Shown here: in pieces, positions 1 through 64,000 of the stretch | Layout of the letters: each line of letters begins with the position of its first letter | How positions within the stretch are numbered: position 1 is the first letter of the stretch | The notes under the pieces: generated by a model | Database searches by the model: none | What the model saw: the letters and a program-made list of their open reading frames with translations, nothing else | What the model was told of the DNA's origin: nothing | Origin: an uncultured Holophagaceae bacterium | GTDB taxonomy: Bacteria > Acidobacteriota > Holophagae > Holophagales > Holophagaceae | Reading direction: 5' to 3' | Assembly: GCA_903884655.1 (NCBI GenBank) | Contig: CAISFO010000079.1 | Span: 62,001-126,000 of the forward strand | DNA: 64,000 bases | Made by a program: the position numbers and the translations under genes

Positions 1-266
1 GCCTCGAACAGGACGGCATCGCCCAGGGCGAAGCCGATGAATCCACTCATTCCCAGCCAGCCCAGCCTTGCGCTGCCCGCCTGCAAGGGGAAGGCGCTGC
101 CGTAGACGATCTGGTGCACCAGCACGAGCGCGATCCAGGCCAGGAGCAGGCGGCCCAGGTTCACCGCCGCCGAGCCCACTCGGCGCCCAGCCACCGTGAA
201 GCACACGGAGTTCAGCGACCAGCACAGCGAGGTGAGCAGGGCTGCGCTTTCACCTAGGTAGGACAA
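1..266 (-). CDS. EamA/DMT-family transporter, N-terminal part (runs off the left edge)
   Basis: The first 88 codons of an inner-membrane protein are visible. A TTG start at 266 is preceded by GGAG at a 5-base spacing, and the reading begins LSYLGESAALLTSLCWS. The N-terminal helix with a CWS motif, then a basic turn (AGRRVG) and a second helix (LGRLLLAWIALVLVHQIVYG), is typical of the first two EamA helices of drug/metabolite transporters. The substrate cannot be inferred. It is transcribed away from hemW, with about 55 bases between the two genes. The rest of the gene lies outside the window. A second, unrelated EamA gene lies at 43.5 kb. Confidence 0.72.
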   Translation of the reverse strand, partial: MSYLGESAALLTSLCWSLNSVCFTVAGRRVGSAAVNLGRLLLAWIALVLVHQIVYGSAFPLQAGSARLGWLGMSGFIGFALGDAVLFE

Positions 267-321
267 GGGGACTCCATCCGCTTTCCCGAGAGCATCAGAG
301 AAGAAGCATCATCTTACGATG

Positions 322-1500
322 TTATATGAATATCTGCAGGATGCTGTTGCTCATGAGCATGCCGCGGGATCCAAGGCGCACCTGATCGGCCTCCCAGAGG
401 ACCAGGTCATTCTTCGCCAGAGCGCGGAGCTGCCGTTCCCAGGCATCACAAGTGGGACGGAGGTCCAGGGTGTCGGCCCGGTCCCGCAGGGCGGCCCAAT
501 CCACGCCCCGGTGCATCCGCAGGCCCAGGAGGGGGATTTCCGCCAGCGCTTCGGCGGCGTTCAGTTCCTGCAGGTCCACCTCGCCCCGCCCCGCTGCCCA
601 CAGGGCGATGTTGCCACTCTCCGTCCAGCGGAAGTCCCCCAGCTGGGAGGCGGCGCCTGGCCCAAGGCCCAGGTAGGGACGGCGTTCCCAGTAGCGGGTA
701 TTGTGGATGGACTCGGCGCCGGAGTGGGCGTAGTTGCTGATTTCGTAGGGCTCGAGGCCCAGCCGTGGAAGCTCCACCTGGAGCGACTCGAAGACATCGG
801 CCACCTCGTCCTCGGTGGGCAGGGTCAGGCGCCCCGCGTCGATCTCCCCGCGGAGGGGGCAGGCCTTGTCCAGATCCAGCAGGTAAATGCTCAGGTGCTC
901 AAGGCCCGTGGCGGCCAGGGTGCGGGCATCCTCCACCACCTTGGACAGCGATTGTCCGGGGATGCCCACCATGAGATCCGCGCTGCGGCGCTGGAACCCA
1001 GCACGCCGGGCCAGGTCGAGGGACTCCAGGGCCTGGCTGGCACCGTGGATGCGGCCCAGGCGGGACAGCAAGGTGTCGTCCAGGGCCTGCACGCCAAGGC
1101 TGATGCGATCCCAGCCCAGTCGGCGGGCGTCCTGCAGCCAGGCCAGATCCACCGTACCGGGGTTGGCCTCGAGGGTGGCCTCCACCAGGGGCGCCATATC
1201 GAAGGCGGCGCGCACGGCGGCCGTGAGCGCTGCCAGCTCGTCCGGGGCCAGCAGTGAGGGCGTGCCGCCGCCCAGATAGAGCGTGTCCACGGCCGGCCGA
1301 TCCAGGGCAGCGCCCCAGGCGGCGAGGTCATCGATGAGCCGGGCGAGGGTGTCCGGCTGGAGGCTCCGGTCCCGGGTGGTGGTGAAGGAGCAGTAGGTGC
1401 AGCGGTCGAGGCAGAAGGGGATGTGAAGGTAGAGGCCCAGGGGATCCGACTGTGCCGCAGGCCGGAGGAGGGGCAACCGGGACTGGAGCTCAGGGTTCAA
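322..1500 (-). CDS. hemW: Radical SAM haem chaperone HemW (coproporphyrinogen III oxidase-like)
   Basis: This 392-residue radical SAM protein carries the CX3CX2C cluster motif near residue 30 (CLDRCTYC, after YLHIPF), a GGGTPS SAM-binding motif and the HNxxYW signature (HNTRYW) that marks HemW rather than true HemN. HemW binds haem and delivers it to respiratory enzymes. The start appears to be TTG inside the end of the upstream DUF4124 gene (11-base overlap), with AGGTGA just upstream, so the two genes are probably translationally coupled. Length is normal for the family. The haem-chaperone role is family knowledge; a residual coproporphyrinogen role is unlikely. Confidence 0.92.
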   Translation of the reverse strand: MNPELQSRLPLLRPAAQSDPLGLYLHIPFCLDRCTYCSFTTTRDRSLQPDTLARLIDDLAAWGAALDRPAVDTLYLGGGTPSLLAPDELAALTAAVRAAFDMAPLVEATLEANPGTVDLAWLQDARRLGWDRISLGVQALDDTLLSRLGRIHGASQALESLDLARRAGFQRRSADLMVGIPGQSLSKVVEDARTLAATGLEHLSIYLLDLDKACPLRGEIDAGRLTLPTEDEVADVFESLQVELPRLGLEPYEISNYAHSGAESIHNTRYWERRPYLGLGPGAASQLGDFRWTESGNIALWAAGRGEVDLQELNAAEALAEIPLLGLRMHRGVDWAALRDRADTLDLRPTCDAWERQLRALAKNDLVLWEADQVRLGSRGMLMSNSILQIFI

Positions 1501-2224
1501 CCATCACCTGCTGCATGGCCTTCCGCAGGTTCCGCACCTCCGTGGGGAAATGCCAGGGAGCCTGCAGGGGGTCCGCGGCCTGCTGCAGGGCCTGGTACCG
1601 CTGCTGCAGCATCACCCGGTGCTCGGGGCGCAGGGCCTTGCCCGTCCCCATGTGCTGCATAAGCAGTTCCATGTTCTGCCAGAGCCGCAACGCCATGGGA
1701 CGGTACAGGTAGACGTTGAGAAGCAGCTGCCCGCAGGCCAGCCCAAGCAGGAAGAACCCCACGACCAGGGGAACCCGAGATCCGGTTCGGATCCCGAGGG
1801 CCAGCCACCAGCCCAGCAGGCTCAGGAGCGTCACGGACAGGACCGGCAGCAGGGGCAAAGCCCAGAGCCCATGGCCCCAGAGACAGTCATTGATCAGCGA
1901 GTCCGACACGGCCTCCAGGGTGCGGCGATCACCCTCGGCGCGGGCCTTGGCCAGGTGCTTGTCCAGGGCCTCCCAGGCGCGCTGCTGGGCGGCCGAGAGC
2001 GGGTGGAGGTTCTGGCCCTGCCCAGCGTTCGTCCGGAGCATCTGGGGCCGGTCGGCCTTCCCGGGCACGACCGCTGCGGGAGGGGGGGCCTCCAGCAGCT
2101 CCGCGTCCGACGGCGGCGGCGTGTTGGTGACGTGGGTCTGTCCTGCGGAGTCACGCCAGTAGTAGGTGCGCTGCGGGGCCTGGCCAAGGAGGGCCAGGGC
2201 CAGCAGGCCGGGGAGCAGCATCAC
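1490..2224 (-). CDS. DUF4124-domain membrane protein
   Basis: This 244-residue protein begins with a hydrophobic signal or anchor (residues 2-15). A DUF4124-like stretch follows at about residues 19-40 (RTYYWRDSAGQTHVTNTPP, an aromatic W-D-G-transfer motif). A helical linker leads to two strong membrane segments at about residues 118-165. Such proteins are envelope-located and of unknown function. The start is GTG at 2224 or ATG at 2221; no strong ribosome-binding site separates them. It lies 9 bases after gmhA and overlaps hemW, so gmhA, this gene and hemW look like one transcript. No function is assigned. Confidence 0.75.
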   Translation of the reverse strand: MMLLPGLLALALLGQAPQRTYYWRDSAGQTHVTNTPPPSDAELLEAPPPAAVVPGKADRPQMLRTNAGQGQNLHPLSAAQQRAWEALDKHLAKARAEGDRRTLEAVSDSLINDCLWGHGLWALPLLPVLSVTLLSLLGWWLALGIRTGSRVPLVVGFFLLGLACGQLLLNVYLYRPMALRLWQNMELLMQHMGTGKALRPEHRVMLQQRYQALQQAADPLQAPWHFPTEVRNLRKAMQQVMVEP

Positions 2225-2233
2225 CGGAGGCGC

Positions 2234-2797
2234 TCAGAAATGCGCATCGAGCGCCTCGCACCAGAAATGGTAGACCATCTGGTGGATCTCCTGGATGCGG
2301 GCCGTGACCTGGGAGGGCACCACCAGTGCATCGTCCATGACCCGCGCGAGCTGGCCGCCGTCCCGTCCCAGCAGGCCCAGGGTGCGGACACCCAGCTCCT
2401 TCGCGGCAGCCACGGCCCGGATCACGTTGGGGCTGTTGCCGCTGGTGCTGATGCCGACGAGCAGGTCCCCGGGGCGGCCCAGGGCCTCCACCTGGCGGGA
2501 GAACACCTGCTCGAAGCCGTAGTCGTTGCCGATGGCTGTGAGGGCGGAAGTGTCCGTGGTGAGGGCGATGCCGGCCAGGGCCCGCCGCTCTTTCACGTAG
2601 CGCCCGCTGAGCTCGGCGGCGAAGTGCTGGGCGTCCGCAGCGCTGCCGCCATTGCCGCAAACCAGGACCCGACCGCCCCTCCGGAGACGCTCGGCCATGT
2701 CATCCGCCTGGGCGATGATGCGGTCCATCTCCTGCCCGAAGAAGGCCTGCTTCAGGTTGATGGAGTCCTGGACATGCTGGAGGAGTAGCGGCTTCAT
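2234..2797 (-). CDS. gmhA: Phosphoheptose isomerase (SIS domain)
   Basis: This 187-residue protein is a single SIS domain with the GmhA hallmarks [17 protein letters not shown] and [10 protein letters not shown], and a C-terminal [14 protein letters not shown] helix. It converts sedoheptulose 7-phosphate to D-glycero-heptose 7-phosphate, the first step of ADP-heptose synthesis for the lipopolysaccharide inner core. It is a cytosolic tetramer in characterised relatives. Length matches the family. It heads a three-gene minus-strand run with the DUF4124 gene and hemW and is divergent from the P460 gene. The call fits the presence of kdsA elsewhere in the window. Confidence 0.94.
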
Positions 2798-2804
2798 GGC
2801 GGCA

Positions 2805-2829
2805 ATTGTGACAGGAATTTAGGCACAAT
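2805..2829. promoter_or_regulatory. Inverted repeat between gmhA and the P460 gene
   Basis: The 79-base divergent region contains ATTGTG (2805-2810) and its exact complement CACAAT (2824-2829) separated by 13 bases, in an AT-rich patch of otherwise GC-rich DNA. The symmetry and position suggest a shared operator or promoter element. The regulator is unknown. Confidence 0.4.
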
Positions 2830-2876
2830 CTTCCGCGTGGGGGTGGCAGACTGCGGGCAGTCGCGTCTCCACAGGT

Positions 2877-3872
2877 ATGGATCCCATGGAATGGCTTGCC
2901 CTCCAACATGCCCTGCTATCCCATCTTCCGGTGGCCATCGGCCTTCTGCTGCCATGGCCCCTCCTGGCGGCGCAACGGCGTGGACGCGGGTTCCGCAGCT
3001 GGTGGACCGTGGCCCGTTACCTGAGCTGGGCCGGAGTGTTGGGAATCCTGGGCTCCCTGCTGAGTGGCTTGGCCATGGGGCGGCTCCTGAGCCTCTTGCC
3101 GGACCAACGCAGCCTGACCCTGCTGGCTTTCGGGGATGGACCCCAGTTGCATCTGCTCCGGCATGCCCTGCTGGGAGCCGTCTCCCTGCTGCTGGGGGGA
3201 GCGGCCGTCTGGGCCATGAACCGTCCTCGCAAGGACTACGAGAGCCTGGGACTCCTGGCCTTGTCCCTGGGACTCCTCTGGTCCCTCCTGCTGCTCGTGA
3301 CCGGCGAACGGGGCTTCCGGTTGGCTCAGCGGCACCTGCAGGCGCCCGTCCAGAAGCCCATTCAGGCGCCCGTCGCGGCAGCGGTTGTCCCCCCGGTGCC
3401 GCCACCCCAGCCCAGACCAGAGGCGGACCCGGAAGCCGGGCTGCCCCTGCGCGCCCTGGACTTCGCCTCCCTGGTGCCCATCCAGGCGGACCCAGTCAAA
3501 TCCCTGGCCCACGGTGGGCGCTGGATCCGGGCCTACGCCAGTCCCGAAGCCGCCGGGGCCTACCGGGCCGGCTCCCCACTTCCCCAGGGGGCGCTGATTG
3601 TACTCAGTTCGGTGGAGGACCGCTGGGGTCGCCCCGGTCCGGAAGTGGGACCGGTCTACGCCCTGGACATGAAGGTCGCGGGACCTGCGCTCACCTTTTA
3701 CTGGGGCCGCATTCCCGAAGCGCGCCGCGGGGAGTTCGCAGGCGAGTCCCGGGTCTACTGGCGGGGCAGCGATGCCCATCTCGACACCTGCCGCGCCTGC
3801 CACGCGGAGGGCATGGCCGATCCCGCCAAGCGCAGCCGCTGGCGGCCCAAGAAGGTCGTGCCGGCCGAGTGA
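2877..3872 (+). CDS. Membrane-anchored cytochrome P460-type haem protein
   Basis: The 331-residue protein has four predicted membrane helices in the first half (about residues 11-31, 44-66, 95-115, 122-142). A proline-rich linker (about 150-185) leads to a C-terminal domain resembling cytochrome P460, with RWIRAYASPEAA, QGALIVLSS and FYWGRI. It ends with a single CXXCH haem-attachment motif (CRACH, residues 305-309). P460 family proteins bind c-type haem and act in hydroxylamine or nitric-oxide chemistry; here only haem binding is supported. The membrane module fused in front is unusual. ATG 2886 is an alternative start. A role in peripheral electron transfer is inference. Confidence 0.72.
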   Translation: MDPMEWLALQHALLSHLPVAIGLLLPWPLLAAQRRGRGFRSWWTVARYLSWAGVLGILGSLLSGLAMGRLLSLLPDQRSLTLLAFGDGPQLHLLRHALLGAVSLLLGGAAVWAMNRPRKDYESLGLLALSLGLLWSLLLLVTGERGFRLAQRHLQAPVQKPIQAPVAAAVVPPVPPPQPRPEADPEAGLPLRALDFASLVPIQADPVKSLAHGGRWIRAYASPEAAGAYRAGSPLPQGALIVLSSVEDRWGRPGPEVGPVYALDMKVAGPALTFYWGRIPEARRGEFAGESRVYWRGSDAHLDTCRACHAEGMADPAKRSRWRPKKVVPAE

Positions 3873-3876
3873 GGAT

Positions 3877-6423
3877 TCATTCGGCCGCTGCGAAGACCTC
3901 TCTGGGTTTGCCCGCACCCCGATCCGGTCCCACGATGCCTTCTTCCTCCATGCGATCGATGAGCCGGGCCGCCCGGCCGTAGCCCAGGTTCAGCTTGCGC
4001 TGCAGCAGGCTGGTGCTGGCCTTGCGCTCCCGCTTGACCACGGCGATGGCACGGGCGTAAATGTCGTCCACTTCATTCATTTCGGCATCGTCGAAGAGGG
4101 CCGTCTCCTCCTCGGCTTCCATGGCGCTGATGAGGGCCTGGTTGTAGTCGGGGCGGCCCCGTTCCCGCAGCCAGGTGACCAGCCGCAAAGTCTCTTCCTC
4201 GCTGAGGAAGGGTGCATGGATGCGCTTCGGGTGGCTGGCGCCATTGGGCAGGTAGAGCGCGTCGCCGGCGCCCAGCAGCTGCTCGCCGCCGCTGCAGTCC
4301 AGGATGGTGCGGCTGTCGATCTTGGTGCGGACCCGGTAGCTGAGACGGCTGGGCAGGTTGGCCTTGATGACGCCCGTGACCACGTCCACGCTGGGCCGCT
4401 GGGTGGCGAGGATGAGGTGGATGCCCACGGCCCGGGCCTTCTGGGCGATGCGGGCGATGCTGTCTTCCACCTCGCTGCGGGCCACCATCATGAGGTCCGC
4501 CAGCTCGTCGATGACCACCAGCACGTAGGGCAGGTGCTCGAGCATGGCTGGCCGGTCCGGCCAGCGGGGGTTGGGAGTGCGATCCGTGAGGTCCAGGTAG
4601 CCGCCGGCTTCAGCGATCTTGGCGTTGAAGCCCTTCAGGTCGCGGACGCTGAGCAGGGCGAGCCGCCGGTAGCGGTCCTCCATCTGGGCCACCACCCACT
4701 TAAGGACCCGGCCCGCCTCCTTCATGTCGGTGACCACGGGGGCCCACAGGTGCGGGATGTCCTCGTAGACGCCCAGCTCCACCATCTTGGGATCCACCAG
4801 GATCAGCTTCACCTCGTCGGGCATGGCCCGCACGAGGCATGAGCAGATCATGGCGTTGACGCCCACGCTCTTGCCGCTGCCGGTGCTGCCGCCGATGAGC
4901 AGGTGGGGCATCTTGTTCAGGTCGGCCACGATGGGCCGACCCGCGATGTCCTTGCCCAGGGCCAGGTGCAGCAGCCCGCCCGCGTCCCGGAAGGCGGGGC
5001 TGTCGATGACCTCGCGGAAGGTGATGATCTCGCGCTTGGGATTGGGCACCTCGATGCCCACCAGGTTCTTGCCGGGGATGCGGTCCATGCGCACGGCCTC
5101 GGCCTGCAGCGCCAGGGCGAGGTCTTCCTCCATGCCCAGAATCCGCGACAGCGGGATGCCGGCGTCCGGCTGGAACTCGAAGACCGTGACCACGGGGCCG
5201 GGCTGCATGCCGGTGACCACGCCCTTGATTTTGAACTCGGACAGCTTCTGCCCAATCAGCTCCTTGATGTGCTCCAGCGTGGCCAGGTCGACCTTGGCGT
5301 GCTGGCCAGGGGGATCGAAGAGGCGGCGTGGCGGCAGTGTCTCCCGCTCCGTGATGGCCTGCCTGGGCGGCTCCGGGGGGAGGGGCGGCAGCGGCCGGGG
5401 TGTGGGTTCCGTGAGCGGCAGGGGCGGCTGGACGATCTCCCGGCCGAAGCGGTCCTTGGCCACCTGGGCCCGGGCCACCGTGGGCTTGGGCGGCACCGGA
5501 GGCGGAGCGGAGGCCAGCAGCTTGGTCCGGAAGGGCGCTGTGGGTTCGGACCCCGTGGACACAGGGCCTGCGGCAGGAAGGGTCTGGGCGTCGAGGATGG
5601 TGGAGGCCGCATCCAGGTTCATGGAGTGGATGGGCGGCAGCAGGTCCTCGGCCCGGATCAGGGGCTGCTTCCGCTTGGCTTCGGCGGTGTCCAACTCAGC
5701 CTTGAGCAGGGATTCCCGCTGGTCTTCAAGCGCCTGCTGGCGAAGTGCCAGGGCCTGCAATCCTGCTGCGTCGCTGGCGTCGATATCAGGCTGATTCGGG
5801 CTGCGGCCCCGCAGGAAGGGGCGTGAAACCATGCTGAGGAAACCCTGAAAGCCCTTCGCCGGCATGGGCTTCATCCAGGGCCAGGCCTTCTCGCCAAACC
5901 AGCGCCGCAGGAGGCTGCCCAGCCCCTTGGTCAGAGCCGGCGCCAGCACCAGGGCACAGACCAGCACCAGGAGTGCCAACAGCAGAGGAAGACCCACCGG
6001 GCCCAGGAAGCGGCGTTCCAAGGGCCACAGGCTGCTGCCCAGCCAGCCGCCCCAGCGCAACTGGAGGGTGCCACCTTCGGGCAGACCCGCCCAGGTGCGG
6101 TTGCCGAAGGCCCCGAGGGCCGTCCAGAAGGAGAGCCCCAGACCCACCCAGGCCAGTCGACCGGGCCAGTGGCGGCCTTGCCGGGGCCAGGCTTCCCACA
6201 GCAGGTAGGGGGGAACGATCCAGCCACCGATGCCCATGAGGGTCTGCAGCAGACCCGCCAGGGTGGCACCCACGGTGCCGCAGAGGTTCTGCACGGCATT
6301 GACGGCGGCCCCCTGGGTGAAGGGGTGCGGATCCAGGGGATGGAAGCTGCCCAGGGAGAGCAGCAGCAGCAGGGCTACGAACCCCATGCCAGCCCTCAGC
6401 ATCCAGCGGCCGATCCCCTTCAA
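3877..6423 (-). CDS. ftsK: DNA translocase FtsK/SpoIIIE
   Basis: This 848-residue translocase moves chromosomal DNA through the division septum and activates dimer resolution. Several N-terminal membrane helices (to about residue 160) and a proline-rich linker precede the motor. The motor carries Walker A (GSTGSGKS, near residue 511) and the Walker-B-type strands LILVDPKM and VLVVIDELADLM. A C-terminal gamma winged-helix domain (TSLLQRKLNLGYGRAARLIDRMEEEGIV type) reads KOPS-like DNA signals in relatives. Length and domain order are normal. It converges on the P460 gene with 4 bases between stops. Confidence 0.96.
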   Translation of the reverse strand: MKGIGRWMLRAGMGFVALLLLLSLGSFHPLDPHPFTQGAAVNAVQNLCGTVGATLAGLLQTLMGIGGWIVPPYLLWEAWPRQGRHWPGRLAWVGLGLSFWTALGAFGNRTWAGLPEGGTLQLRWGGWLGSSLWPLERRFLGPVGLPLLLALLVLVCALVLAPALTKGLGSLLRRWFGEKAWPWMKPMPAKGFQGFLSMVSRPFLRGRSPNQPDIDASDAAGLQALALRQQALEDQRESLLKAELDTAEAKRKQPLIRAEDLLPPIHSMNLDAASTILDAQTLPAAGPVSTGSEPTAPFRTKLLASAPPPVPPKPTVARAQVAKDRFGREIVQPPLPLTEPTPRPLPPLPPEPPRQAITERETLPPRRLFDPPGQHAKVDLATLEHIKELIGQKLSEFKIKGVVTGMQPGPVVTVFEFQPDAGIPLSRILGMEEDLALALQAEAVRMDRIPGKNLVGIEVPNPKREIITFREVIDSPAFRDAGGLLHLALGKDIAGRPIVADLNKMPHLLIGGSTGSGKSVGVNAMICSCLVRAMPDEVKLILVDPKMVELGVYEDIPHLWAPVVTDMKEAGRVLKWVVAQMEDRYRRLALLSVRDLKGFNAKIAEAGGYLDLTDRTPNPRWPDRPAMLEHLPYVLVVIDELADLMMVARSEVEDSIARIAQKARAVGIHLILATQRPSVDVVTGVIKANLPSRLSYRVRTKIDSRTILDCSGGEQLLGAGDALYLPNGASHPKRIHAPFLSEEETLRLVTWLRERGRPDYNQALISAMEAEEETALFDDAEMNEVDDIYARAIAVVKRERKASTSLLQRKLNLGYGRAARLIDRMEEEGIVGPDRGAGKPREVFAAAE

Positions 6424-6469
6424 ATCGCCTCCAAGGTGTGGCCCCCAGTGTAGCCCAGCGGACAGGCTC

Positions 6470-8038
6470 CTAGCGGGTCGACGCGTGGGATCCGCTCAAC
6501 AGGGCCAATCGCTGGTGGGGATTCCAGACGGGCTTGCCCAGGTCGTGCAGGATGGCGCCGGCGGTCACGAAGGACCAGCCTTCCTGGCGCGCCCGATCCA
6601 TGAAGGCGCCGAGGCCCTCCGTGGGGCGGTCCCCCAGCTCCCGGGCCGAACCCAGGTGCATGAGCACGATGAGGCCGTCGCCGTCCCGTCCCAGCCGCTT
6701 TTCGAGGCGGGCCACGATGGCCTCGCCGCTGCGGTAGAGGCGCCGGTCCTTGGGCCCCGCCCAGTCCAGGGTGTCGGCCCCTTCGCTCCACCCCACATGG
6801 CGGTAGCCCAGCTCCTCGGCCCAGCGGCGGATTTCCGCCGTGTGTTCGCCGTACGGGGCGCGCCAGTAGGGATCCATGGGTCGCCCCAGGAGACGCACCA
6901 GGGCCGCGTCCGCATCCAGCAGCTCCTTCTGGAACCGTTCCCGAGTCCACTTGGGATCGCGTTTCATGCCCGGTGCGAAGTGGGGGTGGTTCATGGTGTG
7001 GTTGCCCAGTTCGTGCCCCTCGCCGGCCATGCGTTTCACGAGGGCCGGATAGCGCTGGATGAAGGCCCCCGTGAGGAAGAGGGTGGTTCGCACATGACGG
7101 GCTTTCAGCAGGTCGAGCACCTCGGTGGCGACCTCTGAAGTGGATCCGCCATCAAAGCTCAAGAGGATGCGCTTCTGACCGCCGGGTCCCCGGGTCAGGT
7201 TCAGGGCTTCGCCCATGCCGGGCCAGGCGGTCGGGGTGCCAGGGAGGGGGACGACCGGAGTGACCATGGCTGCAGGGGGTGGTACGGGTTTCGGTGCCAC
7301 CGGCGCAGGCGTGATCGGGGAGAACAGGGAGGCCCTGCGTGCCACCTCCCGGGGGGCTTCGGTTGCGCTTGGAATGGCCACGGACTTCCGGCCCGGGATC
7401 GGCGTCACCGGCAGGTTCCGCAGCTGGACCTCGGTGCGGATTTTCGGCGCGGGAGGCTCGGGCTCGGGCAGGGGGGTGGGTGCGGAGACGGCCTTCCGCG
7501 CGGGAAGGGCGGTCTCGGGATGGTTCCGCAGGCGGGCTTCCGTCACGGCCCTGGGCGCAGGGGGCTCCGGCTCCGGCTTAGGCTGCGGTTGAGGTTGCGG
7601 CTTGGGCTGAGGTTGGGGCTGGGGAGGGGGCGGGGCCACCACTGGACCGGATGGCAAGGTCGGCTGCCTGGCGAGGATGGGCGGCGGTCCGGAAACCTTC
7701 GGGGGGGGGCTCGGCAGGGAGAACTCGAAGCGCGCCAGTTCCCGACCATCCGCCGTGCGCAGCACCGCGGATTCACCGGCGGGCGGGCGGAAGAATTCCC
7801 AGCGCACGGGGCCGATTTCGGCGAAGCGGCGCTCCCGGATGGAGCGCCCTTCCAGCACGAGCTCGGTGTTCTCGGAAACCTCGCCTTCGATCACGGCCAG
7901 GCCGCCCAGGGGATGCCAGGTCCAGGCCCCGACCGAGGGCAGCGGGCTGGCGATCTGGGACGGTGCCGCCGCGGGCCGGTCGGTCCTTCCACAGGCCACC
8001 AGCATCAGCAGCAGGAGCGCGGTGGAGCGCAGCTTCAT
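6470..8038 (-). CDS. Polysaccharide deacetylase lipoprotein with proline-rich repeats
   Basis: The 522-residue protein starts with a lipoprotein signal (lipobox MLVAC, Cys16). A long Pro/Gln/Lys/Glu-rich spacer at about residues 115-250 contains two copies of a unit of about 35 residues (PEPEPPAP...TE..LRN.P.T..P.RK). The NodB deacetylase domain begins near residue 285. Its motif 1 reads SFDGGS instead of TFDDGP; the metal-binding HxxxH (HTMNH) and RAPYG motifs are intact and motif 5 is LMHLG. It probably de-N-acetylates a cell-surface or peptidoglycan glycan in the periplasm, and the linker suggests it spans the periplasm. The substrate is unknown. It overlaps the QueD-like gene by 4 bases. 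Confidence 0.86.
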   Translation of the reverse strand: MKLRSTALLLLMLVACGRTDRPAAAPSQIASPLPSVGAWTWHPLGGLAVIEGEVSENTELVLEGRSIRERRFAEIGPVRWEFFRPPAGESAVLRTADGRELARFEFSLPSPPPKVSGPPPILARQPTLPSGPVVAPPPPQPQPQPKPQPQPQPKPEPEPPAPRAVTEARLRNHPETALPARKAVSAPTPLPEPEPPAPKIRTEVQLRNLPVTPIPGRKSVAIPSATEAPREVARRASLFSPITPAPVAPKPVPPPAAMVTPVVPLPGTPTAWPGMGEALNLTRGPGGQKRILLSFDGGSTSEVATEVLDLLKARHVRTTLFLTGAFIQRYPALVKRMAGEGHELGNHTMNHPHFAPGMKRDPKWTRERFQKELLDADAALVRLLGRPMDPYWRAPYGEHTAEIRRWAEELGYRHVGWSEGADTLDWAGPKDRRLYRSGEAIVARLEKRLGRDGDGLIVLMHLGSARELGDRPTEGLGAFMDRARQEGWSFVTAGAILHDLGKPVWNPHQRLALLSGSHASTR

Positions 8039-8385
8039 CGGTCTTCGCCGTTGCGGCAGAGCGCCCAGTAGTTGGCCTTCTCGCGCACCTTCACCCAGCG
8101 AGGTTCCAGGGCCGCTGCCTTGAGATGGCTGAAGGCCCGCTCGGCGAGGACTTCGGCGGTGGGGTTGCGGTGGACAAGATCGGGCTGGTCGTTCAGCAGG
8201 CGGTAGTCCAGGGTGGCGACCCAGGCATCCAGGGCAGACGCGAAGGCTGGCTCATCCGATGCTGAGGCGAGTTCCACGGCGGCCTCGACTTCCCAGTTGT
8301 GACCGTGGCGATCCTCCTGGAAACCGGGGAGGTCGTGGAAGTGATCGGCCACAAAGGGGCGCCGGAGGGAGAGGGTGAATGGCAT
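8035..8385 (-). CDS. 6-pyruvoyl-tetrahydropterin synthase/QueD-family protein
   Basis: The 116-residue protein has the T-fold metal site FxADHF...HGHNW (three His ligands), the LDYRLLND...PTAE core and a C-terminal Glu (VREKANYWA). QueD makes 6-carboxy-tetrahydropterin for queuosine, and PTPS makes the biopterin precursor. The catalytic Cys usually found just before HGH is missing here (GFQEDRHGH). Activity could therefore be altered, as in the PTPS-III or sepiapterin-type subfamilies. No other queuosine gene is adjacent. It is coupled to the deacetylase gene by an ATGA overlap. Confidence 0.82.
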   Translation of the reverse strand: MPFTLSLRRPFVADHFHDLPGFQEDRHGHNWEVEAAVELASASDEPAFASALDAWVATLDYRLLNDQPDLVHRNPTAEVLAERAFSHLKAAALEPRWVKVREKANYWALCRNGEDR

Positions 8386-8391
8386 AGGAGA

Positions 8392-9066
8392 TTATAGCTG
8401 TGATTCGTCGAGGCCGAGTTCGGTGCGAAGGGCATGGAGGTACGCGAGCATGGCCGCCTGGCGGGGTTCGGCCAGACGTTGGCCTGCGGCGGTCTTCATG
8501 CCTGTGGCGAGCTTGAGGAGCTTCCGCTCGAAGTGATCCAGGCTCCAGGCCTTGTCATCCAGATCCCGGTGTTCGGCCCAGGGATCCTCCGGGTGCCAGA
8601 GCCCCGCGCCGAAGCTGGCGCCCGTGGCGAAGACCCGGGCCACGCCAATGGCACCCAGGGCCTCGAGCCGGTCCGCGTCCTGCACCACCGCGGCCTCCAG
8701 GGTGGCGGGGGTGCCCCCTCCGCTCCAGCTGTGGCTGGCCACTGCGGCGGAAACGGCTGCGGCCCGGGATTCGAGCCCAGGGGTTTCGGCGCACCAGCGG
8801 GGCACCAGCGCGGCTGCCATCTGGGCCGTGAGGGGTGATTCGGGATGGTTCTTGGGCCGGTAGACCAGGTCATGCAGCAGGGCTCCGGCCACGCAGACGG
8901 CCGGGTCCGCCCCTTCCTGCTCCGCCAGTCGCTCCGCCAATCGCGCCACCCGCAGGATGTGTCCCAGGTCGTGGGCCGCGTCGCGGTGGAAGGGTTCCGC
9001 GGAGAGGTGCGAGCGGAGCCGCGCCAGGAGGGGCTCGAACCAGGGGAAGGGGAAGGCGGGTGGCAT
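8392..9066 (-). CDS. HD-domain phosphohydrolase
   Basis: The 224-residue soluble protein shows the HD-superfamily metal residues in order: an early His (AAHDLGHILRVARLAERLA), the doublet HD (ALLHDLVY, near residue 65) and a later Asp (QDADRLEALGAIGVARVF). This spacing matches the YedJ-like group of predicted metal-dependent phosphohydrolases. The substrate is unknown. It lies 6 bases upstream of the QueD-like gene, so the HD, QueD-like and deacetylase genes probably form one minus-strand transcript, divergent from dsbD. Confidence 0.86.
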   Translation of the reverse strand: MPPAFPFPWFEPLLARLRSHLSAEPFHRDAAHDLGHILRVARLAERLAEQEGADPAVCVAGALLHDLVYRPKNHPESPLTAQMAAALVPRWCAETPGLESRAAAVSAAVASHSWSGGGTPATLEAAVVQDADRLEALGAIGVARVFATGASFGAGLWHPEDPWAEHRDLDDKAWSLDHFERKLLKLATGMKTAAGQRLAEPRQAAMLAYLHALRTELGLDESQL

Positions 9067-9138
9067 GGGTTCAGGCTAGCGGAAAGGGCCCTGCGGTTCA
9101 TCGTGGGTTACAGTAGGCGTTTGCGGTCTGGAGTCCCC

Positions 9139-10869
9139 ATGCGAACCCTGGCAGTGTTCGTGCTGAGTCTGAGCCTCGCGGTCTCGGCCTGGGCCCAGAA
9201 GGCGGATCCGAATTTCGATCCCAAGAAGGATGTGTCCCTGCGCTTCGAGAAGGGTGCGGTGGTGGTGGGCGTTCCTGTGGGGGTGCACCTGAAGGCCTCC
9301 TTCATGGCGGTGGCGAAGAAAGAGGGTCCCGGCACGCTGAAGGTGGGGAAACTGCCCCCCACCACGGAGAAGGACGAACTCGGCGATGGCATCTGGCACG
9401 GCATGGTGGCTGTGCCGGTGAGTGGCGAAGGTCTCTCCGGCAAGGTGAGGTTGTACGTGACCTACCAACCCTGCACCGAGGGTGAGGGCGGCGTCTGCTA
9501 CGCACCTGCCACCCGCTGGATGGACGTGGATTCCGCGCTCATTCCTGCGTCCGCTCTCGCGGAGAAATCAGCGGCCAAGCTGCCGAAGCCTCCGCCGGAA
9601 AATGGGGTTGAGGTGCCCAAGCCAGTTGCGACATTGGCTGTTGCGAGCCAACCGGCCCCGGCTTCTGATCGTGGCCTCAGCTGGGCCCTCCTGGTGGCCT
9701 TTGGCTACGGGCTGGCCGCCAGCCTGACGCCTTGCGTGTACCCGATGATCCCCATCACCATGGCCATCGTGGGCGCCCGGAGCAGCGGCATGCTGAAGGG
9801 CTTCCTGCTCTCGCTCACCCTGGTGCTGGGGATGGCCGTCACCTACACCACCCTCGGCGTCGTGGCGGGACTCAGCGGTGCCGCGTTCGGCGCGGCCGTG
9901 CAGAAACCGGCCTTCCTCATCCCGGTCTCCCTGCTCTTCGCGGCCTTCGCCTTCTCTCTGTTCGGCGCCTTCGAGATCGCCCTGCCGGCCGGCCTGGCGG
10001 CAAGGCTGCAGGGGGATGGTTCCCGCAAGGGCTTCGGCGGGGCCTTTCTCATGGGCCTTGTGCTCGGTCCCCTGGCGGCGCCCTGCGTGGGCCCCTTCCT
10101 GGGCACCGTGCTCGTCAACATCGCCCAGCACCAGGGGGTGGTCTCCGGCGCCCTGCAGCTGTTCGTCTTCGCGCTGGGCATGGGCGTGCTGTTCATGGCC
10201 GTGGGCACCTTCAATGCCGCCCTGCCCAAGAGCGGCGAATGGCTCGTCCGGTTCAAGCAGATCATGGGGCTGGTGGTGCTGGGCTTCGCTGCCTGGAACG
10301 TGCGGTTCATCGTGCCCACCTGGGCCAACTTCGCCCTCTGGTCCTTCGTGCTGCTGACGGGGTCCGCCGTCTTCGGCCTCTTCGAATCCGCCGATGACAT
10401 GGTGGGCCAGATGCGCAAGGGCTTCGCCGCACTCCTGCTGGCCGTCGCCTTGATTCTGGCCCTGCGGTCCACCGAAAGCGCCTTTGGAGTGGACTTGCTG
10501 CCCAGGGGGGGTGCCCCCGCGATGGTGGAAGCGCATGCCGGCTGGCTCGAGCAGGATCTGGAAGGGGCCCTCAGCAAGGCCAAGGCCGAACGCAAGCTGG
10601 TGATCGTCGACATCTACGCCGAGTGGTGCGCCCAGTGCAAGGAACTGGACGAGAAGACCTGGCCCGAGGCGGGCGTGAAGCAGTGGTTGGCCCAGAACGC
10701 CGTGTCCATCCGCATCGACACCGACGCCAAACGGCCGGATCTGGCCGAGAAGCTGCAGATCCGCAGCTACCCGACCGTGCTCCTGCTGGATGCCGATGGC
10801 AAGGAACTGAAGCGGATCCTGGGTTACCAGAAGCCCGAGACGATGAAGGCCTGGTTCGAAGGGAAGTGA
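9139..10869 (+). CDS. dsbD: Thiol:disulfide interchange protein DsbD
   Basis: The 576-residue reductase passes electrons from cytoplasmic thioredoxin across the inner membrane to periplasmic disulfide isomerases and cytochrome c maturation. A Sec signal (cleavage after AWAQ) precedes the alpha domain with its Cys pair (PCTEGEGGVC). The eight-helix core carries TPCVYPM and AAPCVGPF, and the C-terminal thioredoxin domain has WCAQC near residue 497. ATG 9139 has GGAG at a suitable spacing; the frame stays open upstream but that part overlaps the HD gene antisense and lacks a signal. It fits a genome with exported c-type cytochromes. Confidence 0.95.
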   Translation: MRTLAVFVLSLSLAVSAWAQKADPNFDPKKDVSLRFEKGAVVVGVPVGVHLKASFMAVAKKEGPGTLKVGKLPPTTEKDELGDGIWHGMVAVPVSGEGLSGKVRLYVTYQPCTEGEGGVCYAPATRWMDVDSALIPASALAEKSAAKLPKPPPENGVEVPKPVATLAVASQPAPASDRGLSWALLVAFGYGLAASLTPCVYPMIPITMAIVGARSSGMLKGFLLSLTLVLGMAVTYTTLGVVAGLSGAAFGAAVQKPAFLIPVSLLFAAFAFSLFGAFEIALPAGLAARLQGDGSRKGFGGAFLMGLVLGPLAAPCVGPFLGTVLVNIAQHQGVVSGALQLFVFALGMGVLFMAVGTFNAALPKSGEWLVRFKQIMGLVVLGFAAWNVRFIVPTWANFALWSFVLLTGSAVFGLFESADDMVGQMRKGFAALLLAVALILALRSTESAFGVDLLPRGGAPAMVEAHAGWLEQDLEGALSKAKAERKLVIVDIYAEWCAQCKELDEKTWPEAGVKQWLAQNAVSIRIDTDAKRPDLAEKLQIRSYPTVLLLDADGKELKRILGYQKPETMKAWFEGK

Positions 10870-10893
10870 TCCCGCGATCTGCCAGCCTTTTCC

Positions 10894-11496
10894 TCAGAAG
10901 TGGTAGGCCAGCCCTCCGCCCAGTCGCGTGACCCTGGCGTTGAGGACTTTCGCCAGGACGCTGCCTTCCGCACGGAGGCTCCATTGGCGGCCGAGATCCA
11001 GGCTCAGCCCCAGGCCCACCTGGGGTGTGGTGCCATCCCCGGCATGCTCGCCGGGCGCAAGGACCGGATCGCGGGAGCCCTGGGAAGCGCTCCAGTAGGT
11101 CCAGCCGGCCCGTCCATAGGCCGAGAGGGATCCCGTCAGCGGGAGCCGGACCAGACCGGACACGGTGAGGCTGACGACGTCCCGCCGCCACGTGGAGCTG
11201 CCGTCGCTGGTGGGGAATTTGCCATAGCCGTCCAGGCTGATCTCGACTCCCCAGTGACGGCCCCCCTTCGCCCCGGCGAAGGCCGAGAAGGTGCTGGTGG
11301 TGAAGGGCGCCTTCGGACTGGAGGCTCCCATCCAGGACTCGGACCGGATGGTACCGAGGACGAGGCCTACATAGCGATCCTCGGACTGGCCCGAGCTGGA
11401 TATCGATCCCTGGGCCTTCAAGGTGGGCAGGGCCAGCAGCAGAAGTACGGCGATGCGCAGCCACACTGGGTTCCCTGGCAATGGGGTGCCGGACAT
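10894..11496 (-). CDS. Outer-membrane beta-barrel protein
   Basis: The 200-residue protein has a signal peptide (LRIAVLLLLALPTLKAQ). Alternating amphipathic strands with many Gly/Ser/aromatic residues follow, ending in a C-terminal phenylalanine (GGGLAYHF), the classical BAM-recognised last strand. ATG 11496 was chosen because AGGAGG lies 5 bases upstream; an in-frame codon 54 bases earlier would spoil the signal. No homologue or ligand is recognised. It converges on dsbD and is separated from the acyl-CoA synthetase by a long divergent spacer. Confidence 0.8.
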   Translation of the reverse strand: MSGTPLPGNPVWLRIAVLLLLALPTLKAQGSISSSGQSEDRYVGLVLGTIRSESWMGASSPKAPFTTSTFSAFAGAKGGRHWGVEISLDGYGKFPTSDGSSTWRRDVVSLTVSGLVRLPLTGSLSAYGRAGWTYWSASQGSRDPVLAPGEHAGDGTTPQVGLGLSLDLGRQWSLRAEGSVLAKVLNARVTRLGGGLAYHF

Positions 11497-11804
11497 GAGT
11501 CCTCCTGCGGATCCTGTGAAGTTCATCAAAAATGACCCTTGGATCGTCATCCGTCAAGGCAAGGCACCCATCCCAGTGGAGCAGGGCGGCGGCTCCGTGA
11601 TCCCGCGGCGACAGGCAGAAAAATTTTTCGCACGACGATGCAAAAACAATGAAATTAGGCATTACCTGCCTTCCATCTGGACGGTGCCGGGGTAGGCAGC
11701 GGTTTTGGAGTCCGGTGGACCTGATGTGTGGCATTGTTTCCAGGTCGATTTCCCCACACATTCTTCCATCCCCTTCCGGGTGGCCTTGGCATGAGGCGCC
11801 GCAC
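11497..11804. promoter_or_regulatory. Long divergent intergenic region (308 bases)
   Basis: No coding sequence is supported. The stretch 11617-11670 is distinctly AT-rich and includes a perfect 12-base palindrome GAAAAATTTTTC (11618-11629). It probably holds divergent promoters for the beta-barrel gene and the acyl-CoA synthetase. I cannot place -35/-10 boxes confidently. Confidence 0.4.
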
Positions 11805-13394
11805 ATGGCTCTTTCAACACCTCCCCTGGCGAAGCTCTCGACTCAGCCACCTGTCCATCGGCAGGAGCTGTCCCCCATCTACTTTCTGGAGCGGGCGGGG
11901 GACATCTACGCCGAACGTCCGGCCGTCACGGATGGCGACCAGCGCTACACCTGGCGGGAATTCCGGGCGCGGGCCCGGCGGTTCGCCTCGGAGCTGCGGA
12001 CAGACGGCCTCAAGAAGGGCGACCGGGTGGCCTTCCTGGCCTTCAACTCGGAGCCACTCCTGCTGGCGCATTTCGCGGTCCCCATGGCCGGGGGCATCCT
12101 GGTGGCCATCAACACCCGCCTGAACCCCGAAGAGATCGCCTACATCATCAGCCACAGCGGCGCGACGCGAGTATTCGTGACGCCGGAACTGCTGCCCCAG
12201 CTTGGTGCCGTGCCCCCCACGGTGCAGCGCGTGGTGCTCGGCCCTGATTTCGAGGCATTGCTGGCCCGGGGCTCCGAAGCCCCCCTCGAACTGTGTCTGG
12301 TGAGCGAGGACGAACCCATCACCATCAACTACACGTCCGGCACCACCGGGCGGCCCAAGGGGGTGGTGTACCACCACCGGGGGGCCTACCTGAACGCACT
12401 GGCCATGATCCTCGATCACCGGGTCCAGGCGGAAAGCCGCTACCTGTGGACCCTGCCGATGTTCCACTGCAACGGCTGGTGCTTCACCTGGGGCCTGGCC
12501 GCCGTGGGTGCCGAGAGCGTCTGCATCCCCAAGATCGAGCCAGGGCCGACCTGGCAGCTGTTCGATGCGGGGGTGACCCACTTCTGTGCGGCCCCCACGG
12601 TCTGCACCATGCTGGTGGCCGACCCGGCCGCCCACCGCCTGGAACGGCCGGTGCGGCTGTTCACCGCCGGTGCGCCGCCTTCCCCGACCCTGATCGCCCG
12701 CATGGCCGATCTGAACTTCCAGCTGGACCATGTCTACGGCCTCACGGAAGTCTACGGACCGTTCACCATCAACGTGCCCAGCCCCGGAATGGGCGCTCTG
12801 CCCGCAGAGCAGCAGGCCCAGCTCCGGGCTCGCCAGGGCATGCCGAATGTCTGTGCGGGGGAAGTCCGCGTGGTGGACGACGCCATGAACGACGTGGCCA
12901 TGGATGGCGCCACCATGGGCGAGGTGGTCATGCGCGGCAATGTCGTCATGACCGGCTACTTCGAGGATGCCGAGGCCACCGACCGGGCCTTCTTTGGCGG
13001 CTGGTTCCATTCCGGCGATCTGGGCGTCCACCATCCGGACGGCTCCATCGAGCTGCGGGACCGGGCCAAGGACATCATCATCTCCGGCGGCGAGAACATC
13101 TCCACCATCGAGGTGGAACAGGCGGTGGTCTCGCACCCGGCGGTGATGGAGTGCGCGGTGATCGCGGTCCCCGACCCGAAGTGGGGCGAGGTGCCCAAGG
13201 CCTTCGTCACGCTCAAGCCCGGGGCCTCGGTCACCGCCGAAGAGCTGGTGGCCCACTGCCGCACCCGGCTCGCCAACTTCAAGCTGCCCCGGCACATTGA
13301 ATTCTGCGCCCTGCCGAAAACCTCGACCGGCAAGATCCAGAAATTCATGCTGCGGGACAAGGAGTGGAAGGGGCGGGACCGCCGCATCAACTGA
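11805..13394 (+). CDS. Acyl-CoA synthetase (AMP-binding, adenylate-forming)
   Basis: The 529-residue enzyme activates a carboxylic acid through an acyl-adenylate and ligates it to CoA. The P-loop YTSGTTGRPKG lies near residue 180, followed by the A5-type YGLTEVYGP, the GWFHSGDLG motif and the C-terminal catalytic lysine region KTSTGKIQK. The sequence around PMFHCNGWCFTW places it in the medium/long-chain or DmdB-like branch; the exact substrate cannot be read. ATG 11805 is preceded by GAGG at 8 bases; upstream open frame lacks family similarity. Its end overlaps the convergent endonuclease III fusion gene by 8 bases. Confidence 0.9.
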   Translation: MALSTPPLAKLSTQPPVHRQELSPIYFLERAGDIYAERPAVTDGDQRYTWREFRARARRFASELRTDGLKKGDRVAFLAFNSEPLLLAHFAVPMAGGILVAINTRLNPEEIAYIISHSGATRVFVTPELLPQLGAVPPTVQRVVLGPDFEALLARGSEAPLELCLVSEDEPITINYTSGTTGRPKGVVYHHRGAYLNALAMILDHRVQAESRYLWTLPMFHCNGWCFTWGLAAVGAESVCIPKIEPGPTWQLFDAGVTHFCAAPTVCTMLVADPAAHRLERPVRLFTAGAPPSPTLIARMADLNFQLDHVYGLTEVYGPFTINVPSPGMGALPAEQQAQLRARQGMPNVCAGEVRVVDDAMNDVAMDGATMGEVVMRGNVVMTGYFEDAEATDRAFFGGWFHSGDLGVHHPDGSIELRDRAKDIIISGGENISTIEVEQAVVSHPAVMECAVIAVPDPKWGEVPKAFVTLKPGASVTAEELVAHCRTRLANFKLPRHIEFCALPKTSTGKIQKFMLRDKEWKGRDRRIN

Positions 13395-14832
13395 TCGAAA
13401 GGGCCCTGACCAGCTCCAGGCCCTGCTCCGTCCTGCTCAGGTACCAGGTAAGCGCCTGTCCATCCACGAGGTGGACGGCGGCCTCCGGGCAGAGCCTCTG
13501 CAGTTCCGCCTGGTGGCGCCGATTGAACCGGTAGGGCTCGGTGGGGAGCAGGATGATCCGGGGATCCAGCGCCACCAGCGTTTCCTCTGACAGGGCCGGG
13601 TAGCGGTCCGGGCCAATGGGCGTGACGCCTCCCTGGCGCAGCAGGTCACCCACGTATGTATCCGGTCCGGCGCTCATCCAGGGCTCGCGCCAGACCAGGG
13701 CAAGGGCCCGCGGTCCCTTCCTGTGCCGCTTCTTCAGGGCCTTCTCAAGGGCGGTGGCCTGGACCTCGGCGGCCTCACCCACACCCAGGAGCTCCCCGAG
13801 GGAGCGAAGGGCGGCGATGCAGTCTTTCACGGTGCGGATCTCCAGGACCAGCCAGGGGATGCCCAGGGCCGTGAGGGCGTCGGCCACCGCTTCTGGGTTC
13901 TCGTCCTTCTCGAGGATCACCAGGTCCGGCGCCAGATCGCGAATGCGGCCCAGGTCTGGATCCTTGGTGCCACCCACGGCGGGCACGGTGTTCCGGATCC
14001 ACCTGGGCTCGATGCAGTACCGGCTGCGTCCAGCCAGCCGCGTGGCGAGCCCCCATTGCACCAGCAGTTCGGTGACCGAGGGGACCAGGCTCACGATTCG
14101 CTGGGGACCGGTGGTCGAGGGGGCCTGGGAACTGAAGGCCGACGCCGGGAGATCGGGTGCGCCTGTGATCAGCTTCACGCCCAGGTGCGGATCCTTCATC
14201 TTGCCGAGTCCCGTGGGACAGAGGTCCAGCAGGGTGCAGCCCGCGCAGTCAGGGCGCCGGGCATCGCAGACCCGGCGGCCGTGGAAGATGAGCTGATGGT
14301 GCAGCTCGATCCAGTCTTCCCGCGGGAAGAGGGCGCAGAGATCGGCTTCCACTTTCTCGGGTGTCGTGGCCTTGGACAGCCCCAGGCGGCGGGCCACGCG
14401 GAAGATGTGGGTGTCGACGGGCAGGGCGGGCACCCCGAAGGCGTTGGACAGGACCACGTTGGCGGTCTTCTGGCCCACGCCGGGCAGGGCGGTGAGGGTG
14501 GCGAGGTCGGCGGGCACCTGGCCGCCGTGCCGGGCCAGGAGGGCCTGGGCGAGGCCGATGAGGTTCTTGGCCTTGTTGTGGTAGAACCCCGTCGATTTGA
14601 TGAGGCCTTCCAGCTCGTCCAGGCGGGCCTGCGCGAGGCTGGCCGCATCGGGGAAGCGGGCGAAGAGCGCCGGGGTGGTGAGGTTGACCCGGGCGTCCGT
14701 GCACTGGGCGCTGAGGATGGTGGCCACCACCAGCTGGAAGGGATCCAGGTGGTCCAGGGCGCAGCGGGCGTCCGGGTAGGCGGCCCGGAGACGGGCCTGG
14801 AGCTGCGGGGCATCGGGCTTGGACAGGCGCAT
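13387..14832 (-). CDS. Endonuclease III fused to a BtuF-like helical-backbone metal receptor domain
   Basis: This is one uninterrupted 481-codon frame with two complete domains. Residues 1-215 are a full endonuclease III. They carry the helix-hairpin-helix LPGVGQKTANV with the catalytic Lys, VDTH with the catalytic Asp, and a CX6CX2CX5C cluster motif (CDARRPDC..C.....C). Residues about 245-481 match periplasmic cobalamin/Fe-siderophore-binding proteins (RIVSLVPSVTELLVQWGL, RSRYC, PDLVILEKDENP, WMSAGPDTYVGDLLRQGG). There is no signal peptide, so the receptor domain would be cytosolic. The first half excises oxidised pyrimidines; the second half's ligand is unknown. Base-excision activity is well supported, the combined role is not. 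Confidence 0.88.
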   Translation of the reverse strand: MRLSKPDAPQLQARLRAAYPDARCALDHLDPFQLVVATILSAQCTDARVNLTTPALFARFPDAASLAQARLDELEGLIKSTGFYHNKAKNLIGLAQALLARHGGQVPADLATLTALPGVGQKTANVVLSNAFGVPALPVDTHIFRVARRLGLSKATTPEKVEADLCALFPREDWIELHHQLIFHGRRVCDARRPDCAGCTLLDLCPTGLGKMKDPHLGVKLITGAPDLPASAFSSQAPSTTGPQRIVSLVPSVTELLVQWGLATRLAGRSRYCIEPRWIRNTVPAVGGTKDPDLGRIRDLAPDLVILEKDENPEAVADALTALGIPWLVLEIRTVKDCIAALRSLGELLGVGEAAEVQATALEKALKKRHRKGPRALALVWREPWMSAGPDTYVGDLLRQGGVTPIGPDRYPALSEETLVALDPRIILLPTEPYRFNRRHQAELQRLCPEAAVHLVDGQALTWYLSRTEQGLELVRALSIS

Positions 14833-14903
14833 GGAATCAGCATAGGAGCGCCCGGTGCCGATGGGAGAGGCAGGTTTCGCTAGACTACGAACCGAGGTGC
14901 CCC

Positions 14904-15764
14904 ATGCCCACGACCTTCACGGGAAGGCTCGACTGCCAGGAAACGGCCCATCACTACCTGGAGCTGGTGCGGTCCAACGTGAAGAAGCTGGGCTTCTCGC
15001 CCGGCCTGGGCGTCATTCTCGGCAGCGGTGATGCCGGCAGCCTGACCTACCAGCGCTGGCTCATGAAGGACTGCGAAGACCTGGGCATCCACGCCACCGA
15101 CCTGCGGGTGGAGAACGGCATGCAGATCGTGAAGCTGCTGGCGCGCCTCAACCAGGACGAGAAGACCCACGGCATCTTCATCTTCTATCCCCTGCGCTAC
15201 GCCGAGATCAAGGATGACGAGGTGATGGACCTGGTGGATCCCGGCAAGGACATCGAGGGCCTGCACGCCATCAACATCGGGTTCCTGAACAAGTACCGGA
15301 AGCGCATGGACGATGGCACCCAGCACCGCTGCATGACCCCGTGCACCGCCCGGGCCATCGTGAAGACCCTGAAGCGGGGCTTCGGCGAGGGCTGGCTGGC
15401 GGGCAAGACCGTGCTGGTGATCAACGACAGCCTGCGCATCGGAAGGCCCCTCACCGCCATGGTGGCCAACCTCAAGGCCACGCCCATCCTCTGCCACCAG
15501 AACACCAACAAGGAGCACCTCGAAGGCTTCATCCGCATGGCCGATGTCATCGTCAGCGCCGTGCCCGCGCCGAACTACCAGATCAACACCGACTGGATCA
15601 AGGACGGCGCCCTCTGCTTCGACCTGAGCGGCGACGGCAACTTCGACTACGAAGCCCTGGACCGCCGGGGCATCCCCTACACCGACACCAACAAGAACAG
15701 CGTGGGCAAGGTCACCCGCGCCATGGCCCTGCTGAACCTGACCTACGCTGCGGGGCCGGGCTGA
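14904..15764 (+). CDS. Methylenetetrahydrofolate dehydrogenase, FolD family, MTD1-like
   Basis: The 286-residue protein has the FolD two-domain fold: a folate domain with SLTYQRWLMK and KDIEGLH, and a Rossmann domain with VLVINDSLRIGRPL and a C-terminal VGKVTRAMALLN. The residue four after the conserved Tyr, a catalytic Lys in bifunctional FolD, is Leu (YQRWL). The usual QLPLP reads FYPLR, and DVDG reads DIEG. These changes remove the cyclohydrolase-type residues and resemble the yeast monofunctional NAD-dependent dehydrogenase MTD1. It probably oxidises 5,10-methylene-THF only; NAD preference is inference. ATG 14904 is preceded by GAGG; a TAGACT -10-like box lies at 14881. Confidence 0.82.
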   Translation: MPTTFTGRLDCQETAHHYLELVRSNVKKLGFSPGLGVILGSGDAGSLTYQRWLMKDCEDLGIHATDLRVENGMQIVKLLARLNQDEKTHGIFIFYPLRYAEIKDDEVMDLVDPGKDIEGLHAINIGFLNKYRKRMDDGTQHRCMTPCTARAIVKTLKRGFGEGWLAGKTVLVINDSLRIGRPLTAMVANLKATPILCHQNTNKEHLEGFIRMADVIVSAVPAPNYQINTDWIKDGALCFDLSGDGNFDYEALDRRGIPYTDTNKNSVGKVTRAMALLNLTYAAGPG

Positions 15765-16214
15765 TCAGAACCGCGTGGTAAGGACAAGCCCCAGACTGCT
15801 GCGGCGCCGCACGGTGAGCCCTGGCGAGAAGGGACGCTCCAGGTGCTCCCCCTCCAGGCTGACGGCCCAGGCGGGGTGGAAGGCCCAGCCCATCCGCAGG
15901 CGGGGCCCCAGAAAGGCGCCCTCGCCGGGGGGCACTTCCACGATGGCCCCGATGCCCACGAACACGGCCTTGGCGGTGGCGTTGGCATCGGCCACGAAGC
16001 GGATGGCATTGTCGCCGTCGTCCCAGTGGCGGGCCCCCAGGCCGATGCCCAGGTGAAGGTGGGCGAAGTCCCCGCCCTCCCGCACCTGCAGCTCGGTGAT
16101 GGGCACGGTGAATTCGACGGCCGTGGCCCGGGGCTGACGGATCACCGACAGCAGGGTGGACTGGGCTGACAGGGGGAGGACGGACAGGGCAAGGAGGCAG
16201 AGGATTCGGCGCAT
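15765..16214 (-). CDS. Small exported beta-barrel-like protein
   Basis: The 149-residue protein has a Sec signal (RILCLLALSVLPLSAQS) and an all-beta pattern with repeated Gly and aromatic residues. It ends in TTRF, with the C-terminal Phe typical of outer-membrane barrels. It is too short for more than about eight strands. It abuts the FolD-family gene stop to stop with no gap. No family is recognised and no function is assigned. Confidence 0.68.
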   Translation of the reverse strand: MRRILCLLALSVLPLSAQSTLLSVIRQPRATAVEFTVPITELQVREGGDFAHLHLGIGLGARHWDDGDNAIRFVADANATAKAVFVGIGAIVEVPPGEGAFLGPRLRMGWAFHPAWAVSLEGEHLERPFSPGLTVRRRSSLGLVLTTRF

Positions 16215-16353
16215 GGACAGGCTACTGGCTCCCTCCGGCCAGGTTTAGGAACGGGCCAGGCCTTCGTGTTACACGGAATTCACAACCTGGTCACATCCTT
16301 CCGATCCAAAGCCAGGGACCGCCCACCGGACCTGGAAGCCATCGAGGTGCACC

Positions 16354-17940
16354 GTGAAGATCAGTCGAAAACTGATGTGGGGCTTCAGCCTGGGAGGCGT
16401 GGCCCTGGTGTTCGTGGGAGGCATGGCCTATTACATGAATGCTGTCGCCATGAGCGAGAGCCGGCGCGTGATCGACGTCAATTCGAAGCTCGTGGAACAC
16501 GGCCAGCGCATGCGGGCCAACATCAACATGCTGCGCCGCTACGAGAAGGACCTGTTTCTGAACCTCGGCGATCCCGCAGCCATGGCCAAGTACCAGAAGA
16601 GCTGGACCGAGGCCCGGGAGCATGCGAAAAAGCGCATGGAGCAGCTGGCCCGGCTGGAGAGCGATCCCAAGCAGCAGGCCACCCTGGCGGAGATCAACAG
16701 CCAGCTGGAAGCCTACGCCAAGGGCTTTGCCGGCGTGGTGGCCCAGATCCAGTCCGGGGCGATCAAGACGCCCGTGGAGGCGAACCGCGGCATCGGCCAG
16801 TTCAAGGAAGCCACCCACAAGGCCGAGGCGGCCATCACCGCCTATGCCACCGATGAGGACCAGGCGATTGCCCGAGTGTTGAAGGATCTGGACGCGTCGA
16901 ACCGCCGGGGCCAGACGATCATGTCGGCCACGATGCTGCTCACCCTCGCCGGGCTGGGCGTGTTCGCGACCGCCCTCATCCGCTCCATCCGGACGCCCCT
17001 CAAGGACATCGCCCACCTGGTGACGGACATGGGCCAGGGGCAGGGGGACCTCACCCACAAGCTCGACTACCAGGGGAAGGACGAGCTCGGGGACATCTGC
17101 GAAGGCGTGAACCGGTTCGTCGAGAAGCTCCGGGGCATCATCTCGAATGTGGCGCGGACGACCGAACAGGTCGCCTCGGCGGCCCAGGAGCTCAGCGCCA
17201 CCGCCGAGGAGATCAACCAGACCACCACGGAGCTGAGCCAAAACGCCGAGCGCCAGCGCGAGGCCATGATCCGGTCCTCGTCGGCCCTGGAGCAGATCTC
17301 GGCCTCCATCACCCAGGTGGGAACCGCCGCCAGCGAAACCGAGACCATCGCCAAGGGGTCGCTGGACCTGGCGGCCCAGGGCAGCGCGGCGGCACAGGAA
17401 AGCACCCACGCCATGGATGCCATCAAGGAATCCTCGGGGAAGGTGAACCGCATCACCGGTGTCATCGCCGACATCGCCCGCCAGACGAACCTCCTGTCCC
17501 TGAATGCCGCCATCGAGGCGGCGAAGGCCGGGGCCCAGGGCAAGGGCTTCGCCGTGGTGGCGGAGGAGATCCGCAAGCTGGCGGAGCGCAGCTCGACCGC
17601 GGCCAAGGAGATCTCGGTGCTGATCACGGAGAGCACGGATCGGGTGGAGATGGGGGTCGAGTCCGTCGGCCGGGTCGGGCGAAGGCTAACTTCCATCGAC
17701 GAAGCCACCCGGGACAGCACCAGCCGCATCCAGGGGATCTCTCTGGCGATGGAGGAGCAGTCGAAGGCCAGCCAGGAGATGGTCGCCGCCGTGAGCGTCA
17801 CCACCCAGATCTCCGAGCAGACGGCGGGGGCTTCCACCGAGCTCTCCTCCACCATCCAGGAGGTGGCCCGCACCATTGAGGAGCTGGCCCGGGTGGCCCA
17901 CGACCTGCGTGCCCAGACCGGCCAGTTCAAGCTCGCCTGA
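16354..17940 (+). CDS. Methyl-accepting chemotaxis protein (first of a tandem pair)
   Basis: The 528-residue chemoreceptor starts with GTG 16354 (GAGG six bases upstream). It has a membrane helix (about residues 9-28), a periplasmic four-helix-bundle sensor with [20 protein letters not shown], a second membrane helix (about 188-210) and a HAMP domain. The long signalling coiled coil carries the conserved tip [20 protein letters not shown] and [17 protein letters not shown]. It signals to CheA/CheW; the ligand is unknown. There is no CheR-binding pentapeptide at the C terminus (ends QFKLA). It is close in length and sequence to the next gene, so the pair arose by duplication. Confidence 0.93.
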
Positions 17941-18139
17941 TCGGTCTCTCGCTGGCAGGCAGTCCCTGGACCATGTGGCCCACAGGGCTTCCGCCCGAGG
18001 GTAAGGAGGAAATTCTGGGCGAGGAATCTTGAAAAAAATATCGACAGGGGTTGCCAGGATGCAAACAAATTCGTGCAATGGACGATCCATCCACCAGCAC
18101 GAAAGATAAACGACCTAACCGGTGTTATTGAGGAAGCCC

Positions 18140-19726
18140 ATGAGAATCAGATACAAGCTAAGGATTGGTTTTGGTGTGAGCGCCCTGGTGATCGCTCTGG
18201 TGGGGGGCTTCGGGGTGTATGAAACCCATACGATCTCGACGGCCAGCAACGAGGCCATCAACGTGGGGATGAAACTGGTGGAGCACTCCCAGCGCATGCG
18301 GGCCAACATCAACATGATGCGCCGCTATGAGAAGGACCTGTTCCTGAACCTGGGCGATGGCGAGAGCATCGACAAGTACGAGAAATCCTGGGAGGAGGCC
18401 CGAGCCCACGCCAAGCAGCGCATGGAGCAGATGGGCAAGCTCGTGGACGAGCCCAAGCACAAGGAGACACTGGCGACCATCAACCGCAACCTCGATGCGT
18501 ATGCCATAGGTTTTGCCTCCGTCGTCGCGCGAATCCGATCGAAGGTCATCACCACGCCCGCCGAGGCCAACCGGGCCGTCGCCGAGTTCAAGGCGCCCAC
18601 CCACAAGGCCGAGGCCGACATTGCGGCCTATGCCGCGAAAAATGACGAGGAAACCGCTCGGGGGATGACGGAATTGAACGCCGGGACCCGACGCAGCCAG
18701 ATCCTCCTGGCCATGTTCTCCCTCATCGCCTTTCTGGGCATGGGCGGCTTCGCCCTGATCCTCGTCCACACCATCCGGGGGCCATTGGAGGATATCGAGG
18801 CCCTCGTGGTCGACATGGGCCAGGGCGAAGGCGATCTGAGCAGGCGACTCAGCTATCGGGGGAACGACGAGCTGGGCGCCATCTGCGGGGGCGTGAACCA
18901 GTTCGTGGAGAAACTCAACCACACCATTGCCCAGGTGGCCCAGACCGCTGAGCAGGTGGCCTCCGCCGCCCACGAGCTCAGCGCCACAGCCGAACAGATC
19001 AACCAGACGACCACGGAGCTGAGCAACAGCGCAGAGCGGCAGCGGGTAGCCATGACCCAGTCTTCTTCCGCACTGGAGCAGATGTCCGCGTCCATCCGCC
19101 AGGTTCGCACGGCCGCACAGGAAGCGGAGGGCGTCGCGGAAGGGTCCTTGAACATGACGGCCCAGGGCTCGGCGGCGGCCGAGGAAAGCAACCAGGCCAT
19201 GGATGGCATCAAGGAATCCTCCAGCAAGGTGAACCGAATCACCAGTGTCATTGCCGACATCGCCCGGCAGACCAACCTCTTGTCCCTGAATGCCGCCATC
19301 GAAGCCGCCAAGGCCGGGGCTCAGGGCAAGGGCTTCGCGGTGGTGGCCGAGGAAGTCAGGAAGCTCGCCGAGCGCAGCGGCAACGCCGCAAAGGAAATCT
19401 CCACCCTGATCCAGGAGAGCGGCGAGCGCGTGGAGATGGGGGTCAGCTCCGTGGGCAGCGTGGGGCGCAGCCTCGCCTCCATCGAGACCTCCACCCGGGA
19501 CAACACGGACCGCATTCGCGGGATCTCCCGGGCCATGGAAGAGCAGGCCCACGCCAGCCAGGAGATGGTGGCCGCCGTGGGGACCACGGCCGAGATCACC
19601 GAGCAGAATGCCAGCGCCACGAACCAGCTGGCCTCCACCATCCATGAAGTGGCGCGCACGATTGAAGAGCTCGCCCGGGTCGCCAATCAGCTCAAGGGCC
19701 AGACGGCCAAGTTCAAGCTGGCTTGA
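18140..19726 (+). CDS. Methyl-accepting chemotaxis protein (second of a tandem pair)
   Basis: This chemoreceptor has the same length (528 residues) and domain order as the gene before it. The sensor-helix motif [20 protein letters not shown] and the signalling hairpin are nearly identical, while the rest of the periplasmic domain has diverged. It also ends in KFKLA without a pentapeptide tether. ATG 18140 was chosen for the upstream GAGGA; a GTG six codons earlier is less likely. The 199-base gap before it contains an AT-rich patch at 18030-18075, so it may have its own promoter. Its stop overlaps the convergent GNAT gene by 14 bases. Confidence 0.93.
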
Positions 19727-20267
19727 CCGGCCACTCGCTGGCCAGCAGCCCATAGACCGCGTGGTCCACATGGCGGTCCGCCAGGCGTTCCACCTGCCGC
19801 AGGGTGCCTTCGTGCCGGAAGCCCAGGCGCTGGGGAATGGCGCGGCTGCGGCGGTTGCGGACACCGGCCCGGATCTCGATGCGGTGGAGCTTCAGGGTGC
19901 GGAAGCCATGGCGCACCAGGGCCGTGACGGCGCTGGTCATCAGGCCGTGACCCTCAGCTTCCTGGGCCAGCCAGTAGCCGATGCCGGCGCTGCCGTTGGC
20001 GGCGTCGATCCAGACGAAGCCCGCGATGCCCACCAGCCGGTCCCGCCACCAGAGGCCGAAGGACTGGGCCGTCCCGGCTTTGGCCTGGGCCCGGACGCGA
20101 AGGATGTAGGCCCGGGAGTCCTGGACGCAGCGGTTGGCATCGGGCCAGGGGAGCCAGCGCCGCAGGCGCTCCCGGTTTGTCTCCACCAGGGCGAAGAGCG
20201 CCTGGGCATCACTGAGGTTCAGTGGACGCAGCTCCAGGCCGCGACCAGCCTTCAGAACAGCGGCCAT
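19713..20267 (-). CDS. GNAT acetyltransferase, RimJ/RimL type
   Basis: The 184-residue protein has the GNAT fold with [18 protein letters not shown] at the start. The acetyl-CoA loop region is [20 protein letters not shown], where Q-x2-x-G variation is present as EAEGHG, followed by [24 protein letters not shown]. This matches the RimJ/RimL branch that acetylates N termini of ribosomal proteins or small amines. The substrate is unknown. ATG 20267 (or GTG 20270) overlaps the kdsA stop as GTGATG, so it is translationally coupled to kdsA. Confidence 0.86.
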
Positions 20268-21097
20268 CACCGCCCCGCAGGATCTTGGAGGGCCGCGGCC
20301 CGGCCCGCGCGCCAGAGCACCAGCAGCTGGTCGAGCAGATCCCCGAAACGGTCGAGGTGCATGGCGTTGGGGCCGTCGCTGTGGGCCTTTTCCGGGCAGT
20401 CATGCACCTCGAAGAAGAACCCGTCCACGCAGGTGGCCGCCGCCCGGGCCAGGGTGGGGATCATCTCCCGGGCACCCCCCGTGGCGTTCCCCAGGGCGCC
20501 GGGCTTCTGCACGCTGTGGGTGGCGTCGAACACCACCGGGCAGCCGGTCTTGCGCAGGTGGGGGAAGCTCTGGAAATCCACCACCAGGTTGCCGTAGCCG
20601 AAGGTGGAACCCCGCTCCGTGACCCACACCGGGCCGTGGCCCGGGACGGACTGCAGCTTCTCCACGCCGTGCTTGAGGTCCCAGGGGGCCAGGAACTGGC
20701 CCTTCTTCAGGTTCACGGTGCGGCCCGTGGCGGCGGCGGCGGCGAGCAGGTCCGTCTGGCGGCAGAGGAAGGCGGGGATCTGCAGCACGTCCACGGCCCG
20801 GGCCGCGGGGGCGCACTGGCTGCTCTCGTGGACATCCGTCAGCACGGGCACGCCATAGCGGCTGCGCACCTCCGCGAGGATATCGAGGCCCTCTTCCATG
20901 CCGGGGCCGCGGTGGCTGCCGCCACTGGTGCGGTTGGCCTTGTCGAAGCTGGACTTGTAGAGGAACGGAATGCCCCGGTCCTCGGCCAGGTCCCGCAGGC
21001 TCCCGGCCATGAGGTGGGCGTGCTCCCGGCTTTCGATGACGCAGGGCCCCGCGATCAGGAAGAAGCTCTGGTCGGTGAAGGGTCGGGCGAAGTCCAT
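20267..21097 (-). CDS. kdsA: 3-deoxy-8-phosphooctulonate (KDO-8-P) synthase
   Basis: The 276-residue enzyme condenses phosphoenolpyruvate with arabinose 5-phosphate to KDO 8-phosphate for the lipopolysaccharide inner core. Recognised motifs are FFLIAGPCVIES, LYKSSFDKANR (written FLYKSSFDKANRTS here), VLTDVHESSQC, QIPAFLCRQTDLL, NLKKGQFL and VVFDATHSVQ. A Cys in GPCVIES is consistent with the metal-dependent class. ATG 21097 was chosen because GGAAGAGG precedes it; an in-frame start 54 bases earlier has no site. It is divergent from the Lrp-type gene and coupled to the GNAT gene. Confidence 0.95.
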   Translation of the reverse strand: MDFARPFTDQSFFLIAGPCVIESREHAHLMAGSLRDLAEDRGIPFLYKSSFDKANRTSGGSHRGPGMEEGLDILAEVRSRYGVPVLTDVHESSQCAPAARAVDVLQIPAFLCRQTDLLAAAAATGRTVNLKKGQFLAPWDLKHGVEKLQSVPGHGPVWVTERGSTFGYGNLVVDFQSFPHLRKTGCPVVFDATHSVQKPGALGNATGGAREMIPTLARAAATCVDGFFFEVHDCPEKAHSDGPNAMHLDRFGDLLDQLLVLWRAGRAAALQDPAGR

Positions 21098-21220
21098 GGC
21101 TACCTCTTCCTTGAGTTTAACTCCGGATGTACCTTGTTGACGTGTTGTCATCCACCTTATTCAAACCGCTGTCATAATGTGCACCAGACACCCACCACCT
21201 ATTCATGTCCGGAGCCACCC
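21098..21220. promoter_or_regulatory. Divergent promoter region kdsA / Lrp-type regulator
   Basis: This AT-richer 123-base region contains a small dyad TGAC-gtgtt-GTCA (21138-21150) and a CATAAT -10-like box (21173-21178) facing the regulator gene. Autoregulation by the adjacent Lrp-type protein is a natural guess but is not shown. Confidence 0.35.
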
Positions 21221-21724
21221 ATGGCGAAGCTTCTGATGGAAGATGACCTTAACCGACGCCTGGTGGCGCTGCTCCAGCTGGAAGGGCGGATGAGCCACGC
21301 GGAGCTGGCCGAGCGCCTTAGCGTGAGCAGGCCCACCATCATTGACCGCGTGAAGCGCCTGGAGGCGGAAGGCGTGCTGAGCGGCTACTCCGCCCGGGTG
21401 ACGCCGGCCTCCGTCAACAAGCCCACCGTGGCCTTCGTGGCGGTGCGCTACAAGGACAACAACGAGATCATCGAGCAGCGCTTCATCAAGGCCCTGGAAG
21501 AGGAACCGGACATCCTGGAGGCCCACACCATCGCTGGCGAGGACGCCCTGCTGCTGAAGATCGTGGCGGACACGCCCGGGGGCATCGCCGAGCGCCTGCG
21601 CCGCATCCGGGCCCTGGGGCCCATGGTCACCACGCGCACCACCATGGTGCTGGAAACCTTCTGGGAGAAGTCGGGCCCCAGCCCGTTCCCGGTCGATCGC
21701 GAGGGCAAGAAGGTCAAGAAGTGA
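21221..21724 (+). CDS. Lrp/AsnC-family transcriptional regulator
   Basis: The 167-residue protein has an N-terminal helix-turn-helix (LNRRLVALLQLEGRMSHAELAERLSVSRPTI, residues about 9-45). A RAM/ACT-like ligand domain follows, with FVAVRYKDNNEIIEQRFIKAL, ILEAHTIAGEDALLLKIV and TTRTTMVLETFWEKS. Such regulators usually sense amino acids. A Lys-rich tail (REGKKVKK) extends the usual length slightly. ATG 21221 has GGAG six bases upstream. The monooxygenase gene follows with a 4-base overlap (GTGA), which suggests co-expression. Confidence 0.92.
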   Translation: MAKLLMEDDLNRRLVALLQLEGRMSHAELAERLSVSRPTIIDRVKRLEAEGVLSGYSARVTPASVNKPTVAFVAVRYKDNNEIIEQRFIKALEEEPDILEAHTIAGEDALLLKIVADTPGGIAERLRRIRALGPMVTTRTTMVLETFWEKSGPSPFPVDREGKKVKK

Positions 21725-22047
21725 TCGCGACCACGCCGGAGCCTCCCTACCTGGCCGTGGTGTTCAGCAACCAGCGCACCAAAGGCGACCAGGGCTACGC
21801 GGCCATGGCCGAGCAGATGATCGAGCTGGCCCAGACCCAGCCGGGCTTCCTGGGGGTGGAAAGCGTCCGGGACCCGGAGGGCTTCGGCATCACCGTGTCC
21901 TACTGGAAGGACGAAAGCGCCATCGCCGACTGGAAGGCCAATGCCGAACACACGGTGGCCCAGCGCCTGGGCTGGGAAAAGTGGTACGCCGCCTTCCGCC
22001 TGCGGCTCTGCCGTGTGGAGCGCGAGTACGGGATGGATAGCCGCTGA
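21721..22047 (+). CDS. Antibiotic-biosynthesis-monooxygenase (ABM) fold protein
   Basis: This 108-residue dimeric alpha-beta barrel protein has the ABM pattern: YLAVVFSNQRT, a helix with AMAEQMIELAQTQPGFLGVESV, GFGITVSYWKDESAIADWKANAEH and a final strand. Relatives act as cofactor-independent monooxygenases or haem-degrading enzymes; the exact role is unclear. The GTG start at 21721 overlaps the regulator's stop codon, a classic translational coupling. Confidence 0.85.
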   Translation: MIATTPEPPYLAVVFSNQRTKGDQGYAAMAEQMIELAQTQPGFLGVESVRDPEGFGITVSYWKDESAIADWKANAEHTVAQRLGWEKWYAAFRLRLCRVEREYGMDSR

Positions 22048-22113
22048 TCCTGGCCTGATTTGGCCTGTCTTCCCCGCGGTGTCGGGGGTGTGGGGCTCGA
22101 CCCGCGGCGACCC

Positions 22114-22344
22114 TCAAGGCCGAGGCTGGAGCCGATCGAGCGACGCCCGCTTGAAGTCGTCTCCGCAGGTCAGCACGAAGGTGCCGTGGATGCCCCCGTG
22201 GGTGACGAAGGGCACCAGCAGAGAGGCGGGAAACTGGAGGACCTCACCCTGGATGCTCCGGGCCACCACGACCTTGACTGTGCCGCGGTAGTAGTCCAGG
22301 TAGTCTTCCGGCGTGATGCTGAGGTGGAATTCGTAGTGCCGCAT
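22114..22344 (-). CDS. DUF2835 family small protein
   Basis: The 76-residue protein matches the DUF2835 pattern (YEFHLSITPEDYLDYYRGTV, LQFPASLLVPFVTHGGIHGTF). Family members are short, soluble and uncharacterised. ATG 22344 begins the conserved region; an in-frame ATG at 22383 would add 13 poorly conserved residues. It lies downstream of the LIM/DA1-type gene on the same strand with a 66-base gap. Confidence 0.82.
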   Translation of the reverse strand: MRHYEFHLSITPEDYLDYYRGTVKVVVARSIQGEVLQFPASLLVPFVTHGGIHGTFVLTCGDDFKRASLDRLQPRP

Positions 22345-22410
22345 GGCTCCAGTATCCAATGCCCGGGAGGGTTCGCCCACCATGGTTGCAGGCTTCCGCG
22401 CCGGAGCCGC

Positions 22411-23415
22411 TCAGCGGCGGAGGCGGTCCAGAACCCCCGGGAGTCCCTGCTGCTCCCAGGCCAGCTTCATCCCGCGGAAGCCCTCGCCGTAGATGGGATC
22501 CGGGTTGAGGGCCATCCGGTCCTTCAAGGCCAGCGCCAGGGGCGTGCCCAGCTTCGTCAGCCAGAGATGCTTGACCAGCTCGCAGAAGCCCTCGGCAGGC
22601 GCGCCCCGGATGGCATCGAGCCGCTCCTGGAACAACCAGACATGACCAAATTCGTGGGCCAGCACGCCCTCGAAGTGCTCGCGGGCCAGGCCACCGACGA
22701 TGACAATCTCCTGGATACCCCGCCTGGTTTCCACGCTGCCGCTGGCTTCCACGAAGGTGCGGGTGATGCCCTCGGCCTGGGCCTCGATGGGATTCTGGAA
22801 GTCGCGAATGCGTGTAATGGTCTCCAGGCGCAGGCTCAGGGGCGGAAGCGGCTTCAGCCGCAGTCCCAGGAGGGCCATGGCCTCGGTGCCAAAGGCGCTG
22901 GTGTAAGGGCCCAGTGCGGCCTCGTTCACCTGGAACGACCCGCACGAATCGCACAAGGGCGTCCCGAAGGGGGCGTACAGGCCCTTGGCTTGCTCCGTCG
23001 GGTTCAGCCACCGGAGGCAGCTGGTGCAGGTCATCGGCTGGCGATGGCGTGCGCAGCTCTTCTGGCCGAAGGCGTTCTGGACGAAGGTGCCGACCAGGGC
23101 TTCGTCGCAGACCCAGCACCGGGCCCCGATCGTGGTCCGGTAGTCCCGCTCGCAGACGGGCTTTCCGTCCTGCTGGAAGTAGGATCCCCGGATCACCTCT
23201 CCACAGACGCTGCAGCGCAGCCCAAAGCGCGTCTCGTGGCAGGCGGGATGGTAGCCCTTGCCGCCGCGGGCGACGAACGTCTGGTCCAAGGGGGCGCCAC
23301 AGGCCTCGCAGCGCCAGCAGGCCGGGTGCCAGTCCGAGCCCAGGGCCTGCACGCAGGTGCCCGTGATGACCTGGCCACACCGTCGGCAGCTGGGGCGCTG
23401 CGGTTTCAAACCCAT
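22411..23415 (-). CDS. LIM-type zinc-finger protein with DA1-like metallopeptidase domain
   Basis: Residues 1-150 of this 334-residue protein hold a dense series of zinc ligands. They start with a complete LIM pattern (C-RR-C...W-H-PA-C-WR-C-EA-C...H-PA-C) and continue with further CX2C...CX2D/H fingers. The C-terminal half carries the zinc-peptidase motif HEFGH (residues 254-258) in the context LAHEFGHVWL, then AEGFCELVKHLWL. This arrangement matches plant DA1-family ubiquitin-activated peptidases (AHExxHxWL...EG.C). LIM domains usually mediate protein binding in eukaryotes. No signal peptide is seen, so the protein is cytosolic. ATG 23415 has GGGAG six bases upstream. The substrate is unknown. 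Confidence 0.85.
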   Translation of the reverse strand: MGLKPQRPSCRRCGQVITGTCVQALGSDWHPACWRCEACGAPLDQTFVARGGKGYHPACHETRFGLRCSVCGEVIRGSYFQQDGKPVCERDYRTTIGARCWVCDEALVGTFVQNAFGQKSCARHRQPMTCTSCLRWLNPTEQAKGLYAPFGTPLCDSCGSFQVNEAALGPYTSAFGTEAMALLGLRLKPLPPLSLRLETITRIRDFQNPIEAQAEGITRTFVEASGSVETRRGIQEIVIVGGLAREHFEGVLAHEFGHVWLFQERLDAIRGAPAEGFCELVKHLWLTKLGTPLALALKDRMALNPDPIYGEGFRGMKLAWEQQGLPGVLDRLRR

Positions 23416-23457
23416 GGCGGACTCCCTTCCTCCTTGCATCTCAGCCGGCGGGCGCAT

Positions 23458-24657
23458 TCAACCTGTCGAACGGAACAGTCGCCACGCCATCCCTCCCAGC
23501 ACCAGCAGCGCCAGCCCGGCGATCCAGGGCATCCAGGGCCGGGCGCGCTGGTCGGCGCCTTGGCGGTGGGGGATTCCCTGGTCGTCCGGCTCGCTCGCGC
23601 CCAGGGTGAGGGGCCGGGCGGCCCGCAGGGTCCGGAGGGCGGGCAGGGCCCCCAGGCTGCCGGGGGCGGGTTTCGAGGCGCCACCCAGGTGCAGGGCATA
23701 GGCCTGTCCGGCTTCCGCCGGGAAGATCAGGGTCTGGCGTCGCACGAGGACGCGCACCTGCAGCGGGGTGGCCCCGTCGGGCAGGGTGAAGGTCAAGGTT
23801 CTGGTCTGGACCGGCGCCAGCGCCAGGCGGCTGGACCTGGTCTCCAGGGCGGGCAGGTTCCACACCAGATCACGGCAGGACCAGTCCTGCTCCGTGTCTG
23901 TGCCCTCGCCGAAGCGGATCTCCGGGCGCAGGGGCGCTACCGGCGGCGCCAGCAGCAGATCCAGACCCACCACGCGCTGGGACTCGGGCAGGGTCACCCG
24001 CCAGGTGCGGGGCCGGCCTGGTTCCGGTGTCAGCGCGCCCTCCAGCGCGAGTTCGGTTTCCAGGGCCTCGGGCCGGGTTTCCGCTCGGACCGTCACCCCG
24101 CGGATGCGCGGAGCCTCGCCCTGGGAGGCCACCAGTGTCAGCCGGTAGCGCTCTCCGTCCCAGGGCAGGTCGAGGTGGCGACGGGTGCCCGACGGGGCCA
24201 GATCGTAGAGATGCAGCGGTGCCGCCGGATCGAAGGCGATGAAGCCGCCGCCTTCCCGCTGGCGCTCGGCCTGCACCTGGACCACCCAGGGGGCGCGGCC
24301 GTCGAGATCCAGGTCCAGCTTCAGGCGCTCCCGTTCGCCCACCCGCCAGCCCTCCGGCAGCTTCAGGGTGAACTCCGCGGTGGGTCGACCCTCCTCGTCC
24401 TTCCCGGTGAGCAGGTTCTCCAGGGGCAGGAGACGGGACTCCCACAAGCCTTCGCGGGCTTCGAGGAAGGGGAGGCTCCGGCCCACGATGTCACCGATCC
24501 AGGCGCCCTCCACCTGGCGCTGGGCCTCGGCGTCCAGGGGCAGGCGCGCCCAGCCGCCGGCACTCGCGGGCGAGAGGGGGCGCCGGTGCAGGGCGGTCCG
24601 GTCTTCGGAGGTGCAGGCCAGCCCGAGCAGAACCATGACCAGGGCCGCGCGCTTCAT
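23458..24657 (-). CDS. DUF3999-family lipoprotein/membrane protein
   Basis: The 399-residue protein begins with a lipoprotein-like signal (VLLGLAC, Cys15). Beta-sandwich-type repeats follow with RHLDLPWDGERYRLTL and RVVGLDLLLAPP, and a single C-terminal membrane helix (WMPWIAGLALLVLGGMAW) precedes a short basic tail. This matches DUF3999, an envelope family of unknown function nearly always next to DUF2339. The ATGA overlap with the DUF2339 gene and shared strand support a two-component envelope complex (inference). Confidence 0.85.
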   Translation of the reverse strand: MKRAALVMVLLGLACTSEDRTALHRRPLSPASAGGWARLPLDAEAQRQVEGAWIGDIVGRSLPFLEAREGLWESRLLPLENLLTGKDEEGRPTAEFTLKLPEGWRVGERERLKLDLDLDGRAPWVVQVQAERQREGGGFIAFDPAAPLHLYDLAPSGTRRHLDLPWDGERYRLTLVASQGEAPRIRGVTVRAETRPEALETELALEGALTPEPGRPRTWRVTLPESQRVVGLDLLLAPPVAPLRPEIRFGEGTDTEQDWSCRDLVWNLPALETRSSRLALAPVQTRTLTFTLPDGATPLQVRVLVRRQTLIFPAEAGQAYALHLGGASKPAPGSLGALPALRTLRAARPLTLGASEPDDQGIPHRQGADQRARPWMPWIAGLALLVLGGMAWRLFRSTG

Positions 24658-26408
24658 GACAGGGCTCCGGCCTTCCTGCGGTTCGCGAGGATGGCGGCGG
24701 CCATGCCGATGCCGCCCACGCCGAGGAAGGCGAGGGCCCGCAGGGGGGTGTCTGCTCGATCCAGATCCGAGGCGATGAGCTTGAGGCTGGCCAGCCCCAT
24801 CCAGGCATAGCCCGCGATCATGAACGCACGCCGGGCCTCAGCCTGCTGGCCCAGTCCGCGCATCCACTGCCAGGCGCCAGAGAGGGCCCACACCAGAGTC
24901 ATGGCGACCGAGGCGGCCCGGGAGAGGCCCCAGCCAGGGCGGCCCCCCCCCTGGAGGTACTGCACCAGACGGGCCGCTTCCCAGGCGAGGGGCAGGTTGG
25001 CCGTCACCTCCAGGGCGAGGAAGGAGAGGATGCCGAGTGGGCCACTGCGGCGGGTCAACAACCACCAGGCGGCGGAAGCCAGAGCCCCTTCCGCGAAGGC
25101 CGAGTTGAGGAACAGGGTCGGGTGGGTGTCGTGGGTAATGTAGCCGTCCAGTCCGTGGAAGGCCCAGCGAAGGGTGGTCAGCAGGGCCAGGGCGGCGGCC
25201 AGCCAGCGCAGGGCGGTGGCCTCCTGCGCGAAGGAGCCCTCCGCTGCCTTCAGGGAGGCCCAGGCGAGGCCCAGGGCGAAGGCCCCCCAGAGGGGCCCGA
25301 CCCAGTGCCAGGCGAGGCTCACGGGCACCGCCAGGGCCAGATGGCCGACGGCCAGGGTCAGCAGGCCCCAGTCGGCGCGGCGGTCACCCAGGCGCTGCCG
25401 CAGTGGTTGCACCAGGGCCAGGTTCAGGGCGGCCACGGCGATGACGGGCAGGGCGAAGGTCTCTGGGGCGAGGCCGAGCTGCTTCCAGACCAGCCAGCCG
25501 TAGGAGGTGCCAAGGACCGAAGCCACCAGCCAGAGCACCGTGGGGGTCCCGGGGATCTCTTCCGTGCCCGGCAGCCAGGCCCAGAGGCCCGCGAGCAGCA
25601 GGTGCAGGATGAGCAGCAGGCCGAGGGTGGTCGCGTCCGCCTTGCCGACTCCGGCGCAGGCTGGCAGGAGCAGCAGCCACACGCCCAGAAGGGCGGTCCA
25701 GCGCGCCCCGTGCCAGGTGCCGCCCGTGCCGGCCAGGTAGGGCACGGCGAGGGTGGCGGCCATCAGCACGGCGAGGTACACCGCCAGGGCCACTTCGTGG
25801 TGGCCACCCTGGCTGAAGACCAGCGGTGCGGCCAGGCCCGAGGCCAGGGCCACGGTGAGGGCGCCGCCACTGCGGACCCGGGCGGCCAGGGCACCTGCCA
25901 ACAGGGTGACGAGCGCCGTGGCCGCCAGCCCCAGGGGCGCGGCGTAGAAGTGGTATTCCATGGCCCCGGCGCGAAAGGTGAACTGCAGGGTGCCAAGGCC
26001 TGCCAGCAGCAGGGACACCCCAAGGCGGCGGTTGTCACCCAGGAGCAGCTTCGCGGCGAAGGCCGAGATGGCACCGCCCACCAGCAGGCCCAGGACGAAG
26101 CGCAGCTCCGCCCCCACCCAGCCCTGCTGGATGGCCCAGTGGAAGAAGAAGATGGCGCCGAACAGGAAGATCGCGGCGCCGATTCCCGCGATCCACACCA
26201 CTGGTGAAACCTCCCGGTGGGGCTTGGGAGGATGGATGACGGGGCGAGGTTGGGGCGGGGCTGACGTCGGGGCCAGCGTTTGGGGTCTCGCCTCGGGGGC
26301 CGTGGTCTGCTGGCGCTGAAGGAGCCAGGCCACCTGGGCCTCCAGCTGGGCGACCCGCGCAGCGAGGTCCTGCGCGCCGGGGGGATCCTGCGGGGCCTGG
26401 GGTTCCAT
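24654..26408 (-). CDS. DUF2339-family polytopic membrane protein
   Basis: This 584-residue protein has a short N-terminal coiled coil (LAARVAQLEAQVAWLLQRQ) and a proline-rich linker. About 16 to 18 hydrophobic helices follow, beginning with WIAGIGAAIFLFGAIFFFHW and GLLVGGAISAFAAKLL, the DUF2339 hallmark. Function is unknown; some relatives are implicated in envelope homeostasis. ATG 26408 has GGAG six bases upstream. A perfect 7-base-arm palindrome lies just 5' of it. Codon 1 sits 190 bases downstream of the diguanylate cyclase stop. Confidence 0.88.
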   Translation of the reverse strand: MEPQAPQDPPGAQDLAARVAQLEAQVAWLLQRQQTTAPEARPQTLAPTSAPPQPRPVIHPPKPHREVSPVVWIAGIGAAIFLFGAIFFFHWAIQQGWVGAELRFVLGLLVGGAISAFAAKLLLGDNRRLGVSLLLAGLGTLQFTFRAGAMEYHFYAAPLGLAATALVTLLAGALAARVRSGGALTVALASGLAAPLVFSQGGHHEVALAVYLAVLMAATLAVPYLAGTGGTWHGARWTALLGVWLLLLPACAGVGKADATTLGLLLILHLLLAGLWAWLPGTEEIPGTPTVLWLVASVLGTSYGWLVWKQLGLAPETFALPVIAVAALNLALVQPLRQRLGDRRADWGLLTLAVGHLALAVPVSLAWHWVGPLWGAFALGLAWASLKAAEGSFAQEATALRWLAAALALLTTLRWAFHGLDGYITHDTHPTLFLNSAFAEGALASAAWWLLTRRSGPLGILSFLALEVTANLPLAWEAARLVQYLQGGGRPGWGLSRAASVAMTLVWALSGAWQWMRGLGQQAEARRAFMIAGYAWMGLASLKLIASDLDRADTPLRALAFLGVGGIGMAAAILANRRKAGALS

Positions 26409-26414
26409 GGCAAC

Positions 26415-26434
26415 TCCATACGGATGCGTATGGA
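26415..26434. promoter_or_regulatory. Palindrome upstream of the DUF2339/DUF3999 genes
   Basis: TCCATAC-ggatgc-GTATGGA has perfect 7-base arms with a 6-base centre and overlaps the ribosome-binding region of the DUF2339 gene. It could be an operator or an RNA hairpin controlling translation. Confidence 0.4.
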
Positions 26435-26469
26435 ATCATCGAGCATGGACCTGGGACTGTCAAGAGCTG

Positions 26470-26581
26470 GCTGGTCGCGGAAGACGCAGAAGTTCACAGA
26501 AGGCGCAGAAGCAGGGCTTCTAGACCCAAGATGGTCCCCTGCCGTGGTTTCCGCGGGACTTCCGCGCCATCCGCGACCAGC
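26470..26581. repeat. Inverted-repeat element, copy A (112 bases)
   Basis: The termini are GCTGGTCGCGGA (26470-26481) and its exact complement TCCGCGACCAGC (26570-26581). Outside them lie CAAGAG (26461-26466) and CTCTTG (26581-26586). The left arm continues AAGACGCAGAAG... and the right arm is its imperfect complement, so the whole can fold into a long hairpin. It lies between two co-directional genes and is related to copy B at 31342-31566. Confidence 0.65.
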
Positions 26582-26597
26582 TCTTGTTCAGGCTGCC

Positions 26598-28064
26598 TCA
26601 GCCGACGACCCGGTTCCTGCCATCCGCCTTCGCCCGGTAGAGGGCCTTGTCGGCGCGGGACAGCATGCGGTCGGCGGAATCCTCGGGGCCTTCCCAGGTG
26701 GTGATGCCGATGCTCAGCGAGACGCGGTCGTTGGGGGGCAGGCCGGGGATGGGATCGACGATGACCTGTTCCCGGAGGCGTTCCGCCAGGGCCCTGACCC
26801 CTTCCATGTCGGTCTGGGGGCAGTAGACCAGGAACTCCTCTCCACCGATGCGACCCAGCTGGTCCACCTTCCGCAGTCCGAACACCATGCGTTGCGCGAG
26901 GACGCTCAGCACCTGGTCGCCCACCGGGTGGCCGAACCGGTCGTTCACGGCCTTGAAGTGGTCCAGGTCCACCAGCATGATGGACAATCCCTGTCCAAAT
27001 CGTCCGCACTGGTCCAGTTCCATGCCGAGCATGTCGAGAATGTGCTTGCGGTTGTAGAGACCCGTCAGGGGATCGCGGATGGCCTGGTGGTACAGGCGCA
27101 GGCGGGAATCCTCCAGGCTGAGCAGGCGGCCCAGTTCTTCGGCCGCGATCTCGAAGAGGCGCTCGTGGTCCTCGGCGGCGCGGCGCTCGGTGACGAAGGC
27201 CAGATAGCCCACCACCGGGTAGCCCGGGGTGGTGGCGGGAAAGACCCGCAGGATTGGATCCCGGAGGCCACGCCGGCGTTCGTTCCCTTCCGCGGCCGGA
27301 TGCCAGCGGCAATCCAGTGGGACGCTGAAAAGGCTCTGCTCGGCGGCGGCCTGCTCCAGCCCCGTCAGGTCCTCCGCGGTGGCGGAGGAGCCATGCACGC
27401 CATGGCACCAGAGGCCCTCGTCACCGAGGTAAGCCACCAGCAGGGCACCCGGGAGGACCAGCTCCTGCAGGATCTCGATGAAGCCCTGGAGCAGCCGGTG
27501 GGTGTCGTGATCCGCGGTGTACAGGCGGGCGACCGCATCCCGCAGGGCGGTCTCGATGAGGCGCTGTTCCAGCGCTTCGGCCAGCCGCTGCTGGATGGCC
27601 AGTACGCCGAAGTTCTCCTGGGCCAGCCTGGGCACGGCATGGGCCGTGTGGGGCCGGGTGGACTGGGCCGCCAGGGCCACGGCCACTTCCACCACATGGT
27701 CCAGGTCCCGGCCCTTCACCAGGAACCGGTCGGCGCCGCAGGTCCGCGCCCAGAAGCGGGCGAGTCCCATGCCCTGGGCCGTGAGCAGCAGGACCGGCAG
27801 ATGCCGCGTGGCGCGGTCATCCTTCACCAGGCGGCAGAACTGGTAGCCGTCCAGGAGGGGCATGACGCAGTCGCACACCACCACATCGGGGAACTCGGTG
27901 GCCAGGACCAGCAGGGCCTCTGCCCCATTCTGGGCCTCGAGGGTCTGGTGGCCGTGCTTCTGGAAGAGATGCCGCAGCAGGCTCAGCTGAATGGGGTTGT
28001 CATCCACCAGGAGGACCTGGAGCGGCTGGGTACCCTTCGGCGTGGCAAGCGTCATAGGTTCCAT
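26598..28064 (-). CDS. Response-regulator diguanylate cyclase (REC-GAF-like-GGDEF)
   Basis: The 488-residue protein starts with a receiver domain (VLLVDDNPIQ, phospho-acceptor Asp in VVVCDCVMP). A middle region of about 150 residues resembles a GAF-like sensor. The C-terminal GGDEF domain has the active-site signature GGEEF and an inhibitory RxxD site five residues before it (RKVD). It makes cyclic di-GMP from two GTP, controlled by phosphorylation and product feedback. The start is ATG 28064 or 28055, the latter with GGA five bases upstream. No partner kinase is adjacent. Confidence 0.93.
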   Translation of the reverse strand: MEPMTLATPKGTQPLQVLLVDDNPIQLSLLRHLFQKHGHQTLEAQNGAEALLVLATEFPDVVVCDCVMPLLDGYQFCRLVKDDRATRHLPVLLLTAQGMGLARFWARTCGADRFLVKGRDLDHVVEVAVALAAQSTRPHTAHAVPRLAQENFGVLAIQQRLAEALEQRLIETALRDAVARLYTADHDTHRLLQGFIEILQELVLPGALLVAYLGDEGLWCHGVHGSSATAEDLTGLEQAAAEQSLFSVPLDCRWHPAAEGNERRRGLRDPILRVFPATTPGYPVVGYLAFVTERRAAEDHERLFEIAAEELGRLLSLEDSRLRLYHQAIRDPLTGLYNRKHILDMLGMELDQCGRFGQGLSIMLVDLDHFKAVNDRFGHPVGDQVLSVLAQRMVFGLRKVDQLGRIGGEEFLVYCPQTDMEGVRALAERLREQVIVDPIPGLPPNDRVSLSIGITTWEGPEDSADRMLSRADKALYRAKADGRNRVVG

Positions 28065-28216
28065 TCATCGGGTGGATGGCGACCGCGGCCTGGTGAACAA
28101 GTGCCTTCGGGCACCGTCCCCGTCCATGGGATGCTGGGAAGAGGAGAGCACTCCATCATGACTGATTGGAACGGAAAACGACAAGGGCCGAGACCGTGAT
28201 CCGGGGCGAAGGCTAG

Positions 28217-29677
28217 ATGGACGCACCCCTCCTGCTGGCCCTGAGCCGCGCTTGGCTGCGCGACAGAGGGGAAGTGCCCGTGGATTCGGTCTGGGCTTCC
28301 AGCCGTGCCTTGGGCCTCCAATGGGCTGGGCGCAGGCTCGCGGAGGGCTGGGTGCTGCTCCTGCAGCCGAAGCCGGAACTCTGGCTCCTGGGCACCGAAC
28401 ATCCCGCCTGGAAGCGCCTGCTGGCGGAGGCACCCAAGGACAGTGCCAGGCTCTGGAGTCCCTGGCTGCAGGGCGCCCGGCTGAGGGCCGTGGAAGGGGA
28501 TCCCCGGGAGCGCTGGCTCGGACTGGTCTTCCAGCGCCGGGCCATCACCGGCCGGATGGAGACGCTGCGGCTGGCCTTCCAGGCCATTCCCGGCCGTCCG
28601 GGCATCCGGGTGGACGGGCTGGACACCCAGCTTCCGCGGTTGGGCCTGGGCGTGCCTTTCCCCGCGAGCGCCCCCGTGCCCACGGAGGATCCGCCGCCAC
28701 TGAGGCGGTGGCGGGAACGCTGGGGCGACCACCTGGAGGCCGCCCTGGCCGGAGAGGAACCGCAGGTGCTGGACGGGGAAGGGGACCTGCTGGCCCGGCA
28801 CCGGGTCTGGTCGCAGGAACGGGCTGAGGCCCTGATTCTGGGTCCAGCCAAGGCGGCGGAGGAGCGGCGCCGCCAGGCCGAATCCGCGCGGCTGGACCGT
28901 CTGGCCCAGGCCCTGGCGCGGGATCGCGCAAAGCATGAGTCGCAACAGGTGGTGAAGGAGCAGGCCCGCCACTTGTCCGCCGAACTGTACCGGCTCAAAG
29001 GTGCCGTGGGAGAGGCCTTGCTGCTGGATGGATCGCGCATCCCTCTGCCCGAAGGCATGGCAGCTGAAGACGCGGTGCAGGCCTGGTTCCGGGCCGCGAA
29101 AAAGGCCGAGCGCGGGCTGGGGAGAATCTCGGAGCTGGAAGCGGAGCTGGAGCGGGAGCGCGACGCCTGGGTGACGCGGGCCGCGCTGGAAGCGGAAACC
29201 CTTGCACCCGGGCTGCCCCCCGCGAGACAACCGAAGCCTGGTAGTACGGCCAAGGGTGCCGCGAAGCAGACGGGGAGCAGGGGCATGCAGGAAGGCGGCG
29301 GCAAAAGGAAGGACGGCAAGGGCCAGGCCTTCCGCAGCGTCATGGTGGACGGCTTCGAGGTGCTCATCGGCAAGGGTGACGCGGAGAACGACCAGCTCAC
29401 GTTCAAGGTGGCCGACAACCTGGACGTCTGGTTCCACGTGGCCAGCGTGCCCGGCAGCCACGTGGTGATCCGCAATCCCGACAAGCTGAGCGAACTGCCC
29501 CGGCACGTGGTCGAGCGGGCCGCGGAACTGGCCGCCTACCACAGCAAGGCCCGGGACGGCGGCAAGGTCGAAGTCCACATGGCCCGCATCGCCGACATCA
29601 GCAAGCCCAGAGGGTTTGCCCCGGGGAAGGTGATCCTAAAAAAGTGGGTTGGCCTCCGCGTCTACCCGAAGCCCTGA
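28217..29677 (+). CDS. NFACT-family protein with C-terminal NFACT-R domain (RqcH-like)
   Basis: The last 110 residues of this 486-residue protein are a clear NFACT-R domain (VLIGKGDAENDQLTFKVA, DVWFHVASVPGSHVVI, AAYHSKAR). A coiled coil and the linker PLPEGMAAEDAVQAWFRAAKKAER match the middle of RqcH/FbpA/NEMF proteins, which extend stalled nascent chains on 50S subunits. The N-terminal NFACT-N domain is short and strongly diverged. The whole protein is some 80 residues shorter than typical RqcH. Alanine-tailing activity therefore cannot be assumed. It is divergent from the diguanylate cyclase, with about 150 bases between. Confidence 0.82.
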   Translation: MDAPLLLALSRAWLRDRGEVPVDSVWASSRALGLQWAGRRLAEGWVLLLQPKPELWLLGTEHPAWKRLLAEAPKDSARLWSPWLQGARLRAVEGDPRERWLGLVFQRRAITGRMETLRLAFQAIPGRPGIRVDGLDTQLPRLGLGVPFPASAPVPTEDPPPLRRWRERWGDHLEAALAGEEPQVLDGEGDLLARHRVWSQERAEALILGPAKAAEERRRQAESARLDRLAQALARDRAKHESQQVVKEQARHLSAELYRLKGAVGEALLLDGSRIPLPEGMAAEDAVQAWFRAAKKAERGLGRISELEAELERERDAWVTRAALEAETLAPGLPPARQPKPGSTAKGAAKQTGSRGMQEGGGKRKDGKGQAFRSVMVDGFEVLIGKGDAENDQLTFKVADNLDVWFHVASVPGSHVVIRNPDKLSELPRHVVERAAELAAYHSKARDGGKVEVHMARIADISKPRGFAPGKVILKKWVGLRVYPKP

Positions 29678-29680
29678 CCT

Positions 29681-30223
29681 CTACTCCACCTTCATGGCGA
29701 AGGGTTTGAACCCGGCCTTCTTCAGTTTCTCGGCAGCCTTGTCCATGGCGGCGCGATCGGCGGACTTCGTCAGGCGGACTTTGAATTGGCCCTTGTCCTT
29801 CGTCGTAGTGGTGGCGAACCCGGCGGCCTTGGCCTTCTCGGTGGACCTTTTGGCCTCGGCCGCATCAGAAGTGGCCAGCAGCTGGAGGGTCCAGGCCTCC
29901 GGCTCGGGGACCTTCTCCGGGGGCTTTCCTTCCTCCTTGGGACTGGCCTTGGCCGCTTCCCTGGGCACCACGGCCTCGACCTTGGGAGTGGGCACCAGCT
30001 TGTCCGGCCCATCGCCTTCGAAGATCTTGAGCTGATCCACCAGTGGCTCCGGCAGTTCTCTCAGGTCCTCTTCCACGCCCTTCTGCAGGGGGCGCCGCAG
30101 GGCCGCGCTCTGTTTGCCGACCTGGACGCCGAGGACGAAGGCGAGGGTCACCAGGCCCACACCCACTCCGCCCACCCAGAGAATGGACTGGCTGCCGATG
30201 CTGATCTGGTCGCGGTTGGCCAT
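29681..30223 (-). CDS. SPOR-domain cell-envelope protein
   Basis: The 180-residue protein has one N-terminal membrane helix (SILWVGGVGVGLVTLAFVLGV), a Lys/Pro/Glu-rich periplasmic linker (about residues 75-108) and a C-terminal SPOR domain (WTLQLLATSDAAEAKRST, FKVRLTKSADRAAMDKAA). SPOR domains bind denuded peptidoglycan glycans at division septa. It overlaps the pseudo-ketosynthase stop by one base (TAATG), so it is probably co-transcribed with the acyl-carrier cluster although functionally distinct. Confidence 0.85.
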   Translation of the reverse strand: MANRDQISIGSQSILWVGGVGVGLVTLAFVLGVQVGKQSAALRRPLQKGVEEDLRELPEPLVDQLKIFEGDGPDKLVPTPKVEAVVPREAAKASPKEEGKPPEKVPEPEAWTLQLLATSDAAEAKRSTEKAKAAGFATTTTKDKGQFKVRLTKSADRAAMDKAAEKLKKAGFKPFAMKVE

Positions 30224-31305
30224 TACCCATCCAGCCTAACGTCTTCCAGCAGCGCCGCGCACTGGGCCCCGCTGCTCGCGGGGGCGGTGACGAGCACCCG
30301 TCCGGCTGGTTCCAGCAGGGCCGCGGCCAGCAGCTGGCCCCCGGAACCGCCGAATTCTCCCCACAGGGCCTTGGGATGGAGGGCGAGGGGCCAGCGGGGA
30401 TGGGCCTCGGCCACGCCGGCTTCAGGGCTATCCAGTCGAGAGAGCCCATTGCCGCCGCCGATCCGCCGGTCCAAGGTTTCCGGCCCCAGAGCGGACGCCG
30501 CCGACGCCAACGCTTCCCTTCGCTGGTCCTGGCTGGTGCCCGGGGTGGAGCGGGAGGCCAGAGCACTCAGGGTCGCCCTGGGCCTGGCGCCCCGAGCTTC
30601 CGCATGTGCCCTGGATTCCAGCAGGAAGGCCTGGGCTCCTTCCCCGGGGAGGAAGCCACGCCCGGAACCGATTTCCGGATTCCCATGCCGGGCCAGCATC
30701 CGGGAACCCCGGCAGAGGTCCAGCAGGAGCGGGAAGAGACCGTCGGCGCCGATGACCAGGGCGGCCTCCACCAGCCCCGCCCGCAACCAGCGGCTGGCCT
30801 GCTCCAGGGCCACGAAGGCCGCGTTCTCCCGGTCCACGAAGGTGACGCTGGGGCCCTTCAGGCCGAAGGCCAGGGCCAGGTGACCGCTGGCGGCGTTGGC
30901 GACGGAGTTGGGGAAGACCATTGGGGAGGCCCCTTCCGGCCCGCGCTGGAGGTAGGGCCGCATGAAGGCCTCGCTGGCTTCGCTGCCGCCGGTGAGGGTG
31001 CCCACGGCCACGGCGATGCGCTCCCCCATGGCCTTCGGTTCGAGCCCCGCGTCCAGGAAGGCCTGGTGGGCGGCCACCCAGGCGAAGCGGGAGGGGCGGT
31101 CCAGGCGTCGCAGCTGCATGGGCGGAATGATGCCGGCGGGGTTGAAGGCGCTGCAGGCTGCGCCGCGGCCCGCGCCCAGGGCTTCCGGAAGCTCCGTGAA
31201 GCAGGGGACACCTGCTGCGAGGCTGGCCCGGGCGGCTTCGATGCCGTCCCCGCAAGGCAGCACCAGGCCCAGGCCCGTGATCACGAGGTCAGTGGAATGG
31301 CTCAT
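30223..31305 (-). CDS. Ketosynthase-like protein lacking catalytic residues (chain-length-factor type)
   Basis: The 360-residue protein has the thiolase/KAS fold (LVITGLGLVLPCGDGIEA, VFPNSVANAASGHLALAFGLKGPSV). The nucleophile Cys position is Glu (VDRENAAF where KAS has TACxSxx). The first catalytic His region reads GGGNGLSRLD, and the second His is replaced in LWGEFGGSGG. All three catalytic residues are therefore gone, as in chain-length factors, where Cys is usually Gln. It probably pairs with the active ketosynthase upstream to set chain length (inference). ATG 31305 lies in a perfect palindrome (31304-31317); the two genes are separated by repeat copy B. Confidence 0.78.
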   Translation of the reverse strand: MSHSTDLVITGLGLVLPCGDGIEAARASLAAGVPCFTELPEALGAGRGAACSAFNPAGIIPPMQLRRLDRPSRFAWVAAHQAFLDAGLEPKAMGERIAVAVGTLTGGSEASEAFMRPYLQRGPEGASPMVFPNSVANAASGHLALAFGLKGPSVTFVDRENAAFVALEQASRWLRAGLVEAALVIGADGLFPLLLDLCRGSRMLARHGNPEIGSGRGFLPGEGAQAFLLESRAHAEARGARPRATLSALASRSTPGTSQDQRREALASAASALGPETLDRRIGGGNGLSRLDSPEAGVAEAHPRWPLALHPKALWGEFGGSGGQLLAAALLEPAGRVLVTAPASSGAQCAALLEDVRLDG

Positions 31306-31341
31306 GCGAATTCGCATCGGGTGGTTGTGATCGTGAAAAGC

Positions 31342-31566
31342 GCTGGTCGCGGAAGACACGGGAGAAAGCCGGAAGGCACAGAAATAAGCAGGGGCGTACG
31401 CTCAAAAAGCATGGGCCGGATCCCAGGGGCGCCCGGTCCGCGATTTTGGGACGCGGCTAGGGCGCCCCGTGAATCACTTCCGGCTGCGCCGGAAGTCGCC
31501 TTCGGCGGGCCCGTGCGGCGAGGGTCACGGCCCCTTCCGCGAAATTCCGCGTTTTCCGCGACCAGC
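31342..31566. repeat. Inverted-repeat element, copy B (225 bases)
   Basis: It starts with GCTGGTCGCGGA (31342-31353) and ends with the complement TCCGCGACCAGC (31555-31566). The arms stay complementary for about 35 bases. Its left 50 bases match copy A closely, including GGAAGAC, ACAGAA and GCAGGG. The centre adds a second hairpin, ACTTCCGGC-tgc-GCCGGAAGT. It fills almost all of the space between the two ketosynthase genes and contains no plausible gene. Confidence 0.68.
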
Positions 31567-31588
31567 CATTTGTTGAAGGTCGGGTGAC

Positions 31589-32767
31589 TCACGCCCCCTC
31601 CCATCGCCGGAGCGCCAATGACACGTTGTTGCCGCCGAAAGCGAAGGCATTGACCAATGCCACCCGTAGTTGCCTCTCCTTCGCCTCCTTCGGTGTGCAG
31701 TCCAGATCGCACACGGGATCGGGGTCCTCCAGGCGCAAGGTGGGGCTCACCACTTGGTCCCGCAGCGCGAGGATGGCGGCGGCAGCCCCGAAGGCCCCGG
31801 CCGAGCCGAGCGTGTGGCCGAACTGGCTCTTGGTGCTGGTCACGGACACGGCGGTCGCCGCGACCCCCAGCGCTCGGTGGATGGCCAGGCATTCGGCCCC
31901 ATCGTTGGCGGGAGTGGCGGTGCCATGGGCGGAGATGAGATCGACATCACCGGCGTCCAGGTGCCCCGTGCGGAGGGCCATGGCCATGGCCCGGGCGGCG
32001 CCTTCACCCTCGGGGTGCGGGGCCGTGGGATGGTGGGCGTCCATGCTGGCGCCATAGCCCAGTACCTCGGCGTAGATCACGGCACCTCTGGCCAGGGCGC
32101 GCTCCAGGGGTTCCAGGATCAGCTGCACGGCCCCCTCGCCCAGGTTCAAGCCGGCGCGGTCGCGGCTGAAGGGACGGCATTTCCCGGGATCCACGGCCTT
32201 GAGACAAGAGAAGCCGGCGTAGGTGGTGCGGCAGAGGCTTTCGGCACCCCCGGCCACGGCGAGGTCGAGCTCACCTGACGCCAGCCGCTCCCAGGCCTGC
32301 CCGATGGCCAGCAGGCTGGAGGAGCAGGCGTTCATGATGGTGCCCCTGGGGCCGGTGGCGCCCAGGCGGCGGGCCAGGGCGTCGGTGACCGTGCTGGGGC
32401 TCTGGTACGCGGACTCGACGGCCTTGCCACGCCGCCCGCCGAGGCGCTCCTCCAGGTAGGCCTCGGCCACGGGGAGACCACTGGTACCCGCCCCCTGGAA
32501 CACCCCGATGCGGCTGGGATCCTCAGGCGGCTGAATGCCCTCCAGGGCCTCCTGCAGGGCCCGCAGGGCCATGCGCTCGCAGAGGGTCTGGTGCCGTCCG
32601 GCCTCCATGGCCACCTGGCCCACGATCTGGGCGGGCTCCAGGGGCAGGTGGAGGCGGGTCAGGGGTCCCAGGCCATCCTTGCCGGCCAGCATGGCGGACC
32701 AGGTGCCTTCCCGGTCCAGACCCAGGGAGGACACGACGCCCAGGCCCGTGACAACGACGCGGCTCAT
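31589..32767 (-). CDS. Beta-ketoacyl-ACP synthase (catalytically complete)
   Basis: The 392-residue KAS II-like enzyme has all three catalytic residues: Cys in NACSSSLLAIG, His in SAHGTATPAND and His in SQFGHTLGSAGA. It extends an ACP-bound acyl chain by decarboxylative condensation. It begins with ATG overlapping the dehydratase stop by 4 bases and ends in front of repeat copy B. The neighbours are its ACP, a FabZ-like dehydratase and an inactive KAS paralogue. It is more like a ketosynthase of a specialised type II pathway than housekeeping FabF, because no fabG, fabD or fabH is adjacent. Confidence 0.9.
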   Translation of the reverse strand: MSRVVVTGLGVVSSLGLDREGTWSAMLAGKDGLGPLTRLHLPLEPAQIVGQVAMEAGRHQTLCERMALRALQEALEGIQPPEDPSRIGVFQGAGTSGLPVAEAYLEERLGGRRGKAVESAYQSPSTVTDALARRLGATGPRGTIMNACSSSLLAIGQAWERLASGELDLAVAGGAESLCRTTYAGFSCLKAVDPGKCRPFSRDRAGLNLGEGAVQLILEPLERALARGAVIYAEVLGYGASMDAHHPTAPHPEGEGAARAMAMALRTGHLDAGDVDLISAHGTATPANDGAECLAIHRALGVAATAVSVTSTKSQFGHTLGSAGAFGAAAAILALRDQVVSPTLRLEDPDPVCDLDCTPKEAKERQLRVALVNAFAFGGNNVSLALRRWEGA

Positions 32768-33171
32768 AGGCGCTTCACCAGCAGGGTCGCGGTGCAGAGC
32801 TCGCGGCCCTCGCAGGTCACGACGCCCTTCACCTTCATCAGCCCGGCGAAGGCGCCCACGGCCGCGACCTCCAGCCTCAGGCGGTCTCCGGGCAGGGCCG
32901 GGGCCTTGAACCGGGCGTCCTGCACGCCGGCCAGGAAGATGGCCGCGTCATGGAGGGAATCGGCTTCCAGGAAGCCCCCGGCCTGGGCCAGCATCTCCAG
33001 CAGCAGCACCCCGGGCACCAGGGGGCGGCCTTCGAAGTGGCCCTGGAGGTAGGGCTCACCGATGGTGACCAGTTTCTCCGCGACGACGCGGAGGCCCGGT
33101 TCCCGCTCCAGCACCCGGTCCACCAGCAGGAAGGGGTAGCGGTGCGGCAGGTGGGCCGTGATGTCTGTCAT
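32764..33171 (-). CDS. FabZ-like 3-hydroxyacyl-ACP dehydratase (hot-dog fold)
   Basis: The 135-residue hot-dog protein has the FabZ signature LPHRYPFLLVDRV and the catalytic pair His in QGHFEGRPLVPGV and Glu in LLLEMLAQAGG. It dehydrates 3-hydroxyacyl-ACP to trans-2-enoyl-ACP. Length is slightly short for FabZ. It lies nine bases after the ACP gene and overlaps the ketosynthase gene by 4 bases, so ACP, dehydratase and ketosynthase form one tight unit. It could equally be an ApeI/P-type dehydratase of an aryl-polyene-like pathway. Confidence 0.85.
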   Translation of the reverse strand: MTDITAHLPHRYPFLLVDRVLEREPGLRVVAEKLVTIGEPYLQGHFEGRPLVPGVLLLEMLAQAGGFLEADSLHDAAIFLAGVQDARFKAPALPGDRLRLEVAAVGAFAGLMKVKGVVTCEGRELCTATLLVKRL

Positions 33172-33180
33172 CGGTCGCCT

Positions 33181-33438
33181 TCAGCTCTTGGCGTGCTCGG
33201 CGATGAAATCGGTGAGGGACTGCACGGATTTGAAGGCCTTCAGGCCCGCGGCCTCGTCCTCGATCTTCACGCCGAACACCTGCTCGATGCCCAGCACCAG
33301 CTCCAGGGCGTCGATGGAATCCAGGCCCAGGCCATCCCCGAAGAGGGGGGCCAGGTCATCAATCTGGTCGGGGGCCATGCCCTCGAGCTTCAGCCTTTCG
33401 ATGATCATCTGTTTGACGCGCAGCTTGAGGTCGCTCAT
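33181..33438 (-). CDS. Acyl carrier protein
   Basis: The 85-residue acidic four-helix protein has the phosphopantetheine attachment Ser in GLGLDSIDALELVLGIEQ. It is the first gene of the minus-strand acyl cluster, divergent from nuoA. It differs from housekeeping AcpP in carrying DSID rather than DSLD and in its Lys-rich first helix, which suits a dedicated carrier for the adjacent ketosynthase pair. Attachment of phosphopantetheine needs a transferase encoded elsewhere. Confidence 0.9.
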   Translation of the reverse strand: MSDLKLRVKQMIIERLKLEGMAPDQIDDLAPLFGDGLGLDSIDALELVLGIEQVFGVKIEDEAAGLKAFKSVQSLTDFIAEHAKS

Positions 33439-33609
33439 GGGTTTCCCGGCAAGAGGGTGGAGGACAGCCTAGATCCTAGCCGACGCAGGCGCTGGCTGGA
33501 GATTCTACCCCGGAGGTGGCCGGCGAGCTTCTTGTGATCTTGGCATGGCCCGCCTGGTTTCAAACGGCGCTAAGCTGGACCCTCGCGGAATCCTCCGCCC
33601 GAGAGCGCC
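33439..33609. promoter_or_regulatory. Divergent promoter region ACP / nuoA
   Basis: The 171-base spacer between the acyl cluster and nuoA shows a GCTAAGCTGG segment at 33569-33578. It resembles GCTAAACTGG before nuoE (41499-41508) and GCTAGACT before the FolD-family gene (14879-14886). I read TAAGCT as a possible -10 box. A matching -35 is not clear. Confidence 0.35.
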
Positions 33610-33990
33610 ATGGCCCATCCCGCATCGCCCTTCTTGTCGGTCCTCATCCTGCTGCTGGTCGCCGCCGTGACGGCCATCGCCATTCTGGTGCTGTCGGGAT
33701 GGGTGCTGCCCATGCTGAAGCCCAACAACCCGCAGGCGGCCAAGATGCGGCCCTATGAGTGCGGCGTGGCCCCCCTGCAGGAGGGGGCCCGGCACAAGTA
33801 CTCCGTGAAGTTCTACCTGACCGCCATGCTCTTCATCCTGTTCGACGTGGAAGCGGCCTTCCTGCTGCCCTGGGCCGTGAATTTCAAGCAGGCCCTCGGG
33901 ACCTTCGCCGTCATGCTGAGCTTCATGGCCACCCTGCTGGTGGGCTATATCTACGCCTGGGGCAAGGGCGCCTTCGACTGGGAGCGTTGA
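33610..33990 (+). CDS. nuoA: NADH-quinone oxidoreductase subunit A
   Basis: The 126-residue subunit has three membrane helices with the conserved YECGVAPLQEGARHKYSVKFYL loop between helices 1 and 2 (the quinone-site loop) and the FDVEAAFLLPWAV segment. It is part of the proton-pumping complex I near the junction of arm and membrane domain. It is the first gene of nuoABCD, with one base to nuoB. Length and motifs are normal. Confidence 0.95.
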   Translation: MAHPASPFLSVLILLLVAAVTAIAILVLSGWVLPMLKPNNPQAAKMRPYECGVAPLQEGARHKYSVKFYLTAMLFILFDVEAAFLLPWAVNFKQALGTFAVMLSFMATLLVGYIYAWGKGAFDWER

Positions 33991-33991
33991 G

Positions 33992-34600
33992 ATGTCGGAA
34001 CTGAACATCAATGACGCCGTGATGACCACGCGCCTCGACGCGGTGGTCAACTGGGGCCGCAAGAACAGCCTGTGGCCCATGCCCTTCGGCGTGGCCTGCT
34101 GCGCCATCGAGTTCATGAGCATGATGGCCTCCAAGTACGACCTCAGCCGCTTCGGCGCCGAGGCCATGCGTTTCAGCCCGAGGCAGAGCGACATGATGCT
34201 GATCCTGGGCACCATCACCAACAAGATGGCCCCGGTGCTGCGCACCATCTACGCCCAGATGGCCGAGCCCAAGTGGGTGATCTCCGTGGGCGTCTGCGCC
34301 AGCTCCGGGGGCATGTACCGCACCTACGCGACGCTGCAGGGCGTGGACCGGGTGATTCCCGTGGACGTCTACGTGCCCGGCTGCCCGCCACGGCCCGAGA
34401 GCATGATCTACGGCGTCATGAAGCTGCAGGAGAAGATCGAGAAGGAATCCCTCTCCATGCGCAAGGACCACATCGCGCGGTTCTACGAAAGCCTGGCCCG
34501 CCAGGAAGCCATCGAGGCCGAGAGGGGCCTCACCAGCCAGCAGGCCGTCCGCGAGATGCTGATGGACGCTGGCGAGCGCGGCGTAGGCACGATTTTCTAG
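33992..34600 (+). CDS. nuoB: NADH-quinone oxidoreductase subunit B
   Basis: The 202-residue subunit carries the terminal N2 [4Fe-4S] cluster. The ligands are the tandem Cys in FGVACCAIEFM, Cys in GVCASSGGMYRTYA and Cys in VPGCPPRPE. N2 reduces quinone at the interface with NuoD. A C-terminal extension of about 40 residues beyond the cluster domain (KDHIARFYESLARQEAIEAE...) is longer than in E. coli but common elsewhere. GGAG precedes ATG 33992. nuoC begins 13 bases later. Confidence 0.95.
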   Translation: MSELNINDAVMTTRLDAVVNWGRKNSLWPMPFGVACCAIEFMSMMASKYDLSRFGAEAMRFSPRQSDMMLILGTITNKMAPVLRTIYAQMAEPKWVISVGVCASSGGMYRTYATLQGVDRVIPVDVYVPGCPPRPESMIYGVMKLQEKIEKESLSMRKDHIARFYESLARQEAIEAERGLTSQQAVREMLMDAGERGVGTIF

Positions 34601-34613
34601 GCGGGGCTGAGAC

Positions 34614-35114
34614 ATGATCATCGAGCACATCGACGCACAGCTGCCCGGCACGGTCACCGACCGGCACGACTTCCGGGGCGACCAGACCATCGTCATCGCC
34701 CGGGGGGACCTCCTCGCCGTGGTGGACCTGCTCCACCGGGAAGGCTTCCAGCTGCTGGTGGATATCACCGCGGTGGATTGGCCCCAGCGCGAGGTCCGCT
34801 TCGACGTGGTCTACCACTGGCTCAACCTGGCCAGCCAGGAGCGGCTGCGGGTGAAGGTGCCGGTGGCCGAGGGGCAGTCCGTCCCCAGCCTCGCGATCCT
34901 GTTCAAGACCGCCAACTGGTTCGAGCGGGAGATCATCGACCTCTTCGGCATCACCTTCGAGGGGCATCCCGATCCCAGGCGCCTGCTCACCTGGCCCGAT
35001 TTCCCGGGCCATCCCCTGCGCAAGGACTTTCCCCTGGATGGCGGGGACGTGTTCTGCATGGAAGGCTGCACCGCGCCCTACAACAACGGCGAACGGAACC
35101 AGGAGGAGCGATGA
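34614..35114 (+). CDS. nuoC: NADH-quinone oxidoreductase subunit C
   Basis: The 166-residue 30-kDa-type subunit contains LVDITAVDWPQREVRFDVVYH, the family signature ANWFEREIIDLFGITFEGHPD and RRLLTWPDFPGHPLRKDFPL. It forms the peripheral-arm stalk with NuoD. It is a separate polypeptide here, not a NuoCD fusion. The stop overlaps the nuoD start (ATGA). Confidence 0.95.
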   Translation: MIIEHIDAQLPGTVTDRHDFRGDQTIVIARGDLLAVVDLLHREGFQLLVDITAVDWPQREVRFDVVYHWLNLASQERLRVKVPVAEGQSVPSLAILFKTANWFEREIIDLFGITFEGHPDPRRLLTWPDFPGHPLRKDFPLDGGDVFCMEGCTAPYNNGERNQEER

Positions 35115-36316
35115 CCATGGACTCCATCGCCCTTTCCCGGCAGATGCTCGACGGCGACAAGATGATCGTCAACATGGGGCCTTCGCACCCCACCACCCAC
35201 GGCACCCTGCGCATCGTGCTGGAGCTCGAAGGCGAGACCATCACCAAGGCCACGCCGGAGATGGGCTACCTCCACCGCGGCGTGGAGAAGCTGGGCGAAA
35301 GCCTCAGCTACCAGCAGTTCATTCCCCTGACGGACCGCCTGAACTACTGCAGCTCCATCATGAACAATGTGGGCTACTGCACGGCGGTGGAGAAGCTGCT
35401 GGACATCCCGATTCCCAAGCGGGCGCAGCACCTGCGTGTGCTTCTGTCCGAGCTGGCCCGGGTGGCCGACCACATCGTGTGCGTGGGCGTCAACGCCGTG
35501 GACATCGGCGCCTTCACCGCCTTCCTCTACCTCTTCAAGCAGCGCGAAACCGCCTACGAGCTCTTCGAGCTGGCCTCGGGCCAGCGCCTGCACACCAGCT
35601 TCACCCGCATCGGCGGCCTCATGCGGGACATTCCCGCTGGCTTCGTCCCGCTGGCCGAGCGCTTCCTGGTGGAGTGCTCCGCGGCCATCGATGAACTGGA
35701 GCGCCTGCTCACCCACAACCCCATCTGGCATGACCGCACCAAGGGCATCGGTGCCATCAGCGCCGAGGACGCCATCAACTGGGGCTACACGGGCCCCTGC
35801 CTCCGCGCCGCCGGCGTCCCCCAGGACCTGCGCAAGGCCCAGCCCTACCTGGGCTACGAGACCTATGACTTCGACATCGCCATCGGTACCACCGGCGACG
35901 TGTTCGACCGCTACCTGGTGCGCGTGGAGGAAATGCGGCAGAGCCTGCGCATCATCCGCCAGGTGCTGGACCGCCTGGAACCCGGCCCCGTCATCGTGGA
36001 CGATCCCAAGGTGGCCCTGCCGCCCAAGGAGAAGGTCTATACCCGGATGGAAAGCCTCATCCACCACTTCAAGCTCATCATGCATGGCATGGAGATGCCC
36101 GTGGGCGAGGTCTACAGTGCCACCGAAGCCGCCAACGGCGAGCTGGGCTTCTACCTTGTGAGCGACGGCGGCAAGAACCCCTACCGCATCCGCGTTCGGC
36201 CCCCCTGCCTGCCCATCTTCAGCAGCTTCGAGGACCAGGTGAAGGGCGGGCTCATCGCTGATGCGGTCGCCGTGCTTGGCGCGATGAATATCATTGCGGG
36301 TGAGCTAGATCGCTAA
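35111..36316 (+). CDS. nuoD: NADH-quinone oxidoreductase subunit D
   Basis: The 401-residue 49-kDa-type subunit builds the quinone-binding cavity with NuoB. Motifs include MGPSHPTTHGTLRI, EMGYLHRGVEKL, the TPFL-region equivalent QQFIPLTDRLNY and the C-terminal GAMNIIAGELDR, so it is complete. ATG 35111 overlaps the nuoC stop; AGGAG lies just upstream. The operon stops here: the next complex I genes, nuoEF, resume only at 41.5 kb, and the bases after the stop are repeat-rich noncoding DNA. Confidence 0.96.
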   Translation: MTMDSIALSRQMLDGDKMIVNMGPSHPTTHGTLRIVLELEGETITKATPEMGYLHRGVEKLGESLSYQQFIPLTDRLNYCSSIMNNVGYCTAVEKLLDIPIPKRAQHLRVLLSELARVADHIVCVGVNAVDIGAFTAFLYLFKQRETAYELFELASGQRLHTSFTRIGGLMRDIPAGFVPLAERFLVECSAAIDELERLLTHNPIWHDRTKGIGAISAEDAINWGYTGPCLRAAGVPQDLRKAQPYLGYETYDFDIAIGTTGDVFDRYLVRVEEMRQSLRIIRQVLDRLEPGPVIVDDPKVALPPKEKVYTRMESLIHHFKLIMHGMEMPVGEVYSATEAANGELGFYLVSDGGKNPYRIRVRPPCLPIFSSFEDQVKGGLIADAVAVLGAMNIIAGELDR

Positions 36317-36867
36317 CGCGCCGAGGACAGCAGCTGGGCGAAGCCCGGATGCCGGACTGGGGGCTATGAGGCCGAAGCAGGGAGGCTCCGTCTCCGCGAG
36401 GCGCCAGCCGAGTGGGAGCACGCGGAGCATGCGATAGACGGAGGGAGGCCGACCGCGCGCGTAGCGCGTGACCCCGCAGGGGCGAGGCCCAGGGAGGCTC
36501 CGCCTCCGCGAGCCTGCGAGCGGGAGGGCGCTCGTGGAGCGCCCGTCAGGCGGAGGGCCGAGTCATGCCGAAGCAGGGAGGCTCGCCCGGCCAAGGCATG
36601 CGTCGGCAGGAGTCTATGGGCCTCTCCACGGGGCGACAGCCGATTGGGTGCAGGCGCGGCGCGGGATTGATTGAGGGAGGCTGACCTGTGCGGGCCGCAT
36701 GACTCCGCGGGGGCGACGCCCAGGGCGTATGCGGCGCCACGGTTGTCACTCCGGGGTTGGTAATATGAATCATCCCCCCGACCGAGTGGTCCGAAGTAGT
36801 GGTGCACGTGTCCACGGGATGGCTATCAACGACTCCATTTTTCGATTCGCCTTGTGGAGCAAAACCA
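36317..36867. repeat. Noncoding repeat-rich stretch after nuoD
   Basis: These 551 bases hold no supported gene. Imperfect units recur: GCCGAAGCAGGGAGGCTC at 36371 and 36568, AGGGAGGCTCCG-CTCCGCGAG at 36379 and 36491, and GAC(C/T)CCGC(A/G)GGGGCGA(G/C)GCCCAGGG at 36470 and 36701. Many units are self-complementary (for example GGGCGCTC-gtg-GAGCGCCC at 36526). The composition resembles a decayed array of palindromic repeats. The final 100 bases become AT-richer and probably carry the promoter of the histidine kinase gene. Confidence 0.6.
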
Positions 36868-38523
36868 GTGCTGACCAGACACCTTCAGTCCCACCCACTG
36901 GCCGCTGCCTTCTCCTTCGTCGTTCTCTTCAGCGTTCTGTTCTTCGCCCTCCATGGAAGACTGGCGGACAACGTCTTCATCATCGGCAATCTGTTGCCCC
37001 TCATCTTCGGTGCGATTTTCGGCATGAGGTGGGGCATTGTTTATGCGCTCATTCATGGAGCCGAGGCCTTGCTCCTTGGTTCCGTCAGCGGGGTCAGCTT
37101 TGATCGCTTCATCTCCCAGGGCATACCCGCTGTCATCGTGACGGCCATCCTCGGCGGTGCCATTGGACGCATCAGGGACCTGACAATGAGTCTCAAGCGG
37201 GAACTCAAGGAGCGTCAGCGGTACGCAAGCGAACTCCAGGAGCACAAGGAACATCTCGAGTCACTGGTAGAGGCGCGAACCGCCGACCTCATCAAGAGCA
37301 ACAATCGGCTCCGGCAAGAAATCTCCGAACGCGAGAAGGTTGAGACGGAGAAACAGGACCTCGCGGCCAGCCTGAAACGGGCCGAGAAAATGGAGGCGAT
37401 CGGCCTGCTCGCTGGAAGCGTAGCGCATGACCTGAACAACCTCCTGGGCGGCCTGGTCGGCTATCCGGATTTGATGCTCCTCGATCTGCCTGAGGACAGC
37501 CCCCTGCGCAAACCGCTCGTTGCCATTCGCGAGTCGGGACTGCGGTCAGCGGCGATGGTTCAAGACCTTCTGAGCCTGGCGCGTCGGGGTATCACGTCCA
37601 CACGGGTGCTTGATCTGAACGATGTCGTCTCCGGCATGGTGAAGTCGCCAGAGTTCTCGAGCCTGAAGAACCAGCATCGCGGCGTCCGCATCACGACGAA
37701 CCTTGCCCCGTCTCTCCTCCACATCCACGGCTCGGCTGGCAATCTGGCCAGGGCCATCCTGAACCTCGTGATCAACGCCATGGAGGCCATCGAGAGCGAA
37801 GGCCAGGTTGTGATCTCCACCGAGAACACCTATGTGGACACGCCTTCTGGTCGCTACGAATTGCTGGAGGAAGGCGAGTACGTCGCTCTTACGGTCGAAG
37901 ACACCGGAAGGGGAATCCAGGATGAGGATCTGGATCGGATCTTCGAGCCCTTCTACACAAAAAAGGTGATGGGCCGCAGTGGAACTGGCCTCGGGATGGC
38001 GATCGTGTGGGGAACGGTGAAGGATCACAATGGCTTCATCGATGTTCGTAGCGAGCTAGGTAGAGGCACGACCTTCACACTCTTTCTGCCGGCAACGAGA
38101 GAACAGCCCGGAGCAGACCTTCGTGAGGTGAAACTCGATGACCTGATTGGCAACGGAGAGTCAATTCTCGTCGTCGATGACGTCAGGATGCAAGGGGATC
38201 TCTGCGTGGCAATGCTCGCAAAGCTGGGCTATTCGGTTGCCTTGGCCTCCAGCGGCGAAGAGGCCATCGAGCACCTCAAGCAGCACCCAGTCGACCTGCT
38301 GATTCTGGACATGATCATGCTGCCCGGCATCGACGGTCTGGAGACGTATCGGCGGATCGTCGAAAATAATCCCGGTCAGAAAGCCATCATCGTGAGTGGA
38401 TTCTCAGAGAGCCAAAAAGTGAAGGAGGCTCAAGCTCTCGGCGCCGGTGCCTACTGTCGCAAGCCATTCACGTTCGAGAATATAGCGGTGATAGTCAGGG
38501 ATGAGTTGCGGAGACGGGGCTGA
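36868..38523 (+). CDS. Hybrid sensor histidine kinase with C-terminal receiver
   Basis: The 551-residue membrane kinase has about four N-terminal helices (to about residue 105) and a coiled coil (RELKERQRYASELQEHKEHLE). The dimerisation box has the phospho-His (AGSVAHDLNNLLGG), then the ATPase N, G1 and G2 boxes (NLVINAMEAI, VEDTGRGI, GTGLGMAI). A receiver follows with Asp in LLILDMIMLPG. GTG 36868 is preceded by GGAG; an upstream GTG at 36799 would put 23 nonhydrophobic residues before the first helix. The DNA is visibly lower in GC than its neighbours, which suggests acquisition. No output gene is adjacent. Confidence 0.88.
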   Translation: MLTRHLQSHPLAAAFSFVVLFSVLFFALHGRLADNVFIIGNLLPLIFGAIFGMRWGIVYALIHGAEALLLGSVSGVSFDRFISQGIPAVIVTAILGGAIGRIRDLTMSLKRELKERQRYASELQEHKEHLESLVEARTADLIKSNNRLRQEISEREKVETEKQDLAASLKRAEKMEAIGLLAGSVAHDLNNLLGGLVGYPDLMLLDLPEDSPLRKPLVAIRESGLRSAAMVQDLLSLARRGITSTRVLDLNDVVSGMVKSPEFSSLKNQHRGVRITTNLAPSLLHIHGSAGNLARAILNLVINAMEAIESEGQVVISTENTYVDTPSGRYELLEEGEYVALTVEDTGRGIQDEDLDRIFEPFYTKKVMGRSGTGLGMAIVWGTVKDHNGFIDVRSELGRGTTFTLFLPATREQPGADLREVKLDDLIGNGESILVVDDVRMQGDLCVAMLAKLGYSVALASSGEEAIEHLKQHPVDLLILDMIMLPGIDGLETYRRIVENNPGQKAIIVSGFSESQKVKEAQALGAGAYCRKPFTFENIAVIVRDELRRRG

Positions 38524-38590
38524 CGGATGGTCAGGCGCAGGTGGGTGTGGTGCCCGTGCATCCTGGCTTCTAGAGCCAGGCGAAACCTTC
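38520..38590 (-). pseudogene. Remnant of a MarR-family gene
   Basis: Read on the minus strand, these bases encode LALEARMHGHH, matching LALEAKMHGRH in the intact MarR gene at 39996-40487. About 24 of 28 bases are shared over the core, with differences mostly at third codon positions. No start, stop or remaining domain survives. It lies directly after the histidine kinase gene. Confidence 0.55.
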
Positions 38591-38609
38591 TGAAAGCTCC
38601 GCGGCGCCG

Positions 38610-39953
38610 ATGAAGATCCTGCTCATCACACCGGAGAACCCGTTCCTCCGCGCCTTTCGGCGGGGTCAGCTCAACAACTTCGCCCAGCTGACCATGCCGC
38701 ATCTCGCGGGTTTCGTGCCCCGGCAGCACCAGGTCACGCTGCTCGATGAGCACGTCCAGACCGTGGATGTCGAGGCGCCCTTCGATCTGGTCGGGATCAC
38801 CTGCAGCACGCCCAACGCGAGTCACGTCTACCGCATGGCGGACGCCTTCCGCGCCCGGGGTCGGCTCGTGGTCCTCGGGGGACCCCATCCGACCCTGCTG
38901 CCCGACGAGGCGCGGCCCCACGCGGATGCGCTGGTCCTCGGGGAGGCGGAGACCGCCTGGCCCCAGCTGCTGGAGGATGTGGTCCGGGGCGATCTCCAGC
39001 CGGAATACCTTTCTTTGCCGGGTAACCCGCCAACCCTGGCACAGCTGCCGATCCCGCGGCGGGATCTGATCGCGGGCCGACGCTGGCTGACCGATACGGT
39101 GATCGCCACCCGGGGTTGCCCACACCGCTGCCATTTCTGCAACCTCCGCCAGATCTACGCGCCAGAGCTGCGATTTCGGCCTGTGTCGGAGGTCGCGGCG
39201 GAAATCAGAGGGCTTCGCTCTCCATTTTTCGCCTTCTGGGACGACCAGCTCTTCATGGATCGGGACTATGCCCTTCGGCTGTTCGGGGCCCTGGAAGGGC
39301 TGAACCGCCGGTGGGCGGCGATGGTCACCCAGGACAGCATCCGTGACGACCGCCTGCTCAAGGCGGCAGCCCGGGCCGGATGCACCTGTCTCTTCCTCGG
39401 TCTGGAGTCGGTCTCCGAGGCGAGCCTGGGCTCCGTCAACAAAGCGTTCAACCGGGTGGAGGGGTACGGCGACCTTGTCGCCCGGATCCATGCCCACGCG
39501 ATTTCCGTCCAGGCCGGCATCATGTTCGGCTTCGACGGCGACGATGAGGCCTGCTTCGAAAGGACCCTCGACCTGGCGACCCGCATCGGCCTGGACGGAG
39601 CCACCATTAGCATCCTCACCCCGTTCCCGCAGACCGAAGTGTTTCGCCAGCTCGATGGGGCCGGGCGCCTGCTGACCCGCGATTGGAGTTATTTCAACGG
39701 CAAGACAGCCGTGGCCTTCAGCCCGGCGAACATGAGCCCGGAGGCACTGTGGAACGGCTACATGTGGTTCCGGCGCCGGTTCTTTTCCCGGCGCTGCACC
39801 CTCGAGCGGATCGCACGGTCAGGGGTCCGGCCCCTGCAAGCGCTGGCGCTGAACTGGGGCTACCGGCGTGCCCTGGGGAACCCGATACCGGGCTGGCCCA
39901 TTCCCGGTGGAGACCGCAGAGCGGAGCTCGACTGGCCCAGGTCAGGCAGATGA
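38610..39953 (+). CDS. B12-binding-domain radical SAM protein
   Basis: The 447-residue protein has an N-terminal cobalamin-binding Rossmann domain (LLITPENPF, GITCSTPNA, VVLGGPHPTLLPDEA). A radical SAM domain follows with the cluster motif TRGCPHRCHFC (CX3CX2C, near residue 175) and GIMFGFDGDDEACF. The class includes HpnP/HpnJ hopanoid enzymes, methyltransferases and BchE-like cyclases; the reaction cannot be assigned. The DExH-less cobalamin site (VTLLDEHVQTVD) may mean weak or base-off binding. No strong ribosome-binding site precedes ATG 38610. Confidence 0.85.
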   Translation: MKILLITPENPFLRAFRRGQLNNFAQLTMPHLAGFVPRQHQVTLLDEHVQTVDVEAPFDLVGITCSTPNASHVYRMADAFRARGRLVVLGGPHPTLLPDEARPHADALVLGEAETAWPQLLEDVVRGDLQPEYLSLPGNPPTLAQLPIPRRDLIAGRRWLTDTVIATRGCPHRCHFCNLRQIYAPELRFRPVSEVAAEIRGLRSPFFAFWDDQLFMDRDYALRLFGALEGLNRRWAAMVTQDSIRDDRLLKAAARAGCTCLFLGLESVSEASLGSVNKAFNRVEGYGDLVARIHAHAISVQAGIMFGFDGDDEACFERTLDLATRIGLDGATISILTPFPQTEVFRQLDGAGRLLTRDWSYFNGKTAVAFSPANMSPEALWNGYMWFRRRFFSRRCTLERIARSGVRPLQALALNWGYRRALGNPIPGWPIPGGDRRAELDWPRSGR

Positions 39954-39995
39954 GCCTCCCCGCTTCCAGCTGCCTGAGAGGTGTCTCAAGCTCGA

Positions 39996-40487
39996 TCAGG
40001 GCTTGATCAGCGCCTCCAGCTGCGCCCGATGGTCGTTGCGGAGCCGTTCCAGGATGGCCAGCAGGGCCTCCCGTTCCTCCGCGCTGATGGCACGGTCCAC
40101 TTGCTGGCACAGCGCCTGATGCCGCCCGTGCATCTTGGCCTCCAGGGCCAGTCCCTTGGGGGTGATCTGCACCCGGCTGCCCCGGCGGTCGGCGGGGTTC
40201 TCGCAGCGCTTCACCAGGCTCCGGGCCTCCAGTCGGTTAACCAGACGCGGCACGTCGGCGAAGCGGTAGATCATGCGGCAGCGGATGTCCTTCACCAGGT
40301 AGCCGTCCTTGGGCCCGCCCTTGAGGATGCGGAGCACGTTGAACTGCTGGTCCGAGATGCCCTCGGGCTCGTAGAGGCACTCGTCAAAGAGGCGCGCCAC
40401 GTACTCCCGGGTGAGGAGCAGGGCCAAGGCCACCTCATGACCGGGCTCGAGGGGCTTGGCGATCTGGAGTTCCTCGCGGATGTGCAT
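39996..40487 (-). CDS. MarR-family transcriptional regulator
   Basis: The 163-residue winged-helix repressor has ISDQQFNVLRILKG leading into the recognition region (RCRMIYRFADVPRLVNRLEARSLVKR) and the wing with the family DR motif (ENPADRRGSRVQITPKG). Helices at both ends form the dimer interface. It is divergently transcribed from the YceI gene across a 110-base spacer with a spaced inverted repeat, so it probably controls that gene and itself. GGGAG sits 7 bases before ATG 40487. The ligand is unknown. Confidence 0.92.
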   Translation of the reverse strand: MHIREELQIAKPLEPGHEVALALLLTREYVARLFDECLYEPEGISDQQFNVLRILKGGPKDGYLVKDIRCRMIYRFADVPRLVNRLEARSLVKRCENPADRRGSRVQITPKGLALEAKMHGRHQALCQQVDRAISAEEREALLAILERLRNDHRAQLEALIKP

Positions 40488-40527
40488 GGCAGGCTCCCAT
40501 GGATGAGAATGACAGAAAGTTCAAAAA

Positions 40528-40581
40528 AGGTGTTGCAACTCCCGAATTTGAACCTAGACTATATTGCATGGTGAAACACCT
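40528..40581 (+). promoter_or_regulatory. Promoter and spaced inverted repeat upstream of the YceI gene
   Basis: A promoter TTGCAA (40533-40538), 16 bases, TAGACT (40555-40560) faces the YceI gene. It is bracketed by AGGTGTT (40528-40534) and its complement AACACCT (40575-40581). A repressor binding both arms, plausibly the divergent MarR protein, would cover the promoter. Confidence 0.5.
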
Positions 40582-40597
40582 ATTTTCTGGAGGCCCC

Positions 40598-41176
40598 ATG
40601 CGCCACCCCTTCCGCACCCTTCTGGCCGTGCTCGCCCTGGCCGCCCTGCCGGCCCTGGCCCAGGACACGTACAAGATCGATCCCGTTCACAGCGAGATCA
40701 GCTTCAAGATCCGTCACCTGCTGGCCAAGGTGAACGGCCGTTTCACCAAGTTCTCGGGCGACATCCAGGTGGATGCCAAGGACATCACCAAGTCCACTGT
40801 GGAGGTCAGCATTGACGCCGCGAGCATCAATACCGACAACGAGGCCCGGGATAAGCACCTCCGCAGCGATGCCTTCTTCGATGTGGCCAAGTACCCCACC
40901 ATCACCTTCAAAAGCACTTCGGTGAAGGAGGTCTCGAAGGGCAAGCTGGAGGTGACCGGCGACTTTACCCTGCACGGAGTCACCAAGCGCATCACCTTCC
41001 CCATCACCAACGCCGGGACCATGGCGGGCATGCAGCCCGGCAGCGTCGTGGGGGGGTTCACCGATGGTGCCCTGACCATCAACCGCAATGAATACGGCAT
41101 CAAGACCTTCCCCGGCGCCTTGGGCGACGATGTGGCCATTGCCCTGAACGTCGAGGCGGGCAAGATCACCAAATAG
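40598..41176 (+). CDS. YceI-family periplasmic lipid-binding protein
   Basis: The 192-residue protein has a cleavable signal (LLAVLALAALPALAQ). The mature part is a YceI beta-barrel: YKIDPVHSEISFKIRHL, RFTKFSGDIQVD, RDKHLRSDAFFDVAKYPTI and FTLHGVTKRITFPI. Relatives bind isoprenoid or polyene lipids in a lipocalin-like cavity and are induced by stress or base. ATG 40598 has TGGAGG five bases upstream. It is followed after 13 bases by the CDGSH gene, with a terminator after that, so the two form a short operon behind the MarR-flanked promoter. Confidence 0.94.
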   Translation: MRHPFRTLLAVLALAALPALAQDTYKIDPVHSEISFKIRHLLAKVNGRFTKFSGDIQVDAKDITKSTVEVSIDAASINTDNEARDKHLRSDAFFDVAKYPTITFKSTSVKEVSKGKLEVTGDFTLHGVTKRITFPITNAGTMAGMQPGSVVGGFTDGALTINRNEYGIKTFPGALGDDVAIALNVEAGKITK

Positions 41177-41189
41177 AACGGAGGCTGAG

Positions 41190-41432
41190 ATGAGCGAAGG
41201 AATCCCGAAAGTCGCTGCCAAGACCCCTGCGGTCCTGGACTTGGAGCCAGGCACCTACTTCTGGTGCTCCTGCGGGCTGAGCGCCAAGCAGCCCTTCTGC
41301 GATGGCAGCCACAAGGTCTGCGAGCTGCGTCCCATGAAGGTGGAAGTGCTCGAGGCGGGCAAGAAGGCCCTCTGCCAGTGCAAGCACACCAAGACGGCCC
41401 CCTTCTGTGACGGGAGCCACTGCGACCTGTAG
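41190..41432 (+). CDS. CDGSH iron-sulfur domain protein (two CDGSH motifs)
   Basis: The 80-residue protein has two copies of the C-x-C...CDGSH motif: CSCGLSAKQPFCDGSH and CQCKHTKTAPFCDGSH. Each binds a redox-active [2Fe-2S] cluster through three Cys and one His, as in MitoNEET relatives; bacterial double-motif forms are monomeric. Roles in redox sensing or cluster transfer are family-level knowledge. It is co-directional with the YceI gene and ends before an intrinsic terminator. Confidence 0.93.
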   Translation: MSEGIPKVAAKTPAVLDLEPGTYFWCSCGLSAKQPFCDGSHKVCELRPMKVEVLEAGKKALCQCKHTKTAPFCDGSHCDL

Positions 41433-41457
41433 ATCGGGTCGGGATCTGGACGTGATG

Positions 41458-41495
41458 GGGGGCACCGGGTTTACCGGGGCCCCCTGTTGGTTTTT
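41458..41495 (+). terminator. Rho-independent terminator after the CDGSH gene
   Basis: The stem GGGGGC/GCCCCC plus CCGG/CCGG, with one A-G mismatch and a GTTTA loop (41458-41484), is followed by TGTTGGTTTTT. It separates the YceI-CDGSH unit from nuoE, so nuoEF must have their own promoter in the 33 bases before ATG 41529 or downstream of the stem. Confidence 0.75.
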
Positions 41496-41528
41496 ATGGC
41501 TAAACTGGCCCCTCATGCGAGCGCACCC

Positions 41529-42104
41529 ATGAACCACCCCCAGCCACCCGAGACCTCGAACGAACCCCTGGCCCCCGGCCAGCGGCTGCCATTGTCCGAA
41601 CGGAAGGACTTCAGCCCCGAGGCCGTGGCCGAGATCCAGGCCATCATGGCCAAGTTCCCCGACAAGCTCGCCGCCACCTTGCCAGCGCTCTACATCGCCC
41701 AGCGGGAGTTCGGCTTCGTCAGCCTCTCGGCCATGAAGGCGGTGGCCAAGACGATCGGCATCCCCGAAGGTCATGTCTTCGGCGTGGCCACCTTCTACAC
41801 CATGTATCAGAAGCGACCCGTGGGTAAGTACCACTTCGCCGTCTGCACCAACATCAGCTGCGCCCTGCGCGGCGCCGCCCAGCTGCTGGAGAAGGTCTGC
41901 GAGAAGACCGGCGTGAAGCCAGGCGCGGGGCCCAGCCCCGACGGCATGTGGAGCGTGGAGGAAGTGGAGTGCCTGGCCGGCTGCGGCGTGGCCCCCTGCA
42001 TCCAGGTGAACCAGGACGTCTACGACGAGCTGGTGGACGAGCAGAAGCTCGTCGAGGTGATGGAAGCCTGCAAGCGCGGCGACTACCGCCCCTGGGCTGA
42101 GTGA
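41529..42104 (+). CDS. nuoE: NADH-quinone oxidoreductase subunit E
   Basis: The 191-residue 24-kDa-type subunit binds the N1a [2Fe-2S] cluster with the thioredoxin-like ligand set CX4C (CTNISC) and CX3C (CLAGC). It carries the family segments LPALYIAQREFGFVS and GVATFYTMYQ. A Pro/Glu-rich N-terminal extension of about 30 residues precedes the fold. ATG 41529 was chosen because upstream starts fall inside the terminator. GCTAAACTGG at 41499 is a possible -10 region. It is followed after 12 bases by nuoF. Confidence 0.94.
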   Translation: MNHPQPPETSNEPLAPGQRLPLSERKDFSPEAVAEIQAIMAKFPDKLAATLPALYIAQREFGFVSLSAMKAVAKTIGIPEGHVFGVATFYTMYQKRPVGKYHFAVCTNISCALRGAAQLLEKVCEKTGVKPGAGPSPDGMWSVEEVECLAGCGVAPCIQVNQDVYDELVDEQKLVEVMEACKRGDYRPWAE

Positions 42105-42116
42105 GGGGGAGTGACC

Positions 42117-43487
42117 ATGGCCGCCATCCGCACCAAGCCCGATCACCACACCTACACCTTCCCCGGCTTCGGCTCGGAGAAGTTCCCGAACCTGCTGCTG
42201 CGCGGCGCCGGTGATCTGAACAACTGGCACCTCAAGGTCTATGAACAGCAGCATGAGGGCTACGTCGCCATGAAGGCCGCCCTGAAGCGGGAGCCTGTGG
42301 CGGTCATCGATGAGGTCAAGGCCTCAGGCCTGCGAGGCCGGGGCGGGGCGGGGTTCCCCGCCGGACTCAAATGGTCCTTCATGCCCAAGGACACGCCAGA
42401 GCGCAAGTTCACCCGGTACCTGGTGTGCAACGGTGACGAAGGCGAGCCGGGCACCTTCAAGGACCGCGTCATCCTCGAATACAACCCCCACCAGTTGATC
42501 GAAGGCATGATCATCGGTGGCTGGGCCATGCAGTGCGCCATGGGTTATGTCTACATCCGCGGCGAGTTCCTCTGGCTCATCGAGAAGCTGGAGGCGGCCA
42601 TCCAGCAGGCCCGTGACGCCGGCTACCTCGGCAAGAACATCCTGGGCACCGGGTGGGACTACGACATCCTGGTCTACCGGGGCGCCGGCGCCTACATCTG
42701 TGGCGAGGAGACCGCCCTGCTGAACTCGCTGGAGGGCCGCCGGGGCGAGCCCCGAGTCAAGCCGCCCTTCCCGGCGGCCAAGGGCGCCTTCGGCCAGCCC
42801 ACCACCGTGAACAATGTGGAGACGCTGGCGGCCGTGCCGCCGATCCTCCGCATGGGTGGCGCCGAGTACGCCAAGATCGGCTCGCCCAAGAACACAGGCA
42901 CCCGCATCTTCGGGGTGAGCGGGCATGTCAAGCGACCCGGCATCTACGAGCTGCCCATGGGCACGCCCATGAACTTCCTCGTGGAAGAACTGTGCGGGGG
43001 CTCCAGTACCGGCAAGAAGATCAAGGCCATCATTCCTGGCGGGGCCAGCTGCCCCATGCTGGACGAGAAGGACTTCGACGTTCCCATGGACTTCGACAAC
43101 CTGAAAGCCCGGGGCTCCATGGGCGGGTCCGGCGGCCTCATCGTCATGGACGAGAGCGTCTGCATGGTGCAGGCGACGTTGCGACTCATCAAGTTCTACG
43201 CCCATGAGAGCTGCGGCCAGTGCACGCCCTGCCGCGAAGGCTGCAACTGGCTGGAGATGATCCTCTATCGCATCGAGCACGGCGAAGGGCGCATGGAGGA
43301 CCTGGATCTCATCGCCAGCCTCACGCCGCGCATCGGCATGCGCACCCTCTGTCCCCTGGGCGACGCCGCCTGCGGGCCGGTGGATTCGGCCTTGCAGAAG
43401 TTCCGCCACGAGTTCGAGCATCACATCACCCACAAGACCTGCTACGCCGCGGGCTCGCGACTGCTGACCTCGATCGGCGCCCACTAG
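42117..43487 (+). CDS. nuoF: NADH-quinone oxidoreductase subunit F
   Basis: The 456-residue 51-kDa-type subunit binds FMN and NADH and the N3 [4Fe-4S] cluster. Motifs are GRGGAGFPAGLKW, VCNGDEGEPGTFKD, GAGAYICGEETALLNSLEG and the cluster ligands ESCGQCTPCREG with a later Cys (LCPLGDAACG). It is where NADH delivers electrons to complex I. ATG 42117 has GAGGGGGAG five bases upstream. The next gene is a transporter, not nuoG, so the rest of complex I is encoded outside the window. Confidence 0.96.
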   Translation: MAAIRTKPDHHTYTFPGFGSEKFPNLLLRGAGDLNNWHLKVYEQQHEGYVAMKAALKREPVAVIDEVKASGLRGRGGAGFPAGLKWSFMPKDTPERKFTRYLVCNGDEGEPGTFKDRVILEYNPHQLIEGMIIGGWAMQCAMGYVYIRGEFLWLIEKLEAAIQQARDAGYLGKNILGTGWDYDILVYRGAGAYICGEETALLNSLEGRRGEPRVKPPFPAAKGAFGQPTTVNNVETLAAVPPILRMGGAEYAKIGSPKNTGTRIFGVSGHVKRPGIYELPMGTPMNFLVEELCGGSSTGKKIKAIIPGGASCPMLDEKDFDVPMDFDNLKARGSMGGSGGLIVMDESVCMVQATLRLIKFYAHESCGQCTPCREGCNWLEMILYRIEHGEGRMEDLDLIASLTPRIGMRTLCPLGDAACGPVDSALQKFRHEFEHHITHKTCYAAGSRLLTSIGAH

Positions 43488-43496
43488 GCCTTCCCC

Positions 43497-44384
43497 ATGC
43501 CCATCACCTCGACGGGCCTGGTCTTCACCCTGCTCTCGGCCCTGGCCTGGGCGGCCTTTGACGCCTTCCGGAAGCGCCTGGCCCGGGAAGTCTCGCCCGT
43601 CTTCCTGGGCCTGCTGCTGTCCCTGGTGCAGGCGCCGCTGCTGGCCCTGTGGGCCGCCACCCGGGAACCCTTCGGCCTGCCCACCGCCAGCCTGGGCCCC
43701 CTGGCCGCCTCGGCCCTGCTCAATGGCGTCGCCGTGGTGCTCTTCCTGGACGCCCTGCGGCTGGCACCCATGAGCCTGCTGATTCCGCTGCTGAGCTTCA
43801 CGCCGGTGATCTCCACCTCCCTGGCCTGGCTCTTCCGGGGCCAGGCACCGGGCTTCGTGCAGTACGCCGGGGCGGCCCTGGTGGTGTCGGGGGCCTGGGT
43901 GCTGCGGTTGGGCAGCGGGCCTTGGGGTGGGCTGGGGGCCACGCTGCGTGAACCCGGTGTGCGCCGCATGCTGCTCGTGGCCTGCCTCTGGAGCTGCACG
44001 AGCGTGCTGGACCAGACGGCCGTGAACCGCGGCGCGGGGGCCTGGTACGCTCCGGTGGTCACGGCGGCGGTGGCCGTCCTCATGCTGCTCTGGACCGCGC
44101 TGCGGAGTCAGGTGCGGACATTCCTGCTGGCCGCGAAACCGCTGGCCTCGAGGCCCCTGCTGGCGGGCCTGGCCGTCGTCATCGGGGCCGGGGCCCTGGC
44201 GGTGCAGATCGAGGCCTTCCGCTGGGCGCCCGTGGGGTTCATCGAAGTGGTCAAGCGGGGCACAGGGATGGCCAGCGCAGTGCTCCTGGGTCGACTCGTC
44301 TTCGGTGAGCCGCTCAACGGGCGGAAAGTGATGGCGGTGGTGCTGCTTACCCTGGGCGTCGCCCTTGTGGTGGGCCTGCGCTGA
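43497..44384 (+). CDS. EamA/DMT-family transporter
   Basis: This 295-residue protein has ten predicted helices arranged as two EamA repeats: LLSALAWAAFDAFRKRLA with LLIPLLSFTPVISTSLAWLF, then LVACLWSCTSVLDQTAVNRG with the C-terminal helix VMAVVLLTLGVALVVGLR. It exports or imports an unidentified small metabolite. It begins 9 bases after nuoF and is probably co-transcribed by read-through rather than functionally linked. Confidence 0.86.
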   Translation: MPITSTGLVFTLLSALAWAAFDAFRKRLAREVSPVFLGLLLSLVQAPLLALWAATREPFGLPTASLGPLAASALLNGVAVVLFLDALRLAPMSLLIPLLSFTPVISTSLAWLFRGQAPGFVQYAGAALVVSGAWVLRLGSGPWGGLGATLREPGVRRMLLVACLWSCTSVLDQTAVNRGAGAWYAPVVTAAVAVLMLLWTALRSQVRTFLLAAKPLASRPLLAGLAVVIGAGALAVQIEAFRWAPVGFIEVVKRGTGMASAVLLGRLVFGEPLNGRKVMAVVLLTLGVALVVGLR

Positions 44385-44440
44385 ACGTTGGGGGCTGGTC
44401 GGCCCACGCTGCCTTTCGCGATGACCAGTGACCTGGCTGG

Positions 44441-45187
44441 TCAGGGCGCGCCGAGCTCCGAGCGCATCGGGTCCGGCTTCGCGTGCTCCCGGCCGGGCCA
44501 GCCGCTGAGGACCAGGGGCACGCAGGCCTGGGCGATGGCTTCAACCCCCTGGCGCTCGTTGTTGAAGATCGCGTCGTACCAGCGATACGAGGTGATGTCC
44601 ACGTGCAGGCAATCACTGATGAACTTCTCCCGGAGCTTCGACTGAGTGCGGACCAGTTCCTCCGCTTCCGCCTGGGGCAGGCCCAGGCGGCGCGCCATGG
44701 TCGCGGACCGGAACTCGAAGCTGCCCACCAGGCGGATATGGAAGCAGTTTTTCAGGTCCTGGCAGACCACGGCCCCGCCCCGGCCCACGAGGATGGCGCC
44801 ACCAGCGCTGGCGATCCGGACCAGGTGCTTCACCAACCTGGCGTAGGCGTCCTCGTGGGTGAGGAAGCCAAAATGGGTCCGCAGCACATCCTGGGCATGG
44901 CTCTCGTCACCCAGGTGGTCCAGGAGCTGCCGGGAGAGGTTCTCGTCCGCCGCCACCCGGTCCACCAGGGCCTTGTCGAAGACATTCCAGGCCTGACCCG
45001 TGGCCTCCTTCAGCAGGGTTTCGAGGCGCTGGGCCAGGGGATAGCCTTCGCAGCCGAACTCTCTGGAAATGGTGACGGAGGGGTGCACCGGGGCCCGGTG
45101 AGGATGGGCGAGGCGCTCCTGCATCCGGATCCAGCCCCGCTCGCGCTGCTCGACGCTCGGGATGAGAGCTGCCAGGGACTTGTCCAT
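44441..45187 (-). CDS. Cytidylate-kinase-like family protein
   Basis: The 248-residue protein matches the Cytidylate_kin2 group: VTISREFGCEGYPLAQRLETLL contains the modified P-loop, followed by DKALVDRVAADENLSRQLLD, GRGGAVVCQ and HIRLVGSFEFRSATMARRLG. A nucleoside-monophosphate kinase fold is likely; the substrate is unproven because the classic GxxGxGK loop is altered. ATG 45187 has GGGAGG five bases upstream; the frame stays open far upstream antisense to the phosphatase gene, but that part is not coding. Confidence 0.87.
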   Translation of the reverse strand: MDKSLAALIPSVEQRERGWIRMQERLAHPHRAPVHPSVTISREFGCEGYPLAQRLETLLKEATGQAWNVFDKALVDRVAADENLSRQLLDHLGDESHAQDVLRTHFGFLTHEDAYARLVKHLVRIASAGGAILVGRGGAVVCQDLKNCFHIRLVGSFEFRSATMARRLGLPQAEAEELVRTQSKLREKFISDCLHVDITSYRWYDAIFNNERQGVEAIAQACVPLVLSGWPGREHAKPDPMRSELGAP

Positions 45188-45280
45188 GGGGACCTCCCGC
45201 CTGTCGACCGCCAGCCTCGGAAAGCCGGTGACTGGAAGATAGGGCCTGTGGGGCCGAAGGCAAGGGCCTACCCTGGGTGC

Positions 45281-46624
45281 ATGCGCAGCCTCCTTGCCGC
45301 CTTCCTGACTCTGCTTCTCCAGGCCCAGGATGCCTTCCTGGTGAAGCCCTACCTGCAGCTGGGGGACGCGCCGCACGCCGCGCCCAGGGAGCGGCTCGAC
45401 CTGCTGTGGCACGCCGAGGATCACGAGGCCACGTGGGTTGTCGAGGTGCGCCTCCAGAAGGCCTGGGTCCCCCAGGGGGCACCCGCCTTCCTCCGCCTCG
45501 ACGCCCCGCCGCTGCCCCCGCACCGGATCTACCGGGCCACCCTGCGGAACCTGCCCCCCGGCCTCCGGGTCCCCTACCGCGTGGTGCGGAACGGGGCGGT
45601 GGTCTTCGAGGCCGAGGCGCAACCGCGCAAGGCCGGTGCCCACCGGATGGTCGTGTTCGGCGATGCGGCGGATGGCTCCGTCGGCCAGGCGGCCATCGCG
45701 AAAGCGGTGCTGGACGCGCATCCGGATGCCGTCTTCATCGCCGGGGATCTGGTCTATGGCCGGGGCCGCGCCGCGGAGTACCGGGACCACTTCTTCCCCA
45801 TCTACAACAGCGAGGCCGTGCCCTTGATGCGGACCACGCCCTTCCTGGGCGTCCCCGGCAACCACGACGTGCCCTTCGCCAAGTTCCCCGACGCCGCCGC
45901 CTACTTCGCCTACTGGTCCCAGCCTCTGAACGGGCCCGCCTTGAAGACCGGGGAACCGGACGCAGCACCCGTACTTGCCGGACTGCACGACGCGATGGTG
46001 GCAGCCTCGGGCCCGGCCTTCCCCCGCATGGCCAGCTTCAGCTTCGACTACGGATTGGTCCACTGGACGGTGCTGGATTCCAATGCCTACGTGGACTGGG
46101 AGCATCCCGTCATGAAAGCCTGGCTGGAGGCGGACCTCAGGGCGGCTCAGCGCGCCCCCTGGCGCATCGTGGCCCTGCACCATCCCCTGTTCCAAAGCTC
46201 CCGTGCCCACTTCGATGACCAGTGGATGCGGCCCATCAGCCCGCTGCTCGAGAAGTACCGGGTGGACCTGGTGCTTGCGGGCCATGTCCACAACTACCAG
46301 CGCACGGCACCGCTGCGCTTCAAGCCCACCCAGGCCGGTCCCCGCGGCAAGCCCGTGGCGGGGGAGTTCACCGTGGACGAGGCCTTCGATGGCAAGCAGG
46401 TCACGCGGGCAAAAGGCCCCATCCACATCGTCTCCGGCGCCGGAGGCGCCGAGCTCTACGATCCCTGGCAGACGGACGCGAAGGCCAGCTGGCAGCCCTC
46501 GACCCGCACCTTCATTTCCGACAAGCACTCCTTCACTGTGCTGGAGGTGGAGGCAAAACGGCTTCGCCTCCGCCAGCTCGATGTCGACGGACGGGAGCTG
46601 GATGCCATCACGCTGACGAAGTAA
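45281..46624 (+). CDS. Purple-acid-phosphatase-like exported metallophosphoesterase
   Basis: The 447-residue protein has a signal peptide (LLAAFLTLLLQAQ) and an N-terminal fibronectin-like beta domain. The calcineurin-like active site shows the ordered metal motifs VFGDAADG, AGDLVYG, PGNHD, ALHHPLF and AGHVHNYQR. Such enzymes hydrolyse phosphomonoesters in the periplasm and help scavenge phosphate. The first motif reads GDAADGS in place of GDxG. It converges on the MFS gene with no spacer between stops. Confidence 0.9.
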   Translation: MRSLLAAFLTLLLQAQDAFLVKPYLQLGDAPHAAPRERLDLLWHAEDHEATWVVEVRLQKAWVPQGAPAFLRLDAPPLPPHRIYRATLRNLPPGLRVPYRVVRNGAVVFEAEAQPRKAGAHRMVVFGDAADGSVGQAAIAKAVLDAHPDAVFIAGDLVYGRGRAAEYRDHFFPIYNSEAVPLMRTTPFLGVPGNHDVPFAKFPDAAAYFAYWSQPLNGPALKTGEPDAAPVLAGLHDAMVAASGPAFPRMASFSFDYGLVHWTVLDSNAYVDWEHPVMKAWLEADLRAAQRAPWRIVALHHPLFQSSRAHFDDQWMRPISPLLEKYRVDLVLAGHVHNYQRTAPLRFKPTQAGPRGKPVAGEFTVDEAFDGKQVTRAKGPIHIVSGAGGAELYDPWQTDAKASWQPSTRTFISDKHSFTVLEVEAKRLRLRQLDVDGRELDAITLTK

Positions 46625-48088
46625 CTACTGGGCCTCGGGCGAGGCATGAGGGCCCCGGGTCGCCGAGGCCCAGGCGCCCAGCAGGGCCAGGGCGGCGCCG
46701 GTCAGCATGGCGGCGCGGTAACCCCGGGCGAAGGCCTCGGCGGCCTGCGGAGAGCTGCCGATCTTCAGCAGGGCGCGCCAGCCGCCGGGACCCAGGTGAC
46801 TGGCGGCGATGCCTCCAAGAATGGCCACGCTGAGCGCCTGGCCGGTGACCCGCATGGTGCCGAGGAAGGCGCCGGCCACGCTGAGCTGGGAGCGGGCCAC
46901 GCTGCCCATGATGGCACTGGTGTTGGGTGCACTGAAGGCAGCCATGCCCACGCCCACGATGCCCAGGGCCCCGGCGATGGGAAGGAGGGACGCGCTGCGG
47001 CCGAGGAGGCCCAGCAGGGCCATGCCCAGGGCCACGAGCCCCATGCCGGAGGTGCTGAGCAGGCGGGAGCCCACCCGGTCACTGAGGCGCCCGGCCAGGG
47101 GGCTCAGACAGGCCTGCATGAGCGGTTGCCCCAGCATGATCCAGCCGGTGACCTTCGCGGTCCGGCCCTGCACCAGCTGGAGCTGCACGGCCGTCAGGAC
47201 CGCCACGGCGTAGAGGGCCATGTAGTTGAGCAGGGCCGCCAGGTTGGCCGAGGCGAACAGGCGGTTCCCCCGCAGCAGGTCCAGGTCCACCAGGGGTGTT
47301 TTTGCCCGGCCCTCCTGCAACACAAAAGCCCCGCCGGCCCCCGCCGCCACGAGCAGCAGCGTCCATACGCGCAGGGACCGCCAGCCCCATTCGGCGGCGA
47401 AGGTGAGCGGCACCAGCAGGCCTACCAGAAAAATGGCCAGGAGAACCGCCCCTGGGAGATCCAGGCTCGTCCGCCGGGTCGCGACGGCGCCTTCACTCCG
47501 CTGCGGTCGCGGCAGGATCCGCCAGCCCCACAGGAAGACCACCAGGCCGATGGGCAGGTTCACCAGGAAGATCCAGGGCCAGCCGAAGTGGTCCACCAGG
47601 AAGCCCCCCAGGGGCGGGCCCACGCTGAGCCCCAGGTAGACGGCCATGACGTTGATGCCCAGGGCCCGGCCCCGCTCCTGGGCGGGGAACACCGAGGTGA
47701 CGATGGCCGCCGATGTCGCGTAGAGCAGGGCACCGCCGATGCCCTGGGCGATGCGGCTGAGGATGAGGGTCGGGCCGTTCCAGCTGAAGGCGGCCGCCAG
47801 CGAGGCCAGGGTGAAGATTGCGATGCCCGCCAAATAGAACTGGACCCGCTCATGCTGGTCGGCCAGACGGCCCAGGGGGATCAGGAGCACGGCGATGCAG
47901 AGCAGGTACGAAGCCTGCACCCAGAGGGAAGCGGCGAAGCTGAGGCTCAGCAGGGGGCCCATCTTCGGCAGGGCCACCGCCACGATGGAGGCATCCAGGG
48001 GCGTCATGAAGGCGCCCACACTGGTGAGGGCCAGCAGGAGCCAGCGGCGGTCGTTCAGGCCGGACTCTGGCGCCGTGTGAGATCCCAT
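46625..48088 (-). CDS. MFS exporter, DHA2 (14-helix) type
   Basis: The 487-residue protein has about 14 helices and DHA2 signatures: LDASIVAVALPKMG in helix 1, GRLADQHERVQFYLAG (motif A), LSRIAQGIGGALLYATSAAI (motif B/C region) and the later SDRVGSR loop. It is probably a proton-driven exporter of drugs or metabolites. ATG 48088 was chosen for the GAGGA five bases upstream; a start 60 bases earlier lacks one. No adjacent regulator is seen. Confidence 0.9.
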   Translation of the reverse strand: MGSHTAPESGLNDRRWLLLALTSVGAFMTPLDASIVAVALPKMGPLLSLSFAASLWVQASYLLCIAVLLIPLGRLADQHERVQFYLAGIAIFTLASLAAAFSWNGPTLILSRIAQGIGGALLYATSAAIVTSVFPAQERGRALGINVMAVYLGLSVGPPLGGFLVDHFGWPWIFLVNLPIGLVVFLWGWRILPRPQRSEGAVATRRTSLDLPGAVLLAIFLVGLLVPLTFAAEWGWRSLRVWTLLLVAAGAGGAFVLQEGRAKTPLVDLDLLRGNRLFASANLAALLNYMALYAVAVLTAVQLQLVQGRTAKVTGWIMLGQPLMQACLSPLAGRLSDRVGSRLLSTSGMGLVALGMALLGLLGRSASLLPIAGALGIVGVGMAAFSAPNTSAIMGSVARSQLSVAGAFLGTMRVTGQALSVAILGGIAASHLGPGGWRALLKIGSSPQAAEAFARGYRAAMLTGAALALLGAWASATRGPHASPEAQ

Positions 48089-48175
48089 GGCAGTCCTCGG
48101 GTGCGGGAGATCCCGCGTCCTTCGATCTTTACGCAGCCAGTGAGCCATGGCCAGCGGAGGAAGGTGGTGTGTACC

Positions 48176-48589
48176 CTACCGCCGGACCGAAACGAGGGTG
48201 TAGCGGTGGATTCTGTGATTCTTCAGCTCGAAGATCCAGGTGTCGGTCCAGATGGCCTCGGTTTCGACCTTGACGACGGCCTGGACCTCCCCCTGCGCGT
48301 CCCTCAGCGAGATGACCTCCACCCGGAGTTTCGGATGCTTCCGGAACGCGGTGCGGAAGAATTCCCGGATCTGCGGTTTGCTCAGACTTCCAGCTGATCC
48401 GAGGAAGACGGCGTCATCCGCGAGGCAATTCGACATGCCTTCCAGGTCCCGTTGGCCATAGGCCTCCAGGAACCCAAGCACGACCTTGGCGTCTGCGCTG
48501 CTGGGGGTCGGAGTGGTCCTGGGAGGCGGATGGCAGGAGACCAGGCCTGCGAGCAGGGGAAGGGTTAGGAACCGCGCAGCCAGCCTCAT
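48176..48589 (-). CDS. SnoaL/NTF2-like lipoprotein
   Basis: The 137-residue protein has a lipoprotein signal (LLAGLVSC, Cys19) and a cone-shaped NTF2-like domain (VVLGFLEAYGQRDLEGMSNCLADDAVFLGSAG type). Such folds bind small hydrophobic ligands or catalyse isomerisations, but there is no catalytic evidence here. It ends with WIFELKNHRIHRYTLVS. It is a single gene with about 90 bases on the MFS side. Confidence 0.78.
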   Translation of the reverse strand: MRLAARFLTLPLLAGLVSCHPPPRTTPTPSSADAKVVLGFLEAYGQRDLEGMSNCLADDAVFLGSAGSLSKPQIREFFRTAFRKHPKLRVEVISLRDAQGEVQAVVKVETEAIWTDTWIFELKNHRIHRYTLVSVRR

Positions 48590-48639
48590 GGGTCCTCAGG
48601 GTAGCCGAGTCCAGGGCCCAAGGGTCCCGGGACCAGGTC

Positions 48640-49137
48640 CTAGCGTCCGAAGCTGATGGAATAGACCAGCGGCCTGGGCAGCTTGGGACTCTTCACGGTG
48701 GCGGTCAGGGTGAGGGACCGGCCGTCGGGGCTCAGCTTGAAGACATTGGTCCGCTCGCCCTCATCGTTCTTGAAGGTCTGGACGAGCTGATCCTTCGTGA
48801 CCTGGGCGGCCACCATGAACTTGTCGCCGTCCTCGCGGGTCCAGGGGGCGGCCTTGCCGCCCGGGGGCATGTGGATGGGCTCGCGCTCGTCGAGCCTCAC
48901 GAGCACTTCCTTGTCGGAGATGGCGATCATCACCTTCCGGTAGGCCGGATTCAGGTTCACGAGCTTGTGCCGGGCGATGGGCCGCTTGATGAAGTTCATG
49001 TCCGCCACGGTGGCGTCGATGGCGGCGGGGATGTCATCGGTGCGGGTCTGGTTCCAGGTGCCGGAGAGGGAGGGTTCCTGGGCCGCCAGCGACAACACCG
49101 CAATGGTGGGTACAAGGAACAGCTTGGCTGAACGCAT
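48640..49137 (-). CDS. Exported protein of unknown function
   Basis: The 165-residue protein has a signal peptide (LFLVPTIAVLSLAAQ) and a lipocalin-like opening (LSGTWNQTRTDD). Beta-rich sequence follows, with repeated KVMIAISDKEVLVRL and FKLSPDGRSLTLTATV. The GTW start and strand pattern resemble small periplasmic calycin-type proteins, but I do not recognise a family. ATG 49137 has GGAG five bases upstream. It lies behind the long hairpin that follows argF. Confidence 0.72.
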   Translation of the reverse strand: MRSAKLFLVPTIAVLSLAAQEPSLSGTWNQTRTDDIPAAIDATVADMNFIKRPIARHKLVNLNPAYRKVMIAISDKEVLVRLDEREPIHMPPGGKAAPWTREDGDKFMVAAQVTKDQLVQTFKNDEGERTNVFKLSPDGRSLTLTATVKSPKLPRPLVYSISFGR

Positions 49138-49181
49138 CGAGACTCCGTGGGGGTTGGTGGACCCAACCATAGCACTTCCCG

Positions 49182-49217
49182 GCGCAGAAATGGCCCCGAG
49201 CGGGGCCATTTCTGCGC
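49182..49217. terminator. Perfect 16-bp hairpin after argF
   Basis: GCGCAGAAATGGCCCC (49182-49197) and its exact complement (49202-49217) flank a 4-base loop. It is 14 bases downstream of the argF stop on the minus strand. There is no U-tract, so it is either an atypical terminator or a 3'-end stabilising hairpin. Confidence 0.6.
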
Positions 49218-49231
49218 GAGTGGAAGGTCGA

Positions 49232-50224
49232 CTACCCGATGGTGGCGACCATCACCGCCTTGATGGTGTGCATGCGGTTCTCGGCCTCGTCGAAGACCAC
49301 GCTGTGGCGGCTGCGGAAGACTTCATCGGTGACCTCGCGGATGTCGTGGCCCTGGGCGTTCATCTCCTTGGCCAGCTTGGTTTCGAAGTCATGGAAGGCG
49401 GGCAGGCAATGGAGGAACTTCAGGTCTGGGTTGCCGGTCATCTGCACCATCTCCATGGTGACCTTGAAGGGCGTGAGCAGCTTCACCCGGGCGGGGATCT
49501 GGTCCTCCTCGCCCATGCTGGCCCAGACGTCGGTGTAGATCACGTCGGCGCCCTTCACCGCCTCGGCCACGTTGTCCGTCACCTCGATGGTGGCTCCGGT
49601 CTGCTTGGCGGCTTCTCTGGCGGCTTCGAGCACCTTGGGATCGGGGGCCAGCTCCTTGGGCCCAAGGGCCACCATGTGCATGCCGGTCTTGGCGGCGCCG
49701 TACATCAGGGCGTAGCTCATGTTGTTGCGGATGTCGCCGCAGAACACCAGCTTCACCTTGTGCAGCGGCTTGGCCACGTGCTCCTCGATGGTGAGGAAGT
49801 CGGCGAGGATCTGGGTGGGGTGGTCAGTGTCGGTGAGGCCGTTCCACACGGGCACACCGCTGTGCTTCGCCAGGGCTTCCACCACTTCCTGCTTGTAGCC
49901 CCGGTACTCGATGCCGTCGTAGAAGCGGCCCAGCACCTTGGCGCTGTCTTCGATGGATTCCTTCTTGCCCACTTGGGAGCTGGCGGAATCCAGGAAGGTG
50001 ACGTGGGCCCCTTCCTCCAGGGCGCCCACCTCGAAGGCGCAGCGGGTGCGGGTGCTGGTCTTCTCGAAGAGCAGCACGATGTTCTTGCCCTTGAGCAGGT
50101 CGTTGTAGACACCCATGCGCTTCTTGGCCTTCAGGTCCCGGGACAGGTCCAGGAGGTAGCGGACTTCCTCCGGGGAGAAGTCCATCAGCGTGAGAAAGCT
50201 GCGACCCTTCAGGTTGACGGCCAT
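49232..50224 (-). CDS. argF: Ornithine carbamoyltransferase
   Basis: The 330-residue enzyme joins carbamoyl phosphate to ornithine, giving citrulline in arginine synthesis. The carbamoyl-phosphate loop [20 protein letters not shown] and the ornithine/catalytic loop HCLPAFHD are all present. ATG 50224 has GGAG six bases upstream; an in-frame ATG four codons earlier is possible. It is a single gene, with no other arg genes nearby. A large hairpin follows it. Confidence 0.95.
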
Positions 50225-50329
50225 GATGTGCTCCATCGGAAATCCAGGGCACAGAGTAGCGCTGGGCCTTCGATCCAGCGATTTGAAATGACCTTTTGGG
50301 GCAAGTACTTTACAGAGTGTTCGAAAGCG

Positions 50330-50653
50330 CTACTCGAACTCCACCAGCAGCTGGCCTTTCATGACCGTGTCCCCGGGGGTGGCGTGCAGCGCCTTGACGG
50401 TGGCCCCGTCGTGGGCCGTGATGTGGTTCTGCATCTTCATGGCTTCGAGGATCAGCAGGCTCTGGCCGGGCTGCACGGTTTCTCCGGGCTGCACGAGCAC
50501 CTGGAGGACGAGGCCCGGGATGACGGCCTTCAGCCGCCGAGGGTCCTTCGGCGTGTGGGGTTTCCGGTTGGCGAACTTCCTGGTGAAGGCCGTCTCGTAG
50601 GCCGTGTCGTGCAGGGTGAGGATCTGGCGGATGGGCTTCTGGGCGGCAGTCAT
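50330..50653 (-). CDS. Biotin carboxyl carrier protein (biotinyl domain)
   Basis: The 107-residue protein ends with a biotinyl/lipoyl domain: LKAVIPGLVLQVLVQPGETVQPGQSLLILEAMKMQ contains the biotinylated Lys in EAMKM. The N-terminal 30 residues resemble the linker of propionyl-CoA carboxylase carriers. It carries CO2 between biotin carboxylase and the transferase encoded just upstream. ATG 50653 has GAGG before it; an in-frame start at 50689 overlapping the upstream stop (TGAGTATG) is also possible. No biotin carboxylase gene is in the window. Confidence 0.87.
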   Translation of the reverse strand: MTAAQKPIRQILTLHDTAYETAFTRKFANRKPHTPKDPRRLKAVIPGLVLQVLVQPGETVQPGQSLLILEAMKMQNHITAHDGATVKALHATPGDTVMKGQLLVEFE

Positions 50654-50691
50654 GGGGCCTCGCACGGCAAGGGAGCAGGAGTCCTGCATAC

Positions 50692-52284
50692 TCAAAAGGG
50701 CGGTACGCCGTGCTTTCGGGCGGGGCGCAACTCGGACTTCCCTTCGGAGATCTCCAGGGCGTGGAGGAGGAAGCCCCGGGTCTGGTGGGGCGAGATGACC
50801 GCATCCACATGGCCGTTGGCGGCGGCCACGTAGGGGCTGGCGAACTTCTCCGTGTATTCGCGGACCTTCTCCCGGCGGAAGGCTTCGGGATCGGCCGCCT
50901 CGGCGATCTCACCCTTGAAAATGATGTTCGCGGCGCCCTCGGGGCCCATGACGGCGATCTCGGCGCAGGGCCAGGCGAATACGAAATCGGCGCCCAGATG
51001 CCGGGAGCACATGGCGATGTAGCCGCCTCCATAGGCCTTTCGCAGGATCACCGTGATCTTGGGAACAGTGGCCTCGCTGTAGGCGTAGAGCAGCTTGGCG
51101 CCATGGCGGATGACCCCCGCGTGCTCCTGGTCCACGCCCGGCAGATACCCCGGCAGGTCCACGAAGGTGACCAGGGGGATGTCGAAGGCGTCGCAGAAGC
51201 GGATGAAGCGGGCGGCCTTGTCCGAGCTGTCCACATCCAGCACGCCCGCGAGGACCATGGGCTGGTTGGCCACGATGCCGACGGTGCGGCCGTCCATGCG
51301 GGCGAAGCCCACCACGATATTGGCCGCCCACATGGCCTGCACCTCCAGGAAGTCCGAGCCGTCGCAGACCGCCCGGATCACGTCGCGCACGTCGTAGGGT
51401 TTGTTGGCCTCGGCCGGGATAACGGCTTCCAGGCTCACCTCCGAGCGGGAGGGGATGGCACTGACGGGCGCGGCCTTCTTGCGGTTGTTCCAGGGGATGT
51501 AGGTAACCAGGCGCTTCACCTGCTCGAAGCACTCGGCCTCGCTCTGGGCGTAGAAGTGCGCGTTGCCCGAGAGCTCCGCCTGGACCCGGGCCCCGCCCAG
51601 GTCCTCCATGGTGATCTCCTCCCCCAGTACGGTCTTGATGACCTCGGGTCCGGTGATGAACATCTTGGAGATCTTGTCCACGACGAAGACGAAGTCCGTC
51701 AGGGCCGGCGAGTAGACCGCGCCCCCCGCGCAGGGGCCCAGGATGATGGAGATCTGGGGGATGACGCCCGAGGCCAGGGTGTTGCGGTAGAAGATCTCCC
51801 CGTAGCCCGCCAGGGAGTTCACACCCTCCTGAATGCGGGCGCCGCCGGAATCATTGATGCCGATGAGGGGAATGCCGAGCTTGATGGCGTGGTCCATGAT
51901 CTTCGTGATCTTGCGGGCGTGGGCCAGGCCCAGGGACCCCCCGGCCACAGTGAAATCCTGGGCGAAGATGGCCACCGGATGGCCCAGGATGGTGCCGGTG
52001 CCAGTGATGACTCCGTCGCCTCGGAGCTTCTTGTTCTCCATGCCGAAGTCGGCGCACTTGTGTTCCACAAAGAGGTCGTACTCGTGGAAGGAGTCCTGGT
52101 CCACGATGGCCATGATGCGCTCCCGGGCCATCCGCTTGCCCTGGGCCTTCTGCCGCCGGGCGGCCTCGGGGTGGGTGCCGGTGGCCTCGGCGTGCTTGGT
52201 GGCGTGGTCCTTCATTTTCTTTCGCAGGGACATCAGGCAACTCTCGACAGGCAAGTCCAACAAGGCAGATGGGAACGCTTCCAT
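50692..52284 (-). CDS. Acyl-CoA carboxylase carboxyltransferase (propionyl/methylmalonyl-CoA type)
   Basis: The 530-residue crotonase-fold carboxyltransferase has acyl-CoA- and biotin-site motifs: GGSLGLAHARKI, NDSGGARIQEGVNSLAGYGEIF, GPCAGGAVYSPALTDF, DLPGYLPGVDQEHAGVIRHG, KAYGGGYIAMCSRHLGAD and GPEGAANIIF. This pattern marks the beta subunit of propionyl-CoA carboxylase or methylmalonyl-CoA decarboxylase. It makes or consumes methylmalonyl-CoA with the biotinyl protein next to it. ATG 52284 has AGGAG 8 bases upstream; a start 17 codons later (52233) is an alternative with a weaker site. Confidence 0.92.
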   Translation of the reverse strand: MEAFPSALLDLPVESCLMSLRKKMKDHATKHAEATGTHPEAARRQKAQGKRMARERIMAIVDQDSFHEYDLFVEHKCADFGMENKKLRGDGVITGTGTILGHPVAIFAQDFTVAGGSLGLAHARKITKIMDHAIKLGIPLIGINDSGGARIQEGVNSLAGYGEIFYRNTLASGVIPQISIILGPCAGGAVYSPALTDFVFVVDKISKMFITGPEVIKTVLGEEITMEDLGGARVQAELSGNAHFYAQSEAECFEQVKRLVTYIPWNNRKKAAPVSAIPSRSEVSLEAVIPAEANKPYDVRDVIRAVCDGSDFLEVQAMWAANIVVGFARMDGRTVGIVANQPMVLAGVLDVDSSDKAARFIRFCDAFDIPLVTFVDLPGYLPGVDQEHAGVIRHGAKLLYAYSEATVPKITVILRKAYGGGYIAMCSRHLGADFVFAWPCAEIAVMGPEGAANIIFKGEIAEAADPEAFRREKVREYTEKFASPYVAAANGHVDAVISPHQTRGFLLHALEISEGKSELRPARKHGVPPF

Positions 52285-52451
52285 AAAGACGACTCCTACA
52301 TCATGAATAAAAATGCCAGGGGAATCATGAGGCATGGATCAAGTTTCCTCGGAGTAGATTCGCGGATTCCCTGTCCCATGGGCGCGCGGATCAACGTATA
52401 GTCAGGTCCACGAACCAGCCCACCAAGGGATTGAAGGCGCAGGAGGCATTG

Positions 52452-52880
52452 ATGCGACCACTGAAGCAGCTGATCGAGTCGAAGCGGTCCATGGTGTCCG
52501 TGGCCCCGGATGACTCCGTCTTCACGGCCCTCGCACTGCTGGCCCAGTTCGACATCGGCGCCCTGCCCGTGCTGGAGGGCGGCAAGCTCGTGGGCATCTT
52601 CTCGGAGCGGGACTACGCCCGGAAGATCATCCTCAAGGGCAAGGCCTCGAAGGACACGCCGGTCCGGGAGATCATGAGCGAGAAGATCATCTGCGTGACT
52701 CTCGACGAGACGGTTGAACAGTGCATGGCCCTGATGACCGAGAAGCACATCCGGCACCTGCCCGTGCTCGGCGCACAGCATGAGATGGTCGGCATCCTCT
52801 CCATTGGCGACCTGGTGAAGGAAGTCATCTCCGAGCAGAAGTTCACCATTGAACAGCTGGTGCACTACATCAACAACTGA
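52452..52880 (+). CDS. Two-CBS-domain protein
   Basis: The 142-residue soluble protein has a tandem CBS pair: MVSVAPDDSVFTALALLAQFDIGALPVLEGGKLVGIFSERDYARKI type first half and VREIMSEKIICVTLDETVEQCMALMTEKHIRHLPVLG second half. CBS pairs bind adenosine nucleotides or SAM and often regulate other proteins; stand-alone forms are common and of unknown target. ATG 52452 has AGGAGG five bases upstream. It precedes the thr operon promoter, and its C terminus (VHYINN) is normal. Confidence 0.91.
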   Translation: MRPLKQLIESKRSMVSVAPDDSVFTALALLAQFDIGALPVLEGGKLVGIFSERDYARKIILKGKASKDTPVREIMSEKIICVTLDETVEQCMALMTEKHIRHLPVLGAQHEMVGILSIGDLVKEVISEQKFTIEQLVHYINN

Positions 52881-52925
52881 GGGCGTCTCGGCCTGCCCTG
52901 GCCATGCCGGATGCCTGCACCCGGC

Positions 52926-52953
52926 TTGACTTTTATGCGTTTTCTTGGATGAT
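52926..52953 (+). promoter_or_regulatory. Promoter of the thr operon
   Basis: TTGACT (52926-52931), 16 bases, GATGAT (52948-52953) lies between the CBS gene and the leader peptide. The -35 is near consensus and the -10 is 4/6. A transcript starting near 52960 would make the leader peptide almost leaderless. Confidence 0.5.
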
Positions 52954-52960
52954 TGCCTAC

Positions 52961-53080
52961 ATGTTGTTTCTGATGAACCCCATGTCTTCGGCGTCCGCTT
53001 TTGCCAGCGGCGAGGGGTTCTTCCGCACCTTCGGTACTACGGGGAATACCACCACGCATACCGCCGAGCGGGGCACTTGA
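52961..53080 (+). CDS. thrL: Threonine-rich leader peptide of the thr operon
   Basis: This 39-codon frame starts ATG TTG TTT CTG ATG AAC and ends at TGA 53078-53080. Eight Thr codons fall in its last 18 residues (RTFGTTGNTTTHTAERGT), and no Ile codon is present. It lies between a promoter and an intrinsic terminator that precede thrA. Ribosome stalling at the Thr codons when charged tRNA-Thr is scarce would leave the antiterminator segment 53068-53074 free. In-frame ATGs at 52973 and 52982 are alternative starts; no strong ribosome-binding site is seen. The thrL name is used by analogy of position and role with enteric bacteria, not sequence similarity. Confidence 0.72.
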   Translation: MLFLMNPMSSASAFASGEGFFRTFGTTGNTTTHTAERGT

Positions 53081-53104
53081 CCTGATTCCTTCCTTTCAGA
53101 TCCG

Positions 53105-53135
53105 GCCCCGCGAATCCCACGCGGGGCTTTTTTTT
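53105..53135 (+). terminator. Attenuator terminator before thrA
   Basis: GCCCCGCG (53105-53112), a 7-base loop, CGCGGGGC (53120-53127) and then eight T (53128-53135) make a textbook intrinsic terminator 16 bases before the thrA start. The 5' arm can alternatively pair with GCGGGGC at 53068-53074 near the end of the leader peptide frame, giving a mutually exclusive antiterminator. Confidence 0.85.
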
Positions 53136-53151
53136 ACCCTCCGGAGCGTCC

Positions 53152-55632
53152 ATGTCCCCCAGCGCCATCCGTGTCATGAAATTCGGCGGCACCAGCCTCG
53201 CCAACGCGGACCGGTTCCGCACCGTGGCGGATCTGGTCACCGAGGCCTGTGCCACCCACCGGGTCTGCGTGGTGGCCTCGGCCATGGCGGGGGTCACCAA
53301 CCTGTTGCTGCATGGGGGCCGCGTTCCCGACCGGGACGAGGCGGATCGGCTGCTTCTGGGCTATCGGGACCGCCACGCGGAAGTGGTGGCGGACCTGGCC
53401 CGGGATCTGGGGCCTGAGGCGGTGGTTGTGGGGGAGGAACTGGCAGCCCTGGAAACCATCGGCCGGCGCCTGCTGCATGGCATGGCCCTGCTGGAGGAGG
53501 GCCCGCCCTCCGTGCTGGCCCAGGTGTCCAGCCTGGGCGAGCGGGCCGCCTGCGCCATCCTCATGAGCCTGCTGAAGGCCCGGGGCCTGGCACCGCGGTA
53601 CCTGGATCCCGTGGAGTACATTCGGGTGGAGGGCGACCCGCTCCAGGCGCGGCCGAAGATGGCCGAGATCGAAGCGGGCTTCACGGCCCTGAAGGCCGGG
53701 CCCGACGGGCTCTGGGTGCTGCCGGGCTTCTTCGGCGGCGATGCCCAGGCCCGCATCCTGTCCCTGGGCCGGGGCGGCTCGGACCACAGCGCGGCCCTGG
53801 CCGCCGCCGCCTTCCAGGCGGACCTGCTGGAAATCTGGACGGACGTGGCGGGGCTCTACAGCGCCGATCCGGGCCTGGTGCCCGAGGCCTTCCCGCTGCC
53901 CGAGGCCAGCTTCGAGGAGGCCATGGAGCTTTCCTTCTTTGGCGCCAAGGTGCTGCATCCCAAGACCATCCCCCCGGTGCGGGAGCGGGGCATCCCCGTG
54001 CGGGTCTGCAGCAGCTTCGATCCCCATCATCCCGGCACCCTCATCCGCGAGGAAGTGCCACCCCCGCCCAGCGGTGTGCGGGGCATCTCCTTCCTGCGGG
54101 ACCTGTCGGTGGTGAACCTCACGGGGCCGGGACTGCCCGGCGTGCCCGGCACCGCCGGCCGAGTGTTCAGTGCCCTCGCCCGGAAGGGCATCTCCGCGGT
54201 GCTCATCACCCAGAGCTCGTCCGAGCTCTCCATCTGCTTCGCCGTGCGACGGGCGGATGGCCCTGGCGCGGTGGCGGCCATTGAGGAGGCCTTCCCGGCG
54301 GAGCTGTCCGCGGGCTTCATCGACCCCGTGGCCCTGCGGGCGGGCCTGTCCGTTCTCAGCATCGTCGGTGACGGCATGCGCACCCGGGCCGGCGTGGCGG
54401 GCACCTTCTTCGATGCCCTGGCGGAGGTGGGCTGCAACGTGGTGGCCATCGCCCAGGGCGCCAGTGAGCGCATCATCTCCGCGGTGGTGGAGGAGGTCGA
54501 CGGCGCCCGGGCCATGGCCCACATCCACCGCCGCTTCTTCCAGACCCAGGTGGTGGTGGACGTGCACCTGCTGGGCGCGGGCAACGTGGGCGGCAGCCTG
54601 CTGGGCCAGATCCAGCGGCAGCACGACCAGCTGCTGGCCCTCGGCCTCGATCTGCGCGTGGCCACCGTCGCCACCAGCCGCCGCATGAAGACCGACCTGA
54701 AGGGCCTGGACCTCACCCGCTGGCGGGAAGCGCTGGCCCAGGCGGGACCCTCGGACCTGGATGGCCTGCTGGAGACGGTGCGCACCGGTCCGCCCGCCCT
54801 CTCCGTGCTGGTGGACTGCAGCACCAGCGGCGATCTGGCCGCCCGCTACCTGGACATGTTCGACGCGGGCTTCCACGTGGTGACCGCCAACAAGAAGGCC
54901 AACAGCAGCTCCCAACCCTTCTACCGGGAACTGCGGAAGCGCTCCTCCAAACGCGGCCTGCGCTTCCTCTACGAAGCCAACGTGGGCGCGGGCCTGCCCA
55001 TCATCGACACGGTCAAGAACCTGGTGATGACCGGCGACCAGGTGCTGCGGGCCGAGGGCATCCTGTCGGGCTCCATGTCGTACATCCTGGGCCTGCTGAG
55101 CGAGGGGGTGGCGCTGTCCGAGGCGGTGCGGATGGCCAAGGAGAGCGGCTTCACCGAGCCGGATCCGCGGGACGACCTGAGCGGCATGGACGTGGCCCGG
55201 AAGCTTCTGATCCTGGCCCGGGAAGTGGGCATGGAGCTGGAACTGGAGGATGTGGTGGTGGAGGGCCTGCTGCCCGCCGACTTCGACGCCACCGGGGACA
55301 TCCCCTCCTTCATGGCGCGGCTGCACCAGCTGGATGAGGCCTTCCGCGCGAGGCTGGCGACCCTGAAGGCCGAGGGCAAGACGCTTCGGTACGTGGGTTC
55401 GCTTTCCGACAGTGGCTGTCGTGTGGGGCTGCTGGAAGTCGACGGCAACCACCCCTTCATCGCCATCAAGGGCGGCGAGAACGCCCTGGCCCTGCTGACG
55501 GAGCGGTACCAGCCCCATCCCATGGTCATCCGCGGCTACGGGGCCGGGGCCGAAGTCACGGCCGCGGGCGTGCTGGCGGACATCCTGCGCCTGGTGCCCC
55601 CCGGCGCCCGGCCCGCGCGGAGGCTGCGATGA
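53152..55632 (+). CDS. thrA: Bifunctional aspartokinase/homoserine dehydrogenase
   Basis: The 826-residue enzyme catalyses the first and third steps of the threonine/methionine branch. The N-terminal kinase has [14 protein letters not shown] and [15 protein letters not shown]; the central ACT region holds the usual allosteric site. The C-terminal dehydrogenase has the dinucleotide loop [11 protein letters not shown], the NKKA motif and [17 protein letters not shown] with [11 protein letters not shown]. The length is close to E. coli ThrA (820), showing a complete fusion. GGAG lies before ATG 53152. thrB overlaps the stop by 4 bases (ATGA). Threonine feedback is expected from the family. Confidence 0.95.
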
Positions 55633-56645
55633 CAAGCCTGGCCGAGCTGCAAGCCCCTGGGCTGGTGGCCTACGCCCCCGCCAGCATCGGCAACGTGGCC
55701 GCGGGCTTCGACCTGCTGGGCGCCGCCCTGGCGCCCCTGGACGGCAGCCTGCTGGGCGATCTGGTGCATGTCGCGCAGGCCGCCGAACCCTCCTTCCAGC
55801 TGACCGGCCCATTCGCCGGGGCCCTGGCGGATGACTCGCGCCCGAACCTGGCGCTGCGGGCCCGGGACCTCTTCGTCGAGGCGGTGCGCGCCAACGGCGA
55901 GGCAGTGGGCCCCTTCGCCATCACCCTGGAGAAGCGCCTGCCGGTGGCCAGCGGCCTGGGCTCCAGCGCCAGCTCCATCGTGGCCACCCTGGTGGCCCTC
56001 CAGGCCCTGTGCGGGGATCCCCTCAGCGGCTCGGACCTGCTGGCCCTGGCAGGGAAGGCCGAGGGTATCACCAGCGGCGGCATGCACCTCGACAACGTGG
56101 CGCCCTCCCTGCTGGGCGGCCTGCAGCTCATGGTCCCGGGCCGGGACGGGCTGCCCGCCACACGGCGGCTGCCCTGGCCCTCGGATCTCCTGATGGTGGT
56201 GGTGCACCCGGCCTTCCGGCTCTCCACGGCGAAGAGCCGCGGGGTGCTGCCGCCGCGGCTGGGCTGGCACGAGACCGTGGACTTCGCCGGCAACCTCGCC
56301 AGCCTGGTGCAGGCCCTGCACAGCGGCGACCGCGCCCTGCTGGGCCGCTGCCTGCGGGATCCCCTGGTGGAGGTGCACCGCGCCCCCCTGGTGCCCGGGT
56401 TCCGGGTGGCCCAGGCCGCCGCCCTGGAGCTGGGGGCCCTGGGCTGCAGCCTGTCGGGTTCCGGCCCCTCGGTCTTCGCCGTGGCCGAGGACGAAGGCCA
56501 GGCCGGCGCCATCTCCATCGCCATCCGCGAGGCCTTCCAGACCGCGGGCCTGGACAGCCAGAGCTGGATCTGCGCCCTGGATCCCGAAGGCGCCCGCGTC
56601 ATTTCTTCCGGTTCCCGACACCCCTGGCGCGAGGCCCACCCATGA
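55629..56645 (+). CDS. thrB: Homoserine kinase (GHMP family)
   Basis: The 338-residue kinase phosphorylates homoserine for threonine synthase. The GHMP motifs are present: [15 protein letters not shown], the ATP loop [12 protein letters not shown] and the C-terminal [10 protein letters not shown]. The length is normal. Both ends overlap neighbours by 4 bases (ATGA), so thrABC is translationally coupled. Confidence 0.95.
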
Positions 56646-57910
56646 AGCTCGTCAGCACCCGCAATTCATCTCTCACCGCCAGCTTCGTGGCAGCCGTGCA
56701 GGCGGGCCTGGCGCCTGATGGCGGCCTCTACGTCCAGACGGAAATACCTCGCTTCGCAGATGTCCCTGATCTGCTGAAGCTGGATTTCCCAACGCGTTCC
56801 GTGGAGATCCTCCACCGCCTGCTGGGCGATGAGTTACCGCGCCCCGTGGTGGAGGAGCTGACGCGCTCGGCCTTCACGTTCCCGGCGCCGCTGGTGAAGG
56901 TGGACGACCGCAGCTCGTCCCTGGAGCTGTTCCACGGCCCCACCCTCGCCTTCAAGGACTTCGGCGCCCGCTTCCTGGCCCGGGTGCTGGCCCTCGGGGC
57001 TGGCGGCCACCGGCGCACGGTGCTCACCGCCACCTCCGGCGACACCGGTGCCGCCGTGGCCCAGGCCTTCCACGGCCTGCCCGGCGTGCAGGTGGTGGTG
57101 CTCTATCCCGCGGGCCGGGTGTCACCCCTGCAGGAGCGGCAGTTCGCCACCTGCGGCGGCAATGTGCTGGCCCTGGCGGTGGACGGCGCCTTCGACGACT
57201 GCCAGCGGCTGGTGAAGGGCGCCTTCGAGGACGCGGAGCTGGTCGAGCGGCTGGGGCTGACGTCGGCCAACAGCATCAACATCGCGCGGCTCCTGGCACA
57301 GTCCCTCTACTACTTCGAGGCCGCCGCCCAGGCGGATCCCGGCGTGCCCCTGACGGTGTGCGTGCCCAGCGGCAACTTCGGCAACCTCTACGCGGGCCTG
57401 CTGGCGAAAAAGATGGGCGCGCCCATCCAGACCTTTGTGGCCGCCACCAATGCCAACCGGGTGGTGCCGGACTACCTGGACACGGGCACCTACAGCCCCC
57501 GTCCTTCCGTGGCCACCCTGTCCAATGCCATGGACGTGGGCGCCCCCAGCAACTGGGAGCGGATCTTCGCCCTGTTTGGCGGCGACCATGACGCCATGGC
57601 CGCCGCCCTGCGCTGGGGCAGCTGCACGGACGCCGAGACCGAAGCGACTGTGGTGGCACTGGACCGCGGCGGCTATCTGGCGGATCCCCATGGAGCCGTG
57701 GCGTACTGCGTGCTCCAGGCGAACCTCCACGCGGGCGAGCAGGGCATCTTCCTGGCCACCGCCCACCCCGCCAAGTTCCTGGAGGCCCTGGCCCCCTGCC
57801 TCGGCCGCGACATCCCGCTGCCCAAGTCCCTGAGCGACCTGCTGGAGCTGCCGCTGCTCTGCGAGCCGCTGGCCGCGAATCAGACGGCTCTGAAGAGGCG
57901 GCTGAGTTAA
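56642..57910 (+). CDS. thrC: Threonine synthase
   Basis: The 422-residue PLP enzyme converts O-phosphohomoserine to threonine. The PLP lysine lies in LAFKDFGARF, with the substrate loops TATSGDTGAAVAQAFHG and VPSGNFGNLYAGLLAKKMG and ATNANRVVPDYL. It begins with LVSTRNSSLTASF, the usual N terminus of the bacterial class II form. It is the last gene of the operon, ending 92 bases before the Ig-repeat lipoprotein gene. No terminator is clear. Confidence 0.95.
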   Translation: MKLVSTRNSSLTASFVAAVQAGLAPDGGLYVQTEIPRFADVPDLLKLDFPTRSVEILHRLLGDELPRPVVEELTRSAFTFPAPLVKVDDRSSSLELFHGPTLAFKDFGARFLARVLALGAGGHRRTVLTATSGDTGAAVAQAFHGLPGVQVVVLYPAGRVSPLQERQFATCGGNVLALAVDGAFDDCQRLVKGAFEDAELVERLGLTSANSINIARLLAQSLYYFEAAAQADPGVPLTVCVPSGNFGNLYAGLLAKKMGAPIQTFVAATNANRVVPDYLDTGTYSPRPSVATLSNAMDVGAPSNWERIFALFGGDHDAMAAALRWGSCTDAETEATVVALDRGGYLADPHGAVAYCVLQANLHAGEQGIFLATAHPAKFLEALAPCLGRDIPLPKSLSDLLELPLLCEPLAANQTALKRRLS

Positions 57911-58002
57911 CCAGCAACCGGACCAATTCGCGGTCAACCATTTCGAACTCGAGCCCTCCAAGGAGGTAGATCCGGTCTTTCCAACCTCCACTGGGAGCAG
58001 GC

Positions 58003-59175
58003 ATGAGCTATCCGCGCCTTCAAGCCATGACTCTCCTCGCGGCCATCGTGGGCCTCCTCGGTTGCGGGGGGCTCAACATGTCCCCAGCCCTCGCGGCTCC
58101 CCCCAACCTGTCCCTCTACAGCGATGGCCTGGTTGACGCGGTGGTGGGCACACCCATCACCCCGGACATCCCCATCGGAGGTTCCCGCCCCCTGATCGGT
58201 GGGCCTGTTCCATTGACACCCGCCACCTATTCCATCTCACCGGCGCTGCCCCAGGGGCTATCGTTGGACTCCGCCAATGGCGTCATCAGCGGCACGCCGC
58301 TGGTGGCTTCCCCGGCAACCGGCTACACCGTGACCGCTTCCAATTCCAGCGGGTCCGTGTCCACCTGGCTGCAGATCACTGTCCATGCCGAGGGCGCGCC
58401 CTATGGGTTGTCGTATGGCAGCAGCCAGATCACAGGAGTGACCGGAACGGCCCTGGCACCGGATCTGGCCCACTTGCAAGGAACTGCCCAGGTGGCCTTC
58501 ACGGTCAGCCCCGGCCTGCCGCTCGGCCTCAATCTGGACCCTGTCTCCGGAACCCTGTCCGGAACGCCGACCCTTGTGTCGCCCCAAGCGCAGTACCTGG
58601 TGACAGCTTCCAACAGCTTCGGCTCCACCTCCTGCTCGCTCCAAGTGGAAGTCGTCGCACCCAGCGCGCCCGTGTTCACGCAAAGCGCTTCCCTCGCCCT
58701 GGTGGCTGGAACACCAGCCCTGGCCTTCAGGCTTCAGATCACGTCCCTGCCAGCCGTCCAGTCCTTCGCCGTCGCCCCAGCCCTCCCGCTGGGACTGGTC
58801 CTGGATCCGGGCACGGGAACGCTCTCCGGCACACCGGAATCCCCCTCGCCCCTGACGGTGTACACCGTCTCGGCCACCAACGCAGCCGGGACTGCGTACC
58901 TGCCGCTCGTGCTGAGCGTCAATCCTGCCGGCTGGCCCATCATCGCTGGCTTCACGGCCTCGCCGGCCACCCTGCGCTATGGCCAGCAAGCCACTCTGAG
59001 CTGGTACGTTCCCAATACCAACCAGGTGAACATCAATGGTTTGACCATCGACCCGGACCTGTATGACGGCACGTTCGTGGTGACGCCGGCCCCTGGATCC
59101 AATTCGTACAGGCTCACCGCCACCAATGGTCTGGGGACCGCGACGGCGCAGATCGCGGTGGACTCACTACCCTGA
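58003..59175 (+). CDS. Lipoprotein with putative-Ig (He_PIG) repeats
   Basis: The 390-residue protein has a lipoprotein signal (IVGLLGC, Cys21). At least three tandem beta-sandwich repeats follow with the He_PIG pattern (ALPQGLSLDSANGVISGTP, GLPLGLNLDPVSGTLSGTP, ALPLGLVLDPGTGTLSGTP), each with a Y-x-VTASN strand. A last domain (FTASPATLRYGQQATLSWYV) resembles an Ig-like cap. It is surface-exposed and probably structural or adhesive. AGGAGG is near 57960 but not at the start. The function is unknown. Confidence 0.82.
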   Translation: MSYPRLQAMTLLAAIVGLLGCGGLNMSPALAAPPNLSLYSDGLVDAVVGTPITPDIPIGGSRPLIGGPVPLTPATYSISPALPQGLSLDSANGVISGTPLVASPATGYTVTASNSSGSVSTWLQITVHAEGAPYGLSYGSSQITGVTGTALAPDLAHLQGTAQVAFTVSPGLPLGLNLDPVSGTLSGTPTLVSPQAQYLVTASNSFGSTSCSLQVEVVAPSAPVFTQSASLALVAGTPALAFRLQITSLPAVQSFAVAPALPLGLVLDPGTGTLSGTPESPSPLTVYTVSATNAAGTAYLPLVLSVNPAGWPIIAGFTASPATLRYGQQATLSWYVPNTNQVNINGLTIDPDLYDGTFVVTPAPGSNSYRLTATNGLGTATAQIAVDSLP

Positions 59176-59203
59176 GCGTCAGCCGTTCCCTGGTCCCTTC
59201 AGG

Positions 59204-59626
59204 TCACTTGGCCTGCAGGGTCTCGATGTAGGTCGTCAGGTTGGCGACGCGCATGCGGACCACGGGTTCCTGGCTGTTGTTCAGGCTCAGGAAGACCGGT
59301 CCCCACACGGCCATCTCGCGAACGCCGTGGGTCTTGACGCCCACTTCGCCCCGGATGACCTGGGCGACGCGCTGGGCGGGATAGACGCCCTGGTTCTGCT
59401 TGCTCAGGGTGGTCAGATCGGGAATGGCGACCTTCAGATAGGGCGCCACCGGCCCATCGCCGAGGCCCTTGGCCCCGTGGCAGCTGGCGCAGTAGGACTG
59501 GTACATCTCAGATCCCGAGGCGGGCGAGGTGTAGCGCGCGGGGACTTTCTTGATGGCCGCGTCCTGGGCGAACAGGGGCAGGGCGAGGGCGGTGGCGGCG
59601 AGGAGGAAGACGGCACGGCTGGACAT
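59204..59626 (-). CDS. Monohaem c-type cytochrome
   Basis: The 140-residue protein has a signal peptide (AVFLLAATALALPLFAQD). A class I cytochrome fold follows with haem motif CASCH (in YQSYCASCHGAKGLGDGP) and a distal Met in REMAVWGPVF. It is a periplasmic electron carrier. ATG 59626 has AGGAG upstream; the frame stays open further 5' but that part lacks a signal. The neighbouring promoter is flanked by an inverted repeat (59713-59757). The redox partner is unknown. Confidence 0.91.
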   Translation of the reverse strand: MSSRAVFLLAATALALPLFAQDAAIKKVPARYTSPASGSEMYQSYCASCHGAKGLGDGPVAPYLKVAIPDLTTLSKQNQGVYPAQRVAQVIRGEVGVKTHGVREMAVWGPVFLSLNNSQEPVVRMRVANLTTYIETLQAK

Positions 59627-59712
59627 GGGAAGCTCCTGGATTCGAATGCAGGAAAGGACGCCCCACCCCGCGGAGCAGGGGAGGTGCCACCACGGCCACG
59701 TCATGGCCGGGC

Positions 59713-59757
59713 ACATTGAAGATACGTCCGCTGGAAAAGCGAACAAGACTTCAATGT
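59713..59757 (-). promoter_or_regulatory. Promoter flanked by a 9-base inverted repeat upstream of the cytochrome gene
   Basis: On the minus strand, TTGTTC (59746-59741), 16 bases, TATCTT (59724-59719) faces the cytochrome gene. It is bracketed by ACATTGAAG (59713-59721) and its exact complement CTTCAATGT (59749-59757). One arm overlaps the -10, so a symmetric regulator site is plausible. Confidence 0.5.
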
Positions 59758-59845
59758 CGTGTTAGCCCACGGCTGGGGGTGAAATCCAGGACTGGGCTCA
59801 CAAACCGTCAAAGCCGAGGGTGGTCCGAAGCGGTCCGACTCCCGG

Positions 59846-61060
59846 CTACCGGCGCAGCCGGCGGGCGACCGCTTCGACCTGCTCCAGCACCCGCAGGGTG
59901 TTGCCGCCCAGGATGTTTCGGATGTCGCGGTGGGAGTAGCCCTTCTTCAGGAGGGCCTCGGTGATCCGGGGCAGGCAGGAGGCATCCTCCAGGCCCATGG
60001 GCATGGTGGCGCCATCGAAGTCGGACCCCAGGCCCACGTGCTCCGCGCCCACGAGTTTCACGGCGTGGTCGATGTGCTCGACGATGGCCGTCCAGTCCAC
60101 CCGGGGCAGCTTGCCGGCTTCCATGTATTCCCGCTCCAGCCGCAGCCATTCCAGTTCGGCGCAGGCGGTGTCCTTGCCGCAGCGCTGCTCGATGAGGGTG
60201 TCGATCTCTTTCTCGATGCGCGAATCCTCGGCCTTCGACGCGTCCCAGAAGGCCTGGGAGAGGAAGCCGGTGTAGAAGTTGATTTGGATGACGCCGCCCT
60301 TGGCTGCCAGATCCTTGATCATCTGGTCGCTCAGGTTGCGGGGCGCGGAGCAGAGTGCGCGGCAGGCGGAGTGGGTGGCGATGAGGGGCGCCTGGCTGGC
60401 GGCCAGCGCGTCGTAGAAGGTCTTGTCAGACACGTGGGAGATGTCGACCAGCATGCCGAGCCGGTTCATCTCGGCCACCACCTGCTTGCCGAAGTCGGTG
60501 AGTCCGTCCCGGGTGGGCGTGTCGCCCGAGGAAGCGGCCCAGGGCACGCTGACACTGTGGGTGAGCGTCATGTAGCGCACGCCCAGGTCGAAGAAGCGGT
60601 CGAGGGTCTGCAGGTCCCCGTTGATCATGTGGCCGCCCTCGACGCCCATGAGCGCGGCGATCCTGTGCTGCCCCGCCGCGCGGCGGATGCCTTGGGCCGT
60701 CGTCGCCAGGACGATCTCCTTGGGATGGAGCCTGGGCTGGCGGCGCACCGCCTCGATCTGCGCCAGAGCCTGTTCCACAGCCTTCGGGCCGGTGACCGTG
60801 CCCGGGATCCAGATGGAGAAGAACAGGGCCTTGAGGCCACCCTCCCGCATGCGGGGGAGGTCGATGCCGCCTTCCGCATGCCGGGCACCCAGATTAAAGG
60901 TGGGATCGAGCAGGCGCTGGGTGGTGTCATCGTGGGTGTCAATGACCATCGAACTGGCATGCAGGGCGAGGGCCTTGGCGGAGATGGCCTCCGCCGGGGA
61001 ACCGCAGAGCGCGGCCAGCCCGGTCAGCAGGCATCCGGACACAAGCACGTTCCTTTGCAT
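59846..61060 (-). CDS. Membrane dipeptidase (peptidase family M19)
   Basis: The 404-residue exported zinc dipeptidase has a signal peptide (LLTGLAALCGSPAEA). The metal ligands appear in order: HxD in VIDTHDD, Glu in MGVEGGH, His in LVDISHVS, His in LIATHSAC and Asp in GLGSDFDG. Renal-dipeptidase relatives cleave L,D- or D-containing dipeptides, such as those released from peptidoglycan. Four extra Cys in the insert at about residues 288-298 (QRCGKDTACAELE) could form a disulfide. It follows the M28-type gene by 15 bases, so they are co-transcribed. Confidence 0.92.
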   Translation of the reverse strand: MQRNVLVSGCLLTGLAALCGSPAEAISAKALALHASSMVIDTHDDTTQRLLDPTFNLGARHAEGGIDLPRMREGGLKALFFSIWIPGTVTGPKAVEQALAQIEAVRRQPRLHPKEIVLATTAQGIRRAAGQHRIAALMGVEGGHMINGDLQTLDRFFDLGVRYMTLTHSVSVPWAASSGDTPTRDGLTDFGKQVVAEMNRLGMLVDISHVSDKTFYDALAASQAPLIATHSACRALCSAPRNLSDQMIKDLAAKGGVIQINFYTGFLSQAFWDASKAEDSRIEKEIDTLIEQRCGKDTACAELEWLRLEREYMEAGKLPRVDWTAIVEHIDHAVKLVGAEHVGLGSDFDGATMPMGLEDASCLPRITEALLKKGYSHRDIRNILGGNTLRVLEQVEAVARRLRR

Positions 61061-61075
61061 CGACCGCCTCCAGGT

Positions 61076-63211
61076 TCAGAGTGGCAGGACCTGCCGGAGA
61101 ATCCGGGTGTCGGTATAGGGATCCCACCCGGCCGCCATCAAAGCTGGGGGTCGCGGAGGCGTTCCGGCGGGCAGTCCGGGCAGGATCAGGTCCACGGTCA
61201 AGCGCGTACCGGCCTGGGCCTCCAGGGTGAAGGTCATGGTGCGGGGCGGGGCGAACCAATACATGCGCCTGGAGAGGGGAAGGGGTTGGCCATGGAGGAG
61301 CACCCGGGTGAGGGGCTGGTCGGCCTCGAACACCAGCGCCAGGGCGCCTTCGGGAAGGGCGAGCGTCAGGTTCTGGCCTTCGTGTTGAAGGGTGCATGAG
61401 GGCATGGACTGCAAGGGGGCCGGGGCGGCGAAGGCGGGCCGGTTGGCCAGTCGGGTGCCGGTGGGCTGTTCGCCCAGGAAGGACTGGGTCCAGGCATCCG
61501 GCCTGTGGAAGCTCACCCACTGGGCCTGGTTTGCAGCTGCATCTTCGAGGTAGACCAGGGTGTCCACCTTGGGCCCGGTCTTCCGGGCGCCCGCCCCGAA
61601 GCAGAGCGCACCGAAAACCAACAGGAGTCCCGGGACCAGGACCGGCCTTGGCAGGCAGACATGGCGCCATAAAGGCAGCAGCGGCATGAGGCCAAAGGCC
61701 GCCAGGATTCCCAGGAAGGCCGGAAGGCTGAACCCCAGCAGGAGGGTGAGGTTGTGCCAGAGGGGAACGAACAGCAGGAGCAGGGGCAGCGCGGCCACCC
61801 ATGGCCTGCCCCACCAGAGTCCGAGCAGCGCGAGTAGCAGGGGCCACAGGAACAGGTAGGTGCCCCCGGGGAGGAAGGCCGTGCTGGCAACCAGGGCCAG
61901 CAGCCACCAGAGCAGCGCTCCCAGGGCGAGGGCCTTCCCTTCGAAGCGCCGCAGCGCCCATCCCCAGGTGACGGTGACCAGGGCCAGGGAGACCAGGCAC
62001 AACGAGGCTTCAAACCAGCGGACGCCATAGGGATCCTGATTGGGGATCGCCTGGCGGAAGGGCTGCACCAGGGCCCCGAACCCCAAACCTGCCAGCGCGC
62101 CCACCATCAGGGTTCCAGCCGCGAGGCCCGTCCCACTGACGAAAGACTTCAAGGTCCCTCGCTCCAACCGGAGGTGCCAGAGCAAGGTCGCAAAGGCGAG
62201 CAGGGCGAGCCCGGTGAGGGGCCAGGCCAGCTTCGACGGATAGTGCAGGAGGGTCCGCCCGAGGAGATCGAAGTAGATCGCATCGCCCTGACCGGGTCGA
62301 GTCAACCGGGCGAGGTCGGACGCGAGCAACCGCCGGCTCAGGGCCAGGGCCGTGGCGCCTTGCTGCTGGAGGCTGCGCTGATCCAGGTTTTCAGGGGTGT
62401 CGAGCCTCGTGTGGTAGACCTGCCAGTTCCCGACGAAGGCGAAGTTGAGTCCCGCCATGCCCGCCGCCTTGAACACGGTGAGGTCCGTGTCGTTGGGGAG
62501 GGTCTTGTAGAGGGCGTACATCAGCGAGGAGGCGTGGGGCGAGGGCGCTGCAGCCGCGAACTCCCGGATGAGGGACTGGTTGCTCTCGCTGGTTTCGAAC
62601 ATGAAGACGGGGCCACCGCCGCCGCGGGCCTCGAAATTGAGGACCAGCGTCGGCCCTTTCTCGGTCAGGGCATCCACGTAGCCCTGGGCACCCAGCAGTC
62701 CCATTTCCTCCCCGTCGGTGATGAGGATGCGGAGGGTGTTCCGGCCGGGTTCGAGGGCCCGCGCGGTCTCCAGCAGCGCAGCCACGCCGGCGGCATCATC
62801 CCCGGCGCCGGGGCCCGTCAAGTGCGAGTCGTAGTGGGCGGTGAGCAGGAGCGTGCCCGACTTGGCGCTGCCGGGCTTCTCCGCGATCACGTTCTCCACG
62901 GTGGCCATGGACAGCCCTTGACCGGTTTCCTTCCGGTACGCCAGGCGCTTCTGGATCTCCGTGGCGAAGCCAAGCTGCCTGAACTGGGTCACCAGGTAGT
63001 CGCGCACCCGGGTGTGCTCGGCGGTGCCAAGGGGGTGAGGGGCCCGGGCGATCTCCCGGACATGGACCATGGCCCGCTCCGCGGAGAAGACCTCGGCGGG
63101 GGCGGAGGCAGGCACAGGCCTGGGCGGGCCTTGCAGCCAGAGCACGGCCGCAGTGACAGGCACGAGGATAAAGAGGGGGATCAGCGACCGCTGAGACGGG
63201 CGGGTCATCAA
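61076..63211 (-). CDS. Polytopic M28-family aminopeptidase (ERMP1-like architecture)
   Basis: The 711-residue protein has an N-terminal anchor and a full M28 zinc-peptidase domain: HYDSHLTGPGAGDDAAGVAALLE, ITDGEEMGLLGAQGY, NFEARGGGGPVFMFETS and YHTRLDTPEN supply the metal and catalytic residues. Eight to nine membrane helices then follow (about residues 330-560) and a C-terminal beta domain. This peptidase-then-membrane order resembles eukaryotic ERMP1/PFF1 proteins. It probably trims N-terminal residues of exported peptides. The start overlaps the GDPD gene stop by 4 bases. Confidence 0.86.
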   Translation of the reverse strand: MMTRPSQRSLIPLFILVPVTAAVLWLQGPPRPVPASAPAEVFSAERAMVHVREIARAPHPLGTAEHTRVRDYLVTQFRQLGFATEIQKRLAYRKETGQGLSMATVENVIAEKPGSAKSGTLLLTAHYDSHLTGPGAGDDAAGVAALLETARALEPGRNTLRILITDGEEMGLLGAQGYVDALTEKGPTLVLNFEARGGGGPVFMFETSESNQSLIREFAAAAPSPHASSLMYALYKTLPNDTDLTVFKAAGMAGLNFAFVGNWQVYHTRLDTPENLDQRSLQQQGATALALSRRLLASDLARLTRPGQGDAIYFDLLGRTLLHYPSKLAWPLTGLALLAFATLLWHLRLERGTLKSFVSGTGLAAGTLMVGALAGLGFGALVQPFRQAIPNQDPYGVRWFEASLCLVSLALVTVTWGWALRRFEGKALALGALLWWLLALVASTAFLPGGTYLFLWPLLLALLGLWWGRPWVAALPLLLLFVPLWHNLTLLLGFSLPAFLGILAAFGLMPLLPLWRHVCLPRPVLVPGLLLVFGALCFGAGARKTGPKVDTLVYLEDAAANQAQWVSFHRPDAWTQSFLGEQPTGTRLANRPAFAAPAPLQSMPSCTLQHEGQNLTLALPEGALALVFEADQPLTRVLLHGQPLPLSRRMYWFAPPRTMTFTLEAQAGTRLTVDLILPGLPAGTPPRPPALMAAGWDPYTDTRILRQVLPL

Positions 63212-63867
63212 ACCCCATCCGCGATGAGCACGGCGGGCCTGAAGGCAAGCAGCTCGGCCTCGGCGGGGGCCTTCATGCCCCAGAGGGCCAGACGCTGGGC
63301 ATAGGGTGCCCAGAGCTCGGGCCTGGCTTTCACGGCCTTCAGGGGCGGGTGCAGCCAGAGGGTCTCGGGGAGGTCCGCCAGCTCCTCGGCAGTGAGGTCC
63401 AGGGCCTCATCGGTCTCCCACAGGAAGCCGCAGCGGGCGGTTTCGCAGGCGGCCCAGAGCTGCAGGACCTCGCTGTGCTCGAAGCTGCTGAACAGCGCCC
63501 GGTCGAGGGCTTCGGCGGCCTCCACCGTTGCCAGGGCCTGCTGCCAGCCAGGCTCACCCTTCAGCTCCACGTTGATGAGCTTGGCGGGCAGTTCCAGAAC
63601 GTCCGCGAGGCGGGGGAGGCGCTCGCCGTTCTTCAAGGGGGGCAGCTCCGCGGCCTTCATCTGGCGCAGGATGCCGGAGCCGTTGGCGGTGCGGGCGAGG
63701 TCCTCGTCATGTAGGACCATGCAGACCCCGTCGCGGGTGGGTTGCACGTCCAGCTCGAAGCCATCCATGCCGGCGGCGAGGGCCGCCCGGAAAGCCTCCA
63801 TGGAGTTCTCCGGATGGCTGAGGGACAGGCCGCGGTGGCCGAGGACTAAGGGGCGGAGGATGGGCAT
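63208..63867 (-). CDS. Glycerophosphodiester phosphodiesterase
   Basis: The 219-residue TIM-barrel protein carries the GDPD motifs LVLGHRGLSLSHPENSMEAF, GFELDVQPTRDGVCMVLHDEDLARTANGSG and the metal Glu in NVELKGEPG. It hydrolyses glycerophosphodiesters to sn-glycerol 3-phosphate and an alcohol. There is no signal peptide, so it is probably the cytosolic UgpQ-like type. GGGAG precedes ATG 63867. It is first of a minus-strand run GDPD-M28-M19 linked by short overlaps or gaps. Confidence 0.94.
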   Translation of the reverse strand: MPILRPLVLGHRGLSLSHPENSMEAFRAALAAGMDGFELDVQPTRDGVCMVLHDEDLARTANGSGILRQMKAAELPPLKNGERLPRLADVLELPAKLINVELKGEPGWQQALATVEAAEALDRALFSSFEHSEVLQLWAACETARCGFLWETDEALDLTAEELADLPETLWLHPPLKAVKARPELWAPYAQRLALWGMKAPAEAELLAFRPAVLIADGV

Positions 63868-64000
63868 GGCGGCTCCCGGTGCAGGGTTGATTCTGCCTGG
63901 AATCCACTCGGCCGAGGGGCATTAGCCCAGGATTTGGGTTCGTCGCGGATGGCGCCGATAAAATGAGTCCGCACCTGCGGCATCGAATCAGGGGGAATCA
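63868..64000 (+). promoter_or_regulatory. Promoter and ribosome-binding region of a gene beyond the right edge
   Basis: TTGGGT near 63935, 18 bases, ATAAAA near 63959 face right, and the window ends with AGGGGGAATCA, a good ribosome-binding site. A plus-strand gene therefore probably starts just past base 64000. Nothing else is seen here. Confidence 0.4.

Follow-up and report, generated by a model that had tools for sequence, protein, structure and literature searches.

Among the closest known relatives of the protein considered here are the bifunctional FolD/MTHFD enzymes and yeast MTD1 (PDB 1edz/1ee9), an NAD-dependent methylenetetrahydrofolate dehydrogenase according to its PDB title; the text of PMC11064299 credits MTD1 with "only cyclohydrolase function", which contradicts the dehydrogenase titles cited in the same article. 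In Escherichia coli FolD, cyclohydrolase activity is undetectable both in the K54N mutant, which keeps around 19% of its dehydrogenase activity, and after deletion of K54-R55, whilst Q98H retains about 8% of dehydrogenase and about 1% of cyclohydrolase activity; cyclohydrolysis can also occur spontaneously, according to the authors of that work (PMC5688156). Among mutants of the Bombyx MTHFD, Y49A is reported to lose activity and D120A to show no measurable use of methylene-THF, whilst K53A retains the dehydrogenase (PMC6443876). In the human enzymes, Arg201 and the position occupied by Ser197 or Arg233 bind the 2'-phosphate of NADP or Pi, and govern the choice between NADP and NAD (PMC9173628).

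Within the window, a stretch of 64,000 nucleotides from an uncultured member of the Holophagaceae, the reading frame at 14904..15764 on the forward strand is open and encodes 286 amino acids followed by a stop codon. Pfam matches, alignment and an AlphaFold2 model identify the product as a FolD-family protein without the cyclohydrolase residues (MTD1-type), and it is probably an NAD-linked, dehydrogenase-only member of the FolD/MTHFD family that would convert 5,10-methylene-THF to 5,10-methenyl-THF by oxidation. A preliminary description of this DNA had proposed that the cyclohydrolase was lost and the dehydrogenase kept, as in the NAD-dependent monofunctional type; the sequence and the published mutants of other FolDs support this proposal, with a shift towards NAD being likely.

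Family membership and active site residues

The protein belongs to the FolD/MTHFD superfamily (PF00763 and PF02882), as both domains exceed their Pfam cut-offs: THF_DHG_CYH with 67.5 bits against 32.8, and THF_DHG_CYH_C with 73.3 bits against 27. The top NCBIfam model is a bifunctional FolD, matched with 119 bits against a cut-off of 401; this cut-off is a weak test, given that the FolD of the same genome fails its own top model (379.6 against 396) and passes others. Relatives from the Elusimicrobia and Desulfuromonadales also best match bifunctional FolD models at scores far below the cut-off, and genes of this kind are consequently prone to be named FolD.

The AlphaFold2 model, based on a 29-row alignment, has a mean pLDDT of 90, with lower values for residues 121-140 (block means of 70 and 61), and superposes on solved FolD/MTHFD structures with a top Z of 33.3. 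Since the match to yeast MTD1 (1edz; Z 32.5 over 274 residues, rmsd 2.2) ties with the top match by the rule of the tool used, the fold favours neither FolD nor MTD1. A profile from a wide alignment, which includes yeast-like bacterial proteins, preferred 1edz (227 versus 139 bits), and one built from Holophagaceae sequences only had no preference between the FolD and MTD1 structures (101.2 and 100.7 bits). The protein and 1edz differ from FolD in the lengths of the same two segments. The loop between E118 and PCT comprises 27-28 residues compared with 19-20 in 11 of 16 FolDs, the other five having a longer loop as well (25-27 residues), and the stretch before GNF comprises 6 residues compared with 13-36 in FolDs.

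For the analysis of individual residues the protein was aligned with the FolD of its own genome, other FolDs and yeast MTD1, and columns were counted over 55 rows, comprised of 54 Holophagaceae homologues extracted from the named genomes and the protein itself, with at most two rows gapped per site. In the YxxxK motif (Tyr49..Leu53; 15048..15062, forward strand) Tyr49 is retained and Leu replaces the catalytic Lys, which is K54 in E. coli and K56 in human. The QLPL motif is present as Phe94-Tyr95-Pro96-Leu97 (15183..15194, forward strand), with Phe in place of Gln, and in KDIEG (residues 115-119; 15246..15260, forward strand) Glu118 replaces the pterin-binding Asp of KDVDG. The alignment thus agrees with the preliminary description, which had noted Leu at the Lys four residues after the Tyr, FYPLR for QLPLP and DIEG for DVDG. 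Leu53, Phe94 and Glu118 were each found in 54/54 Holophagaceae sequences covering the site, the remaining row being a gap, and chance substitution within a single genome or a sequencing slip was rejected on account of this fixation. Lys, Gln, Asp, Gly and Arg occupy these three sites and those of Asn174 and Asp175 in Holophagaceae FolDs, each in 6/6.

Two features by which a bifunctional FolD is recognised, the catalytic Lys and the Gln of QLPLP which positions it, are hence absent, and both are replaced, as in the MTD1 type. The catalytic Lys column contains Ile in 5/5 Elusimicrobia relatives and Thr in yeast MTD1 and 5/5 Desulfuromonadales/Myxococcales relatives; at the Gln of QLPLP yeast MTD1 has Tyr. 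Nor does the alignment suggest that a Lys is supplied from elsewhere near the helix. Lys55 (Lys in 50 and Arg in four of the 55 Holophagaceae rows) was considered as a substitute and rejected, as it lies in the same helix two positions further on, and some FolDs with the catalytic Lys have it as well.

The link to MTD1 that had been drawn from a DVEG-type motif fared less well. Glu is found in the DxDG motif of 5/5 Elusimicrobia FolDs which bear the catalytic Lys, so this residue is not diagnostic of dehydrogenase-only enzymes; DIEG was rejected as an MTD1 marker, the motif being insufficient by itself. An Ala following PCT is, like Glu118, also present in Lys-bearing Elusimicrobia FolDs. As the Elusimicrobia FolDs share Glu118 and this Ala and deviate at Gln, the boundary between the groups is blurrier than first assumed. 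The second FolDs of the Elusimicrobia (L131-L135) keep the Lys and have the Gln of QLPLP replaced by Asp, Glu or Val, and these unusual active sites occur in genomes which also encode a dehydrogenase-only relative.

Host genome, distribution and phylogeny

The host is a Geothrix-type acidobacterium, represented by a 3.92-Mb draft in 98 contigs that is 93.6% complete. Searching this genome with PF00763 recovered two genes, the FolD-like gene and a FolD at C20:26777 with the canonical Lys, Gln and Asp; a formate-THF ligase and a formiminotransferase-cyclodeaminase (FTCD, named from an FTCD_C match and its N-terminal sequence) are also encoded. It had been expected that the bacterium would need another cyclohydrolase or a different one-carbon route. 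The ordinary FolD, together with the ligase and FTCD, bears out the first half of this expectation, and the other half is not supported as stated; a host without cyclohydrolase was rejected on account of the FolD.

Across the family, for which the 77 genomes sampled are identical to those of the order, the FolD-like gene was found in 63 at E <= 1e-30 (42/48 good genomes; 9/11 genera), with a FolD match alongside it in 57 of these 63. In the remaining six, all of them drafts, the PF00763 search found the FolD-like gene and no FolD; these would lack any known FolD cyclohydrolase if nothing is missing from the drafts, and as one is 95% complete in 40 contigs, a genome may carry the FolD-like gene without FolD. 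All seven single-contig Holophagaceae genomes with the FolD-like gene also have FolD, and a further one, of genus g3, has FolD without the FolD-like gene. Over the Acidobacteriota as a whole, 36/396 genomes gave matches at E < 1e-150, every one in the Holophagaceae; 16 genomes with matches at 7.7e-37 to 9.8e-31, one of which (G247) spans residues 40-284, were counted as FolD background by score.

A scan of named genomes recovered Holophagaceae including Geothrix fermentans, G. limicola, G. campi, G. rubra and G. terrae, four Elusimicrobia and one further relative at 38-41% identity, and five Desulfuromonadales/Myxococcales proteins at 28-31%. Two sequences titled Deltaproteobacteria and Bacillota (L103 and L108) have a Holophagaceae-type gene (69% and 68%) together with its neighbour, and are probably mislabelled bins. 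Outside the Holophagaceae, the gene is present in 10/198 Elusimicrobiota genomes, with the centre genome included and 11 others at E 1e-49 to 1e-45 counted as FolD by score; at E <= 1e-60, relatives were found in 1/282 Myxococcota and 2/297 genomes of the phylum of L122, again with the centre genome included in each. A second FolD-family gene is carried by 9/10 non-Holophagaceae genomes. The paralogue is widespread within one bacterial family and turns up again in a second phylum.

The divergent neighbour (13387..14832, reverse strand) encodes a fusion of an endonuclease III-type HhH-GPD domain with a domain of the periplasmic-binding type (Peripla_BP_2), with 71 bases separating its start from that of the FolD-like gene. 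It is found in 38 of 47 Holophagaceae loci having at least 600 upstream bases, and four more have an overlapping longer open frame. Downstream lie a gene for a Pfam-negative protein of 149 amino acids (15765-16214, reverse strand), which is conserved in several Geothrix loci, and tandem genes for similar methyl-accepting chemotaxis proteins (16354-17940 and 18122-19726, forward strand), the first assigned by Pfam and the second by likeness. The Elusimicrobia neighbours, named by eye, include response-regulator-like and citrate-synthase-like genes. An operon clue to function was rejected for now, there being no folate gene common to the Holophagaceae and Elusimicrobia neighbourhoods. A search of the whole window against Rfam at the gathering threshold gave zero matches.

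The phylogenetic tree was based on 46 rows: 19 Holophagaceae, five Elusimicrobia and five Desulfuromonadales/Myxococcales proteins, 16 FolDs, and yeast MTD1 as the sole fungal row. A single clade (support 98/96) unites the Holophagaceae and Elusimicrobia proteins, yeast MTD1 groups with the proteins of the Desulfuromonadales/Myxococcales (100/99), and the FolDs all fall on one side (100/99). Being unrooted, the tree gives no order for its three groups, and long branches meet in it. Alternative topologies in which the Holophagaceae/Elusimicrobia set was grouped with the FolDs of the family or with those of the Elusimicrobia were rejected (p 0.0003 and p 0.0015, respectively). The groups were unchanged after dropping yeast and two long FolDs; tested apart, the MTD groups attach next to a long Campylobacter FolD row. 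In this tree the protein is not grouped with yeast MTD1 and sits in its own clade with the Elusimicrobia; the analogy with MTD1 made in the preliminary description may reflect likeness rather than descent. The Desulfuromonadales and Myxococcales proteins (L122-L126), which are MTD1-like and group with the yeast protein, are possibly the bacterial kin of fungal MTD1.

Cofactor choice and the proposed reaction

At the cofactor site Asn174-Asp175-Ser176 (15423..15431, forward strand) replaces Gly-Arg-Ser, so that Asp175 takes the place of the Arg responsible for binding the 2'-phosphate of NADP or Pi (PMC9173628). Asn174 and Asp175 are each present in 55/55 Holophagaceae rows, and Arg is found at the latter site in 6/6 Holophagaceae FolDs. 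Gln199 (15498..15500, forward strand) aligns with Ser197 of human MTHFD1 and Arg233 of MTHFD2, a position which contributes to cofactor choice (PMC9173628); the 55 Holophagaceae rows have 39 Ala, 11 Gln, three His, one Leu and one Arg here and never Ser, the residue of 6/6 Holophagaceae FolDs. In the Elusimicrobia relatives Asn stands at the Arg site (NNS) and Asp at position 199 (5/5), and with different residues at both places the two lineages would have lost the phosphate site differently. The dehydrogenase domain, previously described as intact, is so as regards its fold and conserved core, but not its cofactor site, which is unlike that of FolD (GRS to NDS, HS to HQ or HA).

As both known ligands of the 2'-phosphate are replaced, one by Asp in every row and the other mostly by Ala or Gln, NAD is favoured and is likely to be the cofactor rather than NADP. 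There is some precedent for a dehydrogenase-only enzyme that uses NADP, a monofunctional NADP-dependent bacterial enzyme being cited in PMC6443876, and Arg178, which is conserved in 55/55 Holophagaceae and common to the Elusimicrobia relatives, could in principle give a new phosphate contact; with both known ligands gone and an acidic residue in place of one of them, however, use of NADP is unlikely.

The substrate would still be methylene-THF, in view of the retained Tyr49, Pro96 and Thr148 and the carboxylate at position 118. Because a substitution at Gln98 leaves E. coli FolD with about 8% of its dehydrogenase activity, the Phe at this site must be compensated. There is the possibility, which we consider improbable, that a different reduced pterin or other compound is the substrate: the changes from Gln to Phe and Asp to Glu alter the pterin pocket, and no neighbouring pathway gene is indicative of folate, but the four residues above are retained and matching substitutions are carried by yeast MTD1, a methylene-THF dehydrogenase (NAD) by its PDB title. 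That the paralogue is catalytically dead or regulatory, as the loss of several FolD catalytic residues might imply, is very unlikely. Its identity between genera is close to the level of FolD (69.9% versus 73.2%, and 69.0% versus 53.2%) and dN is far below dS, with values of 0.045-0.26 and 0.29-1.2, respectively, in 13/14 pairs formed with the FolD-like gene of the window, the 14th being without a dS estimate; the gene is under purifying selection. Hardly any weight can be given to a back-up dehydrogenase that is not inhibited by carolacton, an inhibitor of FolD, for although the residual dehydrogenase of E. coli FolD K54N is fully insensitive (PMC5688156) and the Lys is absent here, relatives are rare in the Myxococcota, the phylum of the producer, where the single positive is the centre genome itself, and no resistance gene was noticed adjoining the FolD-like gene.

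With an NAD-linked methylene-THF dehydrogenase, the methenyl product would be handed to the cyclohydrolase of FolD or hydrolysed spontaneously, and the cell would gain an NADH-linked route beside the NADP-type route of FolD. A possible use would be the oxidation of one-carbon units derived from serine or glycine to 10-formyl-THF and then, via formate-THF ligase, to formate. If NAD-linked, the enzyme would give the bacterium a eukaryote-like division of folate oxidation between NAD and NADP without compartments, and provide a natural test of how a cyclohydrolase gets lost. Only tentatively, and with considerable doubt, can a wider picture be proposed, of an old bacterial dehydrogenase-only family with at least two clades: that of the Holophagaceae and some Elusimicrobiota would use NAD by virtue of Asp or Asn at the NADP-phosphate Arg, that of the Desulfuromonadales and Myxococcales would be kin to fungal MTD1 and may mark its origin, and in the Holophagaceae methylene-THF would be oxidised within a single cytoplasm by two enzymes with separate redox coupling.

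Comparison with known systems

With bifunctional FolD, as represented by E. coli FolD, the DC domain of human MTHFD1 and the FolD of the same genome, the protein shares the fold, both Pfam domains, Tyr49 and the carboxylate at 118, but not the Lys, the Gln or the GRS/HS cofactor motif. The MTD-like proteins of the Elusimicrobiota (L116-L119 and L121) are 38-41% identical to it, belong to one clade with it and have Arg178 in common, and differ in having Ile for the Lys, Leu or Met for the Gln, NNS, and Asp at 199. Yeast MTD1 resembles it in the replacement of the FolD Lys and Gln, DxEG, the AVP/GVP motif, the longer loop before PCT, the shorter stretch before NF and GKVT near the C-terminus. 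However, identity to the yeast protein is around 28%, the replacing residues are Leu and Phe rather than Thr and Tyr, NDS stands where yeast has NRS, and the two fall in different clades, one with the Elusimicrobia and the other with the Desulfuromonadales and Myxococcales.

Follow-up and report, generated by a model that had tools for sequence, protein, structure and literature searches.

A ribosome-mediated transcription attenuator very probably controls the threonine operon thrABC of a Geothrix-like member of the Holophagaceae (Acidobacteriota), and we put the probability of this reading at about 0.9. Judging from the sequence, the threonine enzymes are probably made only under shortage of threonine, and usually also of isoleucine. 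Geothrix is a bacterium of soil and sediment. The window, by which we mean the whole 64,000-nucleotide stretch of DNA that was analysed, contains in this order a promoter, a Thr-rich 39-codon leader, a 7-nt antiterminator segment, a terminator with T8 and thrA-thrB-thrC (Table 1). The original prediction had named these elements in the same order, and each was found, exact to the base, where it had been placed. Its naming of the downstream genes as thrABC also held, as all three exceed curated NCBIfam cut-offs.

In the mechanism we propose, RNA polymerase would start at or next to the leader ATG, and a ribosome would load on the leaderless mRNA and trail the polymerase. With enough charged tRNA-Thr, and in most relatives also tRNA-Ile, the ribosome would run to the stop codon and cover segment 2, segments 3 and 4 would form the terminator, and only an RNA of roughly 175 nt would be made. 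When threonine is short, the ribosome would instead halt on Thr codons, the last of which ends at 53056, with its front edge not quite reaching segment 2. Left free and aided by the CTGA/TCAG stem, this segment would then pair with segment 3, so that no terminator forms and thrA-thrB-thrC is transcribed.

Table 1. Features of the thr attenuator and operon in the window, with the trp leader of the same genome
Feature	Position	Strand	Basis or remark
Promoter: -35 TTGACT (52926-52931), 16-nt spacer, -10 GATGAT (52948-52953)	52926-52953	+	promoter scan and conservation
Predicted transcription start of a leaderless leader mRNA	52960-52961	+	on the leader ATG or no more than about 2 nt away, from spacing
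Leader peptide ORF MLFLMNPMSSASAFASGEGFFRTFGTTGNTTTHTAERGT, 39 codons, stop TGA 53078-53080	52961-53080	+	frame open in 53/53 loci
Hairpin P1, CCGCT-tttgcc-AGCGG, 5' of the Thr codons	52995-53010	+	possible RNA-polymerase pause hairpin
Control codons: Thr at -17, -14, -13, -10, -9 and -8 from the stop	53027-53056	+	Thr enrichment and register across leaders
Antiterminator segment 2, GCGGGGC, overlapping the last leader codons	53068-53074	+	complement of GCCCCGC 53105-53111; duplex -17.8 kcal/mol
Inner antiterminator stem CTGA (53082-53085)/TCAG (53096-53099), within the 2:3 hairpin	53082-53099	+	conserved block; fold of truncated RNA
Intrinsic terminator: segment 3 GCCCCGCG (53105-53112), loop, segment 4 CGCGGGGC (53120-53127), T8 (53128-53135)	53105-53135	+	folding, sequence
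Shine-Dalgarno-like GGAG of thrA	53143-53146	+	sequence
thrA, bifunctional aspartate kinase/homoserine dehydrogenase I	53152-55632	+	NCBIfam PRK09436, 949 bits (cut-off 726)
thrB, homoserine kinase	55629-56645	+	TIGR00191, 226 bits (cut-off 168); 4-base ATGA overlap with thrA
thrC, threonine synthase	56642-57910	+	TIGR00260, 282 bits (cut-off 167); 4-base ATGA overlap with thrB
trp locus of the window genome (L156), leader peptide MVLTFSIPQPGLDHEAWWWCAGSVGSLCEA	G000:C22:72415-73740	-	upstream of trpE

A Thr-rich leader frame conserved in the Holophagaceae

Relatives were gathered from named genomes and from searches at the level of genus, class and phylum. All 53 Holophagaceae loci examined, spread over 8 genera, carry the -35 and -10 elements, the ATG, a Thr-rich ORF of 34-48 codons, its stop, the terminator and thrA; the carriers include G. 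fermentans DSM 14018, G. oryzisoli, G. campi, G. terrae and G. limicola. This distribution places the circuit at least in the ancestor of the Holophagaceae genera with this type of thrA. Because some loci are near-identical or come from the same species in two collections, statistics were computed on 39 distinct leaders.

The leader of the window has eight Thr codons in its final 18 residues, as had been predicted (binomial p 9.5e-7 against 4.9% Thr in the local proteome). Threonine enrichment in related genomes, to which the original prediction had pointed as a check, is very strong: Thr makes up 28% of residues -24 to -6 in the 39 distinct leaders against 4.9% in the genes of the window (5.6-fold; enrichment p-values take the leaders as independent although their sequences are related), and 30% in a subset of 14 leaders spread over lineages. 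The enrichment belongs to the ORF frame, with 205 Thr among 741 codons there, compared with 47 and 1 (6.3% and 0.1%) when the DNA is read in the two alternative frames. Clustered codons for the end product within a short leader ORF, as in classical attenuators, are thus present across the family. They crowd at positions -17 to -8 and end abruptly, occupancy falling from 30/39 leaders at -8 to 4/39 at -7.

Threonine is accompanied in the control regions of the 39 leaders by Ile (1.7-fold), Met (2.9-fold), Asn (2.9-fold) and Gly (1.7-fold), and Lys is almost absent. At least one Ile codon occurs in the control region of 33 distinct leaders. The absence of Ile codons, put forward earlier as a departure from enteric thrL, is therefore true of the window leader and does not extend to the group; the leader family resembles enteric thrL and could in principle respond to both threonine and isoleucine. 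Threonine, isoleucine and methionine all arise from the homoserine branch, which ThrA feeds, and an attenuator that senses the three together would account for the Met codons, which are present in 28/39 leaders and are frame-specific (47 in the ORF frame, 8 and 1 out of frame). We consider this wider sensing unlikely: Asn and Gly, which are not homoserine products, are enriched to the same degree, so that composition or a need for low structure may explain the pattern, and the window's own control codons (-17 to -8) include neither Ile nor Met. Given this parallel rise of Asn and Gly, we make no claim of methionine sensing.

Several genomes fall outside this distribution. Four from another family of the class (L100-L103) have a fused thrA but show no leader of this kind in the stretch that was read. 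In fourteen genomes of the family in which no fused thrA was found, a search that had no positive control returned no homoserine dehydrogenase match. Among the genomes of the Geothrix genus, G011, G021, G029, G030, G033 and others have neither a fused thrA nor a detectable homoserine dehydrogenase of this type. These Geothrix-genus genomes may use a divergent enzyme or be auxotrophic. In genus g5 (L105) aspartate kinase and homoserine dehydrogenase are separate genes, and the Thr leader precedes the kinase. An internal TGA in some thrA matches of the family was considered as read-through and rejected, as it lies at the natural C-terminus or, in one genus, marks a split gene.

Two mutually exclusive stems

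The terminator lies between the leader stop and the first structural gene, as in a classical attenuator. Its stem of 8 G-C pairs (-16.6 kcal/mol) is followed by eight T, in agreement with the original prediction, and the gap from the leader stop is 22-24 nt in most relatives. Segment 2 is likewise the perfect complement of the terminator 5' arm that had been claimed, giving an antiterminator that shares this arm and excludes the terminator. When the RNA was folded up to the middle of the terminator, before its 3' arm, the 2:3 pairing formed in 24 of 25 leaders, the exception being L096. The block CTGACCTGA...TCAGA between stop and terminator is strikingly conserved in the genus, because the inner stem usually forms inside the 2:3 hairpin. 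Duplexes of segments 2 and 3 range from -12 to -26 kcal/mol across leaders, with weaker pairing of segment 2 in a few lineages (L013, L014, the L023 group and L090).

Covariation in the two stems had also been proposed as a check. The terminator stem hardly varies inside the genus and is hence uninformative, and covariation of the antiterminator is weak there, 24 of 500 shuffles reaching the observed level. We therefore swapped partners across 14 lineages, which weakened the mean duplex from -19.6 to -17.4 kcal/mol (permutation p 2e-5). Since swapped partners pair more weakly, segments 2 and 3 are matched within lineages, and the expected covariation is clear as co-adaptation across genera and, for the antiterminator, weak within the genus. 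Two genera show drift of the switch: in g10 (L082, L083) and g3 (L084, L085) the register of segment 2 is changed or the stop-to-terminator gap is lengthened, to 31-36 nt in g3.

These observations bear on whether the hairpin could be a plain or partial intergenic terminator, unregulated and preceded by an incidental Thr-rich frame. A GC-rich genome does yield terminator-like hairpins by chance, 0.4 being expected in 600 bases. A promoter, however, lies between the upstream gene and the hairpin, and the element persists in relatives while the sequence upstream of the promoter differs. The in-frame Thr enrichment, the codon register and the co-adaptation of segments 2 and 3 across genera would also be left unexplained, and we regard this reading as very improbable.

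Ribosome position selects the structure in silico

Attenuation requires that the position of the ribosome decide between the two stems. We placed a ribosome on each codon in turn and folded the RNA that it leaves uncovered, assuming the 15-nt front edge familiar from ribosome footprints. With the A site at -8, the front edge reaches nucleotide -14, counted from the end of the stop codon, near the start of segment 2. In the window leader the antiterminator has a probability of 0.95 and 0.99 with the ribosome at codons -9 and -8, and the terminator a probability of 1.0 from codon -6 to the stop. The claim that a stalled ribosome frees the antiterminator and one at the stop masks it is thus reproduced in silico, with a matching codon register. 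A ribosome stalled upstream of codon -10 gives a mixed result (antiterminator 0.4-0.66 over Thr codons) in thermodynamic terms, so that the switch relies on kinetics. The Thr run thus ends where the mechanical limit of the switch lies.

A terminator and antiterminator before a biosynthetic operon would equally be the layout of a T-box, a riboswitch or a protein-binding leader that detects tRNA-Thr or threonine independently of ORF translation. No Rfam family reaches its gathering score anywhere in the window, however, and no T-box or riboswitch family appears at E up to 5 in the leader region. Conservation resides in the reading frame and the Thr codons and not in a structured aptamer, and the control region shows no excess of structure over shuffles; a sensor of this kind is exceedingly unlikely. 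No Thr leader model, the enteric Thr_leader family (RF00506) included, matched in the gathering-score scan of the window or in a permissive Rfam scan of the leader (E up to 5), which returned sub-threshold models only, mostly sRNAs placed on the terminator.

A probable leaderless start and an upstream hairpin

The promoter is the only promoter-like site between 52700 and 53300, where 0.1 would be expected in 600 bases, and it sits where a promoter had been predicted. TTGAC plus a -10-like element is kept in nearly all relatives. The spacing between the first -35 base and the leader ATG is 35 or 36 nt in 51 of 52 measurable loci (8 genera); the ATG was picked as the in-frame one nearest the expected distance, which biases this count slightly, and the -35 is almost always unique. 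The leader ATG follows the -10 by about 7 nt, so that the usual start distance from a -10 falls on or beside it and the thr leader mRNA is probably leaderless. Of the 53 loci, 10 have a Shine-Dalgarno-like motif before the leader ATG and 37 have one before thrA.

Hairpin P1, which like the leaderless start was not part of the original prediction, lies between the ATG and the Thr codons. Of 34 leaders, 56-65% have a perfect stem of 5 bp or more in the interval ATG+18 to +64, where shuffles give 18-25%; no other part of these leaders shows a clear excess of stems. Folding z-scores dip at the same position in the genus. The stem sequence differs by lineage (CCGCT/AGCGG in the window, CGTCGAGG/CCTCGACG in L007, GCCAGC/GCTGGC in L003). 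P1 is perhaps a pause hairpin that would let the ribosome catch up, by analogy with pause hairpin I:II of the E. coli trp leader (PMC1183508); placed ahead of the decision point, it could synchronise polymerase and ribosome. The trp hairpin uses the control region and segment 2, whereas P1 is located 5' of these two elements and has no segment in common with the switch. No 1:2 hairpin is obvious here that would, as in classical attenuators, keep segment 2 paired in an untranslated leader. In three loci (L027, L028, L034) an in-frame 24-nt insertion beside P1 adds a second GC-rich hairpin-like unit and leaves the frame and the Thr codons undisturbed.

Leaderless initiation combined with a hairpin upstream of the control codons may constitute a distinct attenuator design of the Holophagaceae, leaderless for both thr and trp, a proposal we hold tentatively and at somewhat less than even odds. 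If it is true, the start of transcription would be the start of translation, ribosome loading would be coupled to the appearance of the RNA 5' end, and the upstream hairpin would provide synchronisation independently of the switch segments.

Relation to known attenuators

A close counterpart is thrL of Escherichia coli and other gammaproteobacteria (RF00506), which also has a Thr- and Ile-rich ORF, a terminator and an exclusive antiterminator before a fused thrA with thrB and thrC. The E. coli leader has about 21 codons, whereas those described here have 34-48, are probably leaderless, carry a hairpin 5' of the control codons and belong to a different phylum; their segment 2 also overlaps the last codons beside the stop. 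Leaderlessness and the upstream hairpin are possibly variant features, and the attenuation mechanism itself is textbook.

Leaderless attenuator RNA has a precedent in trpL/rnTrpL of the alphaproteobacterium Sinorhizobium meliloti, a Trp system with a 14-aa leader whose RNA starts at the leader ATG (PMC7298713); leaderlessness is reported there, whereas we infer it here. The predicted terminated product is, like rnTrpL (PMC7298713), a small leaderless mRNA, and the RNA or its peptide might also act in trans in the manner of rnTrpL and peTrpL. Such a role would be compatible with attenuation, but outside the control codons the peptide diverges fast among relatives, which speaks against a conserved peptide function, and we judge it improbable.

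In Actinobacteria, trp, ilv and leuS attenuators combine a leader peptide with a terminator in GC-rich genomes, and the survey that describes them reported that threonine operons there have no conserved regulatory RNA structure in front of them (PMC1262725). Leaderless initiation has been discussed for ilvBNC of C. glutamicum (PMC11857589). One survey found acidobacterial attenuators to lack functions (PMC2965389). In the literature searched we found no description of a threonine attenuator in Acidobacteriota, survey coverage being incomplete and an earlier prediction possible; its occurrence in the phylum and the leaderless design thus appear undescribed. An attenuator of this type would give the phylum a concrete amino-acid control circuit and would imply transcription-translation coupling there, and it points to a recurrence of leaderless leader peptides beyond Alphaproteobacteria and Actinobacteria.

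Other leaders in the Geothrix genus and the phylum

In the Geothrix genus trpE has its own, probably leaderless, Trp attenuator, seen in the window genome and in 28 of 29 other loci read (L162-L190). The window genome's copy has a terminator GCCCGACC..GGTCGGGC with T5 and a segment CGGGCTCGG complementary to CCGAGCCCG. The -35 lies 36-37 nt from the leader ATG in nearly all trp loci, and the ATG about 7 nt after the -10. No leaders were seen before leuA, a leuA paralogue, ilvB or hisG in the window genome.

Most other acidobacterial families sampled gave no Thr leader by a crude scan. Among 45 further acidobacterial thrA upstream regions, four in family f23 (L140, L144, L146 and L149) have short Thr/Ile ORFs, such as MLIVPVRPTMTRTTTITTGDSSGG, followed by terminators, and one in family f80 (L141) has a probable Thr leader, MTSTTTTPRASGGTGLA; all five lie upstream of a fused thrA. 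Judged by their unrelated sequences, the f23 and f80 leaders are independent of the Geothrix ones. In f23, segment 2 (GCGGATGA) differs completely from that of Geothrix and takes in the stop codon, yet it too is perfectly complementary to its terminator arm, TCATCCGC.
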